A stretch of DNA of 64,000 bases from Nitrospira sp. (GTDB lineage Bacteria; Nitrospirota; Nitrospiria; Nitrospirales; Nitrospiraceae): the NCBI GenBank assembly GCA_018242725.1, contig JAFEBI010000012.1, forward strand, positions 62,001 through 126,000, read 5' to 3'. Numbering within the stretch: the stretch's first letter is position 1; the number at the start of each line of letters is the position of its first letter. The notes below the pieces were generated by a model. That model was given only the letters and a program-made list of their open reading frames with translations, made no database searches and was not told the DNA's origin. A program made the position numbers and the translations under genes. This document shows, piece after piece, positions 1-64,000 of this stretch.

Positions 1-378
1 CTCGCACAGAACGACTCGGTGACAGTGGAAGTGACACCTTATGACCATGACGGCGCTGGGAAACCCCTCCGTGCGGCTCCGTTACTCGTCGGCAATAACC
101 CTCCCAAAATTCTTTCCGTCCCGATGATGATGTCTAGCGGGGAACTATATGAATATGCCGTTCGAGCGGAAGATCCTGATGGAGATCCGGTGTCGTTTGA
201 ATTGGAGGGTGCACCGAATGGGATGACAATCGATCGTGTCTCCGGAAAAGTCGTCTGGAGGCCTGGTTCCGGCATCAGCGGGGCGCATCATGTCAAGATC
301 ATCGCAGCCGATGGGAAGGGAGCAAGGGCATGGCAAGAGTTTGATGTATCCGTGCCAACGACGCCACAATCTCCGTAA
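1..378 (+). CDS. C-terminal end of an Ig-like (cadherin/He_PIG-type) repeat protein, 5' truncated by window edge
   Basis: The reading frame is open from base 1 and ends at a TAA at 376-378, so this is the last ~125 residues of a longer protein. The sequence shows one complete Ig-like module of about 85 residues. It starts with NNPPKILS, has the calcium-type loop AEDPDGDPVSFEL, then the pattern GMTIDRVSGKVVWRP and an ending typical of putative Ig (He_PIG) domains. Such domains occur in large surface or secreted proteins; the enzymatic or adhesive part, if any, lies upstream. The next gene begins 117 bases later. The fold call is good; the function is unknown. Confidence 0.7.
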   Translation, partial: LAQNDSVTVEVTPYDHDGAGKPLRAAPLLVGNNPPKILSVPMMMSSGELYEYAVRAEDPDGDPVSFELEGAPNGMTIDRVSGKVVWRPGSGISGAHHVKIIAADGKGARAWQEFDVSVPTTPQSP

Positions 379-495
379 GCGCTGCCAGCTATTCACGGAA
401 TACGCAACACCATTTTGGGGCGTGTCATTCACTCACTTGTTCGTGCAAGACGTATTTTGATAAAGTGAGCTGGAGAGAGGATACGAAGACTGGGC

Positions 496-1563
496 GTGCG
501 TAAACTCAAACTACGAGAAGGTACCAATACTGCCGTCCTGTTCGGTTATCATGACCGTCATCTCAAGCTCATCGAAGACGAGTTGGGCGTGCGGCTCTCC
601 GCACGCGGTGAAGAGCTGACACTCGATGGCCTGCCTGAGGCTGTCCGCCAAGCCGAGCGCATTCTCCTTGAACTTGCTTCACTGACACACGAAGGCATTA
701 CCCTCCAAGCAGAAGATGTCACCCACGCCCTCACTGCGTTGCGCGGGACACCTGAGGCGTCTCTTCGAGACCTTCTCGATAAGTCAGCAATGATCGTCAC
801 CAAAAAACGGTTCATCGGTCCAAAATCTCCGACTCAAAAATCCTACATTGAAGCGATCGAGCAGCACGATATCGTGATCGCGATTGGACCGGCCGGGACA
901 GGGAAGACCTATCTTGCGATGGCGATGGCCGTGAGTGCGCTCCTGAATAAGGAAGTCAGTCGGATCATCCTCGCCCGGCCTGCGGTTGAGGCGGGAGAAA
1001 AACTCGGTTTTCTACCCGGTGATATCTATGAAAAGGTGAACCCCTACCTGCGTCCGTTGTACGACGCCCTCTTCGACATGATGGAGATGGAGCGGGCGAA
1101 TCGATTGATTGAGCGAGGCGATATTGAAATTGCGCCGCTGGCCTTCATGCGGGGGCGAACACTGAACGACTCATTCGTGATTTTGGATGAGGCCCAGAAC
1201 GCAACCGCTGAACAAATGAAGATGTTTCTGACTCGACTCGGTTTTCATTCGAAAGTTGTCGTCACCGGCGATATCACGCAGGTGGACCTACCGAATGACC
1301 GCGTGTCCGGACTCATTCAAGTCAAAGACATCCTTCGTGGCATCGAAGGAATAGCCTTTGTCTACTTTGATGAGAAAGATGTCGTGCGGCATCGGCTGGT
1401 ACAGGAGATTATTAAGGCATACGACCGTCACCAGACCGTCCAGAGCGCTGATCCTCGAGAGTCGCGAGAACAGCGTCCATTCTCCCAGCGCCGCAATTCT
1501 CGCTCACGTCCTTCGCCTACCACTGGGCCATCGGCCACAGAGGACGCAGAAAGCTCAGAGTGA
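496..1563 (+). CDS. phoH: PhoH-family ATPase
   Basis: A 355-residue PhoH-like P-loop ATPase/RNA-helicase-type protein, cytoplasmic. An N-terminal KH-like segment (about residues 1-75) precedes the PhoH domain. Walker A is GPAGTGKT at 131-138 and Walker B is FVILDEAQN near 226-234. The tail after residue ~325 is polar and arginine/serine-rich. The start is GTG at 496, behind a purine-rich GGAGAGAGGA at some distance. The gene overlaps ybeY by one to four bases, and ybeY in turn almost abuts ftsY. The phoH-ybeY pairing is a common bacterial arrangement linked to ribosome and RNA quality control. Family call is firm; the exact substrate in this organism is not known. Confidence 0.93.
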   Translation: MRKLKLREGTNTAVLFGYHDRHLKLIEDELGVRLSARGEELTLDGLPEAVRQAERILLELASLTHEGITLQAEDVTHALTALRGTPEASLRDLLDKSAMIVTKKRFIGPKSPTQKSYIEAIEQHDIVIAIGPAGTGKTYLAMAMAVSALLNKEVSRIILARPAVEAGEKLGFLPGDIYEKVNPYLRPLYDALFDMMEMERANRLIERGDIEIAPLAFMRGRTLNDSFVILDEAQNATAEQMKMFLTRLGFHSKVVVTGDITQVDLPNDRVSGLIQVKDILRGIEGIAFVYFDEKDVVRHRLVQEIIKAYDRHQTVQSADPRESREQRPFSQRRNSRSRPSPTTGPSATEDAESSE

Positions 1564-2057
1564 TGGCCATCTATCTTCGTGTGAGCCTGACGCGACACCT
1601 CGTACGGCAGGTGAAGTTGGTCGAATTGGCTCAACGAGTCCTGACGGTTGTCGGCGAAACGGAATCGGAACTCAGCCTGGAACTCATCGGTGATCGTCGT
1701 ATGCACCGGCTCAATTGCGAATATCGCAAACGGAATCGTACGACCGATGTCCTGGCATTTTCTGCACGCGAGGCCGTTGTGCCTAAGGGGCTCTCATGTC
1801 CGACAAGCCTGCTCGGCGATGTCGTGATCTCGCTGCCGACGACCATTCGCCAAGCCAAGGCGGCGGGACGATCGATCGATGAGGAGCTGGCGATACTCTT
1901 AGTGCATGGGGTGCTTCATCTCTGCGGCTACGACCACGAACGGAATGCGCGCGAAGCAGAGCGGATGTCACGTCGGGAACAGGCTGTTCTGCGTCGAATC
2001 ACGCCGATCCCTCACATCGTGACCCTCCGCACGCGACGACGGATAAAGGACGACTGA
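1563..2057 (+). CDS. ybeY: YbeY endoribonuclease / rRNA maturation factor
   Basis: A 164-residue metal-dependent RNase of the UPF0054 family, acting in 16S rRNA maturation and 70S ribosome quality control. The zinc site HGVLHLCGYDH (H-x3-H-x5-H) is complete, preceded by the TDVLAFSAR strand typical of the family. The C-terminus is slightly extended with basic residues. The ATG at 1563 overlaps the TGA of phoH; a GTG at 1560 is in frame directly before it and could also serve. ftsY follows after two bases, so the three genes are almost certainly co-transcribed. Nothing unusual in the catalytic core. Confidence 0.93.
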   Translation: MAIYLRVSLTRHLVRQVKLVELAQRVLTVVGETESELSLELIGDRRMHRLNCEYRKRNRTTDVLAFSAREAVVPKGLSCPTSLLGDVVISLPTTIRQAKAAGRSIDEELAILLVHGVLHLCGYDHERNAREAERMSRREQAVLRRITPIPHIVTLRTRRRIKDD

Positions 2058-2059
2058 CC

Positions 2060-2995
2060 ATGGGTTGGTTTCAGCGACTAAGCGACGGGCTTGGCAAGAC
2101 GCGGCATGTGGTCCAACAATCACTGGATCGTTTCCTTGGGCGCACTCCCGACCAGGAATTACTGGAAGACCTGGAAGCCGCACTGCTGGCGGCTGATCTC
2201 GGAGCTGGAGTCGTCGACCGCTTGATGCAAAAGGTCAATGAGGAAACGCGTGGCGCTGAGGCAAAAACGACGGAGGGGCTTCAGGGGGTCTTGAGCCGAT
2301 CGCTCTACGGGATTCTGAAACCCGTAGCAGATGCCACGCTCGATCGTCTCATCACCGAGGGCTCCACCCCGTATGTGTTCTTAGTCGTCGGCGTGAATGG
2401 AGTTGGTAAAACCACCACTATCGCCAAAATGGCACAGCGGATGGTGCAGTCGGGGCGGAGGCCGTTGTTGGTTGCGGGAGATACCTTTCGCGCGGCTGCG
2501 ATCGAGCAACTGCAAGTGTGGGGAGACCGCATCGGCGTGGAAGTCGTGCGTCAGCGACATGGTGCTGATCCTGCAGCCGTGGCTTTTGATGGAATCGTCG
2601 CGGCAAAGGCACGCAAAGTCGATGTGGTGCTGATCGATACTGCTGGACGACTGCACACGAAGTCCAACTTGATGGATGAGTTACGGAAGGTGAAGCGGGT
2701 GATCGGTCAGGAATTGCCTGGTGCGCCACATGAGGTGCTGCTGGTGTTGGATGCCACGCTCGGGCAGAACGCATTGGCACAGGCCCGCCAGTTTCACGAG
2801 GCGGTTGGAGTCAGTGGCCTAGTGCTCACGAAACTCGACGGAACAGCCCGGGGTGGGATCGTCGTGGCAATTGCCGAAGAGTTGAAGATTCCCATTCGCT
2901 TAATCGGTGTGGGAGAGGGCGTCGAGGATCTGCAGGACTTCAATGCCGAAGCCTTTGTCGCGGCGTTGTTCGGGCAGGCAGAGAACCGCTCGTAA
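2060..2995 (+). CDS. ftsY: Signal recognition particle receptor FtsY
   Basis: A 311-residue SRP-type GTPase that docks ribosome-nascent chain complexes at the inner membrane. Visible features: N-terminal four-helix N domain (residues ~1-95) with the opening amphipathic MGWFQRLSDGL, G1 loop GVNGVGKTTT, the DTFRAAAIEQL insertion motif, G3 DTAGR, G4 TKLDGTARGG and the C-terminal GVGEGVEDLQDF. It lacks the long acidic A domain of enterobacterial FtsY, as is normal for many phyla. The ATG at 2060 follows AAAGGACG with good spacing. It is the third gene of the phoH-ybeY-ftsY group. Confidence 0.96.
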   Translation: MGWFQRLSDGLGKTRHVVQQSLDRFLGRTPDQELLEDLEAALLAADLGAGVVDRLMQKVNEETRGAEAKTTEGLQGVLSRSLYGILKPVADATLDRLITEGSTPYVFLVVGVNGVGKTTTIAKMAQRMVQSGRRPLLVAGDTFRAAAIEQLQVWGDRIGVEVVRQRHGADPAAVAFDGIVAAKARKVDVVLIDTAGRLHTKSNLMDELRKVKRVIGQELPGAPHEVLLVLDATLGQNALAQARQFHEAVGVSGLVLTKLDGTARGGIVVAIAEELKIPIRLIGVGEGVEDLQDFNAEAFVAALFGQAENRS

Positions 2996-3079
2996 ACCAC
3001 GCATTATCTTCTCTCATTCCCCTCTCTCGTGCTACGCTCGTTCTTGGCAATCAGCCTTTCCCGAGGACAAGGGCAAACA

Positions 3080-3865
3080 ATGACCAAGCTTCTAATCGTC
3101 GACGACGATCGCATGAACTGTGATCTGTTGCAAGATTTGTTCATCCGACAGGGATATGACGTCATCCTTGCGACGAGTGGGAGAGAAGGACTCGATCTGT
3201 TCCGAACGTCCAACCCAAAAGTCACGCTTCTGGATCTTCGTATGCCGGAGATGGATGGGTTGACTGTGTTGAAGGAGATCCGCGCAATCGATCCTCACGC
3301 AGCCGTGATTATTCTGGGCGGCGGCGCAACCGATGTCCATGAAAATCAAGCGCGAGCTCTGCGGGCCACCGATTTCATACGGAAAGGCTTGTCGCTGGAC
3401 ATTCTTGTTGAGGCGGTCAATCGAGTCTCGACGCTTCCAGGGTCTTCGATGGCCACACAGCCTCCATGCCTAGACGGAGAGATCGGGCAACAGAGCGGAG
3501 AGTCGGTTCTGGTGGTAGATGATGAACCGCTCGTCTGTGATCTGTTCGTCCGGTTTTTAGGCCTCCGTGGATATCGCGCATTTGGCGTGAGAAACGGACA
3601 GGACGCGCTTCGGATGGTCGACGAGATGCATCCGGATGCGCTGTTGCTCGACATGGTCATGCCGGAAATGGGGGGGATCGATGTGCTCCGAGCTCTGCGG
3701 GACAAGGACTATCCGGGGGGCATTATCATCATGACCGGAAGTCATAACGAGGAGTTGTTGGGTGAAGCCTGGAGTCTAGGTCCTCATGAGCTTCTGGTCA
3801 AACCGGTTGATCTCGATCGCCTTTTGATGGCGATCCAGCTTGTACTCGTCTGCCGCGAGTGCTAA
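3080..3865 (+). CDS. Tandem two-receiver response regulator without output domain
   Basis: About 261 residues made of two CheY-like receiver domains joined by a ~25-residue linker. REC1 starts TKLLIVDDDR and has its phospho-acceptor Asp in LLDLRMPEMDG and the conserved Lys in IRKGLSL. REC2 starts VLVVDDEP, with Asp in LLLDMVMPEMGG and Lys in LLVKPVDL. No DNA-binding or enzymatic output is present, so it probably relays or buffers phosphate, or acts by protein contact. The ATG at 3080 is preferred because the receiver fold begins immediately after it; an upstream GTG at 3029 would add an unlikely leader. Its stop overlaps the start of the peptidase gene. The cognate kinase is not identifiable from the sequence. 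Confidence 0.85.
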   Translation: MTKLLIVDDDRMNCDLLQDLFIRQGYDVILATSGREGLDLFRTSNPKVTLLDLRMPEMDGLTVLKEIRAIDPHAAVIILGGGATDVHENQARALRATDFIRKGLSLDILVEAVNRVSTLPGSSMATQPPCLDGEIGQQSGESVLVVDDEPLVCDLFVRFLGLRGYRAFGVRNGQDALRMVDEMHPDALLLDMVMPEMGGIDVLRALRDKDYPGGIIIMTGSHNEELLGEAWSLGPHELLVKPVDLDRLLMAIQLVLVCREC

Positions 3866-6084
3866 AACGCTTCCTGATGTACATCAGGACACGAGCGTTT
3901 CCCCTCTACCTCATCATGCTGTTCTTGGCCGGTGCCGTTGACGCATGGGCCGAGATCTCCCCAGCCGGTCAAGAGAGTCCACTCCTCCATCATCATCTCT
4001 CCGTCGAGTTGACCCCAGGCACACATGAAATCACGGCAACGGATCAGATCGAATTGGAGATTGAGCCGAACCATCCGTCGCTCACGTTCACCCTGGCCCC
4101 GACGTTGCGGATCGAATCGATCAGGATAGGAACATCATCGGCGGTGGGTAGTGAAGAGTCGGCAGGGATAGCCGTACCGTTCACCAGGATGAGGTCCAGA
4201 GAGGCGTCCGGTGAGCAAGTTATCGTCACCCTACCACAGGGTTATGGTCGGAAGATGACACTGACCTGGATTTACCGAGGGGCCATCAACGATCCACCAA
4301 AGGAACCGCGTCATTTGCGATTCGTTACGCCGAGTGAAACAGCGGGACATATCGGAGAGGAAGGAGTGTACTTGAGCGGGGAAACCCAGTGGTACCCGGA
4401 TCTTCCTGGGGCATTCGGGACCTATCGGATGACGGCTCAGGTTCCGCAAGGGTGGACGGTTGTTGCGTCGGGTCGGAAGGAGGACGAAGTGACGAATGTC
4501 GGCACGGTTGCCTCGACCTGGTCTGCGCCGAACCGATCGGAAGCCTTCACGCTGGTGGCGAACCATTTTGTGAGCAAGTCACGAATATGGCAAAGTGAAA
4601 CCGGTCAGCGGATCGACCTCCGGACGTATTTCTTCCCTGAAGATGCTGCGTTGGCTGATGAGTATCTTGACGCGACCACACAGTACCTTGAGGCTTACGT
4701 CAGGATCTTGGGGGACTATCCCTTTGACGCATTTGCCGTGGTGGAAAACTTTTTTGCCAGTGGGCTTGGAATGCCCTCCTTTACTCTCCTTGGCAGCGGC
4801 AGCATCAAACGACACTATGTACAACCGTATGCCTTAGGTCACGAGATCGTTCACTCGTGGATCGGTAATTCCGTATTTAATCGTGATGACGCGGGAAACT
4901 GGGTTGAAGGGCTGACGACGTATCTTGCAAATTATTACTGGCATGAATTGGTTCATGACGATCGGCAAGCATTGGAGCAGCGTCGCTTGATGCTGCAGGG
5001 CTACAATCTTTATGTCAAGCCGGAAGATGACTATGCGGTCTCTCACTTTGTGAGAAAACATGACGAGAAGGATAATGCCATCGGGTACCAAAAATCCGCA
5101 TTTATGTTTCATCTGTTCCGCCAAGAGATCGGAGAAGAGCCCTTCTGGCGAAGTCTCAAGACATTCGTCAGGGAATATCGCAATCAGCCGGCGGATTGGG
5201 CGGCAATAGAAAAGGTGTTTTCTCGAGAAAGTGGTCGATCGCTTCGATGGTTTTTTGAACAATGGGTTGAGCAGTCCGGCGCGCCGGTCATATCGTTGGG
5301 AGATATCCATACTCGTAGGGTGACGGGGGATGAGGGCAAAGAAACCTGGCTGTTGACGGTCCAGGTTCATCAGAGTGAGGGTCCCTTTCGGATGACGGTC
5401 CCTATCCGCATCATCATGAAGGGATCGACCGAGAGCAAGTCGATCCGGCTCAGACTCTCGCCATTGAGTGAGGCTGAATTTGTCCTTCACGATCAACCAG
5501 TACGGGTGGAGCTCGATCCAGACCTGATGATGTTTCGCCGCTTGGCAAGGCATCAGTTGCCGCCGATGCTGAATGGCTATGTCACGGATCCACACAAGGC
5601 TGTCTTGCGTGCGTTCTCAGATCCTGCCTCTCCCTTGCAACAGATTGTCTCGCGCATTGCCGATCATGAGCCGTCAGAATCCAAACGCGCGATGAGGATC
5701 GTGTCGGAGGAGTCGTCGCTTCCTCAAGGAGGATCGGTTCTCGTCCTGGCCGGCGCGGGTCAGCCCGAGGCTGTTTCCAAGCTCGTGCGAGATTCTTGTG
5801 GAGACCGCGTTGCTCTCAGAGAGACGGGGTTCCAGATCGATGGTCAAGAGTATGAAGGACCGAAGATGGCCGTCCTCTTCTCCTGTCCTCGCGCACATGC
5901 GCCGGGTAGTGTCGTCACGGTATTGTATGGCGTCACCCCGGGCGCAGTCGAGAAATTGTCCCGTTTCCTATTCTATTATGGGTGGCATAGTTACGTGCTC
6001 TTCCAGGATGGGGCCGTCACCAAACGCGGCCTATGGCATGGAACACCGGATGTGAAGGAGGTGCGGGTTGATGCGACGTCGTAG
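3859..6084 (+). CDS. Secreted M1-type (gluzincin) metallopeptidase
   Basis: A 741-residue exported protein related to M1 aminopeptidases. A basic stretch and hydrophobic segment (residues ~1-32, ending AWA) form a signal peptide. The zinc site HEIVH lies at 328-332, with the third ligand Glu at 350 in WVEGLTTYL, one residue closer than in classical M1 enzymes. The substrate-binding GAMEN motif is replaced by a VVENFFASGLGMPS stretch. After the catalytic domain there is a C-terminal region of ~300 residues without a recognised family. The GTG start overlaps the preceding stop by seven bases, suggesting translational coupling. Likely a periplasmic peptidase; aminopeptidase activity is inferred from the family and not certain given the altered motif. 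Confidence 0.82.
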   Translation: MLKRFLMYIRTRAFPLYLIMLFLAGAVDAWAEISPAGQESPLLHHHLSVELTPGTHEITATDQIELEIEPNHPSLTFTLAPTLRIESIRIGTSSAVGSEESAGIAVPFTRMRSREASGEQVIVTLPQGYGRKMTLTWIYRGAINDPPKEPRHLRFVTPSETAGHIGEEGVYLSGETQWYPDLPGAFGTYRMTAQVPQGWTVVASGRKEDEVTNVGTVASTWSAPNRSEAFTLVANHFVSKSRIWQSETGQRIDLRTYFFPEDAALADEYLDATTQYLEAYVRILGDYPFDAFAVVENFFASGLGMPSFTLLGSGSIKRHYVQPYALGHEIVHSWIGNSVFNRDDAGNWVEGLTTYLANYYWHELVHDDRQALEQRRLMLQGYNLYVKPEDDYAVSHFVRKHDEKDNAIGYQKSAFMFHLFRQEIGEEPFWRSLKTFVREYRNQPADWAAIEKVFSRESGRSLRWFFEQWVEQSGAPVISLGDIHTRRVTGDEGKETWLLTVQVHQSEGPFRMTVPIRIIMKGSTESKSIRLRLSPLSEAEFVLHDQPVRVELDPDLMMFRRLARHQLPPMLNGYVTDPHKAVLRAFSDPASPLQQIVSRIADHEPSESKRAMRIVSEESSLPQGGSVLVLAGAGQPEAVSKLVRDSCGDRVALRETGFQIDGQEYEGPKMAVLFSCPRAHAPGSVVTVLYGVTPGAVEKLSRFLFYYGWHSYVLFQDGAVTKRGLWHGTPDVKEVRVDATS

Positions 6085-7195
6085 TACTCAACGATTGTGT
6101 GTCTGGGGGATCTGTGCATTGATGGGGTTTCCGCCATTCGCATTGGCAGGTGATCAGTCGAGAGATACGACGCCTCAGGTTCGTTCCAGCGAGCGGCATC
6201 TGGCCAACATTCGGCAGTTGACTGTCGGACGGCAAAATGCCGAAGCATATTTCTCATTCGACGGGACCAAGCTGATCTTCCAATCGACCAACGATTGGTC
6301 GAAGGATTCGCAGGCGACCACGCGTAAGCCGACCGACAGCGGTCTGGGGTGCTATCAGATGTACGTGATGGACTTGGAGAGTGACACGGTTCGTCTCGTC
6401 AGCACTGGGAAGGGGGCGACGACCTGCGGGTACTTTTTCCCGGGTGATCGCCGCGTATTATATTCCTCAACCCATGCTGCGGGGAGTGAATGCCCGCCGA
6501 AGCCAAAGCGGGACGGCGCCTATCGTTGGGCGCTTGACGACTACGATATCTACTCTGTTCGACTCGATGGGCAGCAGATGCAACGGCTGACCTCTTCGTC
6601 GGGGTATGACGCGGAGGCGACTATCTCTCCTAATGGGAAGACCATCGTGTGGACATCGGTCAAGGATGGAGATCTCGATCTCTATACGATGAATGTAGAC
6701 GGGACCAACGCGCGACGGCTGACGGCTGATGTGGGATATGACGGTGGCGCATTCTTTTCTCCGGATAGTACCAGGATCGTCTATCGCGCGGCTCATCCAA
6801 GCGATCCAGCTGAAGTGGCCAAGTACCAAGATCTGTTGGCCCAGCGATTGGTTGAACCTGGACAACTAGAAATATTTGTGATCAACGCCGATGGATCACA
6901 CAAGCAGCAGGTCACATCGAACGGCGCGTCGAATTTTTCTCCCTACTTCCATCCGGATGGGAAACGCATCATCTTTTCCTCCAATCTCGAAACGAGAGGG
7001 GAGGGCGGTCGGCCCAGTTTCCATCTGTACCTTGTGCGTGATGACGGGACGGGGGTTGAACGGCTCACCACCGAAGGGCATTTCAATAGCTTTCCCATGT
7101 TTTCCCCGGACGGCAAACGTCTCGTATGGGTCTCCGATCGAAATGCGGAAGCCCCTGGCGAATTCAACGTGTTTCTGGCTGATTGGGTTCCGTAG
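6071..7195 (+). CDS. TolB-like PD40 beta-propeller protein, exported
   Basis: A ~374-residue protein with an N-terminal signal peptide (basic RRRS then a hydrophobic run ending FALAGD). It is followed by about six WD40-like PD40 blades: recurring patterns such as SFDGTKLIFQS, SPNGKTIVWTS, SPDSTRIVYRA, HPDGKRIIFSS and SPDGKRLVWVS. Such propellers resemble the TolB C-terminal domain and usually bind proteins or peptidoglycan-linked partners in the periplasm. A strong AAGGAGGTG sits eight bases before ATG 6071, inside the end of the peptidase gene (overlap 14 bases), so the two are likely coexpressed. A TolB N-terminal domain is absent, so this is not TolB itself. Confidence 0.82.
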   Translation: MRRRSTQRLCVWGICALMGFPPFALAGDQSRDTTPQVRSSERHLANIRQLTVGRQNAEAYFSFDGTKLIFQSTNDWSKDSQATTRKPTDSGLGCYQMYVMDLESDTVRLVSTGKGATTCGYFFPGDRRVLYSSTHAAGSECPPKPKRDGAYRWALDDYDIYSVRLDGQQMQRLTSSSGYDAEATISPNGKTIVWTSVKDGDLDLYTMNVDGTNARRLTADVGYDGGAFFSPDSTRIVYRAAHPSDPAEVAKYQDLLAQRLVEPGQLEIFVINADGSHKQQVTSNGASNFSPYFHPDGKRIIFSSNLETRGEGGRPSFHLYLVRDDGTGVERLTTEGHFNSFPMFSPDGKRLVWVSDRNAEAPGEFNVFLADWVP

Positions 7196-7267
7196 GCCAC
7201 GGTGATCCGCAACGAGCGAGTGGTGGGGGCTCAGCATTTCAGGGCCGTCAATTGAAATTACAGCTCG

Positions 7268-8356
7268 ATGAGTGTTCCGTCGCAACCATCCAGTTCCACG
7301 GCTGCAGCGCTCACCCAGGTTGGTTGTTCCTGCATGGCAGTGGGCATCAGCCTGTTCGGCTTGGCCCACTTTGATCTGCCGATCACGAAGTACGTGCGTT
7401 CGGTCACGATTCATCTCCCCTGGGATCAGCTGACCGTTCCCTGGATGGCGTTCACCAGCAATACGGGAGACTGGATCGGCCAAGGATGGCGCCTGGCATT
7501 CGTGAGCATTTTCCTATTTGCCGTCGCATGTGTTGCCCAAAAGCCGAATCTTAAGAGCGTGGCGATCCAGACGCTGATTGCCCACGGAATAGCGGCACTG
7601 CTGGCCAATGTGCTGAAGCACCTCATCGGCAGGCCTCGTCCGAAATTCGTGCACTCGGGAAATTGGGAGATGAGCTTTTCGTTGGTCTCCGGCCTCGACT
7701 CGTTTCCGTCCGGCCATAGTACGGCGAGTTTTGCCGTCGCGACGGTGTTGGCTAGACGGTTTCCCCCTCTTGCTCCGATCTTCCTGGCAGTCGCCGCATT
7801 TGTCGGTCTCAGCCGTATTCTGCGCGGGTCACATTTTCTCACCGATGTGATTGGTGGCGCAGTGATCGGCATCCTAAGCGGATGTCTTGCAACTGCGCCA
7901 GTCAAACAGTGGCGAGCAGCAATACAAGACGGAATACGTTATGCCGCAGTGGGAACATCAGCGATGTTCGCTGTGCTGTGGGTGCTGGCTCGTCCAATGG
8001 AAAAAGGTTTAGAAGGCATCTTATTTTTAGCCTTAGGAATGAGCGTGGTGGCGGCTGGCCTGTGGATTCGTCGGGCGCAGTGGTTTCGGCAAGCACGAGC
8101 AGGAGAGTGCCGACGATCGGATATTTCAGCACCTCTGATCATGTACGGCCTGGCTGCCATGACGACGGCACCTATGGTGGTATCGTCGGTTGGATTCGCT
8201 TGCATGGCATCTTGGCTCTACGCAATGGGCCGGCATGACGACCACATCAAGGAATCGACGGGATGGTCCATGATACGGGAGAGCGCAGTCATCGGCGGCC
8301 TGGCCGTTGTCATTCTGATTCTGATCGATGCCCGAGCGGTACTGCCATTTCCGTAA
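7268..8356 (+). CDS. PAP2-family membrane phosphatase
   Basis: A 362-residue integral membrane protein. The N-terminal half carries the full PAP2 signature: K-x6-RP in KHLIGRPRPK, PSGH in FPSGHSTASF, and SR-x5-H-x3-D in SRILRGSHFLTD, on a core of about six membrane helices. The C-terminal half has further hydrophobic segments of unknown role. Family members dephosphorylate lipid pyrophosphates (for example undecaprenyl pyrophosphate) or phosphatidate-type lipids; the substrate here cannot be read from the sequence. It starts 72 bases after the propeller gene, on the same strand, and is convergent with the kinase genes downstream. Confidence 0.88.
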   Translation: MSVPSQPSSSTAAALTQVGCSCMAVGISLFGLAHFDLPITKYVRSVTIHLPWDQLTVPWMAFTSNTGDWIGQGWRLAFVSIFLFAVACVAQKPNLKSVAIQTLIAHGIAALLANVLKHLIGRPRPKFVHSGNWEMSFSLVSGLDSFPSGHSTASFAVATVLARRFPPLAPIFLAVAAFVGLSRILRGSHFLTDVIGGAVIGILSGCLATAPVKQWRAAIQDGIRYAAVGTSAMFAVLWVLARPMEKGLEGILFLALGMSVVAAGLWIRRAQWFRQARAGECRRSDISAPLIMYGLAAMTTAPMVVSSVGFACMASWLYAMGRHDDHIKESTGWSMIRESAVIGGLAVVILILIDARAVLPFP

Positions 8357-8398
8357 CCATTGCGTTGGTTCGACACCATCCGGGGTCCTGCGGCTGAT

Positions 8399-10312
8399 CT
8401 ACTCTCTATCCAGGATCTCACGCACTTTCTGTGTCAGGGTCGCAATATCGAACGGCTTTTGAAGAAAATCTGCCTTGGAAGACGTCACACCCTGTTGACC
8501 TAATACGTCCTCATAGCCTCCTGACATAAAGAGCATCCGTAAACCCGGCTTGAGTACTATTAACCGCTCGATCATCTGCAAACCGGACAGTTTCGGTAAA
8601 TTTATGTCGGCAATGACCAGCTGGATTGGACCTTGGTGGTTCTCTGCGATCACTACTCCCATGGATCCGTTCGCCGCCTCGAGTACATTGTAGCCGTGTT
8701 GCCGCAGGACCATGGTAATTGTTTTCCTGAGCAGGTCATTGTCCTCCACGAGGAGGACCGTTTCGTGGCCTTCCGGCATCGACAAGATATCGTGATCGAT
8801 CGTCTGGGTAGCTGGTTTATCAATCGCCGGGAAGTAGACATGGAAGATTGTCCCTTCTCCCAGTTTACTTGAAACATGAATGTGAGCCCCACGCCGCTTG
8901 ATGATGTCATAGACCGTAGAAAGGCCAAGACCGGTTCCTTTCTCAATGCCCTTGGTGGTGAACAGTGGATCGAATATGTGGGTCAGCACCTCATCAGGCA
9001 TGCCGCAACCGGTGTCGCTTATGGACAGCTGCGCATACTGACCAGGCTTTACGCCGGCAGGCAGACAGATCGTTTCCTCGCTCAACTCCACTTTCGTGGT
9101 GACAATGTTTAGCTGTCCTCCATGCGGCATGGCGTCACGGGCATTTGCCGCCAAATTCAGGACCACTTGCAGGATCTCTGATGGATCGGCTGCCATGAGG
9201 ATGGGATTCGGGGGCAACTCCACCATGAGATCAATGCTGGCTCCGAGGAGACTTTTCACAAGCGGCGTGATGTCCTGTACAATGGTGTTCAGGTTTAGCG
9301 CACATACCGTGGGTGTTTGCTTACGAAGGAACGCCAGGATTTGCCGGGTCAATGTTATGCCCTGTCTACCGGCATCTTGGATAGACTGCGCAAGTTCATG
9401 TCTCTGTTTTGGGTCATACTTGTCTGTGAGGAGTAGTTCACTGGCCCACATCACGGCGGCTAGGATGTTGTTGAAGTCATGCACGATGCCGCTAGCCAGC
9501 TGACCTATGCCCTCCATCTTTTGTGCATACCGTAGCTGTTCTTCTATTCGGTTGTACTCAGCGGTACTTCGGAATACCAGTACGACCCCCTTGACCTTTC
9601 CGTTCATGTCGAGGATAGGGGCCGCACTATCGTCAATGGGCAATTCCGTTCCAGCTTTTCCAATCAGGATTGTGCCTTTAGGGAGAATGGTAGGAGAGCC
9701 TGTCATCAGCACCATACAAATAGGGTCTGGGACTGGTTTTCGGGTCATCTCATCTAAAATATGGAACAGATCACGTGCGTCTTTACCTAAACCGTCGGAC
9801 TCTGTCCATTCTGTCAGTCGTTCGGCCACCGGATTCATGAACCGCACCCGTCCGTTCTCGTCTGTGGCAATCACTCCATCGCCGATGCTGACAAGCGTGG
9901 CTGCCAGCCACTGCTTTTGTTCCAGAATCTGATTCTCCATTCTGGATTTGTATAGTCCGATCTCGATAACCGTGTGGAGCTCTCGCTCTTCGAAGGGTTT
10001 GAGAATATAGCCGAATGGCTCTGTTAGTTTGGCCCGTTGGAGTGTGGTTCCGTCTGAGTGTGCTGTCAGGAATACGACAGGAATTCTGAATCTGTCGCGA
10101 ATCACCTCCGCTGCCTCTACACCGTCCATTCCGGATCCGAGGTGAATGTCCATAAGGATCAGATCCGGCTTATTCTCCGTCGATAGCATGATCGCTTCTT
10201 CTCCGGTCGAAGCGAGCCCAGTCACTTCATAGCCCAATCCATTGAGCTGCTTTGCGATGCTTTTTGCCGTAATGCGTTCGTCCTCGACAACAAGAATGCT
10301 GGTCTTACTCAT
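8399..10312 (-). CDS. Hybrid histidine kinase (REC-PAS-HisKA-HATPase-REC)
   Basis: A 637-residue soluble hybrid kinase. REC1 (residues ~1-125) has VVEDE and an Asp in LILMDIHL. A PAS domain (~130-250) begins WLAATLVSIGDGVIA. The dimerisation helix has its phospho-His in ASGIVHDFNNIL. The ATPase domain shows NLAANARDAM, DTGCGMPDEV and KGTGLGLSTV. REC2 (~515-637) has VEDND and an Asp in LVIADINLPKLSG. Its ATG overlaps the stop of the upstream kinase gene by four bases, so the two are coupled. The N-terminal REC suggests it is itself a target of the neighbouring HisKA_2-type kinase. No membrane segment is present. Confidence 0.9.
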   Translation of the reverse strand: MSKTSILVVEDERITAKSIAKQLNGLGYEVTGLASTGEEAIMLSTENKPDLILMDIHLGSGMDGVEAAEVIRDRFRIPVVFLTAHSDGTTLQRAKLTEPFGYILKPFEERELHTVIEIGLYKSRMENQILEQKQWLAATLVSIGDGVIATDENGRVRFMNPVAERLTEWTESDGLGKDARDLFHILDEMTRKPVPDPICMVLMTGSPTILPKGTILIGKAGTELPIDDSAAPILDMNGKVKGVVLVFRSTAEYNRIEEQLRYAQKMEGIGQLASGIVHDFNNILAAVMWASELLLTDKYDPKQRHELAQSIQDAGRQGITLTRQILAFLRKQTPTVCALNLNTIVQDITPLVKSLLGASIDLMVELPPNPILMAADPSEILQVVLNLAANARDAMPHGGQLNIVTTKVELSEETICLPAGVKPGQYAQLSISDTGCGMPDEVLTHIFDPLFTTKGIEKGTGLGLSTVYDIIKRRGAHIHVSSKLGEGTIFHVYFPAIDKPATQTIDHDILSMPEGHETVLLVEDNDLLRKTITMVLRQHGYNVLEAANGSMGVVIAENHQGPIQLVIADINLPKLSGLQMIERLIVLKPGLRMLFMSGGYEDVLGQQGVTSSKADFLQKPFDIATLTQKVREILDRE

Positions 10313-11433
10313 ATAGGATCCTCCGGCGCGCTATAGGAATGAGGGAACGTAATCCTCACCATCGTGCATTCATTCTGTACCAGCTCAATCGTACCTTTCA
10401 GTTGTTCAACGAGAGTATTCACTAACTGCAATCCAAAGGAGGAGGCCGTACTGAAATTCAGACCGGTGGGAAATCCTGCTCCGTTGTCGGCCACCGTCAA
10501 GACATTGTTCAGACCATCGTCGAGCCACGTCACTCTGATCCAACCCTGCTGGGCATTCTTGAAACCGTGCTTGAGGCAGTTCGACAGTAACTCATTCAAT
10601 ATGAGTCCGCAGGGGATAGCCAGATCAATAGAGAGCGGCGGTATGGTTGCATCAAGGTGCAGCACGATATCATTACTAGTTTTATAGCTGTGGTACAGTG
10701 CCTGGGCGAGTTGCTCGATATACTCGTCAATGTGCACATGGACCAGGTCCCTCGAGCGGTACAGCCGCTCATGAATGAGTGCCATCGATCGGACTCGTCC
10801 CCGGCTTTCCTTGAACATTTCCCGCGCCTCGCGATCCTGGGTGTGGTCGGACTGGAGATCAAGCAAGCTGGAGATAATCTGTAAGTTATTCTTAACTCGA
10901 TGATGGATTTCCTTAAGCAGGAGATCTTTCTCCACAAGCGAAGCTGTCAAGCGCGCCTCGTGCTGTTTGCGCTCAGTGATATCCCTCGTGACTCCAATGA
11001 AGAGTCTTTGGTCACCGAGACGCACTTCGGTCACGGCTAGTTCAAGAGGAAAAGTAGACCCATCTTTGCGACGTCCCACAGCTTCGCGCCCAACCCCGAT
11101 AATTTTAGCTTCCCCCGTCTGTTTGTACCGAGCAAGATAACTGTCATGCTCACTCTGATACGGCTCGGGCATGAGAACCTTAACGTTCTGTCCTAGGATC
11201 TCGGACGCCGCATAGTCGAAGAGTCGTTCGGCTGCCGGATTAAAACTTCCCATGGTCCCTTGCTCGTCGATAGTGATGATGCCGTCCACTGCATGGTCGA
11301 CAATCGCGCGCAATCGTGCTTCCTGTTCTCGCACTGTCGCTTCTGTTCGTTTACGCGCAGTGATGTCCTCGAAAATGGCGGTATGCAGCTCGGTCTTGCC
11401 CTTGGAGTTCTTTACGGTCGTCATATAAGTCAT
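10309..11433 (-). CDS. C-terminal part of a PAS / HisKA_2 sensor kinase (downstream of an in-frame stop)
   Basis: A 374-residue open frame containing the end of one PAS domain, a complete second PAS-PAC unit (LRAIVDHAVDGIITIDE ... FIGVTRDITERK) and a HisKA_2-type kinase core. The phosphorylatable His is in KEIHHRVKNNLQ, and the ATPase part has NELLSNCLKHGF and DNGAGFP. It is in the same frame as the 11455-12117 segment, separated by a single TAG at 11455-11457. The residues between (DGTRFPCMTY) are normal PAS sequence. It therefore looks like one gene interrupted by a nonsense codon, although an ATG at 11433 could allow this part to be made alone. The partner is the hybrid kinase overlapping its 3' end. 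Confidence 0.75.
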   Translation of the reverse strand: MTYMTTVKNSKGKTELHTAIFEDITARKRTEATVREQEARLRAIVDHAVDGIITIDEQGTMGSFNPAAERLFDYAASEILGQNVKVLMPEPYQSEHDSYLARYKQTGEAKIIGVGREAVGRRKDGSTFPLELAVTEVRLGDQRLFIGVTRDITERKQHEARLTASLVEKDLLLKEIHHRVKNNLQIISSLLDLQSDHTQDREAREMFKESRGRVRSMALIHERLYRSRDLVHVHIDEYIEQLAQALYHSYKTSNDIVLHLDATIPPLSIDLAIPCGLILNELLSNCLKHGFKNAQQGWIRVTWLDDGLNNVLTVADNGAGFPTGLNFSTASSFGLQLVNTLVEQLKGTIELVQNECTMVRITFPHSYSAPEDPI

Positions 11434-11454
11434 GCAAGGGAAGCGCGTACCATC

Positions 11455-12117
11455 CTAGCGGATATGGACTGACTCATACGTGTACGTGGTGTTGTGGCTA
11501 GCTACCTGAATGTGGGTAGGTAACTCCGAGCGGCTCTCTGGGGCATAAACAGAGGCCAGTGGCATGCCGAGAAAATCTTCGATGTTGAGGCCGTGCATGA
11601 CGGCAAAGGCGGGATTCACGGCGGTGAGTCTATTGTCGAGGGGGTCAATTACGGCTACCGCCCAGCTTGCTTTATTGAAGACTGATTCCCACTGACGCGC
11701 CAAGCTTTCCGCCGCCTGCCGCCCAGCGATCTCTCTTTCAATCTCCGTCCTGCGACGATCTGCCTCTGCTGCCGTGACCTCGGCCATCTGCCGCTGCTGA
11801 TGTAGGGACTCACTGAGTAAACTAATAGTGATACCGGCTCCAGCAAATAGGCTGATTCTTACCCATTCACTTGCCATGACGCGAAAGAAGTGATCCGTAT
11901 TCATGGCGAAGCCAACGCCGACGACGATGTTCAGCACCGTGGCGAACAAGCCGCACCAAAGGCCGCCGTGCCAGGCTGCGACCACGACTGCAATGATAAA
12001 TGGCAGTAAAAAATTGAATTGCGTGTCGAGGCTGTAGTCCAGTAGGTATCGGAAGCCGACGGCCGCGATTGTCGCGAGAACTGCTAGCAGATAGCTGATC
12101 CAGGGCTTCGCTGACAT
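11455..12117 (-). pseudogene. N-terminal part of the same sensor kinase: DUF4118-like four-helix membrane domain plus PAS, ending at an amber codon
   Basis: A 220-residue segment with four predicted membrane helices resembling the KdpD-type DUF4118 domain (residues ~5-105). A coiled linker rich in Glu/Arg/Ala (~106-140) and most of a PAS domain (~143-220) follow. The frame stops at TAG 11455-11457 in the middle of the PAS C-terminal strand, right after YESVHIR. Reading through gives HIR-x-DGTRFPCMTYM, continuing seamlessly into the 10309-11433 frame; related PAS domains have Lys or Gln at the stop position. One base change (AAG or CAG to TAG) explains it. The ATG at 12117 follows GGGGCAAGG. 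Membrane sensing and kinase activity would be uncoupled unless the stop is suppressed or is a sequencing error. Confidence 0.75.
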
Positions 12118-12309
12118 CCTTGCCCCACATTCGAGCGCAAGACCATCAATTAGGCAAAAAATCTGCCCAAAGCTAGTGGTTGTATGTAGCGACCGTTTAG
12201 TACTCCTGGTGAGTCACCGCTGTCAAGGACGAAGGTGAAGCGGGAGGCTTTTGAAAACGCCCTGAGCGGCCTCACTGTGAGAAGAACGAAGAAACGAGGA
12301 TGGTTAGGG

Positions 12310-14064
12310 TCAAGGAGACTTGGGTGGGTGTGGTAAAGGAAACGCCGGATGTTGAGGCACGACAAGCATCGGTCGATTATCTAATAGGAGAAAGCCATGC
12401 CGTTTTAAGATGGGCTGAAACCCAGCCGCTTCTGCCGGCAAGGTATCGCGCAGATATTCCGGCAATAAGATCATGGTCCGGCCGCCCTTGCCGAGAGCAG
12501 TACGTAAGCGATCGAGCTCATTGTGCGGAATGAAGCTTACGGTGCGTCGCGCGTAGAAGGCGAAGGAGGGGCGTGTTGTGCCGAATGCAATGAGTTGGTC
12601 TCCTGGGTCGAGATTCAACCCGGCTGCGTAGGCCAGCTCTTGCGGCGGCGCAATGGCATAGCGATTGAGCCCTGGAACGATGGTCAGGATGGCAAGGAGG
12701 AACGCACTCGCCAGGGCGCCTCCGGCGACGCCGAATGCAAGTCCTCGTTTCTCGTCGTTCAGTCCGAAATATCCGACCAATCCCATGGCCAGCAGGACGA
12801 TCAGCGCGCCAATATAGGGGCCAGGGCCAAGGTCGAACTGGGTGGCGAGTGGGAACTCTTTCACCATTTTCACGGAAAACTTGCTGAACAAGGCTGGTGC
12901 GCTAGCAAACCCGATCGCAAGGAGATACCCAATGCCTGTCAAAAAGTGAATAGAAGCACGCAATCCTTTGGTAGAGGTGTCTTGCAATCCCTGTGTCCAA
13001 TAGGAGGCTGCGAGGATCGCACAGGCTGGAAATAACGGGCCGATGTAATGAGGCAATCGAGTGGACGAGAGGCTGAAAAAGATGAATACGCCGACAATCC
13101 AAAACCCCATAAACCAGTCCAGCTCGTCATGAGACACTTCAGTCGGACGCGAATCGGGCAACGTGTGGGGCTGCTTCTGTCGAGTGCGGAATGTCCGCCA
13201 GCTGACATAGGCACGATAGAGCCCTGCAGGCAGGAAGCTACTCCAGGGATAAAATCCGAGCAGTAACACAGGAAAGTAGAACCACCAGCCCACCCCATGT
13301 CCCTCCATCGGAGCAAGAAATCGCCCGACCGTATGAACCTGTGCTTCGGTCGAGTAAGCATCCCCGTGGATCAGGAGCATGGCGGTGTACCAAGGACCGG
13401 CAAGGATGAAAAAGAGCAGGGTGCCGGCAAGGGGAACGCCTCGTTCCCAAAAGAGCGGCCACCGTCGCGTGGCCGCGAGGTAGAGGAGGGCCGTGATCAA
13501 TGGCACGGCAAATCCTACCGGTCCCTTCGTCAAGGTGGCCAAGGCCATGCCTACATAAAATCCCCATATCCAGTGCCGGCTTGACCCCGATTCGTGAAGG
13601 CCAAGCCAAAAACTATAGAGCGACAGTGTGGTGAAAAAGATCAAGACGCTATCGGTAATGGCCATGCGTCCGAGCGCCAAGATCTCAACATTCAGCAGCA
13701 ACATGAGCGCGCCGTACAGCCCAACCGTCGGTCCGCGCAGCCGGGTGAGAAACAGATAGTGCATCACGATCAAGGCGACCCCGAAGAGCGCGGATGGAAA
13801 CCGGGCGGAGAACTCATTGACCCCGAAGGCGTGATAGGACGCGGTCATGAGCCAATAGACGAAGACCGGTTTGGCGACACGCAGTTCCCCATTGAAGGTG
13901 GGGGTGACTAAGTCACCCGACGCAAACATCTCACGGCCGGCTTCGGCATTACGGCCCTCATCACGATCGGTCAACCCCATGCTGCCGAGCCCGATGAAAA
14001 AGAGCAGGCTAGACAGAAGGAACAGGAGCAACAGCGGGATGGGTTGAGGTGAGGATCGATCCAT
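12310..14064 (-). CDS. Glycosyltransferase family 39-type (ArnT/PMT-like) membrane protein
   Basis: About 584 residues with many membrane helices. The N-terminal loop after the first helix has the GT39/ArnT signature: LTDRDEGRNAEAGREM with the acidic catalytic pair, then GELRVAKPVFVYWL. Such enzymes transfer a sugar from a polyprenyl phosphate donor to lipid A or protein on the periplasmic side. A C-terminal soluble region ends in a proline-rich tail. The ATG at 14064 is chosen because the first helix begins right after it; the open frame extends upstream to 14202 with non-membrane-like sequence. It lies downstream of LAB_N and GT2 genes on the same strand, which would supply the lipid-linked donor. 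The acceptor is not known. Confidence 0.85.
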   Translation of the reverse strand: MDRSSPQPIPLLLLFLLSSLLFFIGLGSMGLTDRDEGRNAEAGREMFASGDLVTPTFNGELRVAKPVFVYWLMTASYHAFGVNEFSARFPSALFGVALIVMHYLFLTRLRGPTVGLYGALMLLLNVEILALGRMAITDSVLIFFTTLSLYSFWLGLHESGSSRHWIWGFYVGMALATLTKGPVGFAVPLITALLYLAATRRWPLFWERGVPLAGTLLFFILAGPWYTAMLLIHGDAYSTEAQVHTVGRFLAPMEGHGVGWWFYFPVLLLGFYPWSSFLPAGLYRAYVSWRTFRTRQKQPHTLPDSRPTEVSHDELDWFMGFWIVGVFIFFSLSSTRLPHYIGPLFPACAILAASYWTQGLQDTSTKGLRASIHFLTGIGYLLAIGFASAPALFSKFSVKMVKEFPLATQFDLGPGPYIGALIVLLAMGLVGYFGLNDEKRGLAFGVAGGALASAFLLAILTIVPGLNRYAIAPPQELAYAAGLNLDPGDQLIAFGTTRPSFAFYARRTVSFIPHNELDRLRTALGKGGRTMILLPEYLRDTLPAEAAGFQPILKRHGFLLLDNRPMLVVPQHPAFPLPHPPKSP

Positions 14065-14128
14065 GGTTAGGGTGGTTAGTGTCGATAGACGAAGACAGCC
14101 GACAAACAGTCTGTGCCGTCCCAGGTGA

Positions 14129-14419
14129 TCATGCTTGCGGTGTCGACGGGTTTGTGGTTTGGCCTGCTCGGTGAATGAGGACCAGATTTCGCACATACAC
14201 AAACGTCCCGACGCCTTGTCCGGAGATAAAGACCGGGTCTTGTCGGTAGATGGCGTAGGCGAGCGTGATCAGCCCCCCAATGAGACTCATGTACCAAAAA
14301 GAAACGGGGACGCGGCTTTCGGCATTCCGTTCTGAGGCGAGCCATTGCACCACCCAGCGTCCAAAAAACAGGGCTTGGCCGAAGAAACCGATCCCAACCC
14401 AGATTGCTTCAGTGGTCAT
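14129..14419 (-). CDS. Lipid A biosynthesis N-terminal domain (LAB_N) small membrane protein
   Basis: A 96-residue protein with three membrane helices matching the stand-alone LAB_N family. Diagnostic stretches are FFGQALFFGRWVVQW, SERNAESRVPVSFWY and FISGQGVGTFVYVRNL. The family is found next to polyprenyl-phosphate glycosyltransferases and GT39 enzymes and is thought to help lipid A or glycolipid modification; a precise biochemical role is not established. Its ATG at 14419 overlaps the end of the GT2 gene by 11 bases and the GT39 start is 65 bases further on, so the three form an operon. Confidence 0.88.
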   Translation of the reverse strand: MTTEAIWVGIGFFGQALFFGRWVVQWLASERNAESRVPVSFWYMSLIGGLITLAYAIYRQDPVFISGQGVGTFVYVRNLVLIHRAGQTTNPSTPQA

Positions 14420-15218
14420 GAGGCGCTTGGAGGGAGATGCTCATGGTCTGTTCTTGTAGGAGTGTCTCTAGTCTCGTGGGGTTTGGTTGCTGATTGCGAA
14501 ATTTGTATTGGATTACGCGGTTCTGCATCCACCGCACGGCAATCAGGTCGTACAGCGATTTGAATAAACGATTACCCATTCCATATTTCGACACGCCGTG
14601 GATCCGGGGATAGTGACGAACGGGGACCTCGGTCACGGTGAATCCGTACATCAGCGCGAGGGCCGGGAAGAATCGATGCATGCCCTCAAAGAGCCGGATC
14701 CGTTCCAGCACCGGACGCCGGAATACTTTGAGCGGGCATCCTGTATCGTGAACTCCGTCGTGTGTGAAATGATTTCGGAATCGATTGGCGATCAACGACG
14801 AAAGTTTTTTCACGAGACCGTCCTGCCGTTGTTGCCTCCATCCGCACACCACATCATGGGTGGCTGTCTGTGGGAGAAGTTTCAGGATATCTTCACTGTC
14901 CTGTTGGAGATCCCCGTCGATCTGAATGATGATCTCACCTGAGGACTGATGAAACCCGGCTTCCAACGCACAGGTTTTGCCGTAATTTCGATCGAAATGA
15001 AAGACACGGACGTGCTGGTACTGAGCTGCCAAGCGGTCCAGTTCATCACTGCTCCCATCGCTGCTTCCATCATCGACGAAAATAATTTCATACGGACGAG
15101 AGTGTGACGGCTCGCACGAATCCATGACTTTCAACAGACCGGTAATCAGAGGCGACAGGTTCTCTCGTTCATCTTTGATCGGGATGATGACAGAAGCCCA
15201 AGGGGATGGTGAGGTCAT
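14409..15218 (-). CDS. Family 2 glycosyltransferase (DPM1/ArnC-like)
   Basis: About 269 residues with a GT-A fold. It starts VIIPIKDERENL, has the nucleotide-binding VDDGSSDGS, the DXD-type motif QIDGDLQQD, and later DTGCPLKVFRR and RIHGVSKYGMGNR, as in dolichol/undecaprenyl-phosphate sugar transferases. No clear C-terminal pair of membrane helices is present, so it is closer to the soluble DPM1-like type. It probably loads a sugar on a polyprenyl phosphate for the GT39 enzyme encoded two genes downstream. ATG 15218 is preferred over the upstream in-frame ATG at 15290, since the fold begins there. Confidence 0.87.
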   Translation of the reverse strand: MTSPSPWASVIIPIKDERENLSPLITGLLKVMDSCEPSHSRPYEIIFVDDGSSDGSSDELDRLAAQYQHVRVFHFDRNYGKTCALEAGFHQSSGEIIIQIDGDLQQDSEDILKLLPQTATHDVVCGWRQQRQDGLVKKLSSLIANRFRNHFTHDGVHDTGCPLKVFRRPVLERIRLFEGMHRFFPALALMYGFTVTEVPVRHYPRIHGVSKYGMGNRLFKSLYDLIAVRWMQNRVIQYKFRNQQPNPTRLETLLQEQTMSISLQAPHDH

Positions 15219-15330
15219 AGTGCGCAAAAACGGAGAACGCAATGATGTGATCAGGGATGGCATTCTAGCGGAAGGGGGAAAGGGGGTCAAACAGTAGAGG
15301 AGAATGATGCAGAGATAGGACAGGATATCG

Positions 15331-15894
15331 CTACTTGCCGGTGTTCACGACAGTGAAACGAATGGTGCCCATCAGGCTCATCTCGCTGATTTGTTCACCG
15401 GTATGGATCTCGACTTTGTATCGTCCGGGCTTCCATCCTCCGTTGGGTGACGGCAATCTGAGGTAGCCGCTTTCATCTTCTAAGGCGATACGCATGGCGT
15501 CCTCGCTCACCAGAGTCTCCGGCGAGAGTCCGGCCACCTGTTCTGGTGTGCAACGGCCGAACACCGTGAAGGCCTGATAGTGTTGATGCAGCGCAAAGAC
15601 GATGACAATAGCGGCCACATCCGAAGAGAATCGTTCCGTGGGGTTGATCGGCACGATCTCATGGGTACGCTGGAAACCCAATCGCTCCTCAAAATCCTCC
15701 GCCAGGGTAATCGAACGAAACAGACCTTGTGGGGGAGCATCGAAGTCGTAGGCCTTGGTATCTTCTGTGCGGTTTTGGAACTTGGAGATCGGCACATTTT
15801 CAGTGAGGGGAGGTTCTTCACCTGTCACGACCGTGCACCAAAGAAAGACGGCCGACATCACCATGCCGGCTACGGTTGATCGTCTCGTCATCAT
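15331..15894 (-). CDS. Exported protein of unknown function
   Basis: A 187-residue protein with an N-terminal signal peptide (basic MMTRRS, hydrophobic run, cleavage near VVTGEE). No family is recognised. The mature part has a central hydrophobic strand AAIVIVFALHQHY, one cysteine, and a C-terminal beta-rich segment with GGWKPGRYKVEIH and GTIRFTV. That segment resembles small periplasmic beta-sandwich domains that describe ligand-dependent 'strength' modules. It lies 112 bases upstream of the GT2 start on the same strand and may be the first gene of that operon or independent. Expression as a real gene is supported by protein-like composition and the signal peptide. Confidence 0.65.
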   Translation of the reverse strand: MMTRRSTVAGMVMSAVFLWCTVVTGEEPPLTENVPISKFQNRTEDTKAYDFDAPPQGLFRSITLAEDFEERLGFQRTHEIVPINPTERFSSDVAAIVIVFALHQHYQAFTVFGRCTPEQVAGLSPETLVSEDAMRIALEDESGYLRLPSPNGGWKPGRYKVEIHTGEQISEMSLMGTIRFTVVNTGK

Positions 15895-16038
15895 GTCTGT
15901 CTGCTACACCCGCCGACGTCGTACTGTCAAGGAAACAAGGAGCAAGCAGCCCATTGCGACGTTTTCCAGGCATCTGTTAGGATTTCGGCCACGCTTCGTC
16001 CGAAGACTCGATAACAACCATGATGGTGATGAAACGAT

Positions 16039-17457
16039 ATGCTGCAAGACGCTGATGCCCTTCCGCAACTGATTGGCGAATACAAGCCACTTGATCAATG
16101 GCAGACCCATCTCAACCAGGTATTCTATCGGTTACGGGGAGACCAACTCCGATCCTACTACCAGACCTTCGCCTCCGCAGATTTCAGGCTGGCCCATGCG
16201 CTGGCAACTGACTACTACGAGCAAGTCACAAAACGAGAGCGGGCCCAAGCTCGTCAATCATCTCCCCCCTCATCCCTTACCGTACTAGAGGTAGGGCCCG
16301 GCAATGGAAATCTGGCCGCCTGCTTTTTGACCCACCTGCAGGCATTGGACAAGCAGGGGACGATTTATCCCCGCGTGCGGTATGTCATGGTGGATTGGGA
16401 GCAGCCTGTACTGGATGGTGCGCTAGCCCATTCGGATTTGGCGGCCCACCGGGATCGCGTCGATAGTCATTGCGGGTCAATTGAGCATGTGGCAGGTCTG
16501 GCTGAGGGGAGCGTGGACCGCGTTTTCTGCAATGAGTTGTGGAACGATCTGCCGACGAAATTGTTGGCGAAACACGGTGGAGACATTGAAGAAGAGTATA
16601 TCCGCCCAAATTTGAGCGAGTTTCTCCATGCCCAGATCAGGGATTGGTCCGGGTTTGTCCGGGCGTTTCAGGAGAAGGATCTCGAAGCGCTCAAGACCTT
16701 CCCGCCGTTCTTGGATGAGCTCGTGTGGGAAAAAGAGTATCGGAAGGTCGAGTGGAAGGATGTGCCCTACCGAAAGACGATCGTGGAATTTCTTCAAGTC
16801 ATTGATCCGGAGGTTTTGGTGCCGGTGAATCTCGGTGCCTTTGCGGTGCTGAAGGAGGCCAAGCGATTACTGGCTCCGGACGCAGTCGGGCTCAGCGTGT
16901 TCGATGCCGGGACGGGCGATCTCAAAGTGCTCAACGATCCTGACAAGCCCTGCTACGGCCAGTTCGGCGGGCAATATAGCTTTATGATCAACTTTGCCTT
17001 GGTCGAGGATGTGGCCAAACACCTGGGCTTCAAGGAGACAACCCTGGAGGCCCAACGGGAATTTGTGGGGCGATCGTTGAACACGAATGTCATTACCCTG
17101 ATGGATCTCTTGGCCACCCATCCCTCTGCGGGGCCGAAACTCCAAGCCTGGGAGCAGGACCGTCTGGTTCTGAAGACTATTCGGGCGCTGGATGAGACAT
17201 TCGAAAGCCCCTATCGTCGTCGGCTTGCGTTTCCACTAGGTCCCAATATTCCACCGGAAGAGCGGGAGACCCTGGGAGCGATTCTCCGTTCGTTGAAAGA
17301 GACCGGCATTCCGGACACCGTGGCCTATGTGACCGAGGAAGAACTCACGCGCGCGCAGAGGGATCTCGAAGCAATCGGCTATGATCCCGATACGATCGCA
17401 ATGGCCATGAGCGCCCCTCCTAGCTCGATTGAATATTGCCACTTCACTTGTCGGTAA
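16039..17457 (+). CDS. SAM-dependent methyltransferase of the MidA/NDUFAF7-like (COG1565) type
   Basis: A 472-residue cytoplasmic protein. The Rossmann motif I LTVLEVGPGNGNLAACF and the following acidic strand YVMVDWEQPV mark a class I SAM-dependent methyltransferase. The motif VDRVFCNELWNDLPTK (NELxDxLP) is the hallmark of the MidA/NDUFAF7 family, which methylates an arginine in a complex I subunit in mitochondria. The C-terminal ~100 residues, with a poorly conserved helical segment, are extra. The target in bacteria is not established. It is flanked by a divergent secreted-protein gene and a small membrane protein. The start ATG at 16039 has only a weak Shine-Dalgarno. Confidence 0.78.
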   Translation: MLQDADALPQLIGEYKPLDQWQTHLNQVFYRLRGDQLRSYYQTFASADFRLAHALATDYYEQVTKRERAQARQSSPPSSLTVLEVGPGNGNLAACFLTHLQALDKQGTIYPRVRYVMVDWEQPVLDGALAHSDLAAHRDRVDSHCGSIEHVAGLAEGSVDRVFCNELWNDLPTKLLAKHGGDIEEEYIRPNLSEFLHAQIRDWSGFVRAFQEKDLEALKTFPPFLDELVWEKEYRKVEWKDVPYRKTIVEFLQVIDPEVLVPVNLGAFAVLKEAKRLLAPDAVGLSVFDAGTGDLKVLNDPDKPCYGQFGGQYSFMINFALVEDVAKHLGFKETTLEAQREFVGRSLNTNVITLMDLLATHPSAGPKLQAWEQDRLVLKTIRALDETFESPYRRRLAFPLGPNIPPEERETLGAILRSLKETGIPDTVAYVTEEELTRAQRDLEAIGYDPDTIAMAMSAPPSSIEYCHFTCR

Positions 17458-17534
17458 CGGGGAAAGCCGGTTCGAACTCGGTTGCATTCTGAGTGTTGAT
17501 GCATCCAGAATGCGAAACCCATAAGGAGAACGCG

Positions 17535-17738
17535 ATGAGCTCCTTCGGTACAGGCATAGCCGGACTCGTGGGAACCGTGGTGTTTCTCATGGGGCTGTTG
17601 TCCTTTTGCCAACGGAGATGGCTCGTCGGCTGTGCATGGCTGATCTCGGGTGTGTTCCTGATCGGCCTCTTGACCTTCCTCGATAAGCCGGGACTGCACC
17701 AATCAGAGCCGCCGGCTGCCCGATCGACAGGGGGATAG
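17535..17738 (+). CDS. Small two-helix membrane protein
   Basis: A 67-residue protein with two hydrophobic segments (GIAGLVGTVVFLMGLLSF and LVGCAWLISGVFLIGLL) connected by QRRW, and a short polar proline-containing tail. The ATG at 17535 has AAGGAG six bases upstream; an upstream in-frame ATG at 17493 lacks one. No family recognised. It sits 77 bases after the MidA-like gene. Confidence 0.6.
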   Translation: MSSFGTGIAGLVGTVVFLMGLLSFCQRRWLVGCAWLISGVFLIGLLTFLDKPGLHQSEPPAARSTGG

Positions 17739-18245
17739 TCTCCGTTCCAACTTAGCTCCGCTTCGCCGTAACCCAATAACTCCGTAAACCGCAAACCGCA
17801 TTCCAAAATAATAAGCCGTAGGCTTCACCGCAAGCACACGTCCTGGTTCAGCGTTTCCCACACGTAGCTGTGCCAAGTTCTGCGGAGTACCTTCTTTCCT
17901 ATTCTGAAAAATATCTGAGCGAGCTCGGACAAAGGCCCGATCCTGATCGGAATCGACGGGTATGTATCTAAATGGATACGTATCAGTAGAATTAGATACA
18001 GGTGTCCATGTAATATGCAGGGCCATGTAGAACTACGCAAGGTTCAAATGGACTGATGAATTAGTAGGTAGACCTTCCATGTACGTTCGGCACAGGCCTT
18101 GCTTTACCAGCGAAAGGTCTGCTGTTCCGAGTATCAGTCATGTACTGGAGGTGGGTGAGACAGATTGAGGCGAAGTGATGAATGGTGCCGTACATCCGTA
18201 ACGATGTGCAAGCGCATCGTCTGCCTTGAGTAACAGGAGGTGAAG
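17739..18245. other. Long intergenic stretch with no clear gene
   Basis: About 500 bases between the small membrane protein and the repeat/phospholipase gene. It holds a minus-strand open frame (18026-17703) of 107 codons with moderately protein-like sequence but no recognised family, no convincing ribosome site, and overlap with the preceding gene; I do not call it. A weak inverted repeat TATCTAA...TTAGATA lies around 17968-17997. The only firm signal is the AGGAGG at 18235-18240 belonging to the next gene. Confidence 0.4.
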
Positions 18246-21200
18246 ATGAGTTGGACAGGTGAGAATTGGGGGGCCAAGGAACTCCGCTTTGTCGCGGACC
18301 TGACCGGAGATGGCCGGGCGGACATCGTGGGTTTCGGCCGCGACGGGGTGTGGGCTGCGGTCAATAAAGGCGGGAATGTGTTCAGTCAGCCGCACATGTC
18401 TCTCACAAGTTTCAATTCTCAGGGATGGCGGGTGGATCAGCACGTCCGACTGCTCGCCGATCTGACCGGCGACGGCAAGGCGGACATTATCGGCTTCGGC
18501 GACAATGACGTCGTAATCGCATTGAGCAATGGTGATGGGACCTTTGCGCTGGACAAGTCTGTGCTGACGGAGTTCATCACCAGCAAAGGCTGGCGCGTCG
18601 ATCAGCATCCACGGTTTGCGGTTGACGTTACCGGCGACGGGAAGGCCGACATCATCGGCTTTGGGAATGATGGGGTGTGGACGGCGCTCGGCAACGGCGA
18701 TGGGACCTTTCAAGCGCCGAAACTTGTCCTGGCGGGGTTCAACGTCAACCAAGGCTGGCGGGTGGATCAGCATCCGCGATTCGTTGTGGATCTGACCGGC
18801 GATGGCAAGGCGGATATTGTGGGGTTCGGCAACGACGGGGTGTGGACGGCACTTGGCAACGGCGATGGGACCTTTCAAGCGCCGAAACTTGTCCTCGCGG
18901 GTTTCAGTGTCAACCAGGGCTGGCGGGTGGAGCAGCATCCCCGGTTTGTTGTGGATCTGACCGGCGATGGCAAGGCGGATATTGTGGGGTTCGGCAACGA
19001 CGGGGTCTGGACGGCACTCGGCAACGAGGACGGCACCTTCGGCGAACCAAGGTTGGTGCTCGCGAATTTTGGCGTGAACCAAGGCTGGCGGGTGGATCAG
19101 CATCCGCGATTCGTTGTGGATCTGACCGGCGATGGCAAAGCGGATATTGTGGGATTCGGCGACAATGGAGTCTGGACCGCCGTGAGCAACGGCGATGGTA
19201 CGTTCGGAGAGCCTAAGTTCTTTGAGGAGTTTGGGGTCAAGCAGGGCTGGCGGGTGGAGCAACATCCTCGGTTCATGGTCGACCTGACCGGCGATGGCAA
19301 GGCGGACATCATTGGATTCGGTAACGAAGCTGGGCCTCGGATCGCGTTGAGCAACGGGGATGGCACGTTTCAACCGGCAAAGCCCGCTTTGGAAAACGTA
19401 GACCCCCAGTCGGTCGTAAAGACAAAAGTAATCCCACTGGATTTTTTGCAGCGCAAATTCGACCTTTTTTTCAAGGATCGGTCCCGGCCTTTGTTCAAGG
19501 TACGACTCCATAACCTTGGGGGTGGTGACCACCGCCACAGCACAATCGATGTCCTATTCGACGATCCAGCGAAAGGCTATACGTCCCAATTGCGTGATGG
19601 CCAACCGAAGGATCTTGGCCAGCTTGAAGTGTCTCTTCCATGGGCTCCAGACCCCGACTTTCACTTCTCTGACTTAAACAGCACTACACTCACCGCGACG
19701 GCCATCCCTGGTTCACCAGTTGGCGTTGAAGTGAGAGTCGATTTCGAGGTCGAAGGGGTCGAGATGATCGTCAACAACTTTCCGGATATTGATTTCGATG
19801 GGTTCAATATCCGGGTTGGGTTTCGGTTGGAACACGATGCCGATGCTGGTCTGGTTTCCGTGGCCACAGACAAAAGCTTGATCCACACGCATGCCTCAGT
19901 CAACGTGTCAGGTTTGCCGGACGGGGTCTTTGCCTCAGGGGTTGAGGGGAAGTTTAATGAAAAGATCGCGGATGCGCTGAAGGACAATCGCGATGCCTTC
20001 AATCGCATAGCCACGCGCTGGCTCGTCGGAGGAGACTTCATGGTTCTCGGCGTTGCAGGCGATGACCAGTCGTTGACCATCACCTATGTCATCCCGCCCG
20101 GTCAACTTGAGCCGTTTCCAGAACACCCGCAGCCGCCACTAGACCCAGGTCGCCTCGCGAATATCGACCACATCGTGGTGCTCATGATGGAGAACCGTTC
20201 GTTCGACCATATGCTCGGCTATTTGAGCAAAGAGGGAGGAGGCGATGGTAGGAAACGGCTCGACATCGATGGATTGCGCGGGGGTGAGGTCAATGATGAT
20301 GGTAAGGGGCACAGCTATACGTCGTTCTCGCTTCCGGATACGACGTTCACTGAAAGTCCCGATCATAGCCATCTCCCCGTTGAGAACCAGATCGACGGGG
20401 GCCAGATGGATGGGTTTGTGAAGAGTTTCATCGGCAAGTATCCCACCATCGACAACCCTGGCAAGATCATGGGGTATCATACTGCGGCCCATGTGCCCGT
20501 CTATGACGCCCTGGCTCGGGAATTCCTCGTTTGTCAGCGCTGGTTCGCCGCTCACCCCGGTCCGACGTTTTGCAACCGATTTTATACGTTGACAGGTCGG
20601 TTGAACCGAGACTCATTCGGCAACTTTGAATTCGATAATTTTACGGGCAGTGAATTCAAGCCGGTTCCGACCAAAACCATCTTCGATCATCTCACGGACC
20701 GTGCAGTCTCCTGGCATTTCTATGAACATCGCTACTGCTCGTTGCGGATGTATGCCCAATATACCTTGGACGACCATTACATCGTTGATGCAGACGACCC
20801 TATAAAAGGGTTCTTCGCCAGCGCACGAGCGGGATCACTGCCATCGGTCTCATTCATTGATCCCAACTTCATCGATGAACCCGACGGTCAAGACAATGAT
20901 GATGGAGCCCCGGCCAATATTAGCGCAGGACAAAATCTCATCGGACGGATCGTGGATGCGGTAGTGCGGAGTCCGAAATGGGCAAAGACCATGCTGATCG
21001 TCACCTATGATGAGCACGGCGGATTTTACGATCATGTCAATCCACTTGATCCTCAATATCGAGTCAACGCCAAACCTGTATCAGGTATCGATCATTACGG
21101 TGTGCGGGTCCCGACCCTCGTCATTTCCCCGTGGGTCGATCAGAGTGCGGTGAGCGATGTGGTGTTCGATCATACCTCGATTGCCAAGACCATTGCCCGT

Positions 21201-21434
21201 CGGTTTATGAGTGCCACCCCCCCGGATCTGGGTGAACGCGTAAGTGCAGCAAATGACCTGTCGATGGTGCTCCGCCCAACTCCTCGGCAGGACATCCCGA
21301 GCATTCCCGTCCCACCTGCACCGGAGCCAAGAGCCGCTTTCGAGAAGCGCGTTGCTCCGGCGGCGGACAGCGACGATTTCAAAGAAGTGATGCGGGCGTT
21401 GCGTGATCGGTACCCGATTCGGCGGGATCAGTGA
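18246..21434 (+). CDS. VCBS/FG-GAP repeat protein fused to a phospholipase C/acid phosphatase-type phosphoesterase
   Basis: A 1062-residue two-part protein. Residues ~1-388 are seven tandem ~55-residue repeats. Each carries the calcium-type motif DLTGDGKADIVGFG and an NGDGTF turn, a beta-propeller arrangement of the VCBS/FG-GAP kind. A ~240-residue linker domain of unknown family follows. From ~635 to the end is a phosphoesterase (PF04185) domain: start DHIVVLMMENRSFDHMLG, then AAHPGPTFCNRFYTLTG, VSFIDPNFID, and VTYDEHGGFYDHV, the metal-binding and catalytic motifs of non-haemolytic phospholipase C. No signal peptide is visible at the ATG, which follows AGGAGG by five bases. Export by another route or a cytoplasmic role is open. 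Enzyme family is firm; substrate unknown. Confidence 0.85.
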   Translation: MSWTGENWGAKELRFVADLTGDGRADIVGFGRDGVWAAVNKGGNVFSQPHMSLTSFNSQGWRVDQHVRLLADLTGDGKADIIGFGDNDVVIALSNGDGTFALDKSVLTEFITSKGWRVDQHPRFAVDVTGDGKADIIGFGNDGVWTALGNGDGTFQAPKLVLAGFNVNQGWRVDQHPRFVVDLTGDGKADIVGFGNDGVWTALGNGDGTFQAPKLVLAGFSVNQGWRVEQHPRFVVDLTGDGKADIVGFGNDGVWTALGNEDGTFGEPRLVLANFGVNQGWRVDQHPRFVVDLTGDGKADIVGFGDNGVWTAVSNGDGTFGEPKFFEEFGVKQGWRVEQHPRFMVDLTGDGKADIIGFGNEAGPRIALSNGDGTFQPAKPALENVDPQSVVKTKVIPLDFLQRKFDLFFKDRSRPLFKVRLHNLGGGDHRHSTIDVLFDDPAKGYTSQLRDGQPKDLGQLEVSLPWAPDPDFHFSDLNSTTLTATAIPGSPVGVEVRVDFEVEGVEMIVNNFPDIDFDGFNIRVGFRLEHDADAGLVSVATDKSLIHTHASVNVSGLPDGVFASGVEGKFNEKIADALKDNRDAFNRIATRWLVGGDFMVLGVAGDDQSLTITYVIPPGQLEPFPEHPQPPLDPGRLANIDHIVVLMMENRSFDHMLGYLSKEGGGDGRKRLDIDGLRGGEVNDDGKGHSYTSFSLPDTTFTESPDHSHLPVENQIDGGQMDGFVKSFIGKYPTIDNPGKIMGYHTAAHVPVYDALAREFLVCQRWFAAHPGPTFCNRFYTLTGRLNRDSFGNFEFDNFTGSEFKPVPTKTIFDHLTDRAVSWHFYEHRYCSLRMYAQYTLDDHYIVDADDPIKGFFASARAGSLPSVSFIDPNFIDEPDGQDNDDGAPANISAGQNLIGRIVDAVVRSPKWAKTMLIVTYDEHGGFYDHVNPLDPQYRVNAKPVSGIDHYGVRVPTLVISPWVDQSAVSDVVFDHTSIAKTIARRFMSATPPDLGERVSAANDLSMVLRPTPRQDIPSIPVPPAPEPRAAFEKRVAPAADSDDFKEVMRALRDRYPIRRDQ
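18423..19409 (+). repeat. Tandem in-frame 165-bp repeats within the phospholipase fusion
   Basis: Six in-frame units begin with codons for GWRV(D/E)QH at 18423, 18588, 18753, 18918, 19083 and 19245. The spacing is 165 bases except for one unit of 162; a divergent first unit precedes them. The units starting at 18753 and 18918 are almost identical at DNA level, pointing to recent duplication or gene conversion, while the outer ones have drifted. Repeat number may therefore vary between strains. Confidence 0.9.
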
Positions 21435-21803
21435 GGATGCGTTACGAGCCGTTCCTGTTATTCGGTTCGGGCGGAGCCTCGGAGACGTGGTTGGTTTCCG
21501 ACGGACTGGTACAAGCCTGGGGAGAGTACGGCGCGTCAATGATGGCGGCGCCGAATAGATCTACCCATCAACGACTCGACAGGAAAGAAGAGAGGCCGAC
21601 GTTCTACGTCCGCGCCGGCGGGGCGTGGGTGGGAGCCGTCTAGTGGATGCGGCGAGCCATTCCAGTGCTGGCCAACGTTGACAGTGCGGAGATTATGAGA
21701 ACGCTACGTGAGCGATACCAGATTCGACGGTGGCTGGAATTCGACGAAGAGTGGTACAAATGCTGCCATCTAAAATGACTAATCGCAAACGTGGAGAGCG
21801 TCT
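21435..21803. other. Intergenic stretch with a remnant of the phospholipase tail
   Basis: Between the phospholipase and TIR genes. A same-frame stretch 21647-21778 encodes VLANVDSAEIMRTLRERYQIRR followed by a short new tail and TGA (the quoted part is split here as VLANVDSAEI / MRTLRERYQIRR). It resembles the last ~25 residues of the phospholipase (ADSDDFKEVMRALRDRYPIRR). The 70-codon frame 21431-21643 ahead of it has no recognised family. Together this looks like debris of a duplicated or replaced 3' end, not a functional gene. Confidence 0.45.
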
Positions 21804-24524
21804 ATGGCTGAGCACTACGATGTCTTTTTAAGTTACCACTTATCCGACAAAGAGCTTGTGGAGCGCATCGCACGATCACTCCGTGATCATGGCCTGAAGC
21901 CATTCCTTGATCAGTGGTATCTCGTTCGGGGCAGACTCTGGCCTCAGGAGCTGGAAAATGCATTAGGCTCGTGCGGAGCAGTTGCCGTGTTCATTGGTCC
22001 TGGAGAAATGGGGCCATGGCAGGAAAAAGAGGTCTACTTTGCAGTGGAACGGCAGACGCGCAATCCGGATTTCCCTGTTATCCCCGTCTTGCTGCCGGGT
22101 TCAGATCCGGCCCTTGGATTCCTCCTTGGCGAGTATACCTGGGTCGATCTTCGACAGGGCATAGATGATCCACGCCTGCTTTCTCTGCTGGCCGGCGCCA
22201 TCCGAGGTGAAGTGCCTGGGCCTGAGTTTTCCGAACAGATCAAGGCTACCCGTTCGACTCTCTGTCCGTATCGCGGTCTGGAGTACTTTCGGGAAGGGGA
22301 TGCACCATTCTTTTTTGGGCGAAAGGCCGCAATCCAAACACTTTATGAGACCGTCCGAGAGCATCGTTTCATTGCTGTTGTGGGAGCCTCGGGTTCCGGC
22401 AAATCTTCGATCGTGAGAGCGGGCCTCCTTCCGCAGCTCCGACGGGAGGAACGCACAGTCTGGGATGTCTTGACCCTATCTCCTGGCGATGAGCCGCTCA
22501 AGGCTCTTGCTCGGGCGGTATCTCCGCTCCTGGAGCCGGAAGCGCTGGATAAAACAGATCGTCTCAAGAAGATCAACAAACTCACGGATGCCTTCGCGAA
22601 GCAAGAAGTCAGCCTGCATGATGTCGGTCAGGATATTTTGGAAAAGCAATTGGGAACGAATCGCTTGTTATTGGTCATTGACCATGCTGAGGAACTTTAT
22701 ACGGCCGTGAAAAACGACCGCCATCGTAGGCGGTTCATTGATGAACTGCTTGAGGCTAGCGAGAGGGGCTCATGGACTGTGATGCTCACGCTCCGCGGGG
22801 ACTTTGTAGGAAAGGCGCTTTCCTATCGCCCTCTCTCCGACCGGCTGCAGGGCGCGCAGGTTAATTTGGGGCCGATGACGCGAGTCGAATTGGAACAGGC
22901 TATCATGGTCCCAGCCCGACGCGTTGACTTGTCCTTTGCCGAGGGGCTTGTGACACGGATCCTGGATGATGTCGGTGATGAACCAGGCAATTTGCCCCTG
23001 CTCGAATTCGTACTCAAGCGTTTGTGGAAAGACCGCCAACGGTCAGAACTCTCGCACCAGGCCTATGATGCCATGGGAGGCCTGCAGGGTGCGGTAGCGA
23101 ATAAGGCCGAAGAGGTTTTCCGGAAGTTCGGTCCTTTGGAGCAAGCAGCGGTCAAACGGGTTTTTCTTCAGGTTGTCCGAGCTGCCGAAACCGGAGAAGA
23201 TACCAGCCGAAGAGCGGCACTCTCAGAAATTGACCCTACAGCCTTGGGCGTTGTCAAGAAGCTTACGGACGAGCGGCTGCTCGTTACGAATCGTGCGCTA
23301 GCTGGAGAGGAGACCGTCGAGGTAAGTCATGAAGCGTTGATCCGTAAGTGGCAACGGTTACAAGGATGGCTCAATGAGGATCGCGAGTTTCTGCTGTGGC
23401 GGGAGGGGCTGAGAGGGCGTGTGAACGAGTGGCAGCGCAATCCACAAGACGAAGGCACGTTGCTCCGAGGCACGCCGCTGGCAGTGGCACACCTCTGGTT
23501 GTCTCAGAAAGCGGACATGTTGACCGATTCGGAAAAGAACTACATTAGACAGAGTGCCGAGGTTCGTGACCGGGCCGTGCGGGAAGATCAAGAACGGCTA
23601 AGTCGCGAGCTAGCTCAGGCGGAACAAGCACGGAAAGCTGCGGAGGAAGCGCAAGAGGTGTCCGAGCGTTTAAGACGACGACAATGGCAGTTTGGTCTGG
23701 TGCTGCTCGGCACCGCACTAATAGGTTGGATGGTAACATGGCTTACGGATCGGCACTATGGGTTGAATGAGGCTGTCCTCAAGATTCGATCAATCTATAG
23801 CGATATCCATCAGGATCCTGAGAAGGAGATGATATTGATACAAGGCGGCACATTTACAATGGGTGATGTGGAGGAGATGGACAAGTCAGAGGACTCAAAT
23901 CGCAAACCCAGACATCGCGTTTCAATTAAATCCTTTTATATGGGGAAATATGAAGTAACCTTTGAGGAATATGATCGGTATGCCATCAGCAAAGGGAAAC
24001 CGTTGCCCCCTGATCAAGGTTGGGGTCGTAAGGAGCGGCCAGTCATCAATGTGTCGTGGAAGGATGCCAAGGACTACGCGGAATGGCTCAAACAAAAAAC
24101 CGGCAAACCCTACCGCTTAGCGACAGAATCGGAATGGGAATATGCGGCGCGGAGCGGCAACGTGCAGCAAACCTGGGCAGGAACTTCGGACCCTAGTGAA
24201 TTATCCAAATATGCCGTGTTTGCAGGTAACTCAGGAGGCAGTACCGAAGCGGTCGGTATGAAGGAGAAGAATGGGCTTGGGCTCTATGACTTGAGCGGGA
24301 ATGTTTTCGAATGGGTGGAGGACTGTGCTCATGAGAACTATAAGGATGCCCCAGAGGATGCATCGGCATGGCTGGATAACGGGGATTGCCCTATGCGCAT
24401 GCACCGGGGCGGTTCCTGGGATAACGTTCCGATGGATCTCCGTTCGTCGCACCGAGGCTCGGGTCTAGATTCCAGCCGGAGCAGTCACCTTGGCTTCCGT
24501 CTTGCTAAGGGCCTTAAGCCTTAA
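21804..24524 (+). CDS. TIR - STAND NTPase (nSTAND1-like) - transmembrane - FGE-sulfatase-like domain protein
   Basis: A 906-residue multidomain protein. Residues 1-~135 are a TIR domain (YDVFLSYHLSDKELVERI; WQEKE with candidate NADase Glu76). Residues ~155-560 form a STAND-type NTPase: CPYRGLEYF entry and FFGRK, Walker A GASGSGKS (194-201), Walker B LLLVIDHAEEL, then a winged-helix region ending in EVSHEALIRKW. A charged coiled stretch leads to one membrane helix (~630-650) with positive charges before it, implying the TIR/STAND part is cytoplasmic and the C-terminus periplasmic. Residues ~673-903 are an FGE-sulfatase fold (IQGGTFTMGD, ESEWEYAARSG, GLYDLSGNVFEW, RGGSW, GFRLA). The catalytic cysteines of true formylglycine-generating enzymes are missing, so it is probably a binding domain. 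Likely an immune or stress receptor; inference. Confidence 0.85.
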   Translation: MAEHYDVFLSYHLSDKELVERIARSLRDHGLKPFLDQWYLVRGRLWPQELENALGSCGAVAVFIGPGEMGPWQEKEVYFAVERQTRNPDFPVIPVLLPGSDPALGFLLGEYTWVDLRQGIDDPRLLSLLAGAIRGEVPGPEFSEQIKATRSTLCPYRGLEYFREGDAPFFFGRKAAIQTLYETVREHRFIAVVGASGSGKSSIVRAGLLPQLRREERTVWDVLTLSPGDEPLKALARAVSPLLEPEALDKTDRLKKINKLTDAFAKQEVSLHDVGQDILEKQLGTNRLLLVIDHAEELYTAVKNDRHRRRFIDELLEASERGSWTVMLTLRGDFVGKALSYRPLSDRLQGAQVNLGPMTRVELEQAIMVPARRVDLSFAEGLVTRILDDVGDEPGNLPLLEFVLKRLWKDRQRSELSHQAYDAMGGLQGAVANKAEEVFRKFGPLEQAAVKRVFLQVVRAAETGEDTSRRAALSEIDPTALGVVKKLTDERLLVTNRALAGEETVEVSHEALIRKWQRLQGWLNEDREFLLWREGLRGRVNEWQRNPQDEGTLLRGTPLAVAHLWLSQKADMLTDSEKNYIRQSAEVRDRAVREDQERLSRELAQAEQARKAAEEAQEVSERLRRRQWQFGLVLLGTALIGWMVTWLTDRHYGLNEAVLKIRSIYSDIHQDPEKEMILIQGGTFTMGDVEEMDKSEDSNRKPRHRVSIKSFYMGKYEVTFEEYDRYAISKGKPLPPDQGWGRKERPVINVSWKDAKDYAEWLKQKTGKPYRLATESEWEYAARSGNVQQTWAGTSDPSELSKYAVFAGNSGGSTEAVGMKEKNGLGLYDLSGNVFEWVEDCAHENYKDAPEDASAWLDNGDCPMRMHRGGSWDNVPMDLRSSHRGSGLDSSRSSHLGFRLAKGLKP

Positions 24525-24600
24525 TCCGTTACTCCCTGCATGGTGACGCACTGCTCCCAATGTTTGTATCGCAAGTTTGCGATTGTCGAACCATCGCTGC

Positions 24601-24839
24601 GATTGGGTGTGTGACAACTCGTTGCCATATGACCATCCGAAATGCCTAGCGACCTCCATAACTCCCTCATCACCAATATCCCTCAACGTCTGGATCGGCT
24701 GCCCTGGTCGCGCTGGCATCGGCTCATCGTTGTGGCGCTTGGGATCACCTGGATTTTGGACGGCCTTGAAGTCACGATTGTCGGAGCACTCGCTCCAGTT
24801 CTCACGCTTCCGAAGGATGGGGTCGGATACCGTTTATAG
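24601..24839 (+). pseudogene. Truncated duplicate of the 5' end of the downstream MFS transporter gene
   Basis: Bases 24601-24813 repeat 26664-26876, the upstream region and first 57 codons of the intact MFS gene. The offset is a constant 2063 bases and identity over ~24690-24813 is near complete. The copy diverges abruptly after LTLP and runs into KDGVGYRL and a stop at 24837-24839. It would encode a 65-residue peptide with a single membrane helix. It is evidence of duplication or insertion that placed the DUF4143 ATPase gene between the two copies. Confidence 0.85.
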
Positions 24840-24989
24840 TACGACATGCAATGCCAGTAAGACTCATTCGGAAGTGGGATCGTGAAATATGCCTGACACA
24901 GGAAGGAGCCGCGCAAAACCAAGGATCTGATCTTGCATTGTGCGCTATGGAAGTTGAATCGACTTTCGATGTGTCTGCGCCTCAAAGCG

Positions 24990-25150
24990 GACTGGTGAAT
25001 TGCCCGTGGCGTAGAGCATCTGACGTAGTTGTACAGTATGCTCATGGTCAGGCTTTGATAGAGCAGGCCTACCTTGGCGGCGCGCTGCTTGAGTAGTTCA
25101 CGGTCGGTGGTTGATAAACGTATGGTGATGCGGGTGTGTTTGCGAGTGAA
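24990..25150 (-). pseudogene. Decayed ribbon-helix-helix (CopG-type) antitoxin remnant
   Basis: On the minus strand, in one frame without a usable upstream start codon, the bases translate to KHTRITIRLSTTDRELLK, then QRAAKVGLLYQSL and TMSILYNYV. This follows the pattern of CopG-like antitoxins (RIxIRLS..D...LK..A...GL.YQSL..SIL..YV). No matching toxin frame was found beside it and the frame continues upstream and downstream into unrelated sequence, so it is called a relic. It lies between the broken MFS copy and the DUF4143 ATPase. Confidence 0.5.
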
Positions 25151-25229
25151 AATGGAAAGTGGGGACTGATTGTGAACTGTGCATCGTCCCTCATACGGGC
25201 ATGGTGAAATTGTTCCCAGCAGTACAGAA

Positions 25230-26375
25230 CTACGAATACGACTCGTCCCAGAGCGTTTTCACAAACTCACGGATGGGAAGGATCGTAATCTCGCCGACTT
25301 GTCGGCGTCTCTCTTCTAGGCTCACGCAGAGATAGCGTTTGAGTTTCCGTTCCTCCGCCAACGCCTTTAACGATTTCAGGTCATTGGGACCGACGTTTTC
25401 GCTTGCTTTGAGCTCGATCGCGGTGTGATCACCCAAGATAAAATCAACTTCAAAACCGGACTTGGATTTCCAAAACGCAAGAGATTCACCAGAGACATAA
25501 TCCACATAACTCTTGAGTTCGTGGAAAAGGTAGGTCTCCACCGCGTGGCCGTATTCCGGCGTCCTGCGACGGTATTGTCGTTCCTGTAGGGCGGCCACAA
25601 CGCCGATATCAAAAAAATAATATTTGGACGAGGCTAAGGGTTTACGCTGTCTGGTTTCGCGCCAAGCCGGCAGTTCGTAGAGAATGAGTGTATCTTTTAA
25701 GATCTCAAAGTATTCGTAGATCGTAGTGCGGGGAACTTGGGCGTCGATGGCGACATTGGTGAAATTGATGATGGTGGCATTGCAGTAGGCCGCCACCTTC
25801 AGGAATCGGCTGAAGGCTGAAATGTTTCGTGTGGCTCCTTCCGCGACGATTTCCTGCTGCAGATAGGATCCGGTATAGGCGTCGAGATCAGCGCGAGGAT
25901 CGTCGGAGAAATAGATGGAAGGGAGACCGCCGCGGGTCATAAACTTATCGAGGTCGAAGTGCTGCCCCAATTCTCCCTGAGTGAGTGGGTGCAGGTATTT
26001 GGTTCGTGCACGTCCCCCTAAGAGATTAATCCCTCCCTGGCGAAGTTTGCGGGCACTTGACCCCGTGAGCAGAAAACGAATCCCTCGTTGTTCGATGAGC
26101 CGATGGACTTCGTCCAGCAGTCCGGGAATCCGTTGAATCTCGTCGATGACCACCAGCCGATCCTTGGGAGTGAGCTCTTCGGCCAGTCGCTGTGGGCGTT
26201 GGCTGAAGGCCAGATAGACCGACGTATCCAGGAGATCGTATACGCGAGCACTTCGGAAGCTTTGGGTAATGAGAAAGCTCTTCCCTGTTTGGCGGGGCCC
26301 TAAGAGAAAGTGAGACTTCTTCTCTGCCAAACTTCCTATGTCCAGGACTCGGGGAATGGCGGGCATACGGATCAT
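25230..26375 (-). CDS. AAA+ ATPase with DUF4143 (AAA_14 / DUF4143 family)
   Basis: A 381-residue ATPase of a family common in mobile and accessory regions. Residues ~20-150 form the AAA_14 core: Walker A GPRQTGKSF, Walker B RLVVIDEIQR, then a sensor-like LLTGSSARKLR. Residues ~190-340 are the DUF4143 domain (winged-helix followed by a nuclease-like fold, with VDFILGD and AIELKAS; the pattern resembles the D...E-x-K of PD-(D/E)XK nucleases, so a nuclease role is possible but unproven). The ATG at 26375 lacks a clear Shine-Dalgarno; two palindromes lie immediately upstream. Function in this family is largely unknown; autoregulation is inferred. Confidence 0.82.
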   Translation of the reverse strand: MIRMPAIPRVLDIGSLAEKKSHFLLGPRQTGKSFLITQSFRSARVYDLLDTSVYLAFSQRPQRLAEELTPKDRLVVIDEIQRIPGLLDEVHRLIEQRGIRFLLTGSSARKLRQGGINLLGGRARTKYLHPLTQGELGQHFDLDKFMTRGGLPSIYFSDDPRADLDAYTGSYLQQEIVAEGATRNISAFSRFLKVAAYCNATIINFTNVAIDAQVPRTTIYEYFEILKDTLILYELPAWRETRQRKPLASSKYYFFDIGVVAALQERQYRRRTPEYGHAVETYLFHELKSYVDYVSGESLAFWKSKSGFEVDFILGDHTAIELKASENVGPNDLKSLKALAEERKLKRYLCVSLEERRRQVGEITILPIREFVKTLWDESYS

Positions 26376-26704
26376 GCAGGCAGGGTATCATGTGACGACT
26401 CTGTCGTCAAATGGCATGCTAAATGACGACTTAGTCGACACTGGCCTATCACTCCCGTCATCGACCGGCCGCGACGACGGAACTGTCTACCACACGCTGC
26501 CATGGGCTCGGGTCATCGCAATCCAATGGCGGAGGGTCTGATGGCTAATCCGCTTGGTCAGAGCCCCGGGGAATCCCAGTAGCAGCCGATGGGTGATCTG
26601 TTCAGGCGATCACAGTTGTGGAGCCAATAGAATAACGTTCGGTTGTCCGAAACATTTCTTTGTGATTGGACATGTGGCAGCTCGTTGCCGTATGACTATT
26701 GGAG
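26376..26704. other. Divergent intergenic region between DUF4143 ATPase and MFS genes
   Basis: About 330 bases. The left third holds the tandem palindromes; the right end (26664-26704) is shared with the broken MFS copy and probably contains the MFS gene leader. Between them (about 26441-26663) I see no gene and no convincing promoter. Confidence 0.45.
26393..26440 (-). promoter_or_regulatory. Two tandem palindromes (operator-like) upstream of the DUF4143 ATPase gene
   Basis: TGACGAC-TCT-GTCGTCA at 26393-26409 is a perfect 7+3+7 inverted repeat. TGACGAC-TTA-GTCGACA at 26424-26440 repeats it with one mismatch. Their centres are 31 bases apart, about three helical turns, on one DNA face. The first begins 18 bases before the ATPase start codon, so binding there would cover its promoter or translation start. 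The binding protein is unknown. Confidence 0.55.
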
Positions 26705-28141
26705 ATGCCTAACGATCTCCCTAACTCCATCATCACCAATATCCCCCAACGTCTGGATCGGCTGCCCTGGTCGCGCTGGCATCGGCTCATCGTCGTGGCG
26801 CTTGGGATCACCTGGATTTTGGACGGCCTTGAAGTCACGATTGTCGGAGCACTCGCTCCAGTTCTCACGCTTCCGACCACACTAGGTTTGACGGAATCTC
26901 AGGTCGGCTTAACGGCATCGGCCTACCTGGCTGGTTCAGTCACCGGTGCCATAGTGTTTTCATACCTGGCTGATCGACAGGGTCGCAAGCGGTGGTTTCT
27001 TATCACCCTCGTGCTGTACCTCACCGCTACCGTACTGAGTGCGTTCTCATGGGATCTCTGGAGCTTTCTCTGTTTCCGATTTCTAGCCGGCGCCGGAATC
27101 GGCGGCGAATATTCTGCCATTAATTCAGCCATCGACGAGCTCATTCCGGCCCGAGCACGTGGTCAAACGGATCTCGCAATTAATGGCAGTTGGTGGATCG
27201 GTACCGCAGCGGGTGCGCTGATTTCGATCCCGTTGCTTGATTCGCACATTGTGCCGGAATGGCTGGGCTGGCGCCTTTGCTTCGGATTGGGCGGTGTCTT
27301 AGGGCTCGGTATTTTGCTGATCCGCCGGCTGGTGCCTGAAAGTCCCCGCTGGCTGATGACTCATGGTCGTCTACACGAAGCTGAGGCGATCGTAGATTCG
27401 ATCGAAGAGCAAGTCACACAAGACAAACGATTGGGCCCTCTCCCTGAGCCTGAAGGTAGCGTGACGATCCATACAAATGCACAAGCGACATTTAAAACGG
27501 TGATACAACAGTTGGTGAAGGTCTATCCCACACGCACCGTACTTGGCGTGACCCTGATGGTCACGCAATCGGTCCTGTACAACGCAATTTTCTTTACCTA
27601 TGCCCTCGTGCTGACAAAATTCTATGGTGTCTCGGCGAGCCAGATAGGGCTGTACATCATCCCCTTCGCGATAGGAAATTTCTTGGGGCCTTTGCTCCTC
27701 GGCCGCTTCTTCGATACGGTTGGACGAAAGCCCATGATTGCCTTGACGTACACAACCTCCGGCCTTCTCCTTGCGCTTACCGGCTATCTATTTTGGAAGG
27801 GCTATCTAACTCCGATAACACAAACCGTAGCATGGTCGATCATTTTTTTCTTCGCGTCGGCAGGAGCCAGCTCTGCCTACTTGACGGTCAGTGAAATATT
27901 TCCACTGGAAATTCGAGCAATGGCCATAGCCGTCTTTTTCGTCGTGGGACAAGGGGCGGGGGTATTGGCTCCCTGGTTCTTCAGTATGCTTATCCAAGAG
28001 TCCGCCGCCTCAGTTTTCTACGGCGACCTCGTGGGCGCTGCATTGATGCTTCTCGGCGCCGTTGTCGCGTTGGTGTTTGGCGTCAAGGCTGAACAGAAGC
28101 CGCTGGAAGCGCTTGCTGGTCCGATCTCAGCTGCGAGGTAG
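26705..28141 (+). CDS. MFS transporter (sugar/aromatic-acid symporter-like, 12 helices)
   Basis: A 478-residue major facilitator protein of the inner membrane with about 12 hydrophobic segments. Visible family motifs: the loop 2-3 motif ADRQGRKRWF, the second-half equivalent FFDTVGRKPMI, and the ESPRWL motif in the middle that is typical of sugar-porter and AAHS-type subfamilies. An acidic residue in the first helix ([10 protein letters not shown]) fits proton-coupled symport. The ATG 26705 is used; a TTG at 26699 is in frame. The substrate cannot be told. The 5' end has a truncated duplicate about 2 kb upstream. Confidence 0.87.
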   Translation: MPNDLPNSIITNIPQRLDRLPWSRWHRLIVVALGITWILDGLEVTIVGALAPVLTLPTTLGLTESQVGLTASAYLAGSVTGAIVFSYLADRQGRKRWFLITLVLYLTATVLSAFSWDLWSFLCFRFLAGAGIGGEYSAINSAIDELIPARARGQTDLAINGSWWIGTAAGALISIPLLDSHIVPEWLGWRLCFGLGGVLGLGILLIRRLVPESPRWLMTHGRLHEAEAIVDSIEEQVTQDKRLGPLPEPEGSVTIHTNAQATFKTVIQQLVKVYPTRTVLGVTLMVTQSVLYNAIFFTYALVLTKFYGVSASQIGLYIIPFAIGNFLGPLLLGRFFDTVGRKPMIALTYTTSGLLLALTGYLFWKGYLTPITQTVAWSIIFFFASAGASSAYLTVSEIFPLEIRAMAIAVFFVVGQGAGVLAPWFFSMLIQESAASVFYGDLVGAALMLLGAVVALVFGVKAEQKPLEALAGPISAAR

Positions 28142-28328
28142 CGTGATAGGAGAGGTGGCTCCACTTCGTTCGCCGGAATGTGGCTCGCATCATGTCGTGT
28201 CGCGATCTTGAGTCGTGCATGATGCGGGAATATGGGACTTCTGCCTTTCCACTTCCTATCCGCATCGCTGCTCGTTGACTCGATCGCAATCCATTTATAT
28301 ACTTAAGAATCACCCGGAGGCGATTGAC

Positions 28329-29978
28329 ATGAAAACAGCCATCGGCTTGCTCGTCCTTGTCGTGCTCCTCGTCGGCGGAGTTCTCGCGCTTCCTTTTCTC
28401 GTTGATCTCAACAAGTACCAAGATCAGTACAAACCGCTCATCGAAGCGGAGCTGAATCGTAAGATTCAGCTGCAGGACATTCGTTTGACGGTCTGGCCCC
28501 GGATCGGCGCCCGAGTGGCCGGCTTCGCCGTGTTGGATGATCCGGCCTTTAGCTCGGGCTCGTTTGCGTCGCTATCGTCGTTGGATGTGGGTGTGAAACT
28601 TGTGCCGTTGCTGAGCGGAAAAGTGGAGGTTGAAGAGATCACGCTTCACAATCCCGTCATTACGGTGATCAAAAACAAGAACGGGGTTCTCAATGCCTCG
28701 ACGGTCGGACGAAAAGGTGTGCCGGTTCCGGAGAAGCCATCGCGTGCTCCGATTCCTTCGACGGAAGGCCCGCTCAAGCTTCTGGCATTGCTGGCCGTCG
28801 ACCGCCTGTCGATCGACGGAGGCAAGCTCACGTACCGCGACTTGTCGGCCGCCGCTCCCACGGAGTACGTGTTGCAAGATCTGGAGCTGCTCCTGCGTGA
28901 AGTGCGCCTCGGTCAAACACCGCATCTCCATGTTGCCTCTCTCGTCCAGCCCTTCAATTTGCCGGTGAAACTCGACGGCACGTTTGGTCCGCTGCGGGAG
29001 ACGATGGACATCGATACGATCGATTTTCAGCTGGCGGTGGGGAAAACGGAATTTACCATCACAGGAAACGCGGCAGGGAATGATGCGACGGTCACCATCA
29101 GCTCGCCGGTGATCAATACGGCGAATCTTCCAGTGACTCTTCCGTTGAAAAAGCCGGTCGACATTAAGGATGTCAAAATCACCGCGGAGGTGAAGGGGCA
29201 AGAGGCGAAACTCAATTCCTTGTCGCTTCATCTCTTCGACGGCGAGGTCAAGGGACAGGGGAAAATGATCGCTGGGGCAGAGGTGCCACCCTTTAAAGGG
29301 TCCGTCGCACTTCAAGGACTGCAGCTTGGTCCGGCGCTCAACGCTGTCGCAGAAACACCTGTGTCGATCAGCGGCACGGCCGGTGCCGATCTTTCGTTGC
29401 AAGGCAAGGGATTTTCCATACCGGATCTCACCAAGGCTTTGGAGGGGACCGGTCACCTGACAGTGAAAGATGGGAAGATCGAAGGAGTGAATATCCTCCA
29501 AGAAGTGGCCGACGCGCTCAAGCTTGCCGGCATTTCGATGGGCGAAGCGAAGGCTACGGCGTTTTCGACGATCGAGACCGATCTGGCGATCAAGCAAGGC
29601 GTGATCAATGTACAGAGGCTCTTGATGGACAGTCATGATTTTCAGGCGACCGGCGGAGGGACCATCAGCTTCGATCAAAAACTGAACTTGATCGTGAACC
29701 TCAATCTGTCGCAAGATGCGAGTCAAAAGATTGCGGCTGCGTCACCTGTCGTCAAAATCGCCATGAAAGAGGGCCGACTCAGCCTTCCACTGACGATTTC
29801 AGGAACGGCTCAGGCTCCATCATATGGAGTTGATGTCAAGGGTCTCACCGGAAAGGTACAGGAACAGGTCAAGAAGAAGGTGGAAGAAGCGATCGGTGGA
29901 TTGCTTAAAGGGACGACTAAGCCGGAGGATCTTCAGAAAGAAGGGAAAGAGTTGCTCAAGGGACTATTCGGGCAATAG
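28329..29978 (+). CDS. AsmA-family envelope protein
   Basis: A 549-residue protein with one N-terminal membrane anchor (IGLLVLVVLLVGGVLALPFL) followed by a long beta-rich periplasmic region of the AsmA type. The opening VDLNKYQDQYKPLIEAEL and later LSLQGKGFSIPDL and the C-terminal GGTISFDQKLNLIVNL match the family. AsmA-like proteins are implicated in phospholipid transport to the outer membrane and in envelope homeostasis. The ATG at 28329 has GGAGG about nine bases upstream. MscS follows within 50 bases on the same strand, so they are likely cotranscribed. Confidence 0.85.
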   Translation: MKTAIGLLVLVVLLVGGVLALPFLVDLNKYQDQYKPLIEAELNRKIQLQDIRLTVWPRIGARVAGFAVLDDPAFSSGSFASLSSLDVGVKLVPLLSGKVEVEEITLHNPVITVIKNKNGVLNASTVGRKGVPVPEKPSRAPIPSTEGPLKLLALLAVDRLSIDGGKLTYRDLSAAAPTEYVLQDLELLLREVRLGQTPHLHVASLVQPFNLPVKLDGTFGPLRETMDIDTIDFQLAVGKTEFTITGNAAGNDATVTISSPVINTANLPVTLPLKKPVDIKDVKITAEVKGQEAKLNSLSLHLFDGEVKGQGKMIAGAEVPPFKGSVALQGLQLGPALNAVAETPVSISGTAGADLSLQGKGFSIPDLTKALEGTGHLTVKDGKIEGVNILQEVADALKLAGISMGEAKATAFSTIETDLAIKQGVINVQRLLMDSHDFQATGGGTISFDQKLNLIVNLNLSQDASQKIAAASPVVKIAMKEGRLSLPLTISGTAQAPSYGVDVKGLTGKVQEQVKKKVEEAIGGLLKGTTKPEDLQKEGKELLKGLFGQ

Positions 29979-30027
29979 TAACACATAAAACGCCGATGGA
30001 CGCGTTCGCTATGAGGAGACTGACTCG

Positions 30028-30825
30028 ATGAATGTCGTTGATACACTGACGCAATATGCCGTGCAGTATGGGCTGCAAGCGGCGGTCGCTCTGGGCATCT
30101 TGGTTGCTGGGATGATGGCGGCCCGAGGGGCTGGGAATGTTGCCCAACAAGCACTCGAAAAACAGACGCTTGAGCCGCCGGTCCGGTTGCTCCTGGTGCG
30201 CGTCGTGAAAATTGTGGTGACGCTCTTTACCGCAATGATCGCGTTGCAGACGCTGGGGGTTCCCATCGCGCCGTTGATCGCCGGGGTCGGTGTTGCCGGT
30301 GTGGGGATCGGGTTGGCCTTGCAAGGCGTGTTGAGCAATGTGATGGCTGGGCTCTCGATTATCTTCAGCAAACCGTACAAGGTCGGTGAACATATCTCGC
30401 TGTTGGGCGTGCACGGGGATGTCGAGGTCATTGATATCTTTACGACGACACTGAAGCATGCGGACCAGTCCCGCGTCATCATTCCCAATCGCAAAATTGT
30501 GGGAGAGATTTTGCACAATTTCGGCGTGATCCGTCAGGCCCAGGTGACGGTCCCTCTGTCTCATCATGCCAATGTCGATGATGCGCTGGCGCAGGTGAAG
30601 GACATACTTCAGCAGCATCCTAAAGTGTTGAAGGAGCCTGCTCCCGGCGTAGGAGTGTCGGCTGTAGGTGAATCATCTCTGACGCTCGCTGTGAGCCCGT
30701 GGACCGCTGTGGGAGATTACGGGTCAGTTCAAGGCGAGTTGAATAAGTTGATTCTCGAACGATTTCGGGCGCGTGGGATCGAACTCCCCACCTCTCGCCA
30801 CCAGGTTCATCTGGTGAAAGACTAG
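30028..30825 (+). CDS. Small-conductance mechanosensitive channel (MscS family)
   Basis: A 265-residue MscS-type channel. Three predicted helices in the first ~120 residues include the pore-lining helix with GVGVAGVGIGLALQGVLSNV. This is followed by the beta domain (FSKPYKVGEHISL, PNRKIVGEIL) and a mixed C-terminal domain. It opens under membrane tension to release solutes during hypo-osmotic shock. GAGGAG precedes the ATG. With MscL, DUF481 and OmpA-like genes nearby, it belongs to an envelope/osmotic block. Confidence 0.93.
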   Translation: MNVVDTLTQYAVQYGLQAAVALGILVAGMMAARGAGNVAQQALEKQTLEPPVRLLLVRVVKIVVTLFTAMIALQTLGVPIAPLIAGVGVAGVGIGLALQGVLSNVMAGLSIIFSKPYKVGEHISLLGVHGDVEVIDIFTTTLKHADQSRVIIPNRKIVGEILHNFGVIRQAQVTVPLSHHANVDDALAQVKDILQQHPKVLKEPAPGVGVSAVGESSLTLAVSPWTAVGDYGSVQGELNKLILERFRARGIELPTSRHQVHLVKD

Positions 30826-31055
30826 TGCCTCCAGATCACGAACGTCTGGCCTCCCTTCAAGTTGGAGGATCAACCCAACCTCATCGATTCTGTCTTGTTG
30901 GCGTCGGCTTGCCGGTGCTAGGATAATCTCCTCTATCTGAGAAATAGGAAGGAAAGCGAACTACAGGAGAGCTTGTAGGAGAGCGCTGATCTTTTGGGCA
31001 GATGTATGTTGTGGTGTTGTTTACATCCGTCATCGTCATCTCGTGAGGTGAGGCC

Positions 31056-31667
31056 ATGAGTCAATCCACCGCTGCCGATCAATCTGTTGAGGCTCATCGA
31101 GGTCAAACGGAGAGTCCGCTTAAGAAAGGTGACGGTCATCCCTCTGACGATCCATCGGCCAGTGGTAATCTCGACAAGATTCGGGACATTCTCTTCGGCG
31201 CACAGGCCCGGGAGCATGACCGCCGGTTTGCGCAACTCGAACAGCACTTATTACGGGAAGCCACCGATCTTCGCAATGATCTCAAACGACGCTTTGAAGG
31301 CCTCGAACTCTATATCAAGAAGGAAGTTGAGTCTCTGACAAACAGGCTGTCGAAGGAACAGGACCTCCGAGGAGAGTCTGTAACGAGACTGACGCAAGAC
31401 CTCGCGCACCTGGCTGGAATCGTGGAGGAGAAGGCTCGTCGACTCGAACAACAGGCGAACCACGCGCAGTCTCATGTCTTGCAGCAGTTGACGGAGCGTA
31501 TCAACGAGCTGGCGGATGATGTTCGTATCCGCCATGCGGAAACGACATCTTCTCTCGAAAGCGCAGTTCGGGATCTGCGCGCGGAAAAGACGGATCGTGC
31601 AGCGCTCTCAGCCATCTTGCTGGAAGCAGCGCAACGACTCTCTGACGGTGAGACCCCTACCAGTTGA
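31056..31667 (+). CDS. Soluble coiled-coil protein of unknown function
   Basis: A 203-residue highly charged protein. Residues 1-~38 are polar and probably disordered; from ~40 to ~195 heptad-like helical sequence dominates (REHDRRFAQLEQHLLREA, RRFEGLELYIKKEVES, ARRLEQQANHAQ). No signal peptide or membrane segment. GTGAGG precedes ATG 31056. It is the first gene of a same-strand run with the OmpA-type protein, the small GTPase and the sigma-54 activator, and may scaffold or act as an adaptor for them; that is inference. Confidence 0.7.
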   Translation: MSQSTAADQSVEAHRGQTESPLKKGDGHPSDDPSASGNLDKIRDILFGAQAREHDRRFAQLEQHLLREATDLRNDLKRRFEGLELYIKKEVESLTNRLSKEQDLRGESVTRLTQDLAHLAGIVEEKARRLEQQANHAQSHVLQQLTERINELADDVRIRHAETTSSLESAVRDLRAEKTDRAALSAILLEAAQRLSDGETPTS

Positions 31668-31689
31668 GGCGGAACGGTAGTGTGACGCT

Positions 31690-33423
31690 ATGGCGACTGA
31701 TCCACACAGACATCGTCAGCATTCCCAACCCTCCGAAGGACGCATCTCCGTAGATGAAGACTGGGCGCAATTGCGCACACTGTTACTGGCTCCGGAACAG
31801 ACGCAACTCGACGAACTTCGCGATCGGCTCGACAATCGATCGGTTGAACCTCGGGAAATCAGTCGAGTCCTGCCCGAAGCGTTTGCCATACGTGGGGAGG
31901 GTGACCAGCAGATGTCAACCGCCCTGACTCCCTATGTCGAAAACGGCTTTATCGCGACTGTACGGAAGTCACCGCAGACGATCGTTGATGCGATCGCACC
32001 CATCATGGGCCCGGCCATTCGGCAGGCCATTACGCGTGCCTTGCAGAGTATGACGGAGGCCTTCAACCACTCGTTGGACGAAGGCCTGTCCTTTCGAGGA
32101 TTCCAGTGGCGACTGGAAGCGTGGCGAACCGGTCGCCCGTTCGCGGAGGTGGTGTTGCTCCACCGACTGCGCTACCGGGTGGACCAGGTGTTTCTCATTC
32201 ATCGGGAGACGGGCTTATTACTCCATCACATCGCCGCAGAGGGAGTGGTCGTGCAAGACCAACATGTCTTGTCCGGCATGTTGACGGCGATTCAACACTA
32301 CGTGCAGGACTCATTCGGAGCCTCGCAAGATCAAACCCTTAACCAATTTCAAGTCGGTGAGTGGACGGTCTGGGTCGAGCAAGGGTCCCGCGCGTATTTG
32401 GCCGGTGTCATTCGAGGAACACCCCCGGCCAGTCTCAGAGAGAGGTTCCGAGATGTGCTGGATCGTATTCATGCTGAACAGGCCGAGTCCTTGGTGTCTT
32501 TTGAGGGAGATGCGGCCTCGTTTCAAGCGGTGCAGCCTCACCTCGAAGACTGTTTACAGGCCCATTATGAAGCTCCTCCATCGCGGAGCGCGCTGAAGGT
32601 GTGGGTTCTGGGTGGAGCAGTGCTCCTCGCGTGCTTCTGGTGGGGATGGACGGCGTATCAAACCCATACCCGGTGGTCTCAGTTTCTGACGCAACTCAAG
32701 ACCGAGCCCGGCATCGTCGTCACGAATGCGCACTCGACGTGGAGTGGATATTATCTTGAAGGCCTACGAGATCCATTAGCCAAAGATCCTTCCGTGATGA
32801 TCCAAGAGGGCGGCATCGACCCTTCGATGGTGAGCTCTCATTGGTCTCCGTTTTACGCGCTGGAACCGCAACTCATCGCAAGTAGAGCGCGCTCGATGCT
32901 GCAGCCTCCCGGTACTGTCCAATTGCAGGTCAAGGGAGATACGCTGGTTGCAACCGGTTCTGCCTCGATCGAATGGATCAAAGAGGCGAGGCGCTTGGCT
33001 GTGCTCGTGCCGGGAATTGTGCACTACCGTGATGAAGGTCTCGTCTCCGTATCCGTTCCAGACCTTCTGGATCGCGTCAACCGCGCCGTCATTCGTTTCG
33101 GCCCAGGGTCTGCCAGCATTGCACCATCGGATAGGCTTGAGGTTCATGCAATTGCGGATACCTTGAAAGATCTAGAGCAAGCTGTTTCTCAATCGGATCA
33201 ACGCGTGAGGGTGGACATACTTGGGTGGGCTGATCAGACCGGACCGGCGGCCCTCAATCTCAATCTCAGCAGACAACGGGCTGAGGCTGTGCTGGCTATT
33301 CTGGGAACGGAATACCCGAGGATCCTCACAACCGTGAGAATAGGTACAGGTACCGAACGAATGGTGACATTTCGGGCTTCACTTGAAGCGCATCCCAAGG
33401 AACCTGAGCCTGCTCGGCCATGA
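31690..33423 (+). CDS. Membrane protein with cytoplasmic N-domain (possible Roadblock/longin-like part) and periplasmic OmpA/MotB domain
   Basis: A 577-residue protein in three parts. The N-terminal ~295 residues are soluble. Within them ~163-285 (VDQVFLIHRETGLLLHHI ... WTVWVEQGSRAYLAGVIRG) resembles the alternating strand pattern of Roadblock/LC7 or longin domains that regulate small GTPases; this part is inference. One membrane helix (~300-322) follows. The periplasmic part ends in an OmpA-type peptidoglycan-binding domain with ILGWADQTGPAALN and LSRQRAEAVLAIL. A GTPase gene overlaps its stop by four bases, so the two proteins are probably made together. It could link a cytoplasmic GTPase switch to the cell wall. 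Confidence 0.75.
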   Translation: MATDPHRHRQHSQPSEGRISVDEDWAQLRTLLLAPEQTQLDELRDRLDNRSVEPREISRVLPEAFAIRGEGDQQMSTALTPYVENGFIATVRKSPQTIVDAIAPIMGPAIRQAITRALQSMTEAFNHSLDEGLSFRGFQWRLEAWRTGRPFAEVVLLHRLRYRVDQVFLIHRETGLLLHHIAAEGVVVQDQHVLSGMLTAIQHYVQDSFGASQDQTLNQFQVGEWTVWVEQGSRAYLAGVIRGTPPASLRERFRDVLDRIHAEQAESLVSFEGDAASFQAVQPHLEDCLQAHYEAPPSRSALKVWVLGGAVLLACFWWGWTAYQTHTRWSQFLTQLKTEPGIVVTNAHSTWSGYYLEGLRDPLAKDPSVMIQEGGIDPSMVSSHWSPFYALEPQLIASRARSMLQPPGTVQLQVKGDTLVATGSASIEWIKEARRLAVLVPGIVHYRDEGLVSVSVPDLLDRVNRAVIRFGPGSASIAPSDRLEVHAIADTLKDLEQAVSQSDQRVRVDILGWADQTGPAALNLNLSRQRAEAVLAILGTEYPRILTTVRIGTGTERMVTFRASLEAHPKEPEPARP

Positions 33424-33941
33424 TGCAGAAGAAAGTGTGCATGCTAGGTGGATTCGCGGTCGGCAAGACCAGTCTGATACGACGATTCGTGACGAACGTG
33501 TTCTCGGAGGGGTATCACACAACGATCGGGGTGACCGTCGAGAAGAAGATCGTCAAGGTCGACCATCAGGAACTCATGCTCGTGTTGTGGGACCTCTACG
33601 GAGAGGATGAATTTCAACATGTGCGGGAATCCTACCTCCGAGGCTCCTCCGGCTATATCCTCGTAATCGACGGCACGAGGAAGGCCACACTCGACACGGC
33701 TCGTGTGCTCCAGCAAACCGTCGTGCGGACGCTTGGACCCCTTCCTTTTGTCGCAATCGTGAACAAGTCCGACCTCCGGTCCGAGTGGGAGATCGACCAG
33801 CCGGTCATCGAACAGTTACAGGAAGAAGGGTGGCCGGTCTTCTTCGGGAGTGCCAAGCTTGGCCAGGGGGTTGACGAACTGTTCGCTCGCCTCGCCGCGA
33901 TGCTTTTGAGTCCGGCGCCTCCGTCAAGGACGTCCCTATGA
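33420..33941 (+). CDS. Rab/Ras-like small GTPase
   Basis: A 173-residue single-domain GTPase close in size and motifs to eukaryotic Rab and bacterial MglA-like proteins. P-loop GGFAVGKTS (residues 10-18), switch I with the conserved Thr in YHTTIGVTV, G3 DLYG in WDLYGEDEF, G4 NKSD and G5 GSAK. The residue at the Ras Gln61 position is Glu, which suggests low intrinsic hydrolysis or a GAP-assisted mechanism. No lipidation signal or signal peptide. ATG 33420 overlaps the upstream stop and its own stop overlaps the start of the sigma-54 activator by four bases. The overlapping genes argue for function in one pathway with the OmpA-type membrane protein. Confidence 0.88.
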   Translation: MMQKKVCMLGGFAVGKTSLIRRFVTNVFSEGYHTTIGVTVEKKIVKVDHQELMLVLWDLYGEDEFQHVRESYLRGSSGYILVIDGTRKATLDTARVLQQTVVRTLGPLPFVAIVNKSDLRSEWEIDQPVIEQLQEEGWPVFFGSAKLGQGVDELFARLAAMLLSPAPPSRTSL

Positions 33942-35731
33942 CGGACCAATCACATCCTCCCGACATCTCGCCGTCCGATCATGTGTTAGCCGCGTTGGAT
34001 CTCGTCGTTTTGGAGTGGGAAAAAGAATCAGGAGAGTTTCGGCTTCAAGGGGTTCCTCCTGGATGGTGGAGCGAGCGGTTCGGTCTAGAGAGCCAGGGTT
34101 CGCTAGATGTGAGTCAATGGTCGCCGTTCTTGCAAGAGTATCTAGCCGGTGTTCACGCAGTCTGGCAGGGCAATCCAGGTACGATTGAAAAATCCGGTCC
34201 ATGGACGGAGTCCGATCGGCATGGTGGCGAGATGACACTGGAAGCCAGAGCGTTGTCCATTGGCCCTCGCAAGCTCGTGCTCATCGAGCGTCTTGGCTCG
34301 GACTTTGAGAACATGCGGTCCATCGTTCAGCGGGCTCGTGAACGAATGCTTACCGAAGACATTACCGAAAAATCTCATCGAAAGATGGAGGCACGCTTGA
34401 TCGGCCAATTAGAAACGAGCGAACGCACGAAGGACGAGGCGTTGGCGTTGCTCCAGCAGCTAGGACTTGCCGCCATGGTCTTGGACGAGGGCGGACGGGT
34501 CGCATTCGCGACTGCGCGCGCGCTAGAGATGCTCGATCTCGCCGCCCAGGAAGCTATCGGGCAGCCATGGGATCAGGTCTTATCATTCCGCACGGAAGAC
34601 CGTCTGTTGGTTCAACATCTTCTCGATGGCTCCACGCAAACGCATTCGGGCGGACCGTTATGTCTGGAGAGGGGGGGCTCCAGATGGATTGAGTTGGAGA
34701 TTCACAGAGACGTGTGTCATCCCGTTCGGCGAATTCTGGTCCTTTACGACCGTTCGGAGATCCATGCGCTTCGCCAAGCACTCAACGAACAGGCGTCCTT
34801 TCACGATCTGATCGGGAAGAGTCCTGCGATGCTTCGTGTCTATCAATTGGTGCGTGACGTAGCACAAGTTGATACCACGGTGTTGATCGAAGGGGAGACA
34901 GGGACGGGAAAGGAACTCATTGCTCGGGCGATCCATTCATCCAGCGGCAGAAAGAACAAGCCGTTTCTCGCGGCGAATTGTGCGGGTCTGACCGATTCTA
35001 TTCTGACCAGCCAGCTCTTTGGGCATAAGCGCGGAGCATTTACCGGAGCCGTCCAAGATCAGCAGGGCTTGTTCGAAGCGGCGGAGGGGGGCACGTTGTT
35101 CCTGGATGAAATCGGAGACATCCCGCCCCAGGTTCAAACCGCATTGTTGCGGGTCTTGCAGGAGAAGGAAATCACCAGACTGGGAGAGGCTAAACCTCGT
35201 ACAGTCAACGTTCGTGTGGTGGCAGCCACCCATCACAACCTCGGCGAAGACGTCCTTCGAGGGATATTTCGGGCCGATCTGCTCTACCGAATACGAATCG
35301 CGCGAGTCCAACTTCCTCCGCTTCGAGATCGACGAGAAGATATCCCCTTGCTGGCACAATCGACGCTCGGACAAATCTGCGCGGCGACCGGGAAGAAGAT
35401 CGAGCGGCTGCACCCGGATACGCTTCGCCTGTTGATGCGTCATTCTTGGCCTGGAAATGTGCGTGAGTTGAAGAGCGCGGTTGAATTCGCCGTGATCAGT
35501 TGCAAGGGGAACGAGATCTGCCCCGGTGATCTTCCTCCGGAGATTACCGGAGCCACTGTGACGTCCAACTCGTCCGTCTTTATCCCATTGTCGAATCAAG
35601 ACGAGAAAACTCGATTATTGGCGGCCCTTTCTGAAGCAAACGGCAACCGCACCGAGGCTGCCAAGCGATTGGGGATCAGCAGAGCCACGTTTTATCGCCG
35701 CCTCGTCGCACTCGATATCCAAGCGCGCTGA
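33938..35731 (+). CDS. Sigma-54-dependent transcriptional activator (PAS-AAA+-Fis HTH)
   Basis: A 597-residue enhancer-binding protein. Residues ~1-110 and ~155-275 look like two PAS-type sensory modules separated by a helical stretch. The AAA+ domain starts FHDLIGKSPAML at ~288, with Walker A GETGTGKE, the sigma-54 contact loop GAFTGA and Walker B GTLFLDEIGDIP. The C-terminus carries a Fis-type helix-turn-helix NRTEAAKRLGISRATFYRRL. No receiver domain, so it is likely controlled by a ligand or partner, possibly the GTPase whose gene overlaps it by four bases. A palindrome and a sigma-54 promoter lie just downstream, in front of the next gene. Confidence 0.9.
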   Translation: MTDQSHPPDISPSDHVLAALDLVVLEWEKESGEFRLQGVPPGWWSERFGLESQGSLDVSQWSPFLQEYLAGVHAVWQGNPGTIEKSGPWTESDRHGGEMTLEARALSIGPRKLVLIERLGSDFENMRSIVQRARERMLTEDITEKSHRKMEARLIGQLETSERTKDEALALLQQLGLAAMVLDEGGRVAFATARALEMLDLAAQEAIGQPWDQVLSFRTEDRLLVQHLLDGSTQTHSGGPLCLERGGSRWIELEIHRDVCHPVRRILVLYDRSEIHALRQALNEQASFHDLIGKSPAMLRVYQLVRDVAQVDTTVLIEGETGTGKELIARAIHSSSGRKNKPFLAANCAGLTDSILTSQLFGHKRGAFTGAVQDQQGLFEAAEGGTLFLDEIGDIPPQVQTALLRVLQEKEITRLGEAKPRTVNVRVVAATHHNLGEDVLRGIFRADLLYRIRIARVQLPPLRDRREDIPLLAQSTLGQICAATGKKIERLHPDTLRLLMRHSWPGNVRELKSAVEFAVISCKGNEICPGDLPPEITGATVTSNSSVFIPLSNQDEKTRLLAALSEANGNRTEAAKRLGISRATFYRRLVALDIQAR

Positions 35732-35874
35732 CTTGCCGCATTCACAACCTGTCTTCACCGTCCGACGACAACCCTACAAGCAAACCCCTCTTGGTGGTAT
35801 CGGGACGTCTATTATCACCCGGATAGGATCCGTCATGACCACAAATAGATCCTCGTTTTATTTCGCGGCGTGGC

Positions 35875-35888
35875 TGTCTCATGAGACA
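35875..35888. promoter_or_regulatory. Perfect 14-bp palindrome, candidate enhancer site for the sigma-54 activator
   Basis: TGTCTCATGAGACA is a perfect inverted repeat, and a related half-site TTGAGACA follows at 35903-35910. It lies about 110 bases upstream of the -24 element of the sigma-54 promoter, a usual distance for upstream activating sequences bound by Fis-type HTH dimers. The activator is encoded immediately upstream. Binding is inferred. Confidence 0.55.
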
Positions 35889-35983
35889 CAATATTGGATC
35901 AGTTGAGACACTTTCCATGAGCCGGTGATTCATGGACATGTCGGAATCATTCAATAATCAAGACAGCTTCATGCATCGGGACG

Positions 35984-36000
35984 CTGGCACAAGGATTGTT
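35984..36000 (+). promoter_or_regulatory. Sigma-54 (-24/-12) promoter
   Basis: CTGGCACAAGGATTGTT matches the consensus YTGGCACG-N4-TTGC closely. The TGGCAC box is perfect, and the distance from the -24 G to the -12 G is exactly 12 bases. The only deviations are A for G after TGGCAC and T for C at the -12 box. It faces the gene at 36065, with a start expected around 36010. Confidence 0.75.
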
Positions 36001-36064
36001 AGTAGTGTGGCATGCGATGGCTATCTTGCCCATGTCGGCTAATAACCGGAAAGAGGGTATCCCT

Positions 36065-36391
36065 ATGACGACTCAAGGCCTTCTTGTCAAAGGGACACAG
36101 GGTGAAGATTATTTGCTCACGACAGAACTCAATCGTGCGACGCGTGTCCATCGGCTGGTAGTTGTGAAAAAAGTCAACGGCCAGTGGAAACCAGTGGAAG
36201 GGGTTCAGGAGTCTGTCTGTCGAGAGGCCTTGATCGGTGCATTCGTCGACTTTGTTGTGGATCTCTGCCGGGTGTTGAACTCATCCGATCCGCAACAGGT
36301 CGCCGAGGGTGTGTCTGTTCAACAGCCGCCGCCAGGCGGTCGGCATGCAGCAGGACGGGCGCCGCGCCGACGCGGGAGAAATTGTTTATGA
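36065..36391 (+). CDS. Small protein of unknown function behind the sigma-54 promoter
   Basis: A 108-residue protein without recognised family. The first ~80 residues look folded (GLLVKGTQGEDYLLTT, HRLVVVKKVNGQWKPVEG, ALIGAFVDFVVDLCRVL). The end is basic and proline/glycine-rich (APRRRGRN), which may contact nucleic acid or membrane. ATG 36065 is chosen; the longer frame from 35996 would overlap the sigma-54 promoter. Being the first gene after that promoter, it is probably the main target of the upstream activator together with the genes behind it. Confidence 0.6.
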   Translation: MTTQGLLVKGTQGEDYLLTTELNRATRVHRLVVVKKVNGQWKPVEGVQESVCREALIGAFVDFVVDLCRVLNSSDPQQVAEGVSVQQPPPGGRHAAGRAPRRRGRNCL

Positions 36392-36445
36392 AGAGAGTAC
36401 CTATTTCCGACGATCTTGAATATGGACATCAGTAGGGGGCCTTCC

Positions 36446-36643
36446 ATGCGCTGCAAACGGTGCAGTGGTCTGATGGTCGTGGAGTGTTGCGTCGAGGAAG
36501 AACTTGAAGAGCAGCAGGCAGGGCGAGGAGCTCTTCGTTGTGTCAATTGCGGGGCGATGGTCACCGTCAGAATGCTCAGGAACCTCGTGGCTCGACAAAC
36601 AGAAGGGATCAAGACTTCAGCGTCCATCGGTGTGCATCCGTGA
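36446..36643 (+). CDS. Small zinc-ribbon-like protein
   Basis: A 65-residue protein with two Cys pairs, MRCKRCSG at the start and LRCVNCGAM near residue 37, spaced as in a zinc ribbon. An acidic helix EEELEEQQ lies between them. AGGGGG precedes ATG 36446. It lies 54 bases after the preceding small gene and probably shares its transcript. The function is unknown; small zinc ribbons often bind DNA or RNA polymerase. Confidence 0.6.
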   Translation: MRCKRCSGLMVVECCVEEELEEQQAGRGALRCVNCGAMVTVRMLRNLVARQTEGIKTSASIGVHP

Positions 36644-36836
36644 CATGCGACGCGCACAAGGCGTTTCATGAGGTCGCTCTGGGAACGACGAATAGCGGAT
36701 CGGAGCGCGTGCGTTACACAACATCGGTATGGAAACAGAGTTTGCTGAGGTACTGTTTGAAGGGGGCTGAATGACTTCATGTGGAGTGCGTGCGGAGAGT
36801 GAAGATTGGGGAAGGAAGAAGCATAGGAGTCAGGTC

Positions 36837-37541
36837 ATGAGTCTCGCGCAGAATCGGGAGCGTTATATGGAGCAATCAGATGGAGTTCGGCAGCCAATTC
36901 GTGTGCTTATTATTGATCGTTCCATTCTGACACTTCATGGAATCAAAGAATTTTTCTCCGGAAGTCAGCATATCGAAATCATTGGGATGGCCGGTACTCG
37001 ACTGGAGTCGCTCCAAACCATTCAGGTCGAACAACCGGACCTGGTCTTGATGGAGGTTCGAGTGGGACAAGACAGTGGGATCGATCTCTGTAAAACCATT
37101 CGGCAGCGTCATCCCCAGGTAAGAGTCCTCTTCTTTACCACACAGGATGATAAAGACACTCTGCGTGCCGCAATTATGGCCGGAGCGCATGGATACCTGC
37201 TGAAGAGTGCGACAGCCGACTCGATAACGAAGAGTCTTGAGATTGTGGCGAGTGGAGCGGCCATCATGGATCAGCACTTGACCGAGCAAGTGATCCATTG
37301 GCTTCGCGATAGCAGTTCATCAGGGTACGAGCAGTGGGAAAAGCCCTGCTCGAAAGAAGAACGACACCTCCTTTCTTTAGTGGCATCCGGGAAGACCAAC
37401 AAAGAAATCGGGCAGGAACTGAATATCGCTCACACTGTGGTTGCCTCCCGCCTGCAGAAAATCTATAAGCGGCTCAGAATTTCCCGACGCGCTGAAGCAG
37501 TGTGGCATTACATCAATCTTGAACAGAAACAGCAGAATTGA
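36837..37541 (+). CDS. NarL/FixJ-type response regulator with Glu at the phospho-acceptor position
   Basis: A 234-residue regulator: receiver domain (~20-140) and a LuxR-type helix-turn-helix (~170-225; SKEERHLLSLVASGKTNKEI ... LNIAHTVVASRLQKIYKRL). In the receiver the phospho-acceptor is Glu73 (DLVLMEVRVG) where Asp is normal, and the acidic pair is reduced to a single Asp (LLIIDRS-like; here VLIIDRS). The switch Thr and Lys (FFTTQ, LLKSA) are kept. Glu can mimic phospho-Asp, so the protein may be permanently active or respond by other means. ATG 36837 has AGGAG seven bases upstream; the frame also opens at 36771. Confidence 0.82.
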   Translation: MSLAQNRERYMEQSDGVRQPIRVLIIDRSILTLHGIKEFFSGSQHIEIIGMAGTRLESLQTIQVEQPDLVLMEVRVGQDSGIDLCKTIRQRHPQVRVLFFTTQDDKDTLRAAIMAGAHGYLLKSATADSITKSLEIVASGAAIMDQHLTEQVIHWLRDSSSSGYEQWEKPCSKEERHLLSLVASGKTNKEIGQELNIAHTVVASRLQKIYKRLRISRRAEAVWHYINLEQKQQN

Positions 37542-37772
37542 CCGGACCCCTTTTCCATCGAGTGATGATCCTGGTCCACCCTCATAGTGCGAAAAGGGAG
37601 CCGATGTTCGTCGTCTTGTAGAAGTCATGGATGAATGGAGGATTCCGGACGAGCGATAGAGAAGGCGGTGCGGGTCGGAGCCAAATGATTTCTTGCAGTG
37701 TTCTTATAAACGCGGTATATGCGTAAGCCAGACTAGCGCTATGAAATTACGTATCCTTAAAAAGGAGGATCA
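37542..37772. other. Intergenic region upstream of the DUF481 gene
   Basis: About 230 bases with no gene. The only clear signal is AAAAAGGAGG at its end serving ATG 37773. No sigma-54-type element was found here. Confidence 0.4.
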
Positions 37773-38888
37773 ATGAGACCATCGACTGTCAGGGCTGGGT
37801 TGATCGTGGTGTGGTGTCTGACAACAATGGTGAACGGCGCCTTTTGTGCCGATGACGCAGCGATCGTGTCAGAGGTTGCTCCGGTTTCGGATGTGGTCAC
37901 CCTGAAAGACGGCAGTGTGATACACGGGGAAGTGCTCGAAATGAGCGGGGGACTTCTGGTGATCAAAAGCATTCTGGCCGCAGATCTCATCAAGGTAAAG
38001 TGGTCGGAGGTGAGTAAGCTTGCTGTCTCACATCCCATTCCCTTTCATTTGAAGGAAGGGACCATTCTTAACGGGACGGCGGAAGAGGGTGAGCCCGGAA
38101 CGATGAAGCTGAAGGCGGGTCCGACCGGAAGCGTCATGACGGTACCGATGGATTCGGTCACACAAGTCAATCCGCTCATTCAGTCGCCGGTTATTTACAA
38201 GGGAAGTCTCAATGCAGGTTATTCCCAGTCCACGGGAAACAGTCATCTACGGAACGTCAGCGTAATCGGAGATTTGGTGGCTCGGAGTGAACAACTTCGG
38301 TTGACGCTCCTGGGCCGCTACGTCTATGGAGACAACAGCGGCAATCTGAATGTTCGGAATGCGCGAGGAACCATCAAGTTGGACTTCTTTATCACCAAAC
38401 GGCTCTTCTGGTTTGCGTCGGCCTATGTCGAAAACGATTATCTCCAAAACCTCAAGCTGAGAACAGCGATCGCCAGTGGACCGGGGTATCAATTCATCGA
38501 TCGCGGAGACTTCAATGGTATTTTTAAAGACATGACGTTTTACGCCGAGGCCGGCCCGGCGTATTTCAACGAAGACTATCGCGACAACAGCATCACCGGA
38601 GATCGGTCGAGCTTTCGCGCGCGGGTCGCGATGAAATGGGATTGGCCGATGTTCGACGGTCGAGTGACGCTCTACCACTACAACGAGATCTTCCCTTCCG
38701 TTCAGAACGCGTCGGATTTCTTCTTCACAATGGATAACGGAGTCCGCATGAAGATTTTAGCCGGTCTGGCGAGCGGGTTCCAGGTGACCACCCGATACAA
38801 TAATCGTCCGCCCGCCGGAACCGGAGACACCGATAATCTCTATTTGCTCACGCTAGGCTACGCGTTTGATACAACACGCACTCGATAA
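37773..38888 (+). CDS. DUF481-family outer-membrane protein
   Basis: A 371-residue exported protein. Signal peptide at residues 1-~26 (ending NGAFCAD). Two small domains (~36-125; [13 protein letters not shown] and [14 protein letters not shown] are similar repeats) precede a C-terminal beta-barrel of about 240 residues. The barrel has alternating strands and the DUF481 pattern ([26 protein letters not shown]) and ends [11 protein letters not shown]. The family includes the salt-induced outer-membrane protein YdiY. AAGGAGG precedes ATG 37773. MscL follows closely, which suggests an osmotic-stress setting. Confidence 0.83.
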
Positions 38889-38932
38889 CAATCTGCAGCT
38901 TCGCAGTGATGCGAGTTTGTGAGGAGGACAGC

Positions 38933-39355
38933 ATGCTGAAGGAATTCAAAGAGTTTGCCATGAAGGGCAATGTCCTGGATATGGCAATCGGGGTCATTAT
39001 TGGGGGAGCGTTTGGCAAGATCGTGTCTTCACTCGTCAGCGATGTGCTCATGCCCCCCATCGGATTGCTGATGGGGAAGGTTGATTTTTCCAGTCTGTTC
39101 ATCGATTTATCCAGGACGTCTCCACCGTCGTTAGCTGCGGCAAAAGCGGCTGGAGCTCCGACGCTCAATTACGGAGTTTTTTTGCAAAGTGTGTTTGATT
39201 TCCTTATCATCGCGTTTGTCATCTTCATGTTGGTCAAACAGGTGAATCGGTTCAAAAGTGAAGCTCCACCACCATCACCACCTGCGCCACCGGAACCAAC
39301 CAATGAAGAAAAATTATTGAGGGAGATCCGCGATCTCCTCAAGAGCCGTCAATAA
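38933..39355 (+). CDS. mscL: Large-conductance mechanosensitive channel MscL
   Basis: A 140-residue MscL. N-terminal [19 protein letters not shown] with the pore-lining helix [20 protein letters not shown], a periplasmic loop, second helix [16 protein letters not shown], then a proline stretch [11 protein letters not shown] before the C-terminal helix bundle [13 protein letters not shown]. It forms the large emergency release pore in the inner membrane. ATG 38933 follows GAGGAGG; the frame opens at 38906 but without family similarity. It lies between DUF481 and an OmpA lipoprotein, all on the same strand. Confidence 0.95.
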
Positions 39356-39380
39356 GTCGGCCGCATAACCTGACCGGAAC

Positions 39381-39403
39381 GTTGCGGGGCGATGCCGCGC
39401 AAC
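39381..39403 (+). repeat. Inverted repeat upstream of the OmpA lipoprotein gene
   Basis: GTTGCGGGGC-GAT-GCCGCGCAAC forms a stem of ten pairs with one mismatch, between mscL and the OmpA lipoprotein gene, directly before the Shine-Dalgarno. There is no T-run, so it is more likely a stabilising or regulatory hairpin than a terminator. Confidence 0.4.
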
Positions 39404-39421
39404 CAAGGAGGAGAGGACATC

Positions 39422-40438
39422 ATGCGAACGTTCGAAACCGCCGTGGTCGTAACAGGGCTGGTTGCCTTAGTCGGCTGTTCTTCGTCTGCCAAGCACGCTG
39501 GTTCCTATATCAAGCAGCCGGAAGTATGCATCGACAAGAAATGGTATGGGTACCACCTGGGCAGCGGGTGTCCTTCTACTGTGAAGCCAGTGGTATCGGA
39601 TCCCACGGCTGACCGGATTGCGGCGCTCGAACGGGAACGTCAACGGTTGGCGGACGAACTGGAAGCGGCGCAGAGACAAAATGGAGCCCTGAGCAGCCGA
39701 GTGAGCGAGTTGGAGCGACAGCTCGCTGATCGCGATCGGGAACTTGCCGGGCTTCGTTCCGGAAGCGGTGATACGGCAGCCCTTTCGAGCCAGCTTCAGA
39801 ACGATAAAGATCGACTTGCATCGGAATTGGCTGCGGCTAAGCTCCACATATCGGAACATGACCGACTGACGGCGGAATCGGACGCGCAGTCAGCGGCGTT
39901 GCGGCAACGGATTGCCGATCTTGAAGCCCAGCTAGCCGATCGGGACAGAGACCTCTCAGGCCTTCGGGGTGATCTTTCTGCGGAAATGGCGAAATTAAAG
40001 CAGGCAGAGCGGGGATTGATCCGAGCACTCAGGCCGCAAATCGATGAAAAGAATATCACCGTCGATCTCAATAACGAGCGGTTGCTCATCAATCTGGCAT
40101 CAGGCTATTTATTTGGGTCCGGCGAGGACCAGCTCAAGCCGGGAGGAGCGGATGCGCTTAAACAGGTTGGTTCCATTCTGAAGGATTATCCGGAGTATCA
40201 GGTGCATGTCGAAGGGCACACCGACAATCGGCCGATTCTCGGCGCACTGAAAAAGAAATTCCCGTCCAATAAGGAATTGTCCGAAGCGCGCGCGGCGAAC
40301 GCCGCGCAAGCCTTGGCAGACGGTGGGTTTTCCGGCGCCCATTCAATGGGAGCAGCCGATACCAAGCCGGTGATGTCCAATGCGACCAGTGAAGGCCGGG
40401 CCAAAAATCGCCGCGTCGAGATCAGCGTGACCAAGTAG
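39422..40438 (+). CDS. OmpA-family lipoprotein with coiled-coil linker
   Basis: A 338-residue protein. A lipoprotein signal (VTGLVALVGC, lipobox Cys ~19) indicates anchoring by acylation, probably in the outer membrane. A polar segment is followed by a coiled coil (~60-200) with two similar blocks (ERQLADRDRELAGLR and EAQLADRDRDLSGLR). The C-terminal OmpA-type domain has GHTDNRPILG, KELSEARAANAAQAL and GRAKNRRVEI, binding peptidoglycan. It may tether the outer membrane to the wall. ATG 39422 follows AAGGAGGAGAGG. A rho-independent terminator follows at 40455. Confidence 0.87.
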   Translation: MRTFETAVVVTGLVALVGCSSSAKHAGSYIKQPEVCIDKKWYGYHLGSGCPSTVKPVVSDPTADRIAALERERQRLADELEAAQRQNGALSSRVSELERQLADRDRELAGLRSGSGDTAALSSQLQNDKDRLASELAAAKLHISEHDRLTAESDAQSAALRQRIADLEAQLADRDRDLSGLRGDLSAEMAKLKQAERGLIRALRPQIDEKNITVDLNNERLLINLASGYLFGSGEDQLKPGGADALKQVGSILKDYPEYQVHVEGHTDNRPILGALKKKFPSNKELSEARAANAAQALADGGFSGAHSMGAADTKPVMSNATSEGRAKNRRVEISVTK

Positions 40439-40454
40439 TCGGTTATGGTTGCAG

Positions 40455-40483
40455 AGGAGCGGCGGGATGCCGCCGCTCCTTTT
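40455..40483 (+). terminator. Rho-independent terminator after the OmpA lipoprotein gene
   Basis: AGGAGCGGCGG (40455-40465) pairs perfectly with CCGCCGCTCCT (40470-40480) around a GATG loop and is followed by TTT. It starts 16 bases after the stop codon. Confidence 0.85.
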
Positions 40484-40519
40484 GCGATCACCTCTGAGTT
40501 GAGTAGAAGGAGATTCATC

Positions 40520-40777
40520 ATGCAGCAGAGAAGGAACTTAGTGGGTGTGGCTGTAACACTTGTCATGGTTGGTCTGGGACCAGCAGTATGGGCTGTCGAC
40601 ATGGGCGCCATGCAGCAAAAAGTTGAAACCGTGAAAAGCCAAGCGGAGAACGTCAAAAAAGAGGGTAGTGAGACTGCGCAAAGCGCAAAGGATCTGAAAG
40701 CGCAGGATGCCATGAAGAATGCAGGAGAAACGAAGAACGAGGGGAAGAAATTGAAAGATACCGTTATGGGTAAGTAG
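40520..40777 (+). CDS. Small exported helical protein
   Basis: An 85-residue protein with a clean signal peptide (basic MQQRRN, hydrophobic run, AVWA cleavage). The mature part is a lysine/glutamate-rich helix with repeated short motifs (QKVETVKSQAENVKKE, SAKDLKAQDAMKNAGETKN). No family recognised; the composition is like small periplasmic or envelope stress proteins. GAAGGAG precedes ATG 40520, and terminators flank it on both sides, so it is probably a single-gene unit. Confidence 0.65.
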   Translation: MQQRRNLVGVAVTLVMVGLGPAVWAVDMGAMQQKVETVKSQAENVKKEGSETAQSAKDLKAQDAMKNAGETKNEGKKLKDTVMGK

Positions 40778-40802
40778 CGTACGGAGAGTATATCCCTCTC
40801 TA

Positions 40803-40833
40803 GGTCGGCGCATCGTAGACGCGCCGACCCTTC
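40803..40833 (+). terminator. Rho-independent terminator after the small exported protein
   Basis: GGTCGGCGC (40803-40811) pairs perfectly with GCGCCGACC (40821-40829), loop of nine bases, followed by a short CTTCT pyrimidine run. Confidence 0.7.
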
Positions 40834-40974
40834 TGTCTCCCTACCTAAGCAACAACTCTCTTTCTCGTAGTGTGTCCCAATTCTCTTATATCAAACCGAA
40901 TGTGCGGCTCACGGTGATCGGAATCAACGCCCCCGTCCACTCTCTACACCAGACTATTCAGTCTATGGACCCAG

Positions 40975-42243
40975 TTATGAAGCGAACAGATTCCACCACG
41001 GTGAGCGCGATCTCACGTCTTCAGGAAGTCGCTGCCAAGTTCCCGTGCTGTCGTTCACAGCTGTGGTGAGCTCTTCACGCGATCGGGAAATAGAACCAGC
41101 CACGCAGACACGAAAGACAGTGCCGTCATGATCGACAAACCAATTCGCCACCGCGTGATTTCTCTGGCCATTCACATGGAAACTGACATAGGTGCTCACC
41201 CCTGGCAAACCGTCACGCATCGAATACTCTGCCCATTCGAACTCAACCGCTGGGTCTCCCTTGCGTCCCCACTCACGCATATGCTCTTCAGCGATACGAC
41301 GCAATCGCTGTGTCGCCTGCCGCCCCTTGATGGACAGAGAAGGCACACGCCAGACATCAAAACTATAAGACCCTCCCTGCGGCACCGTCGCACGGACAAA
41401 TGGGGTGAGAGAAGAATCCATCTTTGCGGCCATCGCTGGACAGACACGAAACCGAGGTGGAGGAGTGACGGAACATCCAGATCGTGGAAGCGTCATCGGT
41501 GTTTCTGGTTCGGAAGAAAGTGGAGTCCGAATACTCAGGTTGAGTGGGGTGGTCAGAGCCCAATGCAGGGCTCGCCGGATTGCGCTCAAGGGGTGATCTG
41601 GAAACCCTTCATCAAGCGAGGGATCATCGATCATGGCCTGAGAAATCTCAGAACGTTCGGGGTCACCATCTTCTCCCGGTTGTTGACGGGTGATCACGAG
41701 AACGCTCTCCCGCACCCCGGTCATGTCAGCTCGTCGAAGTGCGCTGAGATAGACCGTCCCCTGTTCAAGCGAGATCATAATCCGCCCGATGATCAATTCA
41801 TCACCGGCGCCGTAGGTCAGTCTATGGATCACCACCAGTACCGGAACATCACTGATCGTCGCTCGTTCAATGGAAACCACTGGAGACCAGCTCGGGTCTC
41901 GCTTGGTCCGTGGTAAGGAGAGGAGATTGTGCACCGTCTCTCGGGTGACAGCATCTAGATCCGCACCTTGTTCCAGCGGAGAAACAGCGGACTTGGTTTT
42001 CGCCATTTCAAAGTAAGACTCAAAGACTGCAATCGTGTCGCGACGAAGGTCCTCTCGCAACACCTCATCCTGCTTGATCGAGAGATCTACGATCAGTGGT
42101 GAAAACTCGAGGTACCAATCGACCCGATGCGTGGCATCGCGAAAAGAGGCAAACGCATCCTCATCAGCGTCGAGCTGCCATAAAGATGGAGGCGTGAACT
42201 GCAGACCATGAATACCGGCACGGAGATCAGTAAGAAGACTCAT
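40975..42243 (-). CDS. Protein of unknown function
   Basis: A 422-residue protein with no signal peptide or membrane segment and no family I recognise. It appears to have two halves. Residues ~1-190 have strands such as WYLEFSPLIVDLSIKQDE and VPVLVVIHRLTYGAGDELI. Residues ~285-410 (GGSYSFDVWRVPSLSIKGR, HVNGQRNHAVANWFVDHDG) are joined by a proline-rich linker. The start ATG follows GGAGGAGG. It is isolated from its neighbours: it lies convergent with the small exported protein gene and just outside the restriction-modification insert. Confidence 0.6.
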   Translation of the reverse strand: MSLLTDLRAGIHGLQFTPPSLWQLDADEDAFASFRDATHRVDWYLEFSPLIVDLSIKQDEVLREDLRRDTIAVFESYFEMAKTKSAVSPLEQGADLDAVTRETVHNLLSLPRTKRDPSWSPVVSIERATISDVPVLVVIHRLTYGAGDELIIGRIMISLEQGTVYLSALRRADMTGVRESVLVITRQQPGEDGDPERSEISQAMIDDPSLDEGFPDHPLSAIRRALHWALTTPLNLSIRTPLSSEPETPMTLPRSGCSVTPPPRFRVCPAMAAKMDSSLTPFVRATVPQGGSYSFDVWRVPSLSIKGRQATQRLRRIAEEHMREWGRKGDPAVEFEWAEYSMRDGLPGVSTYVSFHVNGQRNHAVANWFVDHDGTVFRVCVAGSISRSREELTTAVNDSTGTWQRLPEDVRSRSPWWNLFAS

Positions 42244-42390
42244 GGGGCAATCCTCCTCCCATCAGATACGGGCAAGTGAAACAAGCATGCACACCGTCAG
42301 TATTTCCTCACACCCATCACTTGCCACGATCAGAAATGAATCATCCCTACCAATGAGCATACAATACAGATTCGTGGTTTGATGACCAAA

Positions 42391-42600
42391 TTAGCGAAAG
42401 GTGTCTTGCATGAGTCTCAAAAGATTCCCGCTGAATCTTTCGGGACCCGCCTTGATTGCCAAATCAAGACCGGTGATTTGCGGAAAGAGAAACCAGATCC
42501 AGTGGCTCGACTTTCTCCTTGATCGGAGTTCGGCGAGGACTGTGTCGTAGGTGGGCGCTTGGGCGGCGAGAAAGCGGTGGAGATTGTAAACGTCAGCCAC
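42391..42600 (-). pseudogene. Truncated DUF1810-family gene
   Basis: A 69-codon frame (GTG start). Residues 3-46 (VYNLHRFLAAQAPTYDTVL, RRKSSHWIWFLFPQITGL) are the N-terminal third of a DUF1810 protein, normally about 140 residues. After ITGL the sequence departs from the family and stops, so the rest has been lost. It begins six bases after the restriction enzyme stop codon on the same strand, marking a probable junction of the inserted cluster. Confidence 0.7.
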
Positions 42601-42606
42601 TGAAGT

Positions 42607-43467
42607 TTAGAGGGCAAGATCCATCGGCAAATCTGCGATGTCTTTGAGTCGTTTCCCTTCAACCATCGTTCGTAAAGTCTCTTTCGTTCCTTCTTCGTTT
42701 TCCAGAGCCTCAATGGTAGCGATTAACTCTTGCAGTGCAAAATGGTAGACGCAGTCAATGTTTCCTGTCCCAAGAGCAATGGAAGCAATCCGATTGGGAA
42801 GAGGCTCTCCTGTTATTACAACAACATGAGGGACGTGGCCTTTCCGATTTCCTATTAAGTTGAGGGCTTCTGATCTGGCGTTCTGTACTCGATCGCTTCT
42901 AATGGTCCACTTGCAAGAGATGCTCGCGTGAAGCGTCGGCAAACACCCATTGATTTTTCTCAGGGCTGCCAGCTTCACGCATGTGTCGTCCACAAGAACT
43001 TGAGATTGGTTGATGACGGTATCTTCCTCCGAAGCTCGGCTTATCACGATGTCGGGGGTGATGATGTAATCGCTACCAATAGCTGCTGCAAGTTGTCTGT
43101 TAGATTTTGCGGCCTCTGCGATAGCCGTGAGGTGAGAATATTGCTCAAACGCAGCAAGGGCAAGTTTGGGGCGCCCGGTAATTCTAGTTGCAGACCATTG
43201 ACCTGGTCGAAGATGGTCCAACCTTAGGAATGTGCTCTTGATAAATGTCAGGCAAAATTCCTCGAACTGCTTGCCTGCAACTTGTCCGGCAAGGCGCGCT
43301 CCCTTTGCTTCCGCTTGAATAAGTTTTGCAATTCCGGAAGCCACCTTGACGCTCAGAGGATTATTGCCGTCAGCATTCGAAGGTACGCCCGTAGCGTCGG
43401 TGAGAAGGACATTTACAAGAGACTTGTAGAAAGATTTTCTTGCTTGGGTAAATAGAGAATCAGACAT
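42607..43467 (-). CDS. NgoMIV-like type II restriction endonuclease
   Basis: About 286 residues, the length of NgoMIV, and strongly similar to it as far as I recall that sequence: VSNADG near the start, SDYIITPDIV with the catalytic Asp, HASISCKWTIRSDR with the SCK motif, the following Glu in NARSEALNLI, and SIALGTGNIDCVYHFAL. NgoMIV is a tetrameric type IIF enzyme cutting GCCGGC; the same specificity here is inference from similarity. The ATG at 43467 (MSDSLFTQ) is preferred over 43479. It is transcribed away from the methyltransferase gene from a shared promoter region. The gene is visibly AT-richer than its surroundings, consistent with transfer. Confidence 0.9.
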   Translation of the reverse strand: MSDSLFTQARKSFYKSLVNVLLTDATGVPSNADGNNPLSVKVASGIAKLIQAEAKGARLAGQVAGKQFEEFCLTFIKSTFLRLDHLRPGQWSATRITGRPKLALAAFEQYSHLTAIAEAAKSNRQLAAAIGSDYIITPDIVISRASEEDTVINQSQVLVDDTCVKLAALRKINGCLPTLHASISCKWTIRSDRVQNARSEALNLIGNRKGHVPHVVVITGEPLPNRIASIALGTGNIDCVYHFALQELIATIEALENEEGTKETLRTMVEGKRLKDIADLPMDLAL

Positions 43468-43487
43468 GGTGGACCTCATGCTGCCCC

Positions 43488-43527
43488 TTTATATTGTGGT
43501 TGACTCATGAAATCAACTCCATATAAT
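43488..43527. promoter_or_regulatory. Overlapping divergent sigma-70-type promoters of the restriction and methyltransferase genes
   Basis: Rightward, -35 TTGACT (43500-43505), 16-base spacer and -10 TATAAT (43522-43527) lead to the methyltransferase. Leftward, -35 TTGATT (complement of 43511-43516), 17-base spacer and -10 TATAAA (complement of 43488-43493) lead to the restriction gene. The two -35 boxes lie inside the same inverted repeat GTTGACT...AATCAAC, so the two polymerases cannot bind together. Confidence 0.7.
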
Positions 43528-43593
43528 GTTGCCATGCTCTGGACCAGCTCTCTTTAAGTTTCTAGCTCATCGACATTCATAACGTAGTTCACC

Positions 43594-44814
43594 ATGGGCA
43601 AGAAGCCTGGCGTTAAAAAAATAATTGCGCTCCCTACGGACATTGATCGCATACTTGAGCGATATCCTGAGCAGGTCTTTGCCCTGCTGAGACATTCATT
43701 CCACAAAACTTCATATGGCGGCCTCCCTACTGCCGAAAGTGTGTCGGTATACGGCAAAAGAAAACTTCGAGTAATCGATTTATTTGCCGGTGCGGGAGGC
43801 TTCACTTTGGGGCTATGTCAGACCGGGAGATTTGAGCCGGTATTTGCTAATGACTTTAATGCATATGCCGCGAAGACCTACAACGCAAACTTCGGTGACC
43901 ACTGTTTGCACGGCGATATTAACGACCTCCTCGCCAATAATTCTTTCAAGTTTCCGGATGCTGAAGTTGTGATCGGTGGGCCCCCCTGTCAGGGGTTCAG
44001 TCCTTTGAACAAACGGCGTGAAGGTGATCCAAGAAAACAGCTTTGGAGAGCCTTTATGGAAGTAGTTGATCGTGTGAATCCGGTAGCCTTCGTGATGGAA
44101 AATGTTCCTGAATTGCTTTCTTCTGCTGAGTTTGTAGATATCAAATCGCTTGCGGAATCGATGGGTTACTTTGTGAATGCCGGTATCCTGAATGCAGCGG
44201 ACTACGGAGTGCCGCAGCGGAGGAAGCGGGCTATCATTTTAGCAAGTCGAACTGGCTTGCTTCCGCTTCCTAATCCGACGCATTGTAATCCGAAAAAGTC
44301 GCCCACTCTATTTCAAAACGGCTTGTTGCCATGGGAAACGGTGACTCGCGCCATTGAAGATCTGCCTGCGCCGGTAGGGACTGACCTCAGGATAGAGCAG
44401 GTTCCTTCTCCGTTGGATTTACATTTTGGTAGGACGCCGACTAAGCAAAGCCTCATGCGCTATCGGTGCGTTCCGGAGGGCGGGAACAGGTTCGACTTGC
44501 AAAAGAAGCGCCCTGATCTTACTCCGATGTGCTGGGTCAGGAAAAAAACCGGTGGGACCGACTTGTTTGGGCGTTTATGGAGTGATCGACCTGGCTTCAC
44601 CATACGGACCGAGTTTTTTAAGCCGGAAAAAGGGCGATACCTTCACCCTCGGCAACACAGACCGATTACCCATCGTGAAGCTGCTCGGTTGCAGTCGTTC
44701 CCTGATAGTTTCAAATTCACAGGAACAAAAATCGAGATCGCCAAGCAAATCGGGAATGCCGTTCCGCCGTTACTTGGCAAGAAGGTCGCAGAAGTTCTCC
44801 TCGAACATCTCTGA
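43594..44814 (+). CDS. DNA (cytosine-5-) methyltransferase
   Basis: A 406-residue C5 methyltransferase protecting the host from the neighbouring enzyme. Motif I DLFAGAGGFTLGL, motif IV with catalytic Cys GGPPCQGFSPLN, motif VI MENVPELL, motif VIII QRRKRAIILA, and the closing motifs IX-X RLQSFPDSF and KQIGNAVPPLLG are all present. The N-terminal ~55 residues before motif I are extra and could serve regulation, as in some related enzymes, but no clear HTH is seen. By genetic linkage it should modify the inner or outer C of GCCGGC (inference). No clear Shine-Dalgarno before ATG 43594. vsr follows within 50 bases. Confidence 0.94.
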   Translation: MGKKPGVKKIIALPTDIDRILERYPEQVFALLRHSFHKTSYGGLPTAESVSVYGKRKLRVIDLFAGAGGFTLGLCQTGRFEPVFANDFNAYAAKTYNANFGDHCLHGDINDLLANNSFKFPDAEVVIGGPPCQGFSPLNKRREGDPRKQLWRAFMEVVDRVNPVAFVMENVPELLSSAEFVDIKSLAESMGYFVNAGILNAADYGVPQRRKRAIILASRTGLLPLPNPTHCNPKKSPTLFQNGLLPWETVTRAIEDLPAPVGTDLRIEQVPSPLDLHFGRTPTKQSLMRYRCVPEGGNRFDLQKKRPDLTPMCWVRKKTGGTDLFGRLWSDRPGFTIRTEFFKPEKGRYLHPRQHRPITHREAARLQSFPDSFKFTGTKIEIAKQIGNAVPPLLGKKVAEVLLEHL

Positions 44815-44857
44815 CGATTTTGTCCTCCCAGTCATGCTAAGTCACAGGGGCGTTTCT

Positions 44858-45268
44858 GTGGCTGACGTCTACAACAAAGCGAAACGTTCGCAAATCATGG
44901 CAAGCATCAGGGGAAAGCACACTTCTCCTGAGATCGTTTTAGCTCGGTTGCTAAAAAAGCTTGGACTCAAATTCGAACGCCACAGAAAAGACTTACCTGG
45001 GTCGCCTGACCTGGTTTTGCCGCGAAGGAAAATTGCATTGTTTGTGAATGGGTGCTTCTGGCATGGCCATCACAATTGTTCGAGAGCGACGCTCCCTCAA
45101 ACCAACAGAACATTTTGGATGAACAAAATAGAAAAGAATATGGAGCGGGATATGTGCCAAAGAAGAAAACTTAGGAAAATGGGTTGGTCGGTTTTGACAT
45201 TTTGGACGTGCAGGCCTCTAACTCCAAGCATTGTATTTTCTCGCCTGAAGCGTTCTGCCTCCTGGTAG
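44858..45268 (+). CDS. vsr: Very short patch repair endonuclease Vsr
   Basis: A 136-residue Vsr-type nickase repairing T:G mismatches that arise from deamination of 5-methylcytosine. Family signature: NKAKRSQIMASIRGKHT, ARLLKKLGLKFERH, the catalytic Asp in SPDLVLPRRKIALFVNGCFWHGH with conserved Cys and His, and RKLRKMGWSVLTFW. The GTG at 44858 has AGGGG at correct distance and gives the usual family start (ADVYNKAKRS); an in-frame ATG at 44834 lacks a ribosome site. It follows the methyltransferase, so the cluster is a complete restriction, modification and repair unit. Confidence 0.92.
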   Translation: MADVYNKAKRSQIMASIRGKHTSPEIVLARLLKKLGLKFERHRKDLPGSPDLVLPRRKIALFVNGCFWHGHHNCSRATLPQTNRTFWMNKIEKNMERDMCQRRKLRKMGWSVLTFWTCRPLTPSIVFSRLKRSASW

Positions 45269-45376
45269 CGCATTAAGGAATGAAAAGAGAAATCCTGCCG
45301 ATGAATATTGAAAGAGTATTGAAGCGATTCGGATGAGATGGCATTCGACTATTGGAGAAATTGTGGCAGAAAGGCT

Positions 45377-45610
45377 TCAGCTGAACTGACCCCACGTGTC
45401 GCACTGCTTGATCGACCCAAGCACCACTTCCTTCAGCCGCTTCAGCGTCAAGTTATCGTGATCACGAATCGCCTGGAGTGTCTTGTCCAAGTCGTAAAGT
45501 GGTTGGATCGATCGCTTATCCTGTATCTTGCCAATTGCCCAGGCAATCTCCATCAAGACGGCCCAGTCTGCATTTGAATCTTGAAGCTTTGCCAGCAGCG
45601 GCGGGATCAC
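45377..45610 (-). pseudogene. Diverged duplicate of the 3' end of the HEAT-repeat gene
   Basis: A 77-codon frame whose product (IPPLLAKLQDSNADW, IQDKRSIQPLYDLDKTLQ, SIKQCDTWGQFS) matches the last ~77 residues of the HEAT-repeat protein at 48376 with clear divergence. The DNA upstream of the copy also shows partial similarity to another copy near 47.5 kb. Alone it would be one or two HEAT helices without anchor, so it is treated as a fragment. Confidence 0.75.
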
Positions 45611-45631
45611 AGATGCATCACCGTTGATTCT

Positions 45632-46918
45632 TTACTCAGGGAGCAATTGCTGGATTGGGCTTTTGGCCTCCAATGATGCGAGTTCGAGCCCTTCTATTTC
45701 TTGAAGCGATTTTCCGGCGATCGCTTGTAAGTCGCCATACATACCCACAGTTGATTGCATGACTCGCTCGATCTGTTCCTCTCGTTTTGCCCATTGCTTC
45801 GTGATGGCTTTCTTCTCTCGATCGAGATCTTCCTGCATGGAAGAGAAGGCTTCGACAATGGCTTCAACGCGATGTCGGAAGCGTGGACCGGTCAGATACT
45901 GATAGACCATCTCGGTTTTGGTTTGTTGCCCATTAAGTGCCTGTCGAGCTGAGGCGACTTCGATTAAGGAATGGCGGAGCGCAACTGCCAAGGAGAACAC
46001 GGACTTGGTGTTCGTGACCCAAATGCCATCGACCAGATCAAACGACTCGACGCCTTTGGGGAGAATCTGACTGACGATGATCGCAATCTCTGCTTTGGCG
46101 GCTCGTTGATCGTCGCGAAGTTTGGCCAACCACCCGTCGCTCCAATTCTTGGTCCGTTTGGACTCCCATAAGATCATTCCGCATTGCTGACCGAGAGGGC
46201 CCATCACTCGATGTAAGGCATCGCCGCCGAATTCGCCTTTGGGGACTGGTTCAATGGTGTCCCGTGGAAACTTTGTTCTCAGCACTGCTTCCAGCTCTAG
46301 CTCCTGAACTTCGCCCTGGAGCTGCTGCGAACCCTGTTCTGCTTTGCGCTTGAGTTCCTCGATCTGTGTCTGCATGGAGGCGATGGTTTGCTCCTTCTCC
46401 ATGACCTTGAGTTTGAGCCCTTCCTCGGCTTCCTTCTTGGCCTGCTCGCGGGTGATAGAAAGCCCATCCTGGACGCGCTTTTCGACCGTGAGTTCAAGCT
46501 CACGCCTGGCATCGTCAAGCTCGCGCTTTTGACGGATGAGATCAGCCTGTGCCTTCTGAGCCTCGGCGAGCTTCATATTGCGCTGAGTGAGGACCTCTTG
46601 GAGTTCGGCCAGTTCTCGTGCTTTTTGATCGATATCTGATTGCAGGGCAAGTTTCGCCTTCTTGGATTCCTCGCTGACAATCTTCGCACGTTCCGCGACG
46701 AGCTTCTCGGCAACCTGATCGTCGATGGCCTGTTTGGCTTTCGCGATGGCTTCCTCCCGCTCGCGCAACGATTCTTCTTTCTTGGCTATGTCTGTGTCTT
46801 TCAGCGCCAGCCGCTTCTCATAGTCGCGACGGGTTGATTCGATCAAAGGAGCCGCCAGGGATTCTGTCAACTTGATCTCGGTCTTGCAGTTTGGGCAGGT
46901 AATCGTTGGTTCTGACAT
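45632..46918 (-). CDS. DUF2130-family protein (coiled coil plus PD-(D/E)XK-like nuclease domain)
   Basis: A 428-residue cytoplasmic protein. It begins with a short zinc finger-like TITCPNCKTEIKLTES. A long charged coiled coil (~25-235) follows, then the DUF2130 core (~235-390) with LELEAVLRTKFPRD, GEFGGDALHRV and MILWESKRTKNWSDGW, where D...E-x-K fits a PD-(D/E)XK nuclease centre. The C-terminal part is again helical. The family is found near defence and DNA-repair genes; its role is not established. The start ATG follows GGAGCAGGAC. It lies between two copies of the HEAT gene 3' end. Confidence 0.85.
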   Translation of the reverse strand: MSEPTITCPNCKTEIKLTESLAAPLIESTRRDYEKRLALKDTDIAKKEESLREREEAIAKAKQAIDDQVAEKLVAERAKIVSEESKKAKLALQSDIDQKARELAELQEVLTQRNMKLAEAQKAQADLIRQKRELDDARRELELTVEKRVQDGLSITREQAKKEAEEGLKLKVMEKEQTIASMQTQIEELKRKAEQGSQQLQGEVQELELEAVLRTKFPRDTIEPVPKGEFGGDALHRVMGPLGQQCGMILWESKRTKNWSDGWLAKLRDDQRAAKAEIAIIVSQILPKGVESFDLVDGIWVTNTKSVFSLAVALRHSLIEVASARQALNGQQTKTEMVYQYLTGPRFRHRVEAIVEAFSSMQEDLDREKKAITKQWAKREEQIERVMQSTVGMYGDLQAIAGKSLQEIEGLELASLEAKSPIQQLLPE

Positions 46919-47201
46919 GAAGTCCTGCTCCGGCTAGTAAATTCGATGGCCAATGTCCTACCTCTCTGGTGAGTAGAAAGCAAGACCATACAAAGAAGGA
47001 GGCTCAAGGGGGAGGTCCCTACGATAAATGTTCACTTAAGGCCAGTAAGGTGCGACGCTGCCGAGGGTGCTAACAATTCATCCCGTTCAGCCGGTGGGGC
47101 TTCGGATATGTCCTGTTTGAGGCCGCCGGTAGGACTTCTTCGGTCCGCTACACCGGAATGACGGCGAGCCTGTTGCGTCCTTCCATCGGCAGATTATCGG
47201 A
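46919..47201. other. Intergenic stretch without a gene
   Basis: About 280 bases between the DUF2130 gene start and the antitoxin 3' end. I see no gene, no toxin partner for the antitoxin and no promoter that stands out. It is a candidate location for a lost toxin gene. Confidence 0.35.
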
Positions 47202-47513
47202 TTAGGCTGCTGCCTTTTTGATCCGGACTTCTGCCCGTTAGCCGGTTGCGGCCACGACGCGAATCAGCACATCGGTCGAGACCCCGTGGGTATTCCCATT
47301 CGCAATCGCCGTCACCCGTGTTCGTGATGTCCCGGCATTTTTTGCAATCGCTACATGGGTCAGCCGACCGGCTTGAATGATTGTGGTCAGGGCGACGGTG
47401 AGTTCCGACCGAAATTCCATTTCTGCGGTATCCGCCGCAGACAAACCCAGCGCGTGCCCCAGATCTTTGGCTGATCGAACCGTCACTTGGTTGCTGGTTC
47501 TAGTTGCTGCCAT
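47202..47513 (-). pseudogene. XRE-family antitoxin-type regulator, interrupted near its C-terminus
   Basis: The frame from ATG 47513 encodes 91 residues with a helix-turn-helix (LTHVAIAKNAGTSRTRVTAI) preceded by an acidic segment DTAEMEFRSEL, as in HigA-like antitoxins. It stops at TAA 47238-47240. Reading through continues with RAEVRIKKAAA and a second TAA at 47202-47204, which is a normal ending for this family; TAA probably replaced a Tyr codon. The last 11 residues are therefore missing from the product, which may still fold. No toxin gene is visible nearby. The gene start overlaps a copy of the HEAT 3' end. Confidence 0.6.
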
Positions 47514-47532
47514 TGGAAAAACTGTAGCAGGA

Positions 47533-47620
47533 AGGCTCAGTTGTACTGATCCCACGTATCTCACGGCCTGATAGACCAGAACACCACTTTCTGGAGCTTC
47601 CTGAAGAACGTCAGGGATCA
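47533..47620 (-). repeat. Third, short copy of the HEAT gene 3' end
   Basis: The + strand stretch from GGCTCAGTTGTACTGATCCC to about 47620 resembles the corresponding segment beginning at 48373 (GCTCAGCTGTACTGATCCCA) and the copy at 45373, with about two-thirds to three-quarters of bases shared by eye. It no longer encodes an open frame. Together with the other copies it brackets the DUF2130, antitoxin and DUF2442/DUF4160 modules. Confidence 0.6.
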
Positions 47621-47732
47621 GGTGCCATTTCTGGTTTGCTATGTCTTGCCGTCAAGCCGTGATCGTCAACCATTTCTAGGGTGTTATCGGAGGCCTCGAT
47701 ACCATGGCATATCGAGTTGGTCGCCTTTCGGG

Positions 47733-48044
47733 TTAGACGCGCGTCAGCGTTGTTCGCCGACTAGACGACTTTGTCTTCCGCGAGACTTTGGAGACGAGGG
47801 GGAAGTTATCAGGGGATTGAATAGACGCGACAGCAAGATCGATATCGAGATCAGGCCAATAGAGGTGATGTGGTTGCGGCCATTCGACGTTGATGATCTC
47901 TTCTACCGAAGCGCCTTTGAACCAGGGAAAGGCCTTAAAGGCGACAAAGAGCTCTTGGTCGGCCAGTAAAACCCAGAAGCCATGCTTCGAGATGTTGGTG
48001 ACCTCAGCTCCCGAAATGTTCTTCCCAAGCGTTGCAGATTTCAT
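47733..48044 (-). CDS. DUF2442-family protein
   Basis: A 103-residue protein; EVTNISKHGFWVLLADQELF, FPWFKGASVEEI and PQPHHLYWPDLDIDL are typical DUF2442. These small proteins often sit beside DUF4160 proteins and are suspected toxin-antitoxin-like pairs, with experimental proof lacking. ATG 48044 overlaps the DUF4160 gene by 41 bases. The C-terminal ~20 residues (SRKTKSSSRRTTLTRV) are basic. Confidence 0.8.
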   Translation of the reverse strand: MKSATLGKNISGAEVTNISKHGFWVLLADQELFVAFKAFPWFKGASVEEIINVEWPQPHHLYWPDLDIDLAVASIQSPDNFPLVSKVSRKTKSSSRRTTLTRV

Positions 48045-48243
48045 CTTTGCGCTCCTCGATGATGGCTTTGGCCGAACGGAGCTGCGTGGCAGACATTCCG
48101 AAATTTCGTGCGAGTGCAATTCTTGGCATCAACCAGAACTTCGCTTCGCCGCGCTCACAATAGACGTGAACGTGTATTCGGCGTTCCTCGCGAGAGAAAA
48201 AGTAGAAACGAAATCCTCCAGCCTTAAAGATAGTCGGACTCAA
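48004..48243 (-). CDS. DUF4160-family protein
   Basis: A 79-residue protein with the DUF4160 pattern: PTIFKAGGFRFYFFSREE, HVHVYCERGEAKFWLMP, ending in a helix. The start is TTG at 48243, behind AAGAAGGGG; no in-frame ATG fits. It is the first gene of a two-gene unit with DUF2442, likely a mobile addiction-like module. Function unproven. Confidence 0.78.
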   Translation of the reverse strand: MSPTIFKAGGFRFYFFSREERRIHVHVYCERGEAKFWLMPRIALARNFGMSATQLRSAKAIIEERKDEICNAWEEHFGS

Positions 48244-48375
48244 GCATGGCCCCTTCTTATCCTCAGTCGGCGCACCGTGGTCTTACTTCATACTGGTACG
48301 GCAACTACTCCGCCATGAGATTCCCAGCAGCGGCAAGTCTACTTGTTACCATTTAGGGACGCAAGGCATGTAAGC

Positions 48376-49467
48376 TCAGCTGTACTGATCCCACGTGTCG
48401 CATTGCTTGATCGACCAGAAGACGGCTTCCTTGAGTTTCTTGAGTGTCACGTTGTCGGGATCGCGAATCGCTTGGAGTTTCTTGTCCAGGTCATAAAGCG
48501 GCTGGATCGAGCGTTTGTCCGGGATCTTGCCGAGTGCCCAGGCCACCTCTGTCAAGACGGTCCAGTCCGTCTTTGGATCTTGCAGTTTGGCCAATAACGG
48601 CAAGACGACCGACGCGTCGCCATGGAGGCCGCCGAGCTGTCCTAAAGATTTTGCTGCAGCGGCCTGAACCTCGAGCTGAGGGGAGGTGTGCATCATCTCA
48701 ACGAGCAAGGGGATACCGTCTCTGCCGAGGTTGCCAATTGCTGAGAGCGCTTGCTTGGCCAGATCGCGGTCCTTGAGTGCTTCCTTCAACTTCGGCATCG
48801 CTTCATCGGCCTGCATTTCGCCAAGAAGGGACATAACCTTAATTTTCCTGGCTTGGTTGGTGTCCGGAGAATCAAGCAATCTGAGGAGTCGATCCGAGTG
48901 ACCCCATTCCGCCGCCAGCAATAGGGGAAACTCGTACTTCTCCAAGGCTTCCCGCAGCTTCGTCATCGTGTAACGCCCAGCATCCGGCTCATGTGCCGCT
49001 TGGGCGGCAGCCAGGGCATCTTCAAATTCAGTGCGCACCTCCTTCTGCCACTTAATCTTCATGCCTCCAAGCAAGTAAGTCAGCTGACAGGCTGGCCCTT
49101 TCCAGAGTCGGGATGGAGCATCGGGGAGGTCCGCATCTCCACCCGTGACGGCCGTCCCTTCCCATGTCTTGCGTTGCTCGCATTTCACACGAACGACGAC
49201 GTCATGAGCTTGCCCAGCCTGGCGAACGGTCGAGTACCCGACTTCAGTTAACCGATGAACAACGGTGTCGATGAGGGGCGTGGAGTCCATTGTGCCTTTG
49301 TCAGTGAGGGCCAGAACGTCGACGAACACGGTCTGAACCTTCTCCAGTTGAGTCCGTTGTTCAGGTGTAAAGTACTCACGATAGGCCAACCCGGGAGACT
49401 CAAGCAGGCTCAACACCAAAGCGGATAAAAGTATTGATAGAACAACTATACCGAATGGATATCGCAC
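48376..49467 (-). CDS. HEAT-repeat protein with N-terminal membrane anchor
   Basis: About 363 residues. An N-terminal hydrophobic segment (IVVLSILLSALVLSLLES) serves as signal or anchor. It is followed by a ~115-residue domain with two Cys (VVVRVKCEQRKTW, GPACQLTYLLGG) and then HEAT-like helices (~190-363: MPKLKEALKDRDLAKQAL, AIGNLGRDGIPLLVEMM, VAWALGKIPDKRSIQPLYDL). GTG 49467 has GGGAGGGG well placed; a GTG at 49494 is also in frame. HEAT arrays usually mediate protein contacts. Two diverged partial copies of its 3' end lie downstream. Confidence 0.72.
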   Translation of the reverse strand: MRYPFGIVVLSILLSALVLSLLESPGLAYREYFTPEQRTQLEKVQTVFVDVLALTDKGTMDSTPLIDTVVHRLTEVGYSTVRQAGQAHDVVVRVKCEQRKTWEGTAVTGGDADLPDAPSRLWKGPACQLTYLLGGMKIKWQKEVRTEFEDALAAAQAAHEPDAGRYTMTKLREALEKYEFPLLLAAEWGHSDRLLRLLDSPDTNQARKIKVMSLLGEMQADEAMPKLKEALKDRDLAKQALSAIGNLGRDGIPLLVEMMHTSPQLEVQAAAAKSLGQLGGLHGDASVVLPLLAKLQDPKTDWTVLTEVAWALGKIPDKRSIQPLYDLDKKLQAIRDPDNVTLKKLKEAVFWSIKQCDTWDQYS

Positions 49468-49717
49468 TCCTCGCTCCCCTCCCGCTTGTACCACTTAGTT
49501 CAGATGGTAAGAGGCGCTCACCGGGCTCCTCGGAACTCGATCCTCGACTGAGTTTTAGTATACACCCGCAAGTTCCTCCGACGGTGTGTGTCAATTCCAT
49601 TGTGGAGCAAAGTGATATTGACAGCCCGTCATTCCCAATGCTAACTTCGCGAGCTCTGCTTCGTGACTTTCACGAAACTTTCAGGTCTGTCTACATAATG
49701 TAAGTGAGTCGAGAACG

Positions 49718-50257
49718 GTGATTAAAACAACAGTTGCGCGACGTTACGCACAGGCCCTCTTCGAACTTCTTGACCAATCCAGCATCGAAGTGACGCGAAA
49801 TGCTCTCGATAGCCTGGGACAGGCTTTGAAGGAGTCTGACCAGCTTCGACACGTCGTGGCGTCACCTGCGTTCAGTGTGGAGGAAAAGATCTCGGTGTTG
49901 CAGGGGCTGGCTGAAAAATTAGGATGTCCACAGTCCGGTCAGGCATTTCTTGGACAATTGGTGAAGAAGAGCCGAATCGGGTTCTTGCCCGAGATTGCTC
50001 TGGCGTTTGGAAAACTGGTGGATCAGGCAAAGGGCACTCAGCCGGTGACGGTGTCATCGGCGACGGCACTGCCCACTACGGAACAAGAGCGGATTAAAGC
50101 GCGGCTACGGGACACACTCAAACGCGAAGTGGATGTCACGTTTCAGACCGACGCGAGTCATCTTGCCGGGCTGCAGATCCGCATCGGCAGCACGGTGGTC
50201 GACAGCACCGTCCAGGGACGCCTGCGCGACCTGCACGTGGCGTTGACACGAGAATAA
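49718..50257 (+). CDS. atpH: F-type ATP synthase delta subunit
   Basis: A 179-residue delta (OSCP) subunit linking F1 to the peripheral stalk. The start is GTG 49718 with [11 protein letters not shown]; the C-terminal region ends with the family pattern [20 protein letters not shown] and RLRDLHVAL. It is the first gene of the atpHAGDC run; atpA follows by 11 bases. The F0 genes (atpB, atpE, atpF) are not in the window. Confidence 0.95.
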
Positions 50258-50268
50258 AAGGAGTCGTC

Positions 50269-51789
50269 ATGCAGATCAGGGCCGAAGAAATTAGTGCGAT
50301 CATCAAGGAAAAGATCAAGGGGTTCGACAAGCAGGTTGATGTCAAGGAGACGGGCTCAGTCATTCAGGTCGGCGACGGTATCGCCAAGGTCTATGGCTTA
50401 GATGGAGCGATGGCCGGAGAGATGCTGGAGTTCCCCGGCGGACTGTATGGCATTGCGCTCAACCTTGAAGAAGACAATGTCGGCGCCGTGTTGATGGGTG
50501 ACGACGTCGGAATCAAGGAAGGCGATCCCGTCAAGCGAACCGGCCGCATCGCGGAAATTCCGGTCGGCGAAGCGCTCGTCGGTCGGGTCGTCAATGCCAT
50601 CGGTCAGCCGATCGACGGCAAGGGACCGATCCAGTCCCCGCATCATTCCCGAATCGAAGTGGTGGCTCCTGGTGTGAATACCCGTCAGTCCGTCCGCGAA
50701 CCGCTGCAGACCGGGATCAAAGCGATCGATGCCATGATCCCGATCGGTCGTGGTCAGCGCGAGTTAATCATCGGCGATCGCCAGACCGGCAAGACGGCGA
50801 TTGCGGTCGATACGATCATCAATCAAAAGGGCCTGGGCGTGTTCTGTATCTACGTCGCTGTCGGCCAGAAGCGCTCGACGGTTGCTCGTGTCGTGAAGAC
50901 GCTCGAAGAAAACCATGCGATGGAGTACAGCATGGTCGTGTCGGCGAGCGCCAGCGACCCGGCGCCAATGCAGTTTCTGGCACCCTTTGCGGGTGCGGCC
51001 ATCGGAGAATATTTCCGCGATAACGGCAAGCATGCGTTGATCGTGTATGACGATTTGTCGAAGCACGCCGTGGCCTATCGACAACTCTCGCTCTTGCTTC
51101 GTCGGCCACCAGGGCGCGAAGCCTATCCGGGAGATGTGTTCTATCTCCATTCACGCTTACTGGAGCGGGCAGCCAAGCTCAGCGAAAAGCTGGGTGGGGG
51201 GAGTCTCACGGCCTTGCCCATCATTGAAACGCAAGCAGGTGACGTGTCGGCCTATATTCCGACGAATGTCATCTCGATCACGGATGGGCAGATTTACCTC
51301 GGGAGTGACCTGTTCTATTCCGGTATCCGTCCGGCCATTAACGTCGGACTCTCGGTCTCCCGCGTCGGCGGTTCTGCTCAGATCAAGACGATGAAGCAGG
51401 TGGCTGGTACGCTGCGGTTGGACCTGGCTCAGTATCGTGAAATGGCGGCGTTTGCCCAATTTGGCAGCGAGCTCGACAAAGCGACCCAGCTGCAGTTGGC
51501 TCGTGGTGTGCGCATGGTGGAGTTGCTCAAGCAGGGACAGTACAAACCGATGCCGGTGGCGGATCAGGTGCTCTCCATCTATGCCGGTACGCAGGGATTT
51601 CTCGACGACGTGGCGGTGGACAAAGTTCAGCAATTTGAGGCGGATCTCCTGCATTACATTCAACAGCATCATCCGGATCTGAAGAAGGAAGTGACGACGA
51701 TCGGTAAGATCGACGACAAGGTCGGCGGCCGGTTGAAAGAAATTCTCTCGACCTTCAAGCAAAAGATGGGATACGGAGCCAAGGCCTAA
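50269..51789 (+). CDS. atpA: F-type ATP synthase alpha subunit
   Basis: A 506-residue alpha subunit. N-terminal beta-barrel domain, P-loop GDRQTGKTA, the ATP-synthase signature [14 protein letters not shown] and an alpha-helical C-terminus. GGAG precedes the ATG. It is non-catalytic but nucleotide-binding. About 100 bases separate it from atpG, more than usual within the operon. Confidence 0.98.
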
Positions 51790-51888
51790 GCATAGGATTG
51801 AGTTTCCAGAATTCAGGATTGAGACGGGCGGCAAAGCCCGGTTATTGTCTCAGTCCTCAGCACTCAGGCCACAGCCCTAAAGAGTACG

Positions 51889-52764
51889 ATGCCAAGTCTT
51901 CAATCATTACGCCGCAAGATTTCAGCCTTTAAGAATACGCAGAAGATTACCAAAGCCATGAAGATGGTGGCTGCGGCCAAGCTCAAACGATCCCAGGACC
52001 GTATCCTGGCCGCACGCCCCTATGCGCATAAAATGCGTGGCGTGTTGAGCAACTTGAGCCAGCGTGTGAACCGCTCTTCTCATCCGCTTCTGCAGAAGCG
52101 TGAAGGGAAGAAGGTCGAAGTCCTCGTGGTGACGAGCGACCGTGGGCTCTGTGGTGGATTCAATGGCAATATCGCCCGCAAGAGTTCCGAATTCGTTCGA
52201 CAATGTGAAGCACGAGGGCTGGAAGTGACGTTGAGCATTATCGGTCGCAAGGGGCGGGATTATTTCCGTCGCCGCGCATGGCCGATTCGACAGGAATGGA
52301 CCGGTATCTTCGATAAATTGACGTTTGAGCACGCGATCGATATCGGTGGCGACCTTACCGATAATTTTATCAAAGGCACATTCGACGAACTGTATGTCGT
52401 CTACAATGAGTTCAAGTCTGCCATTCAGCAACGGGTGATCGTCGAAAAGCTCTTCCCGATCGACGCGCAGGAGGAGTTCAGTGCGTCGAGTGAAGGTCCT
52501 CTGAGTGGAAGCTATCTCTACGAACCTGAAGAAGCGGAACTGTTGGCCGCCTTAATCCCGAAGCACTTTCAGATCCAGACCTACCGGATTTTGTTGGAGT
52601 CGGCGGCAGCCGAGCATGGGGCCAGAATGGCTGCCATGGATGGGGCCACGCGTAACGCCGGCCAGCTCATCAAAAAGGTAACGTTGTATTACAACAAGAC
52701 CAGGCAGGCGGCGATTACGAAAGAGTTGATGGATATCGTCGGCGGTGCCGAAGCACTGAAATAG
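51889..52764 (+). CDS. atpG: F-type ATP synthase gamma subunit
   Basis: A 291-residue gamma subunit forming the central rotor shaft. The N-terminal helix has RRKISAFKNTQKITKAMKMV and AAKLKRSQ, the middle TSDRGLCGGFNGN, and the C-terminal helix MAAMDGATRNAGQLI and KTRQAAITKELMDIVGGAEAL. Complete, nothing unusual. Confidence 0.97.
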   Translation: MPSLQSLRRKISAFKNTQKITKAMKMVAAAKLKRSQDRILAARPYAHKMRGVLSNLSQRVNRSSHPLLQKREGKKVEVLVVTSDRGLCGGFNGNIARKSSEFVRQCEARGLEVTLSIIGRKGRDYFRRRAWPIRQEWTGIFDKLTFEHAIDIGGDLTDNFIKGTFDELYVVYNEFKSAIQQRVIVEKLFPIDAQEEFSASSEGPLSGSYLYEPEEAELLAALIPKHFQIQTYRILLESAAAEHGARMAAMDGATRNAGQLIKKVTLYYNKTRQAAITKELMDIVGGAEALK

Positions 52765-52794
52765 AAATTGTACGTTTTGAATTGTGAGTGCTGA

Positions 52795-54294
<1,500 letters not shown>

Positions 54295-54418
54295 ATAGGC
54301 GGCTGAACCGAGCGTCATCCGTGCTCGCGCAACGCGCGGTCTCGGAAGACCCTCGTTGCATGCGCGTAGTTGAGGACGCATCGGTTCCCGCCTTAAGGTG
54401 GGATGAAGGAAGAGAGAG

Positions 54419-54841
54419 ATGCCTGGAAAGTTTTTATTAGAGGTTGTGACACCGGAAAAGCTTCTCTTGAGTCAGCAAGTGGATGAAGTCATTGCTCCTG
54501 GCTCCGAGGGCGAATTCGGGGTGCTGCCCGGGCATTGTCATTTTCTATCGACCCTCAAGATCGGTGAACTCCGTTATCGCGTCGATCATGAGACTCATTC
54601 GATGGCGGTGCTTTGGGGGTTTGCTGAAGTGACTCCCACCAAAGTGACCATCATGGTCGAGGTTGCCGAAAAAGCCGAAGATATCGATGTGGAGCGGGCC
54701 ACCGCCAAGGTGGCCGACGCTGAGCGGCGACTTCAGGCAGGCGGTTTGCCGTCTGAAGTCAAAGAGGCTCAGGTGAGTCTTGAAAAAGCTCGCCTCCGTA
54801 AAAAAATTGCCGAACGCGCCAGAAAAACAAGCCACGCCTAG
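54419..54841 (+). CDS. atpC: F-type ATP synthase epsilon subunit
   Basis: A 140-residue epsilon subunit: N-terminal beta sandwich (LEVVTPEKLLLSQQVDEVI, GSEGEFGVLPGH) and the two C-terminal helices that can inhibit ATP hydrolysis. GAAGGAAGAGAG precedes the ATG. The 124-base gap from atpD is gene-free. A terminator-like hairpin follows about 80 bases downstream. Confidence 0.95.
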   Translation: MPGKFLLEVVTPEKLLLSQQVDEVIAPGSEGEFGVLPGHCHFLSTLKIGELRYRVDHETHSMAVLWGFAEVTPTKVTIMVEVAEKAEDIDVERATAKVADAERRLQAGGLPSEVKEAQVSLEKARLRKKIAERARKTSHA

Positions 54842-54923
54842 CCGATCGATTCATTTTCTGCATCCTTTCAATTCATCAATTTAGAATAAGGCAGTGCAGA
54901 GCGTACCCCTCGGTCTCATCTCA

Positions 54924-54966
54924 CCTGACCGGCAGAGTGTTATCAGCCCTGCAGGTCAGGAACTTT
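54924..54966 (+). terminator. Terminator-like hairpin downstream of atpC
   Basis: CCTGACC (54924-54930) pairs with GGTCAGG (54954-54960), with an inner CAG/CTG pairing (54933-54935 with 54949-54951), and the sequence continues AACTTTTA. The internal bulge and modest T-run make it weaker than a textbook terminator. It is convergent with the DUF3365 gene and could serve both strands. Confidence 0.45.
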
Positions 54967-55038
54967 TACTGAGCTGCTGTCTATTCCCCCAGTGGGGGAT
55001 CTCTGTTCAGCGGCGACTGCGTCCCGTCAGTTGGTTGA

Positions 55039-55635
55039 CTATTGCCCCAATTGAATACTGATCACGATCGCACCCATGACATCGTTGATCTTGAAGTCTC
55101 GCTTTGGGCTGTCGGGGTGTGCATTGTGACACCCGATACAAGCCTGGGTGACGGCCAGATCTGCATACACTGCTTCATAATATCGAGTGTTGCCTACCTT
55201 CGTGACCCCAGTGTAGGGACGGTTGGGTTGCGTCAAAATAGTACCCAGCCCGATACTCTGTAGAGGGTTTGTTGGGATATTACGCTTGTTGATCGGCCAC
55301 AAGCTGATCAGCTGGTACTGAAACCCTAAACCCTTCTTACCGACATGCCGGCCAGATTCCAAGAGAAATTGGGCTGGCAGAGGCAAGGTATTCATCTCTT
55401 CCCAGTTTTCCGAGGCGACGACGACCCCTTTCGCTTGCATGCGCTCAACGACGTCTCTGGTATACAGATCTCGATCCGCCTCGATGACGGCATGAATGTA
55501 ATCGGCCACTGTGTCCATTGGCAAGTTGATCGCTGTTGTTTCAGGCAAGGTGCGGGCCGGCCATAGAGCGGTCGCCCCTCCTATTGCCAATCCTAGTGCG
55601 ACGCTACACAGCGACATTGTTTTGTAGGATGTCAT
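55039..55635 (-). CDS. Exported DUF3365-type haem-binding protein
   Basis: A 198-residue protein with a signal peptide (residues 1-~27) and one c-type haem motif CIGCH at ACIGCHNAHPD near the C-terminus. The DUF3365 (Tll0287-like) fold is indicated by the ALWPARTLPE-type N-terminus and the RYYEAVYADLAVTQACIGCH stretch. Such proteins are thought to sense redox state or gas through haem, or carry electrons in the periplasm. AAGGAGG lies six bases before ATG 55635. Confidence 0.82.
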   Translation of the reverse strand: MTSYKTMSLCSVALGLAIGGATALWPARTLPETTAINLPMDTVADYIHAVIEADRDLYTRDVVERMQAKGVVVASENWEEMNTLPLPAQFLLESGRHVGKKGLGFQYQLISLWPINKRNIPTNPLQSIGLGTILTQPNRPYTGVTKVGNTRYYEAVYADLAVTQACIGCHNAHPDSPKRDFKINDVMGAIVISIQLGQ

Positions 55636-55656
55636 ATCGACCTCCTTGTTATGCAC

Positions 55657-56003
55657 GCGGGCGGACCGCCGGAATGGTCGCAGCTCGCGAGCAGATGAAA
55701 TATGCAGGAGCTCAAGCTGAACAATCGGTGTGGCAGCAGGCCAGCGAAGCCCAATACAGGATCAGTTTGAGAACCAAGACGAACAGAAGATAGGCGCGTG
55801 TTACGGAAGGCTTCTTTGAGGAGCAAACAGTCGTGGGAAGGTACCAACAACATGGCCCCGTTCCCCCGTGAGCATAAGATGACACGTCCGCACGGTCATA
55901 TCATAGAAAGCATACTCCCCCGTCCGCCAGATTGTCCAATTGCCGGTATCTGGTTGGGGCAGCAAGGAACGAGCAGCGTCGGTCGGCTTGCTCTTGCAGG
56001 AAA
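55657..56003. other. Gene-free stretch between DUF3365 and Anbu genes
   Basis: About 350 bases between two minus-strand genes. I see no supported gene. It should contain the promoter of the DUF3365 gene, but no clean -35/-10 pair stands out. Confidence 0.35.
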
Positions 56004-56774
56004 TCAGGAAGATGTATCGGAGCAGGTTTGAGACGAAGATCTGGTATTGCGGGGAAGCGAGTCGAGTAGGCGATCAATCCACTTTGACGGCAGTTGTTCC
56101 ACTGATTCACAAATGCGGGATTGCCACCAGACGGCAATCTCGGCGAGATCTTCTTTCTGAAAACGGTGCTCGATGATGTCAAAGGTATCGTGGCGATAGA
56201 GGACGACATCGAGCGGATATTCAACGCTCGTCGAGCTGGTACGGGTGGCGTCGAACGCCAGGAAGCCCACCTTCATGGCGAGGTCCATGCTGGAGTCATA
56301 GTGTAATACGCGATCGAGGAGCGGTTTCCCATAGCCTGTCTCTCCAATAATACAATAAGGGGTCCCTTCACTCACTTCGACCCAATTCCCCTGTGGGTAG
56401 ATAAGGAAGAGTTTATGCTCCTTGTCATTTTCCAATTGCCCCCCCACGAGGGCGTGAAGATTGAAAATCAGGCCCGCTTGATCGAGTGCCGTACGGTCTT
56501 CTTCTGCCACGCGGCGAATCTGTGCGGCAAACACGTTGACCGCTTTGAATAACTTGTCGAAAGTCTGATCGCCCTCGTTAATGGCCTCGTCAAAATACGT
56601 GACGGCCTTGTCTCGAACGGACCGGAGCCCAGATGTCATCAAAAACATCGAGTGACGGCCATGCTGATGAATCGAAACCTTTCCTGCGGTGATGCATTCT
56701 GCGCCCGTCGTGACTCGGGTATCGGCAATCCCGACGAGCCCGTCCTCCACCTTCATCCCTAAACAAAAGGTCAT
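56004..56774 (-). CDS. Anbu (ancestral beta subunit) proteasome-type peptidase
   Basis: A 256-residue Ntn-hydrolase of the Anbu/BPH class. The mature enzyme starts at Thr2 (MTFCLGMKVEDGLVGIADTR); Asp and Lys in the usual proteasome positions follow (ADTRVTTG, CITAGKVSIH). Anbu is known to self-assemble into a helical peptidase-like particle, with unclear substrate. The gene overlaps the alpha-E gene by four bases; an ATP-grasp gene lies upstream. This alpha-E / ATP-grasp / Anbu arrangement is the conserved form and suggests a peptide-ligation or tagging pathway. A transglutaminase-like gene, often present, is not seen here. Confidence 0.88.
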   Translation of the reverse strand: MTFCLGMKVEDGLVGIADTRVTTGAECITAGKVSIHQHGRHSMFLMTSGLRSVRDKAVTYFDEAINEGDQTFDKLFKAVNVFAAQIRRVAEEDRTALDQAGLIFNLHALVGGQLENDKEHKLFLIYPQGNWVEVSEGTPYCIIGETGYGKPLLDRVLHYDSSMDLAMKVGFLAFDATRTSSTSVEYPLDVVLYRHDTFDIIEHRFQKEDLAEIAVWWQSRICESVEQLPSKWIDRLLDSLPRNTRSSSQTCSDTSS

Positions 56775-57757
56775 TGTGCCTCCGCTCCGACGATGGTGCT
56801 GTGATTGTGAATTGGACGAGGGGCAAAGAACGTCTCATAAATGGCATCCCCGATGAAATTGATCTGCCCTTGAAACCGATCCAAGAATTCGTGCAGTCCT
56901 CCGGTGAGGCAATCCTCAAGATCGCCGAAGTCCAACTCAGCGCGCAATCGCCCCAGCCGCTTTTCGGCGTGGTTCTGATACGCTCCGTGCTCGGCCCCGG
57001 AGATCGCGTGCAGAGAGTCCTCACTCTTGATCAGGCAGTAGCGGATGGCTCGAGGGAAGGTGGAATCCAGAATTAAAAATGCCGTGACATCGTCGGGGGC
57101 GATACGACCAAAACGTTTATAATACATTTCCAGGGCGCTGGCTGATTTCAACAGCGCGGACCATTGGATGATATCGAATGGGGTCCCGACTTCATCGACC
57201 GTCGGCAACAGCATGAAATACTTCACATCAAGAATACGTGAGGTCTTGTCTGCCCGCTCGAGCAAACGACCGAGGCGAGCAAAATGCCACCCTTCTCCAT
57301 GTGACATGGTGGCATCGGTAATCCCCAAAAACAGGTGACTATTCGCCTTCACTTCGGTCAAAAACGTATGAAGACTTTGTCTGGACCAACCGTTTGAAAG
57401 GGCGTCTCTGACCATCAGATAAAAGCGATTGACCTGTTCCCACATGTCGCTAGAGATGACTTCTCGGACGGATCGGGCATTCTCTCTAGCAGCCACGAGG
57501 CAAGACAGAATCGAATTGGGATTGGCGGGATCAGCTAAGAGGAACTGAATTACGGTTTCTTTCGTAGGCTTTCCATACCGCCCGGCGAAACTCTCGTGAT
57601 CTCCCGTCGTGAAGACCAACGGCTCCCACTGCTCCGTTGTGCCTCGAGGAAGATCGAGGGTCATGTTGAGGTTGACTTCGATGAAACGGGCGTAGTTTTC
57701 AGCCCGTTCAATGTAGCGATTTAACCAATAAATGGAGCTGGCGACCCGGCTCAGCAC
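56771..57757 (-). CDS. Alpha-E domain protein (DUF403)
   Basis: A 328-residue helical protein. N-terminal LSRVASSIYWLNRYIERAEN and later SHGEGWHFARLGRLLERADKT match the alpha-E family. It is consistently paired with circularly permuted ATP-grasp proteins and Anbu, and is proposed to act in peptide modification. The start is GTG 57757; the stop overlaps the Anbu start by four bases. The upstream ATP-grasp gene ends 73 bases before it. Confidence 0.87.
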   Translation of the reverse strand: MLSRVASSIYWLNRYIERAENYARFIEVNLNMTLDLPRGTTEQWEPLVFTTGDHESFAGRYGKPTKETVIQFLLADPANPNSILSCLVAARENARSVREVISSDMWEQVNRFYLMVRDALSNGWSRQSLHTFLTEVKANSHLFLGITDATMSHGEGWHFARLGRLLERADKTSRILDVKYFMLLPTVDEVGTPFDIIQWSALLKSASALEMYYKRFGRIAPDDVTAFLILDSTFPRAIRYCLIKSEDSLHAISGAEHGAYQNHAEKRLGRLRAELDFGDLEDCLTGGLHEFLDRFQGQINFIGDAIYETFFAPRPIHNHSTIVGAEAQ

Positions 57758-57830
57758 GATTCATCAGCTCCCGTGTGTTGAGCAGAGACATGAGCAATGA
57801 CACGAGCTTGTTCGTATGTCATGGCGGCCT

Positions 57831-59261
57831 TCATGACAAAACCCAGGTGTCTTTATTACCCCCGCCTTGCGACGAATTTACCACGAGAGAGCCTTTCCGC
57901 AATGCTACGCGGGTCATGCCTCCCGGCAATACAGATACGTTGCGGCCATACAAGACGTACGGACGGAGATCGACATGACGCCCCTCCAGATGATCGTCTA
58001 CTAATGTGGGTACGCGAGAGAGGGCCAAGGTTGGTTGGGCGATGTAGTTCCGGGGATCCGCTTCAATACGCCGCGCACAGTCGTCGCGCTCCTGCTTGGA
58101 CGCGTGAGGCCCGATCATCATGCCGTAGCCGCCGGCTTCATTGGTGGTTTTTACGACCAGCTGCTCCAAATGCTCCAAGACATAGGTCCGATCTCGTCGA
58201 TCCGAGCAGAGATACGTCGGAACATTGGGAAGTATCGGTTCCTCCGCAAGGTAATAATTGATGATCTTTGGGACATAGGCATAAATGGCCTTGTCGTCCG
58301 ACACGCCGGTACCGGGAGAATTGGCCAGTGCGACCCGACCTCTCTTGTACGATTCCATGAGACCCGGGACCCCAAGCAAGGAATCACGACGAAACGCCAG
58401 TGGATCCAAGTAATCATCATTAATACGTCGGTAGATGATGTCGACGCGTTGGGATCCTTTGGTCGTGCGCATGTGGACAAATCCATCTACTACGATAAGA
58501 TCATTGGCTTCGACCAATTCCACTCCCATCTTTTGGGCAAGCAGCGAGTGTTCGTAATACGCAGAATTGAAGATGCCGGGCGTGAGAATCACGATGGTTG
58601 GGTCGGGAAGCTCTGAAAGGGAACGAAGGGTTTCCAAGAGTTGACTCGGATACCCATCAACCGGCCGCACGCGATAGGCTTCGAACAACTCAGGGAACGT
58701 CCGTTTCATGACTTGTCTTGCCTCCAACACATAGGCCACACCGGACGGGCACCGGGTGTTGTCTTCGAGGACGTAATAACGACCATCGCTGATTCGGACG
58801 AGATCGATTCCGGCAATATGGCACCAGATGCCGCGCGGTGGGCGTAGACCTATGCACGGTTGCAAGAAGCTTTTGCTGGTATAAATCAGCTCGGCGGGAA
58901 TCACTCCATCTTTGAGAATCTTCTGATCGTGGTACACATCGTTGATAAATAAGTTCAATGCGCGGATGCGTTGACAAAGCCCGGAGTCGATTCGCTCCCA
59001 ATCCGACGCCGTAACGATTCGAGGCACGATGTCGAATGGGAAGATCTGCTCATGCCCGTTCTCGCTCCCATAGATGCTGAAGGTCATTCCCATGTTGAGA
59101 ATGACACGTTCTGCCGCTTCCTGGCGTTTCCGGAGCTCTCCTTCCGGCAATGACGCAAATTTCTTGAGCAATAGGGTACTTCCGGGCCGCGGTTGTCCCT
59201 TATCTTCGTACAGTTCGTCGTAAAATCCCTCAGGATCGTATTGTGAAAAGCGCATACCCAT
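57831..59261 (-). CDS. Circularly permuted ATP-grasp protein (DUF404/DUF407)
   Basis: A 476-residue protein of the circularly permuted ATP-grasp type. FINDVYHDQKIL, GIDLVRISDGRYYVLEDNTR and YRRINDDYLDPLAFRRDS are family landmarks, and VVKTTNEAGGYGM has the glycine-rich loop of ATP-grasp enzymes. It is expected to make peptide or amide bonds using ATP. It is the first gene of the three-gene unit with DUF403 and Anbu. Confidence 0.9.
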   Translation of the reverse strand: MGMRFSQYDPEGFYDELYEDKGQPRPGSTLLLKKFASLPEGELRKRQEAAERVILNMGMTFSIYGSENGHEQIFPFDIVPRIVTASDWERIDSGLCQRIRALNLFINDVYHDQKILKDGVIPAELIYTSKSFLQPCIGLRPPRGIWCHIAGIDLVRISDGRYYVLEDNTRCPSGVAYVLEARQVMKRTFPELFEAYRVRPVDGYPSQLLETLRSLSELPDPTIVILTPGIFNSAYYEHSLLAQKMGVELVEANDLIVVDGFVHMRTTKGSQRVDIIYRRINDDYLDPLAFRRDSLLGVPGLMESYKRGRVALANSPGTGVSDDKAIYAYVPKIINYYLAEEPILPNVPTYLCSDRRDRTYVLEHLEQLVVKTTNEAGGYGMMIGPHASKQERDDCARRIEADPRNYIAQPTLALSRVPTLVDDHLEGRHVDLRPYVLYGRNVSVLPGGMTRVALRKGSLVVNSSQGGGNKDTWVLS

Positions 59262-59447
59262 ATGCCTGGTTCCAAGAGCCGCACCCTAACAAAACGACTC
59301 ACAGGCTTCAACTGCTGCGGGGAAGAGCCAGGTGACGACGGAGAGGAAAACAAAGTTGTTCATGTGGTTCTCGCATTACGGGCGAAACACGTCGCCTGCA
59401 CGAGCAGATTGCATTTAACCGGTGGTCTTTAGTAGCGTGTGCTGCTC

Positions 59448-60452
59448 ATGATCACGGAATTTCTCATCACAGCCGGAGAGCAGCCTAAGCGGCTGGATAT
59501 CTTTCTCGTCGGGAGAGAGCGAGACGCTTCCCGGTCGGCGCTGCAGCGATTGATTGAACTGGGTCGTATACGGGTCAATGACCTGGTCGTGAAGCCAAGC
59601 CACAAGATCAAACCCGGAGACCGGATCACCATGGATGTCCCGAAGCCGGAACCGCTCTCCCTCCAGGGAGAGGCCATCCCGCTTCAGGTCTTGTTCGAGG
59701 ATGATTCCCTGCTCGTCTTGAATAAGCCTCCCGGCATCGTGGTGCATCCAGCGCCAGGAAATTGGAGCGGGACGCTGGTGAATGCGCTCTTGCATCACTT
59801 CCAAACTTCGGGTGGGACCATTTCGACAATTGGTGGAAAGGAACGTCCTGGGCTGGTTCATCGTTTGGACAAGGAAACTTCCGGCGTCATGGTCATAACC
59901 AAAACCGATACCACGCACCGAGCCCTTGCCGCCCAGTTCAAGCTCCACACCATTACAAGAGTCTATGAAGCGCTGGTCTGGGGAATTCCTAAAAAGGGGC
60001 GGGGGGTGATCGAACTCGCCATTGGGCGAGATAGTAAGGACCGAAAGAAATTCTCATCAAGGACAACGAGTCCCAAGGAATCGGTGACAGAGTATGCGGT
60101 GAACCGACGCTTCGGTAAAGTGGCCTCGCATGTCTTACTCTATCCGAAAACCGGAAGGACTCATCAGTTGCGGGTGCATCTGACCTCGTTGGGCCATCCT
60201 ATTTTGGGCGATCGTACCTATGGAAGCAATAAAGTAATGGCACTTGCAGGCATCGAGATCCCACGGGTGATGCTTCATGCTCGGACGTTGGGTTTTACCC
60301 ATCCAGGGACCGGCACGAGAGAGGAGTTTACGCGGCCGTTCCCGGCTGATATGGAGCAGGTGATGCACGCACTCGAGCGACTGAATATACTGGAAGGTCG
60401 GACGCCGGCTGGCGCAACGACTGTCAGAACAACCGACGAGGAGTTATGCTGA
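59448..60452 (+). CDS. rluD: RluD-like 23S rRNA pseudouridine synthase
   Basis: A 334-residue RluA-family enzyme. An N-terminal S4 RNA-binding domain (RSALQRLIELGRIRVNDLVV) is followed by the catalytic motif HRLDKETSGVMVITKT with the active Asp, and RTHQLRVHLTSLGHPILGD. It most likely modifies 23S rRNA in the helix 69 region, though RluA/RluC specificity is not excluded. ATG 59448 is chosen over GTG 59439. A small gene overlaps its end. Confidence 0.9.
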   Translation: MITEFLITAGEQPKRLDIFLVGRERDASRSALQRLIELGRIRVNDLVVKPSHKIKPGDRITMDVPKPEPLSLQGEAIPLQVLFEDDSLLVLNKPPGIVVHPAPGNWSGTLVNALLHHFQTSGGTISTIGGKERPGLVHRLDKETSGVMVITKTDTTHRALAAQFKLHTITRVYEALVWGIPKKGRGVIELAIGRDSKDRKKFSSRTTSPKESVTEYAVNRRFGKVASHVLLYPKTGRTHQLRVHLTSLGHPILGDRTYGSNKVMALAGIEIPRVMLHARTLGFTHPGTGTREEFTRPFPADMEQVMHALERLNILEGRTPAGATTVRTTDEELC

Positions 60453-60868
60453 TTGGGGAAGTGTTGGACGCGATAGGGGGTCTCAGCGCACATGTCAAAA
60501 TCTATGCAGCAACCCTTCCCTCCATCGTGCATTTGAAGACAATCCCGTCCGGCGTGAAACCTTCCCTAGAGGCTATCGACAACTATGAAGTGATTGTCTC
60601 TCGAGCACGACGCCAGAGTGTCGGTACTCCATATCGGGCGCTCAATGAATCATTGGTATGCTCGCTGGAGGCCTTCGAGCAGGGGAATTTGATAGGTGCC
60701 GTCCAAGCGCTTCTTGCAATAATCGACCAGCTCGAACGCATGCACCAAGATCATGAGATTGCGGTCGGACGAATGGACGAGAAACGACTCACGGAGTACC
60801 GCGCGGCCCTACGAAAAGTGCTTCCTGGCAACCAGCCGGAACTGGCGGAGACAAGTGGAAGCATGTAA
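60446..60868 (+). CDS. Protein of unknown function overlapping rluD
   Basis: A 140-residue soluble helical protein (ALNESLVCSLEAFEQGNLIG, AVQALLAIIDQLERMHQDHE). No family recognised. GAGGAG precedes ATG 60446, which lies within the end of rluD, so translation is coupled. No signal peptide or membrane segment. Confidence 0.65.
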   Translation: MLIGEVLDAIGGLSAHVKIYAATLPSIVHLKTIPSGVKPSLEAIDNYEVIVSRARRQSVGTPYRALNESLVCSLEAFEQGNLIGAVQALLAIIDQLERMHQDHEIAVGRMDEKRLTEYRAALRKVLPGNQPELAETSGSM

Positions 60869-60934
60869 GCCGCCGTTGTGAGCCCTGAGCGTGTTGGATG
60901 GGCGCAACTCGCAACTGGAAGCTTGGAAACGCGG

Positions 60935-61114
60935 CTAGTGGCCCATCTTTGGTCCTAAGGCATTGGATCCGGTCGTGACCAGCTTGAACCGTGCGACGTT
61001 CCCACAGTGGGGACACTTTCCACGAACCGTTTCAGCGTCGAGTATCTCATACTCATCCGCTCGTAACCACATGAGTTGGAAGCATTTAGGACAGGTACGG
61101 ACTTGCGTTGACAT
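60935..61114 (-). CDS. Small zinc-ribbon protein
   Basis: A 59-residue protein with two CxxC knuckles (VRTCPKCFQLMW and GKCPHCGNVARF), typical of a zinc ribbon. GAGG lies just before ATG 61114; the longer frame to 61192 overlaps the acetyltransferase gene start and is not used. Function unknown. Confidence 0.7.
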   Translation of the reverse strand: MSTQVRTCPKCFQLMWLRADEYEILDAETVRGKCPHCGNVARFKLVTTGSNALGPKMGH

Positions 61115-61163
61115 TGGTTTCCTCGTACACTTCAGATCAATCCGAGGGGTACTGTAGTATAAG

Positions 61164-61595
61164 ATGCCTCCAACCCTCAAGCCTGCTGTCACCTATTCTC
61201 ATCACGAACTTCCTGAAGCGTCCCAGCTGGTGGGTCTCTTTCGGCAGGCTCCATGGGCAAAGGACCGATCCCTGGATGACGCCAAAGAAATGCTCCAGCA
61301 TACGGACCTCACCATCTGTGCATGGGACGGTAAGAGGCTGATTGGATTTGGGCGGGTTCTCACCGATTTTATCTACCGGGCAACGATCTGGGATGTCATT
61401 GTCGACCGGGCCTATCAAGGCCAAGGCGTGGGAACCGAAATCGTCAAGCGGATTCTCCACCATCCACAACTGCAGCGGGTCGAGCTCTTTTGGCTCTGTA
61501 CCAGGCGTCCTGGTTTCTATGAGCGACTCGGCTTCAGTTCCAAGGAACAGACCGGTCTAGTCTGGAGTCGAAGCAAGAACAGTCGCCTTGAGTAA
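61164..61595 (+). CDS. GNAT-family N-acetyltransferase
   Basis: A 143-residue GNAT enzyme. The acetyl-CoA loop is VDRAYQGQGVGTEIVKR and the C-terminal strand has FYERLGF. The substrate cannot be deduced. It is divergent to the zinc-ribbon gene with ~50 bases between. Confidence 0.85.
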   Translation: MPPTLKPAVTYSHHELPEASQLVGLFRQAPWAKDRSLDDAKEMLQHTDLTICAWDGKRLIGFGRVLTDFIYRATIWDVIVDRAYQGQGVGTEIVKRILHHPQLQRVELFWLCTRRPGFYERLGFSSKEQTGLVWSRSKNSRLE

Positions 61596-61676
61596 GAAGA
61601 GCGGTACAAAGGTTGCCGTCTCTTCATCTTAGCGGTGAGCGGATACTGTGCGGTCGTCTCCGCCTCTGCTCGAGGT

Positions 61677-62306
61677 TCAGAAGAACATCTTTCCGCCAAA
61701 TAAGAACCCAAATGAAGAGGCGTTCCAGTCATTGTTCTGACCACCGGTGCCGGTCGTATGCCCATCGTTCCGCTTATAGGCCCATTCCACATTGAGGGCA
61801 AACCGTTCGTTGAGCCGGTAATCAGTCCCCCATCCCAGTCGCCAGGCGAAGGTATTGCTCGGGCTGATCCGAATGGCGGTGTCCTCACCAAAACTGTTGA
61901 TGTTTACGCCAAAACTCATATTCACATATGGGATGAACCGGCCTAATTTTGCAGGGCGTATTTCAAGCGTCGGCAGCACGGATACTGTATCCTGATGCCC
62001 GAGATCCACATCCGGTCCCTCAATGCTCACTCCATGCCGCTCCCATTCGAGCATCATTCCGACTAAAAGCCAGGTATTGATACTGTACAAGCCTTGAAAA
62101 TTGACAAGCGGCCCGATCGACGTTGCCGTACCGTCGGAGAGCTGTTGGGTCAGTGGGGAAAATCCGACTCGAAACCCGAGTACCCACCTACCGGGTTCCG
62201 TTCCTCCAAACTCTTCTGCGGATGCGGTCGATGAAAGGGGGATCAGTGAGACAAACAGAACGAACAGCAGACCAGCCGTGAACTCCTTGATCCGTTGCCC
62301 ACGCAT
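61677..62306 (-). CDS. Outer-membrane beta-barrel protein
   Basis: A 209-residue exported protein: signal peptide (residues 1-~31, ending ASAEE), alternating strands (RWVLGFRVGFSPL, WLLVGMMLEWERH, FIPYVNMSFGVN, FAWRLGWGTDYRL) and a C-terminal Phe in LFGGKMFF as needed for BAM-dependent insertion. It resembles OmpW/OprF-type eight-stranded barrels, without a firm family. A strong GGAGGTG precedes ATG 62306. Confidence 0.8.
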   Translation of the reverse strand: MRGQRIKEFTAGLLFVLFVSLIPLSSTASAEEFGGTEPGRWVLGFRVGFSPLTQQLSDGTATSIGPLVNFQGLYSINTWLLVGMMLEWERHGVSIEGPDVDLGHQDTVSVLPTLEIRPAKLGRFIPYVNMSFGVNINSFGEDTAIRISPSNTFAWRLGWGTDYRLNERFALNVEWAYKRNDGHTTGTGGQNNDWNASSFGFLFGGKMFF

Positions 62307-62417
62307 ACAACACCTCCATTCCTCTATTGTGAGGAAAGCCTTGGGTCTATCGACCCATCAAGGACCAGTGAATGTTGCTCATGACATGATCATACGCTGC
62401 ATGATCTCGCGAGAGGG

Positions 62418-63260
62418 TCAAGAAGATGCCTCATGGGAGTGCGCGACTCCTGTGCGCCTCACACGCTTGGGTGAGAGAAGGACGGCAATAAAAAATATTG
62501 CGGTCGCCAATAACACAATTGCCGGTCCTGACGGAATGTCCCAGATGGCCGACACCAAGACTCCGAATACCGACGTCGTAATTCCGATGGCGGCCGAATA
62601 TAGTGTCAAGGTTGTGAGGCTGTGTGTCAGTTGATAGGCTGTCGACGCCGGAATCAGAATCATGGCAAAGACGAGAATGGCACCGACCGTCTTGAGTGAG
62701 ACCACGACGGTCAATGCAACGAGGGTCAGCAGCAAAAAAAACATCTGCCGAGCGGGAATTCCAGAAGCTTCGGCCATTTCTTGGTCGAAAGCAATAAAAT
62801 ACAGTTCTTTGGCAAACAGGAGCAGGAGGCCCAACACCAACACGCTCAAGGTCCCGATGATGCGCAGTTCCTCAGGCGTGACGGAGAGCACGCTGCCGAA
62901 GAGATAGCCGTACACTTCCGCATTGTAGGTCTTCATCAGTCCGATAAAGAGGATTCCTAGTGCCATCGTCGTTGTGTACAGAATACCGATGGAGACATCC
63001 AGTTTCATTCTGCCACGTTCTTCAACCCAGCCTGTAATCCAGACCGTGGCCAAGCCAAAGAGAATGGCCAGCAACAACGGGGGCCACCCTATCAGATAGC
63101 CAAGTGCCACTCCTGCAAAGGCAGCGTGGGACGTTCCCGCACCGACGAAGGCAAGCCCCCGGAGGACGACAAACACGCCGATCACAGAGCAGAGCCCGCC
63201 CACCATCGCCGCAGCGAGGAGAGAGCGTTGCATGAAATCATAGGCGAGGAGATCGAGCAT
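62418..63260 (-). CDS. Metal ABC transporter permease (ZnuB/MntB-type, ABC-3 family)
   Basis: A 280-residue permease with about eight membrane helices. Family landmarks: LRGLAFVGAGTSHAAFAGVA and the mid-protein GYLFGSVLSVTPEEL, which interacts with the ATPase. Transport of Zn2+, Mn2+ or Fe2+ is inferred from the family. The ATPase gene lies 15 bases upstream on the same strand. Confidence 0.9.
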   Translation of the reverse strand: MLDLLAYDFMQRSLLAAAMVGGLCSVIGVFVVLRGLAFVGAGTSHAAFAGVALGYLIGWPPLLLAILFGLATVWITGWVEERGRMKLDVSIGILYTTTMALGILFIGLMKTYNAEVYGYLFGSVLSVTPEELRIIGTLSVLVLGLLLLFAKELYFIAFDQEMAEASGIPARQMFFLLLTLVALTVVVSLKTVGAILVFAMILIPASTAYQLTHSLTTLTLYSAAIGITTSVFGVLVSAIWDIPSGPAIVLLATAIFFIAVLLSPKRVRRTGVAHSHEASS

Positions 63261-63275
63261 AATCCGTCATTACTA

Positions 63276-64000
63276 TTAGTGGTGATGATGGTAATCTTCG
63301 ACGATCACGAGGTCCTTTTCAGTGATGACAAGCTCTTTCCCATACACTTGGTGAAGGATTTCTGGCTTGAGGACCTCGTTCGGAGGACCGGCGGCGTAAA
63401 GCTTGGTTTTAAGAAGGACCAATCGATCCACTCGGGAACGGATCATATTGATGTCGTGGGTAATCAACAGCACCGTCAGCTTGAGTTCGTCATGAAGGTG
63501 CTGGACGAGCTCAATAACGTTGTGTTGCATGGTGATATCCAGTCCCGTGGTGGGTTCATCAAGTATCAGAACTTTGGGTTGTTGTGCCAAGGCTCTCGCG
63601 ATAAAGACTCGCTGCTGCTGCCCGCCGGATAGATGTCCGAGCGCGGTATCTTTATGCGGCTCCATGCTGACCTGGGCGAGGGCCTCCATCGCGATGTGAC
63701 GATCCTTCTTCCCCGGCCGTTTCAGAAGTCCCAGCGCCCCATAGCGACCCATCATGACTGTCTCGAGGACGGTCACGGGAAAGTTTCGATCAACCACTCC
63801 CTTTTGTGGAAGGTATCCGATCTGGGCTCGATGGTGGCAGCGGAGTTCACTGCAGGCACAATCGAAGATATGAAGATGGCCCTCCACCGGAGGGAGCAAC
63901 CCCAAGACAGCGCGGCAGAGTGTTGTTTTGCCTGATCCGTTTGGGCCGATCACACCGATGAACTCGCCGTCATAGATGGACAGGGTGATATCATTGAGCG
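63276..64000 (-). CDS. Metal ABC transporter ATP-binding protein, 5' truncated by window edge
   Basis: At least 240 residues of an ABC ATPase continuing beyond base 64000. Walker A GPNGSGKTT, Q-loop YLPQKGVVD, signature LSGGQQQR, Walker B VLILDEPTTGLD and the switch His in LLITHD are all present. The C-terminus carries the His-rich end EDYHHHH, which may bind the transported metal. It pairs with the ABC-3 permease downstream. The substrate-binding protein gene must lie outside the window, or be encoded elsewhere. Confidence 0.9.
   Translation of the reverse strand, partial: LNDITLSIYDGEFIGVIGPNGSGKTTLCRAVLGLLPPVEGHLHIFDCACSELRCHHRAQIGYLPQKGVVDRNFPVTVLETVMMGRYGALGLLKRPGKKDRHIAMEALAQVSMEPHKDTALGHLSGGQQQRVFIARALAQQPKVLILDEPTTGLDITMQHNVIELVQHLHDELKLTVLLITHDINMIRSRVDRLVLLKTKLYAAGPPNEVLKPEILHQVYGKELVITEKDLVIVEDYHHHH

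Follow-up and report, generated by a model that had tools for sequence, protein, structure and literature searches.

A membrane-spanning TIR-nSTAND1-FGE protein of Nitrospira: a probable conflict receptor and former DGR target

Introduction

To our knowledge, the bacterial STAND immune proteins that have been studied experimentally sense intruders inside the cell, and the sensors of Avs proteins and bacterial NACHTs are cytoplasmic. A related class, the STAND-FGS fusions, was described by Kaur et al. (eLife, 2021; PMC8195603), who, in the section on these fusions, list TIR among the N-terminal effectors, name the nSTAND1 domain and propose recognition of invaders. According to the same section, a DGR is frequently found nearby or elsewhere in the genome, and one genome may hold several copies with different effectors; the anti-invader role of the class is predicted there, not proven (PMC8195603). 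DGR diversification of STAND targets in nature is reported in the main text of Doré et al. (PNAS, 2024; PMC10907252) for clade 5D and Thiohalocapsa PB-PSB1, including one STAND target with a predicted periplasmic CLec domain.

The protein considered here is encoded in a stretch of 64,000 nucleotides (the window), which belongs to contig 3 of a Nitrospira assembly of 4.0 Mb in 34 contigs, estimated to be 96% complete. Members of Nitrospira are key nitrifiers. The original prediction had considered membership of an undescribed system possible; this was not supported, as TIR/EAD-STAND-FGS fusions with DGRs are already predicted conflict systems (PMC8195603) and periplasmic CLec domains have been suggested for some STAND targets (PMC10907252). 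The gene is best explained, with a probability of roughly 0.6, as encoding a single-protein, membrane-anchored conflict (cell-suicide) receptor that was formerly a DGR target.

Domain architecture of the receptor gene

The receptor gene occupies positions 21804-24524 of the plus strand, on which all features given below for it also lie, and encodes 906 aa from an ATG start. Its N-terminal TIR_2 domain (aa 7-119, 21822..22160; Pfam, E 7.6e-22) is the predicted effector and contains a candidate for the catalytic Glu of a TIR NADase, Glu76 (22029..22031), which is invariant in 15 homologues. The predicted switch, an nSTAND1 NTPase with a C-terminal helical part (aa 155-550, 22266..23453; Pfam PF20703, E 4.6e-118), carries Walker A GASGSGKSS (aa 194-202, 22383..22409), located in homologue alignments, and Walker B LLLVIDHAEE (aa ~289-297, 22668..22694), in which D293, E296 and E297 are invariant. 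Alignments of 8 and 15 homologues show little or no variation at E76, W72 and Q73 of the TIR domain, at the residues of both Walker motifs and in the C-terminal region of STAND. A membrane helix (aa 630-648, 23691..23747) separates these parts from an FGE/C-type-lectin-fold domain (aa 673-902, 23820..24509; FGE-sulfatase PF03781, E 1.6e-47), the predicted extracytoplasmic sensor. The Pfam statistics are far above chance level, and orthologues in other Nitrospira share 68-72% overall identity. The TIR domain with an intact candidate glutamate, the NTPase with good Walker motifs, the single membrane helix and the FGE-like domain devoid of catalytic cysteines had all been read from the sequence beforehand, and each was borne out, the last by the lack of the human C336/C341 pair in the alignment.

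The best structural match of the FGE part is PvdO (5HHA, 34% identity), its closest solved relative, with TvpA (2Y3C) at rank 4. This kinship would suit an enzymatic FGE domain, acting as a modifying factor or an oxidase like PvdO, in a fusion that controls a step of metabolism. Such a role is very improbable: the FGE catalytic cysteines are missing, and the alignment places their positions within the C-terminal segment that serves relatives as DGR variable repeat, so a conserved active site is excluded at that place. Covering the catalytic-cysteine site of true FGE enzymes, this tip is better suited to binding than to catalysis. Structure prediction, proposed earlier as a check, gave a single-chain model of moderate quality (mean pLDDT 71.5) with a helix at 621-649; the FGE part was modelled well, and because the TIR domain and parts of nSTAND1 were modelled poorly, no claims are made about contacts between domains.

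Among defence-system models, none covers the whole protein, the PADLOC matches being partial and weak. Viral contigs contained no relative of the gene, plasmids held only partial homologues of <60% identity, and a promoter and terminator scan gave no signal above chance.

Several features of the neighbourhood are recorded here in their own right. The gene directly upstream, at 18240-21434, encodes a large protein that has FG-GAP repeats at its N-terminus and also a phosphoesterase domain of the phospholipase C type. Downstream, a 216-bp direct repeat (24598-24813 and 26661-26876, 92% identical) duplicates the 5' part of an MFS transporter gene (26699-28141). The interval flanked by the repeat holds an AAA_14/DUF4143 ATPase gene (25230-26375, minus strand), which matches the PADLOC candidate defence family PDC-S01 (E 3e-55).

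Topology of the sensor

The helix of the window protein, FGLVLLGTALIGWMVTWLT at residues 630-648, has no charged residue; RLRRR (622-626) lies ahead of it and a near-neutral stretch behind it, and by the positive-inside rule these flanks indicate an N-in/C-out orientation. The protein contains cysteines only at positions 57, 154, 841 and 862. The last two, Cys841 in WVEDC (24324..24326) and Cys862 in GDC (24387..24389), form the conserved FGE pair in the alignment of nSTAND1-FGE proteins and are probably joined by a disulfide.

By the hydropathy of the segment that links switch and sensor, 30 nSTAND1-FGE proteins were classed as anchored and 14 as soluble. The Cys pair (WVxDC, and a second cysteine before the RGGSW motif) was counted only in proteins with both sites readable (23/30 anchored, 11/14 soluble); it was present in 23/23 of the former and 0/11 of the latter, where EWC and unpaired cysteines occur instead. 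The FGE part of most anchored members has exactly these two cysteines and no others, and 22 of the 23 helices in the readable anchored set lack charged residues, the exception (L163) having two. Within the STAND family this association amounts to one deep split, since helix and FGE domain were inherited as one block.

Outside the STAND family, pair-bearing FGE proteins have a membrane segment or signal peptide in front whenever the frame is complete; four apparent exceptions proved to be three fragments and one frame that is cut at the locus edge and, in its full version, includes a signal peptide. Many exported FGE proteins there have no such pair, and for this reason a two-way table of Cys pair against export is not significant (p 0.51). 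What the sequences support is that the pair implies export; the converse fails. PvdO, a periplasmic protein (PMC6206403), has the same pair when aligned to the window FGE domain. The Cys-pair rule thus offers a simple sequence test for outward-facing STAND-FGE sensors. As a separate observation, L176 and L188 of Nitrospira encode caspase-like-FGE proteins that have the Cys pair and an apparent signal peptide, by which both parts would be exported.

The location of the TIR domain and NTPase inside and of the FGE domain outside, first proposed from the charges around the helix, is now supported both by those charges and by the tie between Cys pair and anchoring or export in the readable cases. 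A membrane-attached but otherwise conventional TIR-STAND sensor of the cytosol, with a helix that does not span or an FGE domain that stays in the cytoplasm, would find a precedent in the cytosolic nSTAND1-FGE class of the same genus and even the same genome (the C10 paralogue, L043). That class is without the helix and, in the readable cases, without the Cys pair; the window protein has both, together with RLRRR on the inner side, and this alternative appears quite improbable. Export of the FGE domain, and with it an extracytoplasmic sensor, is strongly supported by these sequence features.

DGR cassettes in related Nitrospira

The suggestion that a retroelement diversifies proteins of this kind, made from the FGE fold, was right for the family. 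A survey for linked elements found complete DGR cassettes with template, reverse transcriptase (RT) and Avd at genes of the same architecture in related Nitrospira, with template repeats (TR), RTs and Avd adjoining STAND-FGE targets in the genus. The relatives compared are mostly draft metagenome assemblies. Two complete TR-RT-Avd cassettes have TIR-nSTAND1-FGE targets with a membrane helix (L155/L202 and L139/L212); in L155 the target (4788-7550), Avd (4321-4680), RT (3242-4324) and TR (about 3135-3249) all lie on the minus strand. Avd scored above the curated NCBIfam cut-off in both cassettes tested (L155 and L152), and a scan of the genus found it above cut-off at nine places in seven genomes, L139 among them.

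A typical template encodes a 41-aa, Asn-rich blank of the sensor tip. Compared with their own TR over the repeat core, the targets of L155/L202 and L139/L212 are changed at 20/31 and 21/31 adenines, respectively, and at 0/68 other bases (p 2e-13 and 2.7e-14), and in targets of complete cassettes 10/10 AAC codons keep the third base. At eight loci with orphan nSTAND1-FGE targets (L140, L148, L149, L160, L167, L170, L191 and L209) the first 34-66 codons of avd are left and the RT part is gone, which indicates that targets have repeatedly outlasted their DGR machinery. A different configuration is seen at L207 (1710-3935) of Nitrospira WA-bin32, where a template-like variable repeat (VR), with 0/29 adenines changed, runs into a template-type 3' flank; this looks like a VR-TR recombination that deleted Avd and RT.

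The window copy as a fossil target

The stretch of the window gene homologous to these template repeats (aa 864-904, 24393..24515) is best described as a fossil VR. Relative to the nearest template it is changed at 22/31 adenines and also at 15/68 other bases, an adenine excess of p 4.6e-6, and the third base is kept in 6/10 AAC codons. A significant adenine imprint thus remains in an eroded repeat, which marks the gene, by its sequence, as a former DGR target without recent rewriting from templates of this kind. In keeping with this, its orthologues of the same architecture sit in complete DGR cassettes with the adenine signature. No avd stub was found behind the window gene by tblastn.

Because the variable stretch is eroded, the window copy may be losing function, and a decaying orphan with no selected function since DGR loss has to be considered. 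Besides the erosion itself, several relatives have orphan targets next to remnant Avd stubs, and some have split or transposase-interrupted copies, which would fit such decay. The frame of the window gene is nevertheless intact over 906 aa, with catalytic and structural motifs all kept in comparison with homologues that differ by 28-53%, and decay is an improbable account. An interrupted copy is found at L142 (G028:C95), where a transposase-like ORF (6891-7865) lies inside the FGE region of an orthologue of the window gene.

Paralogues and DGR traces in the same genome

The genome of the window encodes six strong nSTAND1 proteins. Paralogues of the window protein are a divergent TIR-nSTAND1-FGE form with a membrane helix (contig C2, L041), DUF4062-nSTAND1-FGE forms with the helix (C7, L042) and without it (C10, L043), and two helix-bearing WD40 forms, TIR-nSTAND1-WD40 (C7, L045) and nSTAND1-WD40 (C29, L044). 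At L041 (4480-15941), a TPR-patatin-like protein, the divergent TIR-nSTAND1-FGE paralogue and a TIR-WD40 protein with a membrane helix are clustered, the first and third being named from sequence; the cluster is possibly a defence island.

The VRs of the C7 (L042) and C10 paralogues differ at 14/117 sites, and all 14 fall at adenines of the template of a related genome, where 33/117 positions are A (hypergeometric p 1.8e-9). Flanks of the two repeats are unrelated on both sides. Such a pattern is classically left when one template, mutagenised at its adenines, has rewritten two variable repeats. The C7 target has a membrane helix and the C10 target has none, so that one template would reach an outward-facing and an inward-facing receptor of one genome.

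The window had been noted to contain no reverse transcriptase; this is correct, and neither a DGR RT nor Avd was found in the whole 96%-complete assembly. C27:827, the sole RT of the assembly, was rejected as a DGR RT: it scores 376 bits as a group II intron RT, for which the cut-off is 300. A DNA search of the assembly for a template repeat returned FGE genes only, and no direct repeats that could serve as a local TR occur at the C7 and C10 paralogue loci. The DGR cassette of this genome either lies in an assembly gap or was lost recently.

A bolder reading, offered tentatively, is that Nitrospira has a hypermutable repertoire in two compartments, in which one template rewrites outward-facing membrane-spanning and inward-facing cytosolic receptors, each wired to TIR or other effectors, and in which orphans, the window gene among them, are kept as fixed, 'germline-like' specificities. 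If true, this repertoire would be a bacterial analogue of combining somatic diversification with a pairing of outward and inward innate receptors.

In the same order, the single-contig genome G052 has a run of about a dozen FGE matches within 14 kb of contig 1 (1584594-1598802).

Module swapping

Compared with the window protein, the C2 paralogue and the C7 paralogue of L042 are 52-57% identical in their helix-FGE parts and about 33% in their nSTAND1 parts, which points to different histories of sensor and switch. In the FGE tree, a single branch (support 100/100) parts anchored from soluble proteins with 1 change; mapped on the nSTAND1 tree, the anchored or soluble state must have changed at least five times across well-supported branches. 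Judged from these trees, the block of helix and sensor has been swapped between switches at least five times. L141 provides an individual case, with about 79% of its TIR-nSTAND1 half common to the window protein and a helix-FGE block of the L145/L146 type. In homologues of the TIR-nSTAND1 half from Caballeronia and others, a similar helix is followed by a WD40 propeller or by different C-terminal parts; the TIR-nSTAND1-helix unit would thus be a chassis for exchangeable outward-facing sensors. A further open frame of 2463 aa, at L065 (G024), joins TIR-nSTAND1 to C-terminal repeats that look HEAT-type, not FGE or WD40.

Proposed mechanism

In the favoured model of a membrane-anchored suicide receptor, the periplasmic FGE/C-type-lectin fold would use the surface around its variable C-terminal stretch to bind a ligand, and the single helix would relay this binding to the nSTAND1 switch in the cytoplasm. 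The switch would then exchange its nucleotide and oligomerise in the plane of the membrane, bringing TIR domains together that would consume or modify NAD+, so that the cell is halted or killed. In relatives, the RT, Avd and template cassette would rewrite the ligand surface at adenines. Specificity of the window copy would be fixed, because its variable stretch is no longer rewritten.

Two lines of evidence bear on the ligand. The location of the sensor outside favours surface events, such as adsorption, contact or envelope attack, over intracellular phage products. Intracellular phage-made proteins would be out of its view, which speaks for a receptor of the same architecture and topology that responds, instead of to phage, to damage of the envelope or to surface molecules of self, kin or competitors, with programmed death or growth arrest under stress or contact as the output. 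The WD40 propellers that take the place of the FGE domain on the same chassis in homologues can also be read in this way. A fixed self ligand is harder to reconcile with the adenine-targeted hypermutation in close relatives than an open-ended set of foreign ones, and this version appears rather unlikely. By analogy with DGR action in the relatives, a varied foreign ligand is favoured for the conflict receptor.

Comparison with known systems

The window protein shares with the STAND-FGS fusions of Kaur et al. an N-terminal effector, a central nSTAND1 domain and a C-terminal FGS/FGE domain. The presence of several copies per genome is likewise matched, by the TIR-, divergent TIR- and DUF4062-nSTAND1-FGE and the nSTAND1-WD40 forms of its own genome. 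The section on these fusions mentions neither a membrane helix nor a split between exported Cys-pair and cytosolic sensors (PMC8195603), both of which are found here. Unlike that class with its frequent DGRs, the window copy has an eroded VR and no DGR in its assembly.

With the clade 5D system, as presented in the main text of Doré et al. (PMC10907252), the Nitrospira family shares nSTAND1/NACHT targets, a single C-terminal CLec domain, TIR effectors in some members and diversification in trans. The nSTAND1-FGE targets described there (DGR 6) are predicted to be cytoplasmic and have EAD8, whereas the TIR-nSTAND1-FGE proteins of Nitrospira are membrane-spanning and the window copy is a former target.

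More distant likenesses concern the layout or the fold. Avs proteins and bacterial NACHTs have the same order of effector, STAND and sensor as the window protein, and Avs family models were absent from its PADLOC matches. PvdO of Pseudomonas resembles the sensor in its Cys pair and in showing no FGE catalytic cysteines in the aligned region; it is a stand-alone protein needed for pyoverdine oxidation (PMC6206403) and, unlike the window system, is without TIR, STAND or DGR. Treponema denticola TvpA, a DGR target according to the literature, has the FGE/CLec fold with a VR at the same C-terminal place; it has no STAND or TIR domain, and no Cys pair in the alignment.

The main texts of PMC8195603 and PMC10907252 do not discuss such DGR targets in Nitrospira. 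Judged against the literature searched, and with the reservation that supplements of these two papers may list some cases, the split between exported Cys-pair and cytosolic sensors and the recurrent swap of the helix-sensor block appear to be new. The same holds, within this scope, for one template serving both sensor kinds in one genome and for Nitrospira cassettes of this architecture. Compared with sensing inside the cell, an extracytoplasmic, retroelement-diversified TIR-STAND sensor would allow a reaction before entry and would present an open-ended recognition surface.
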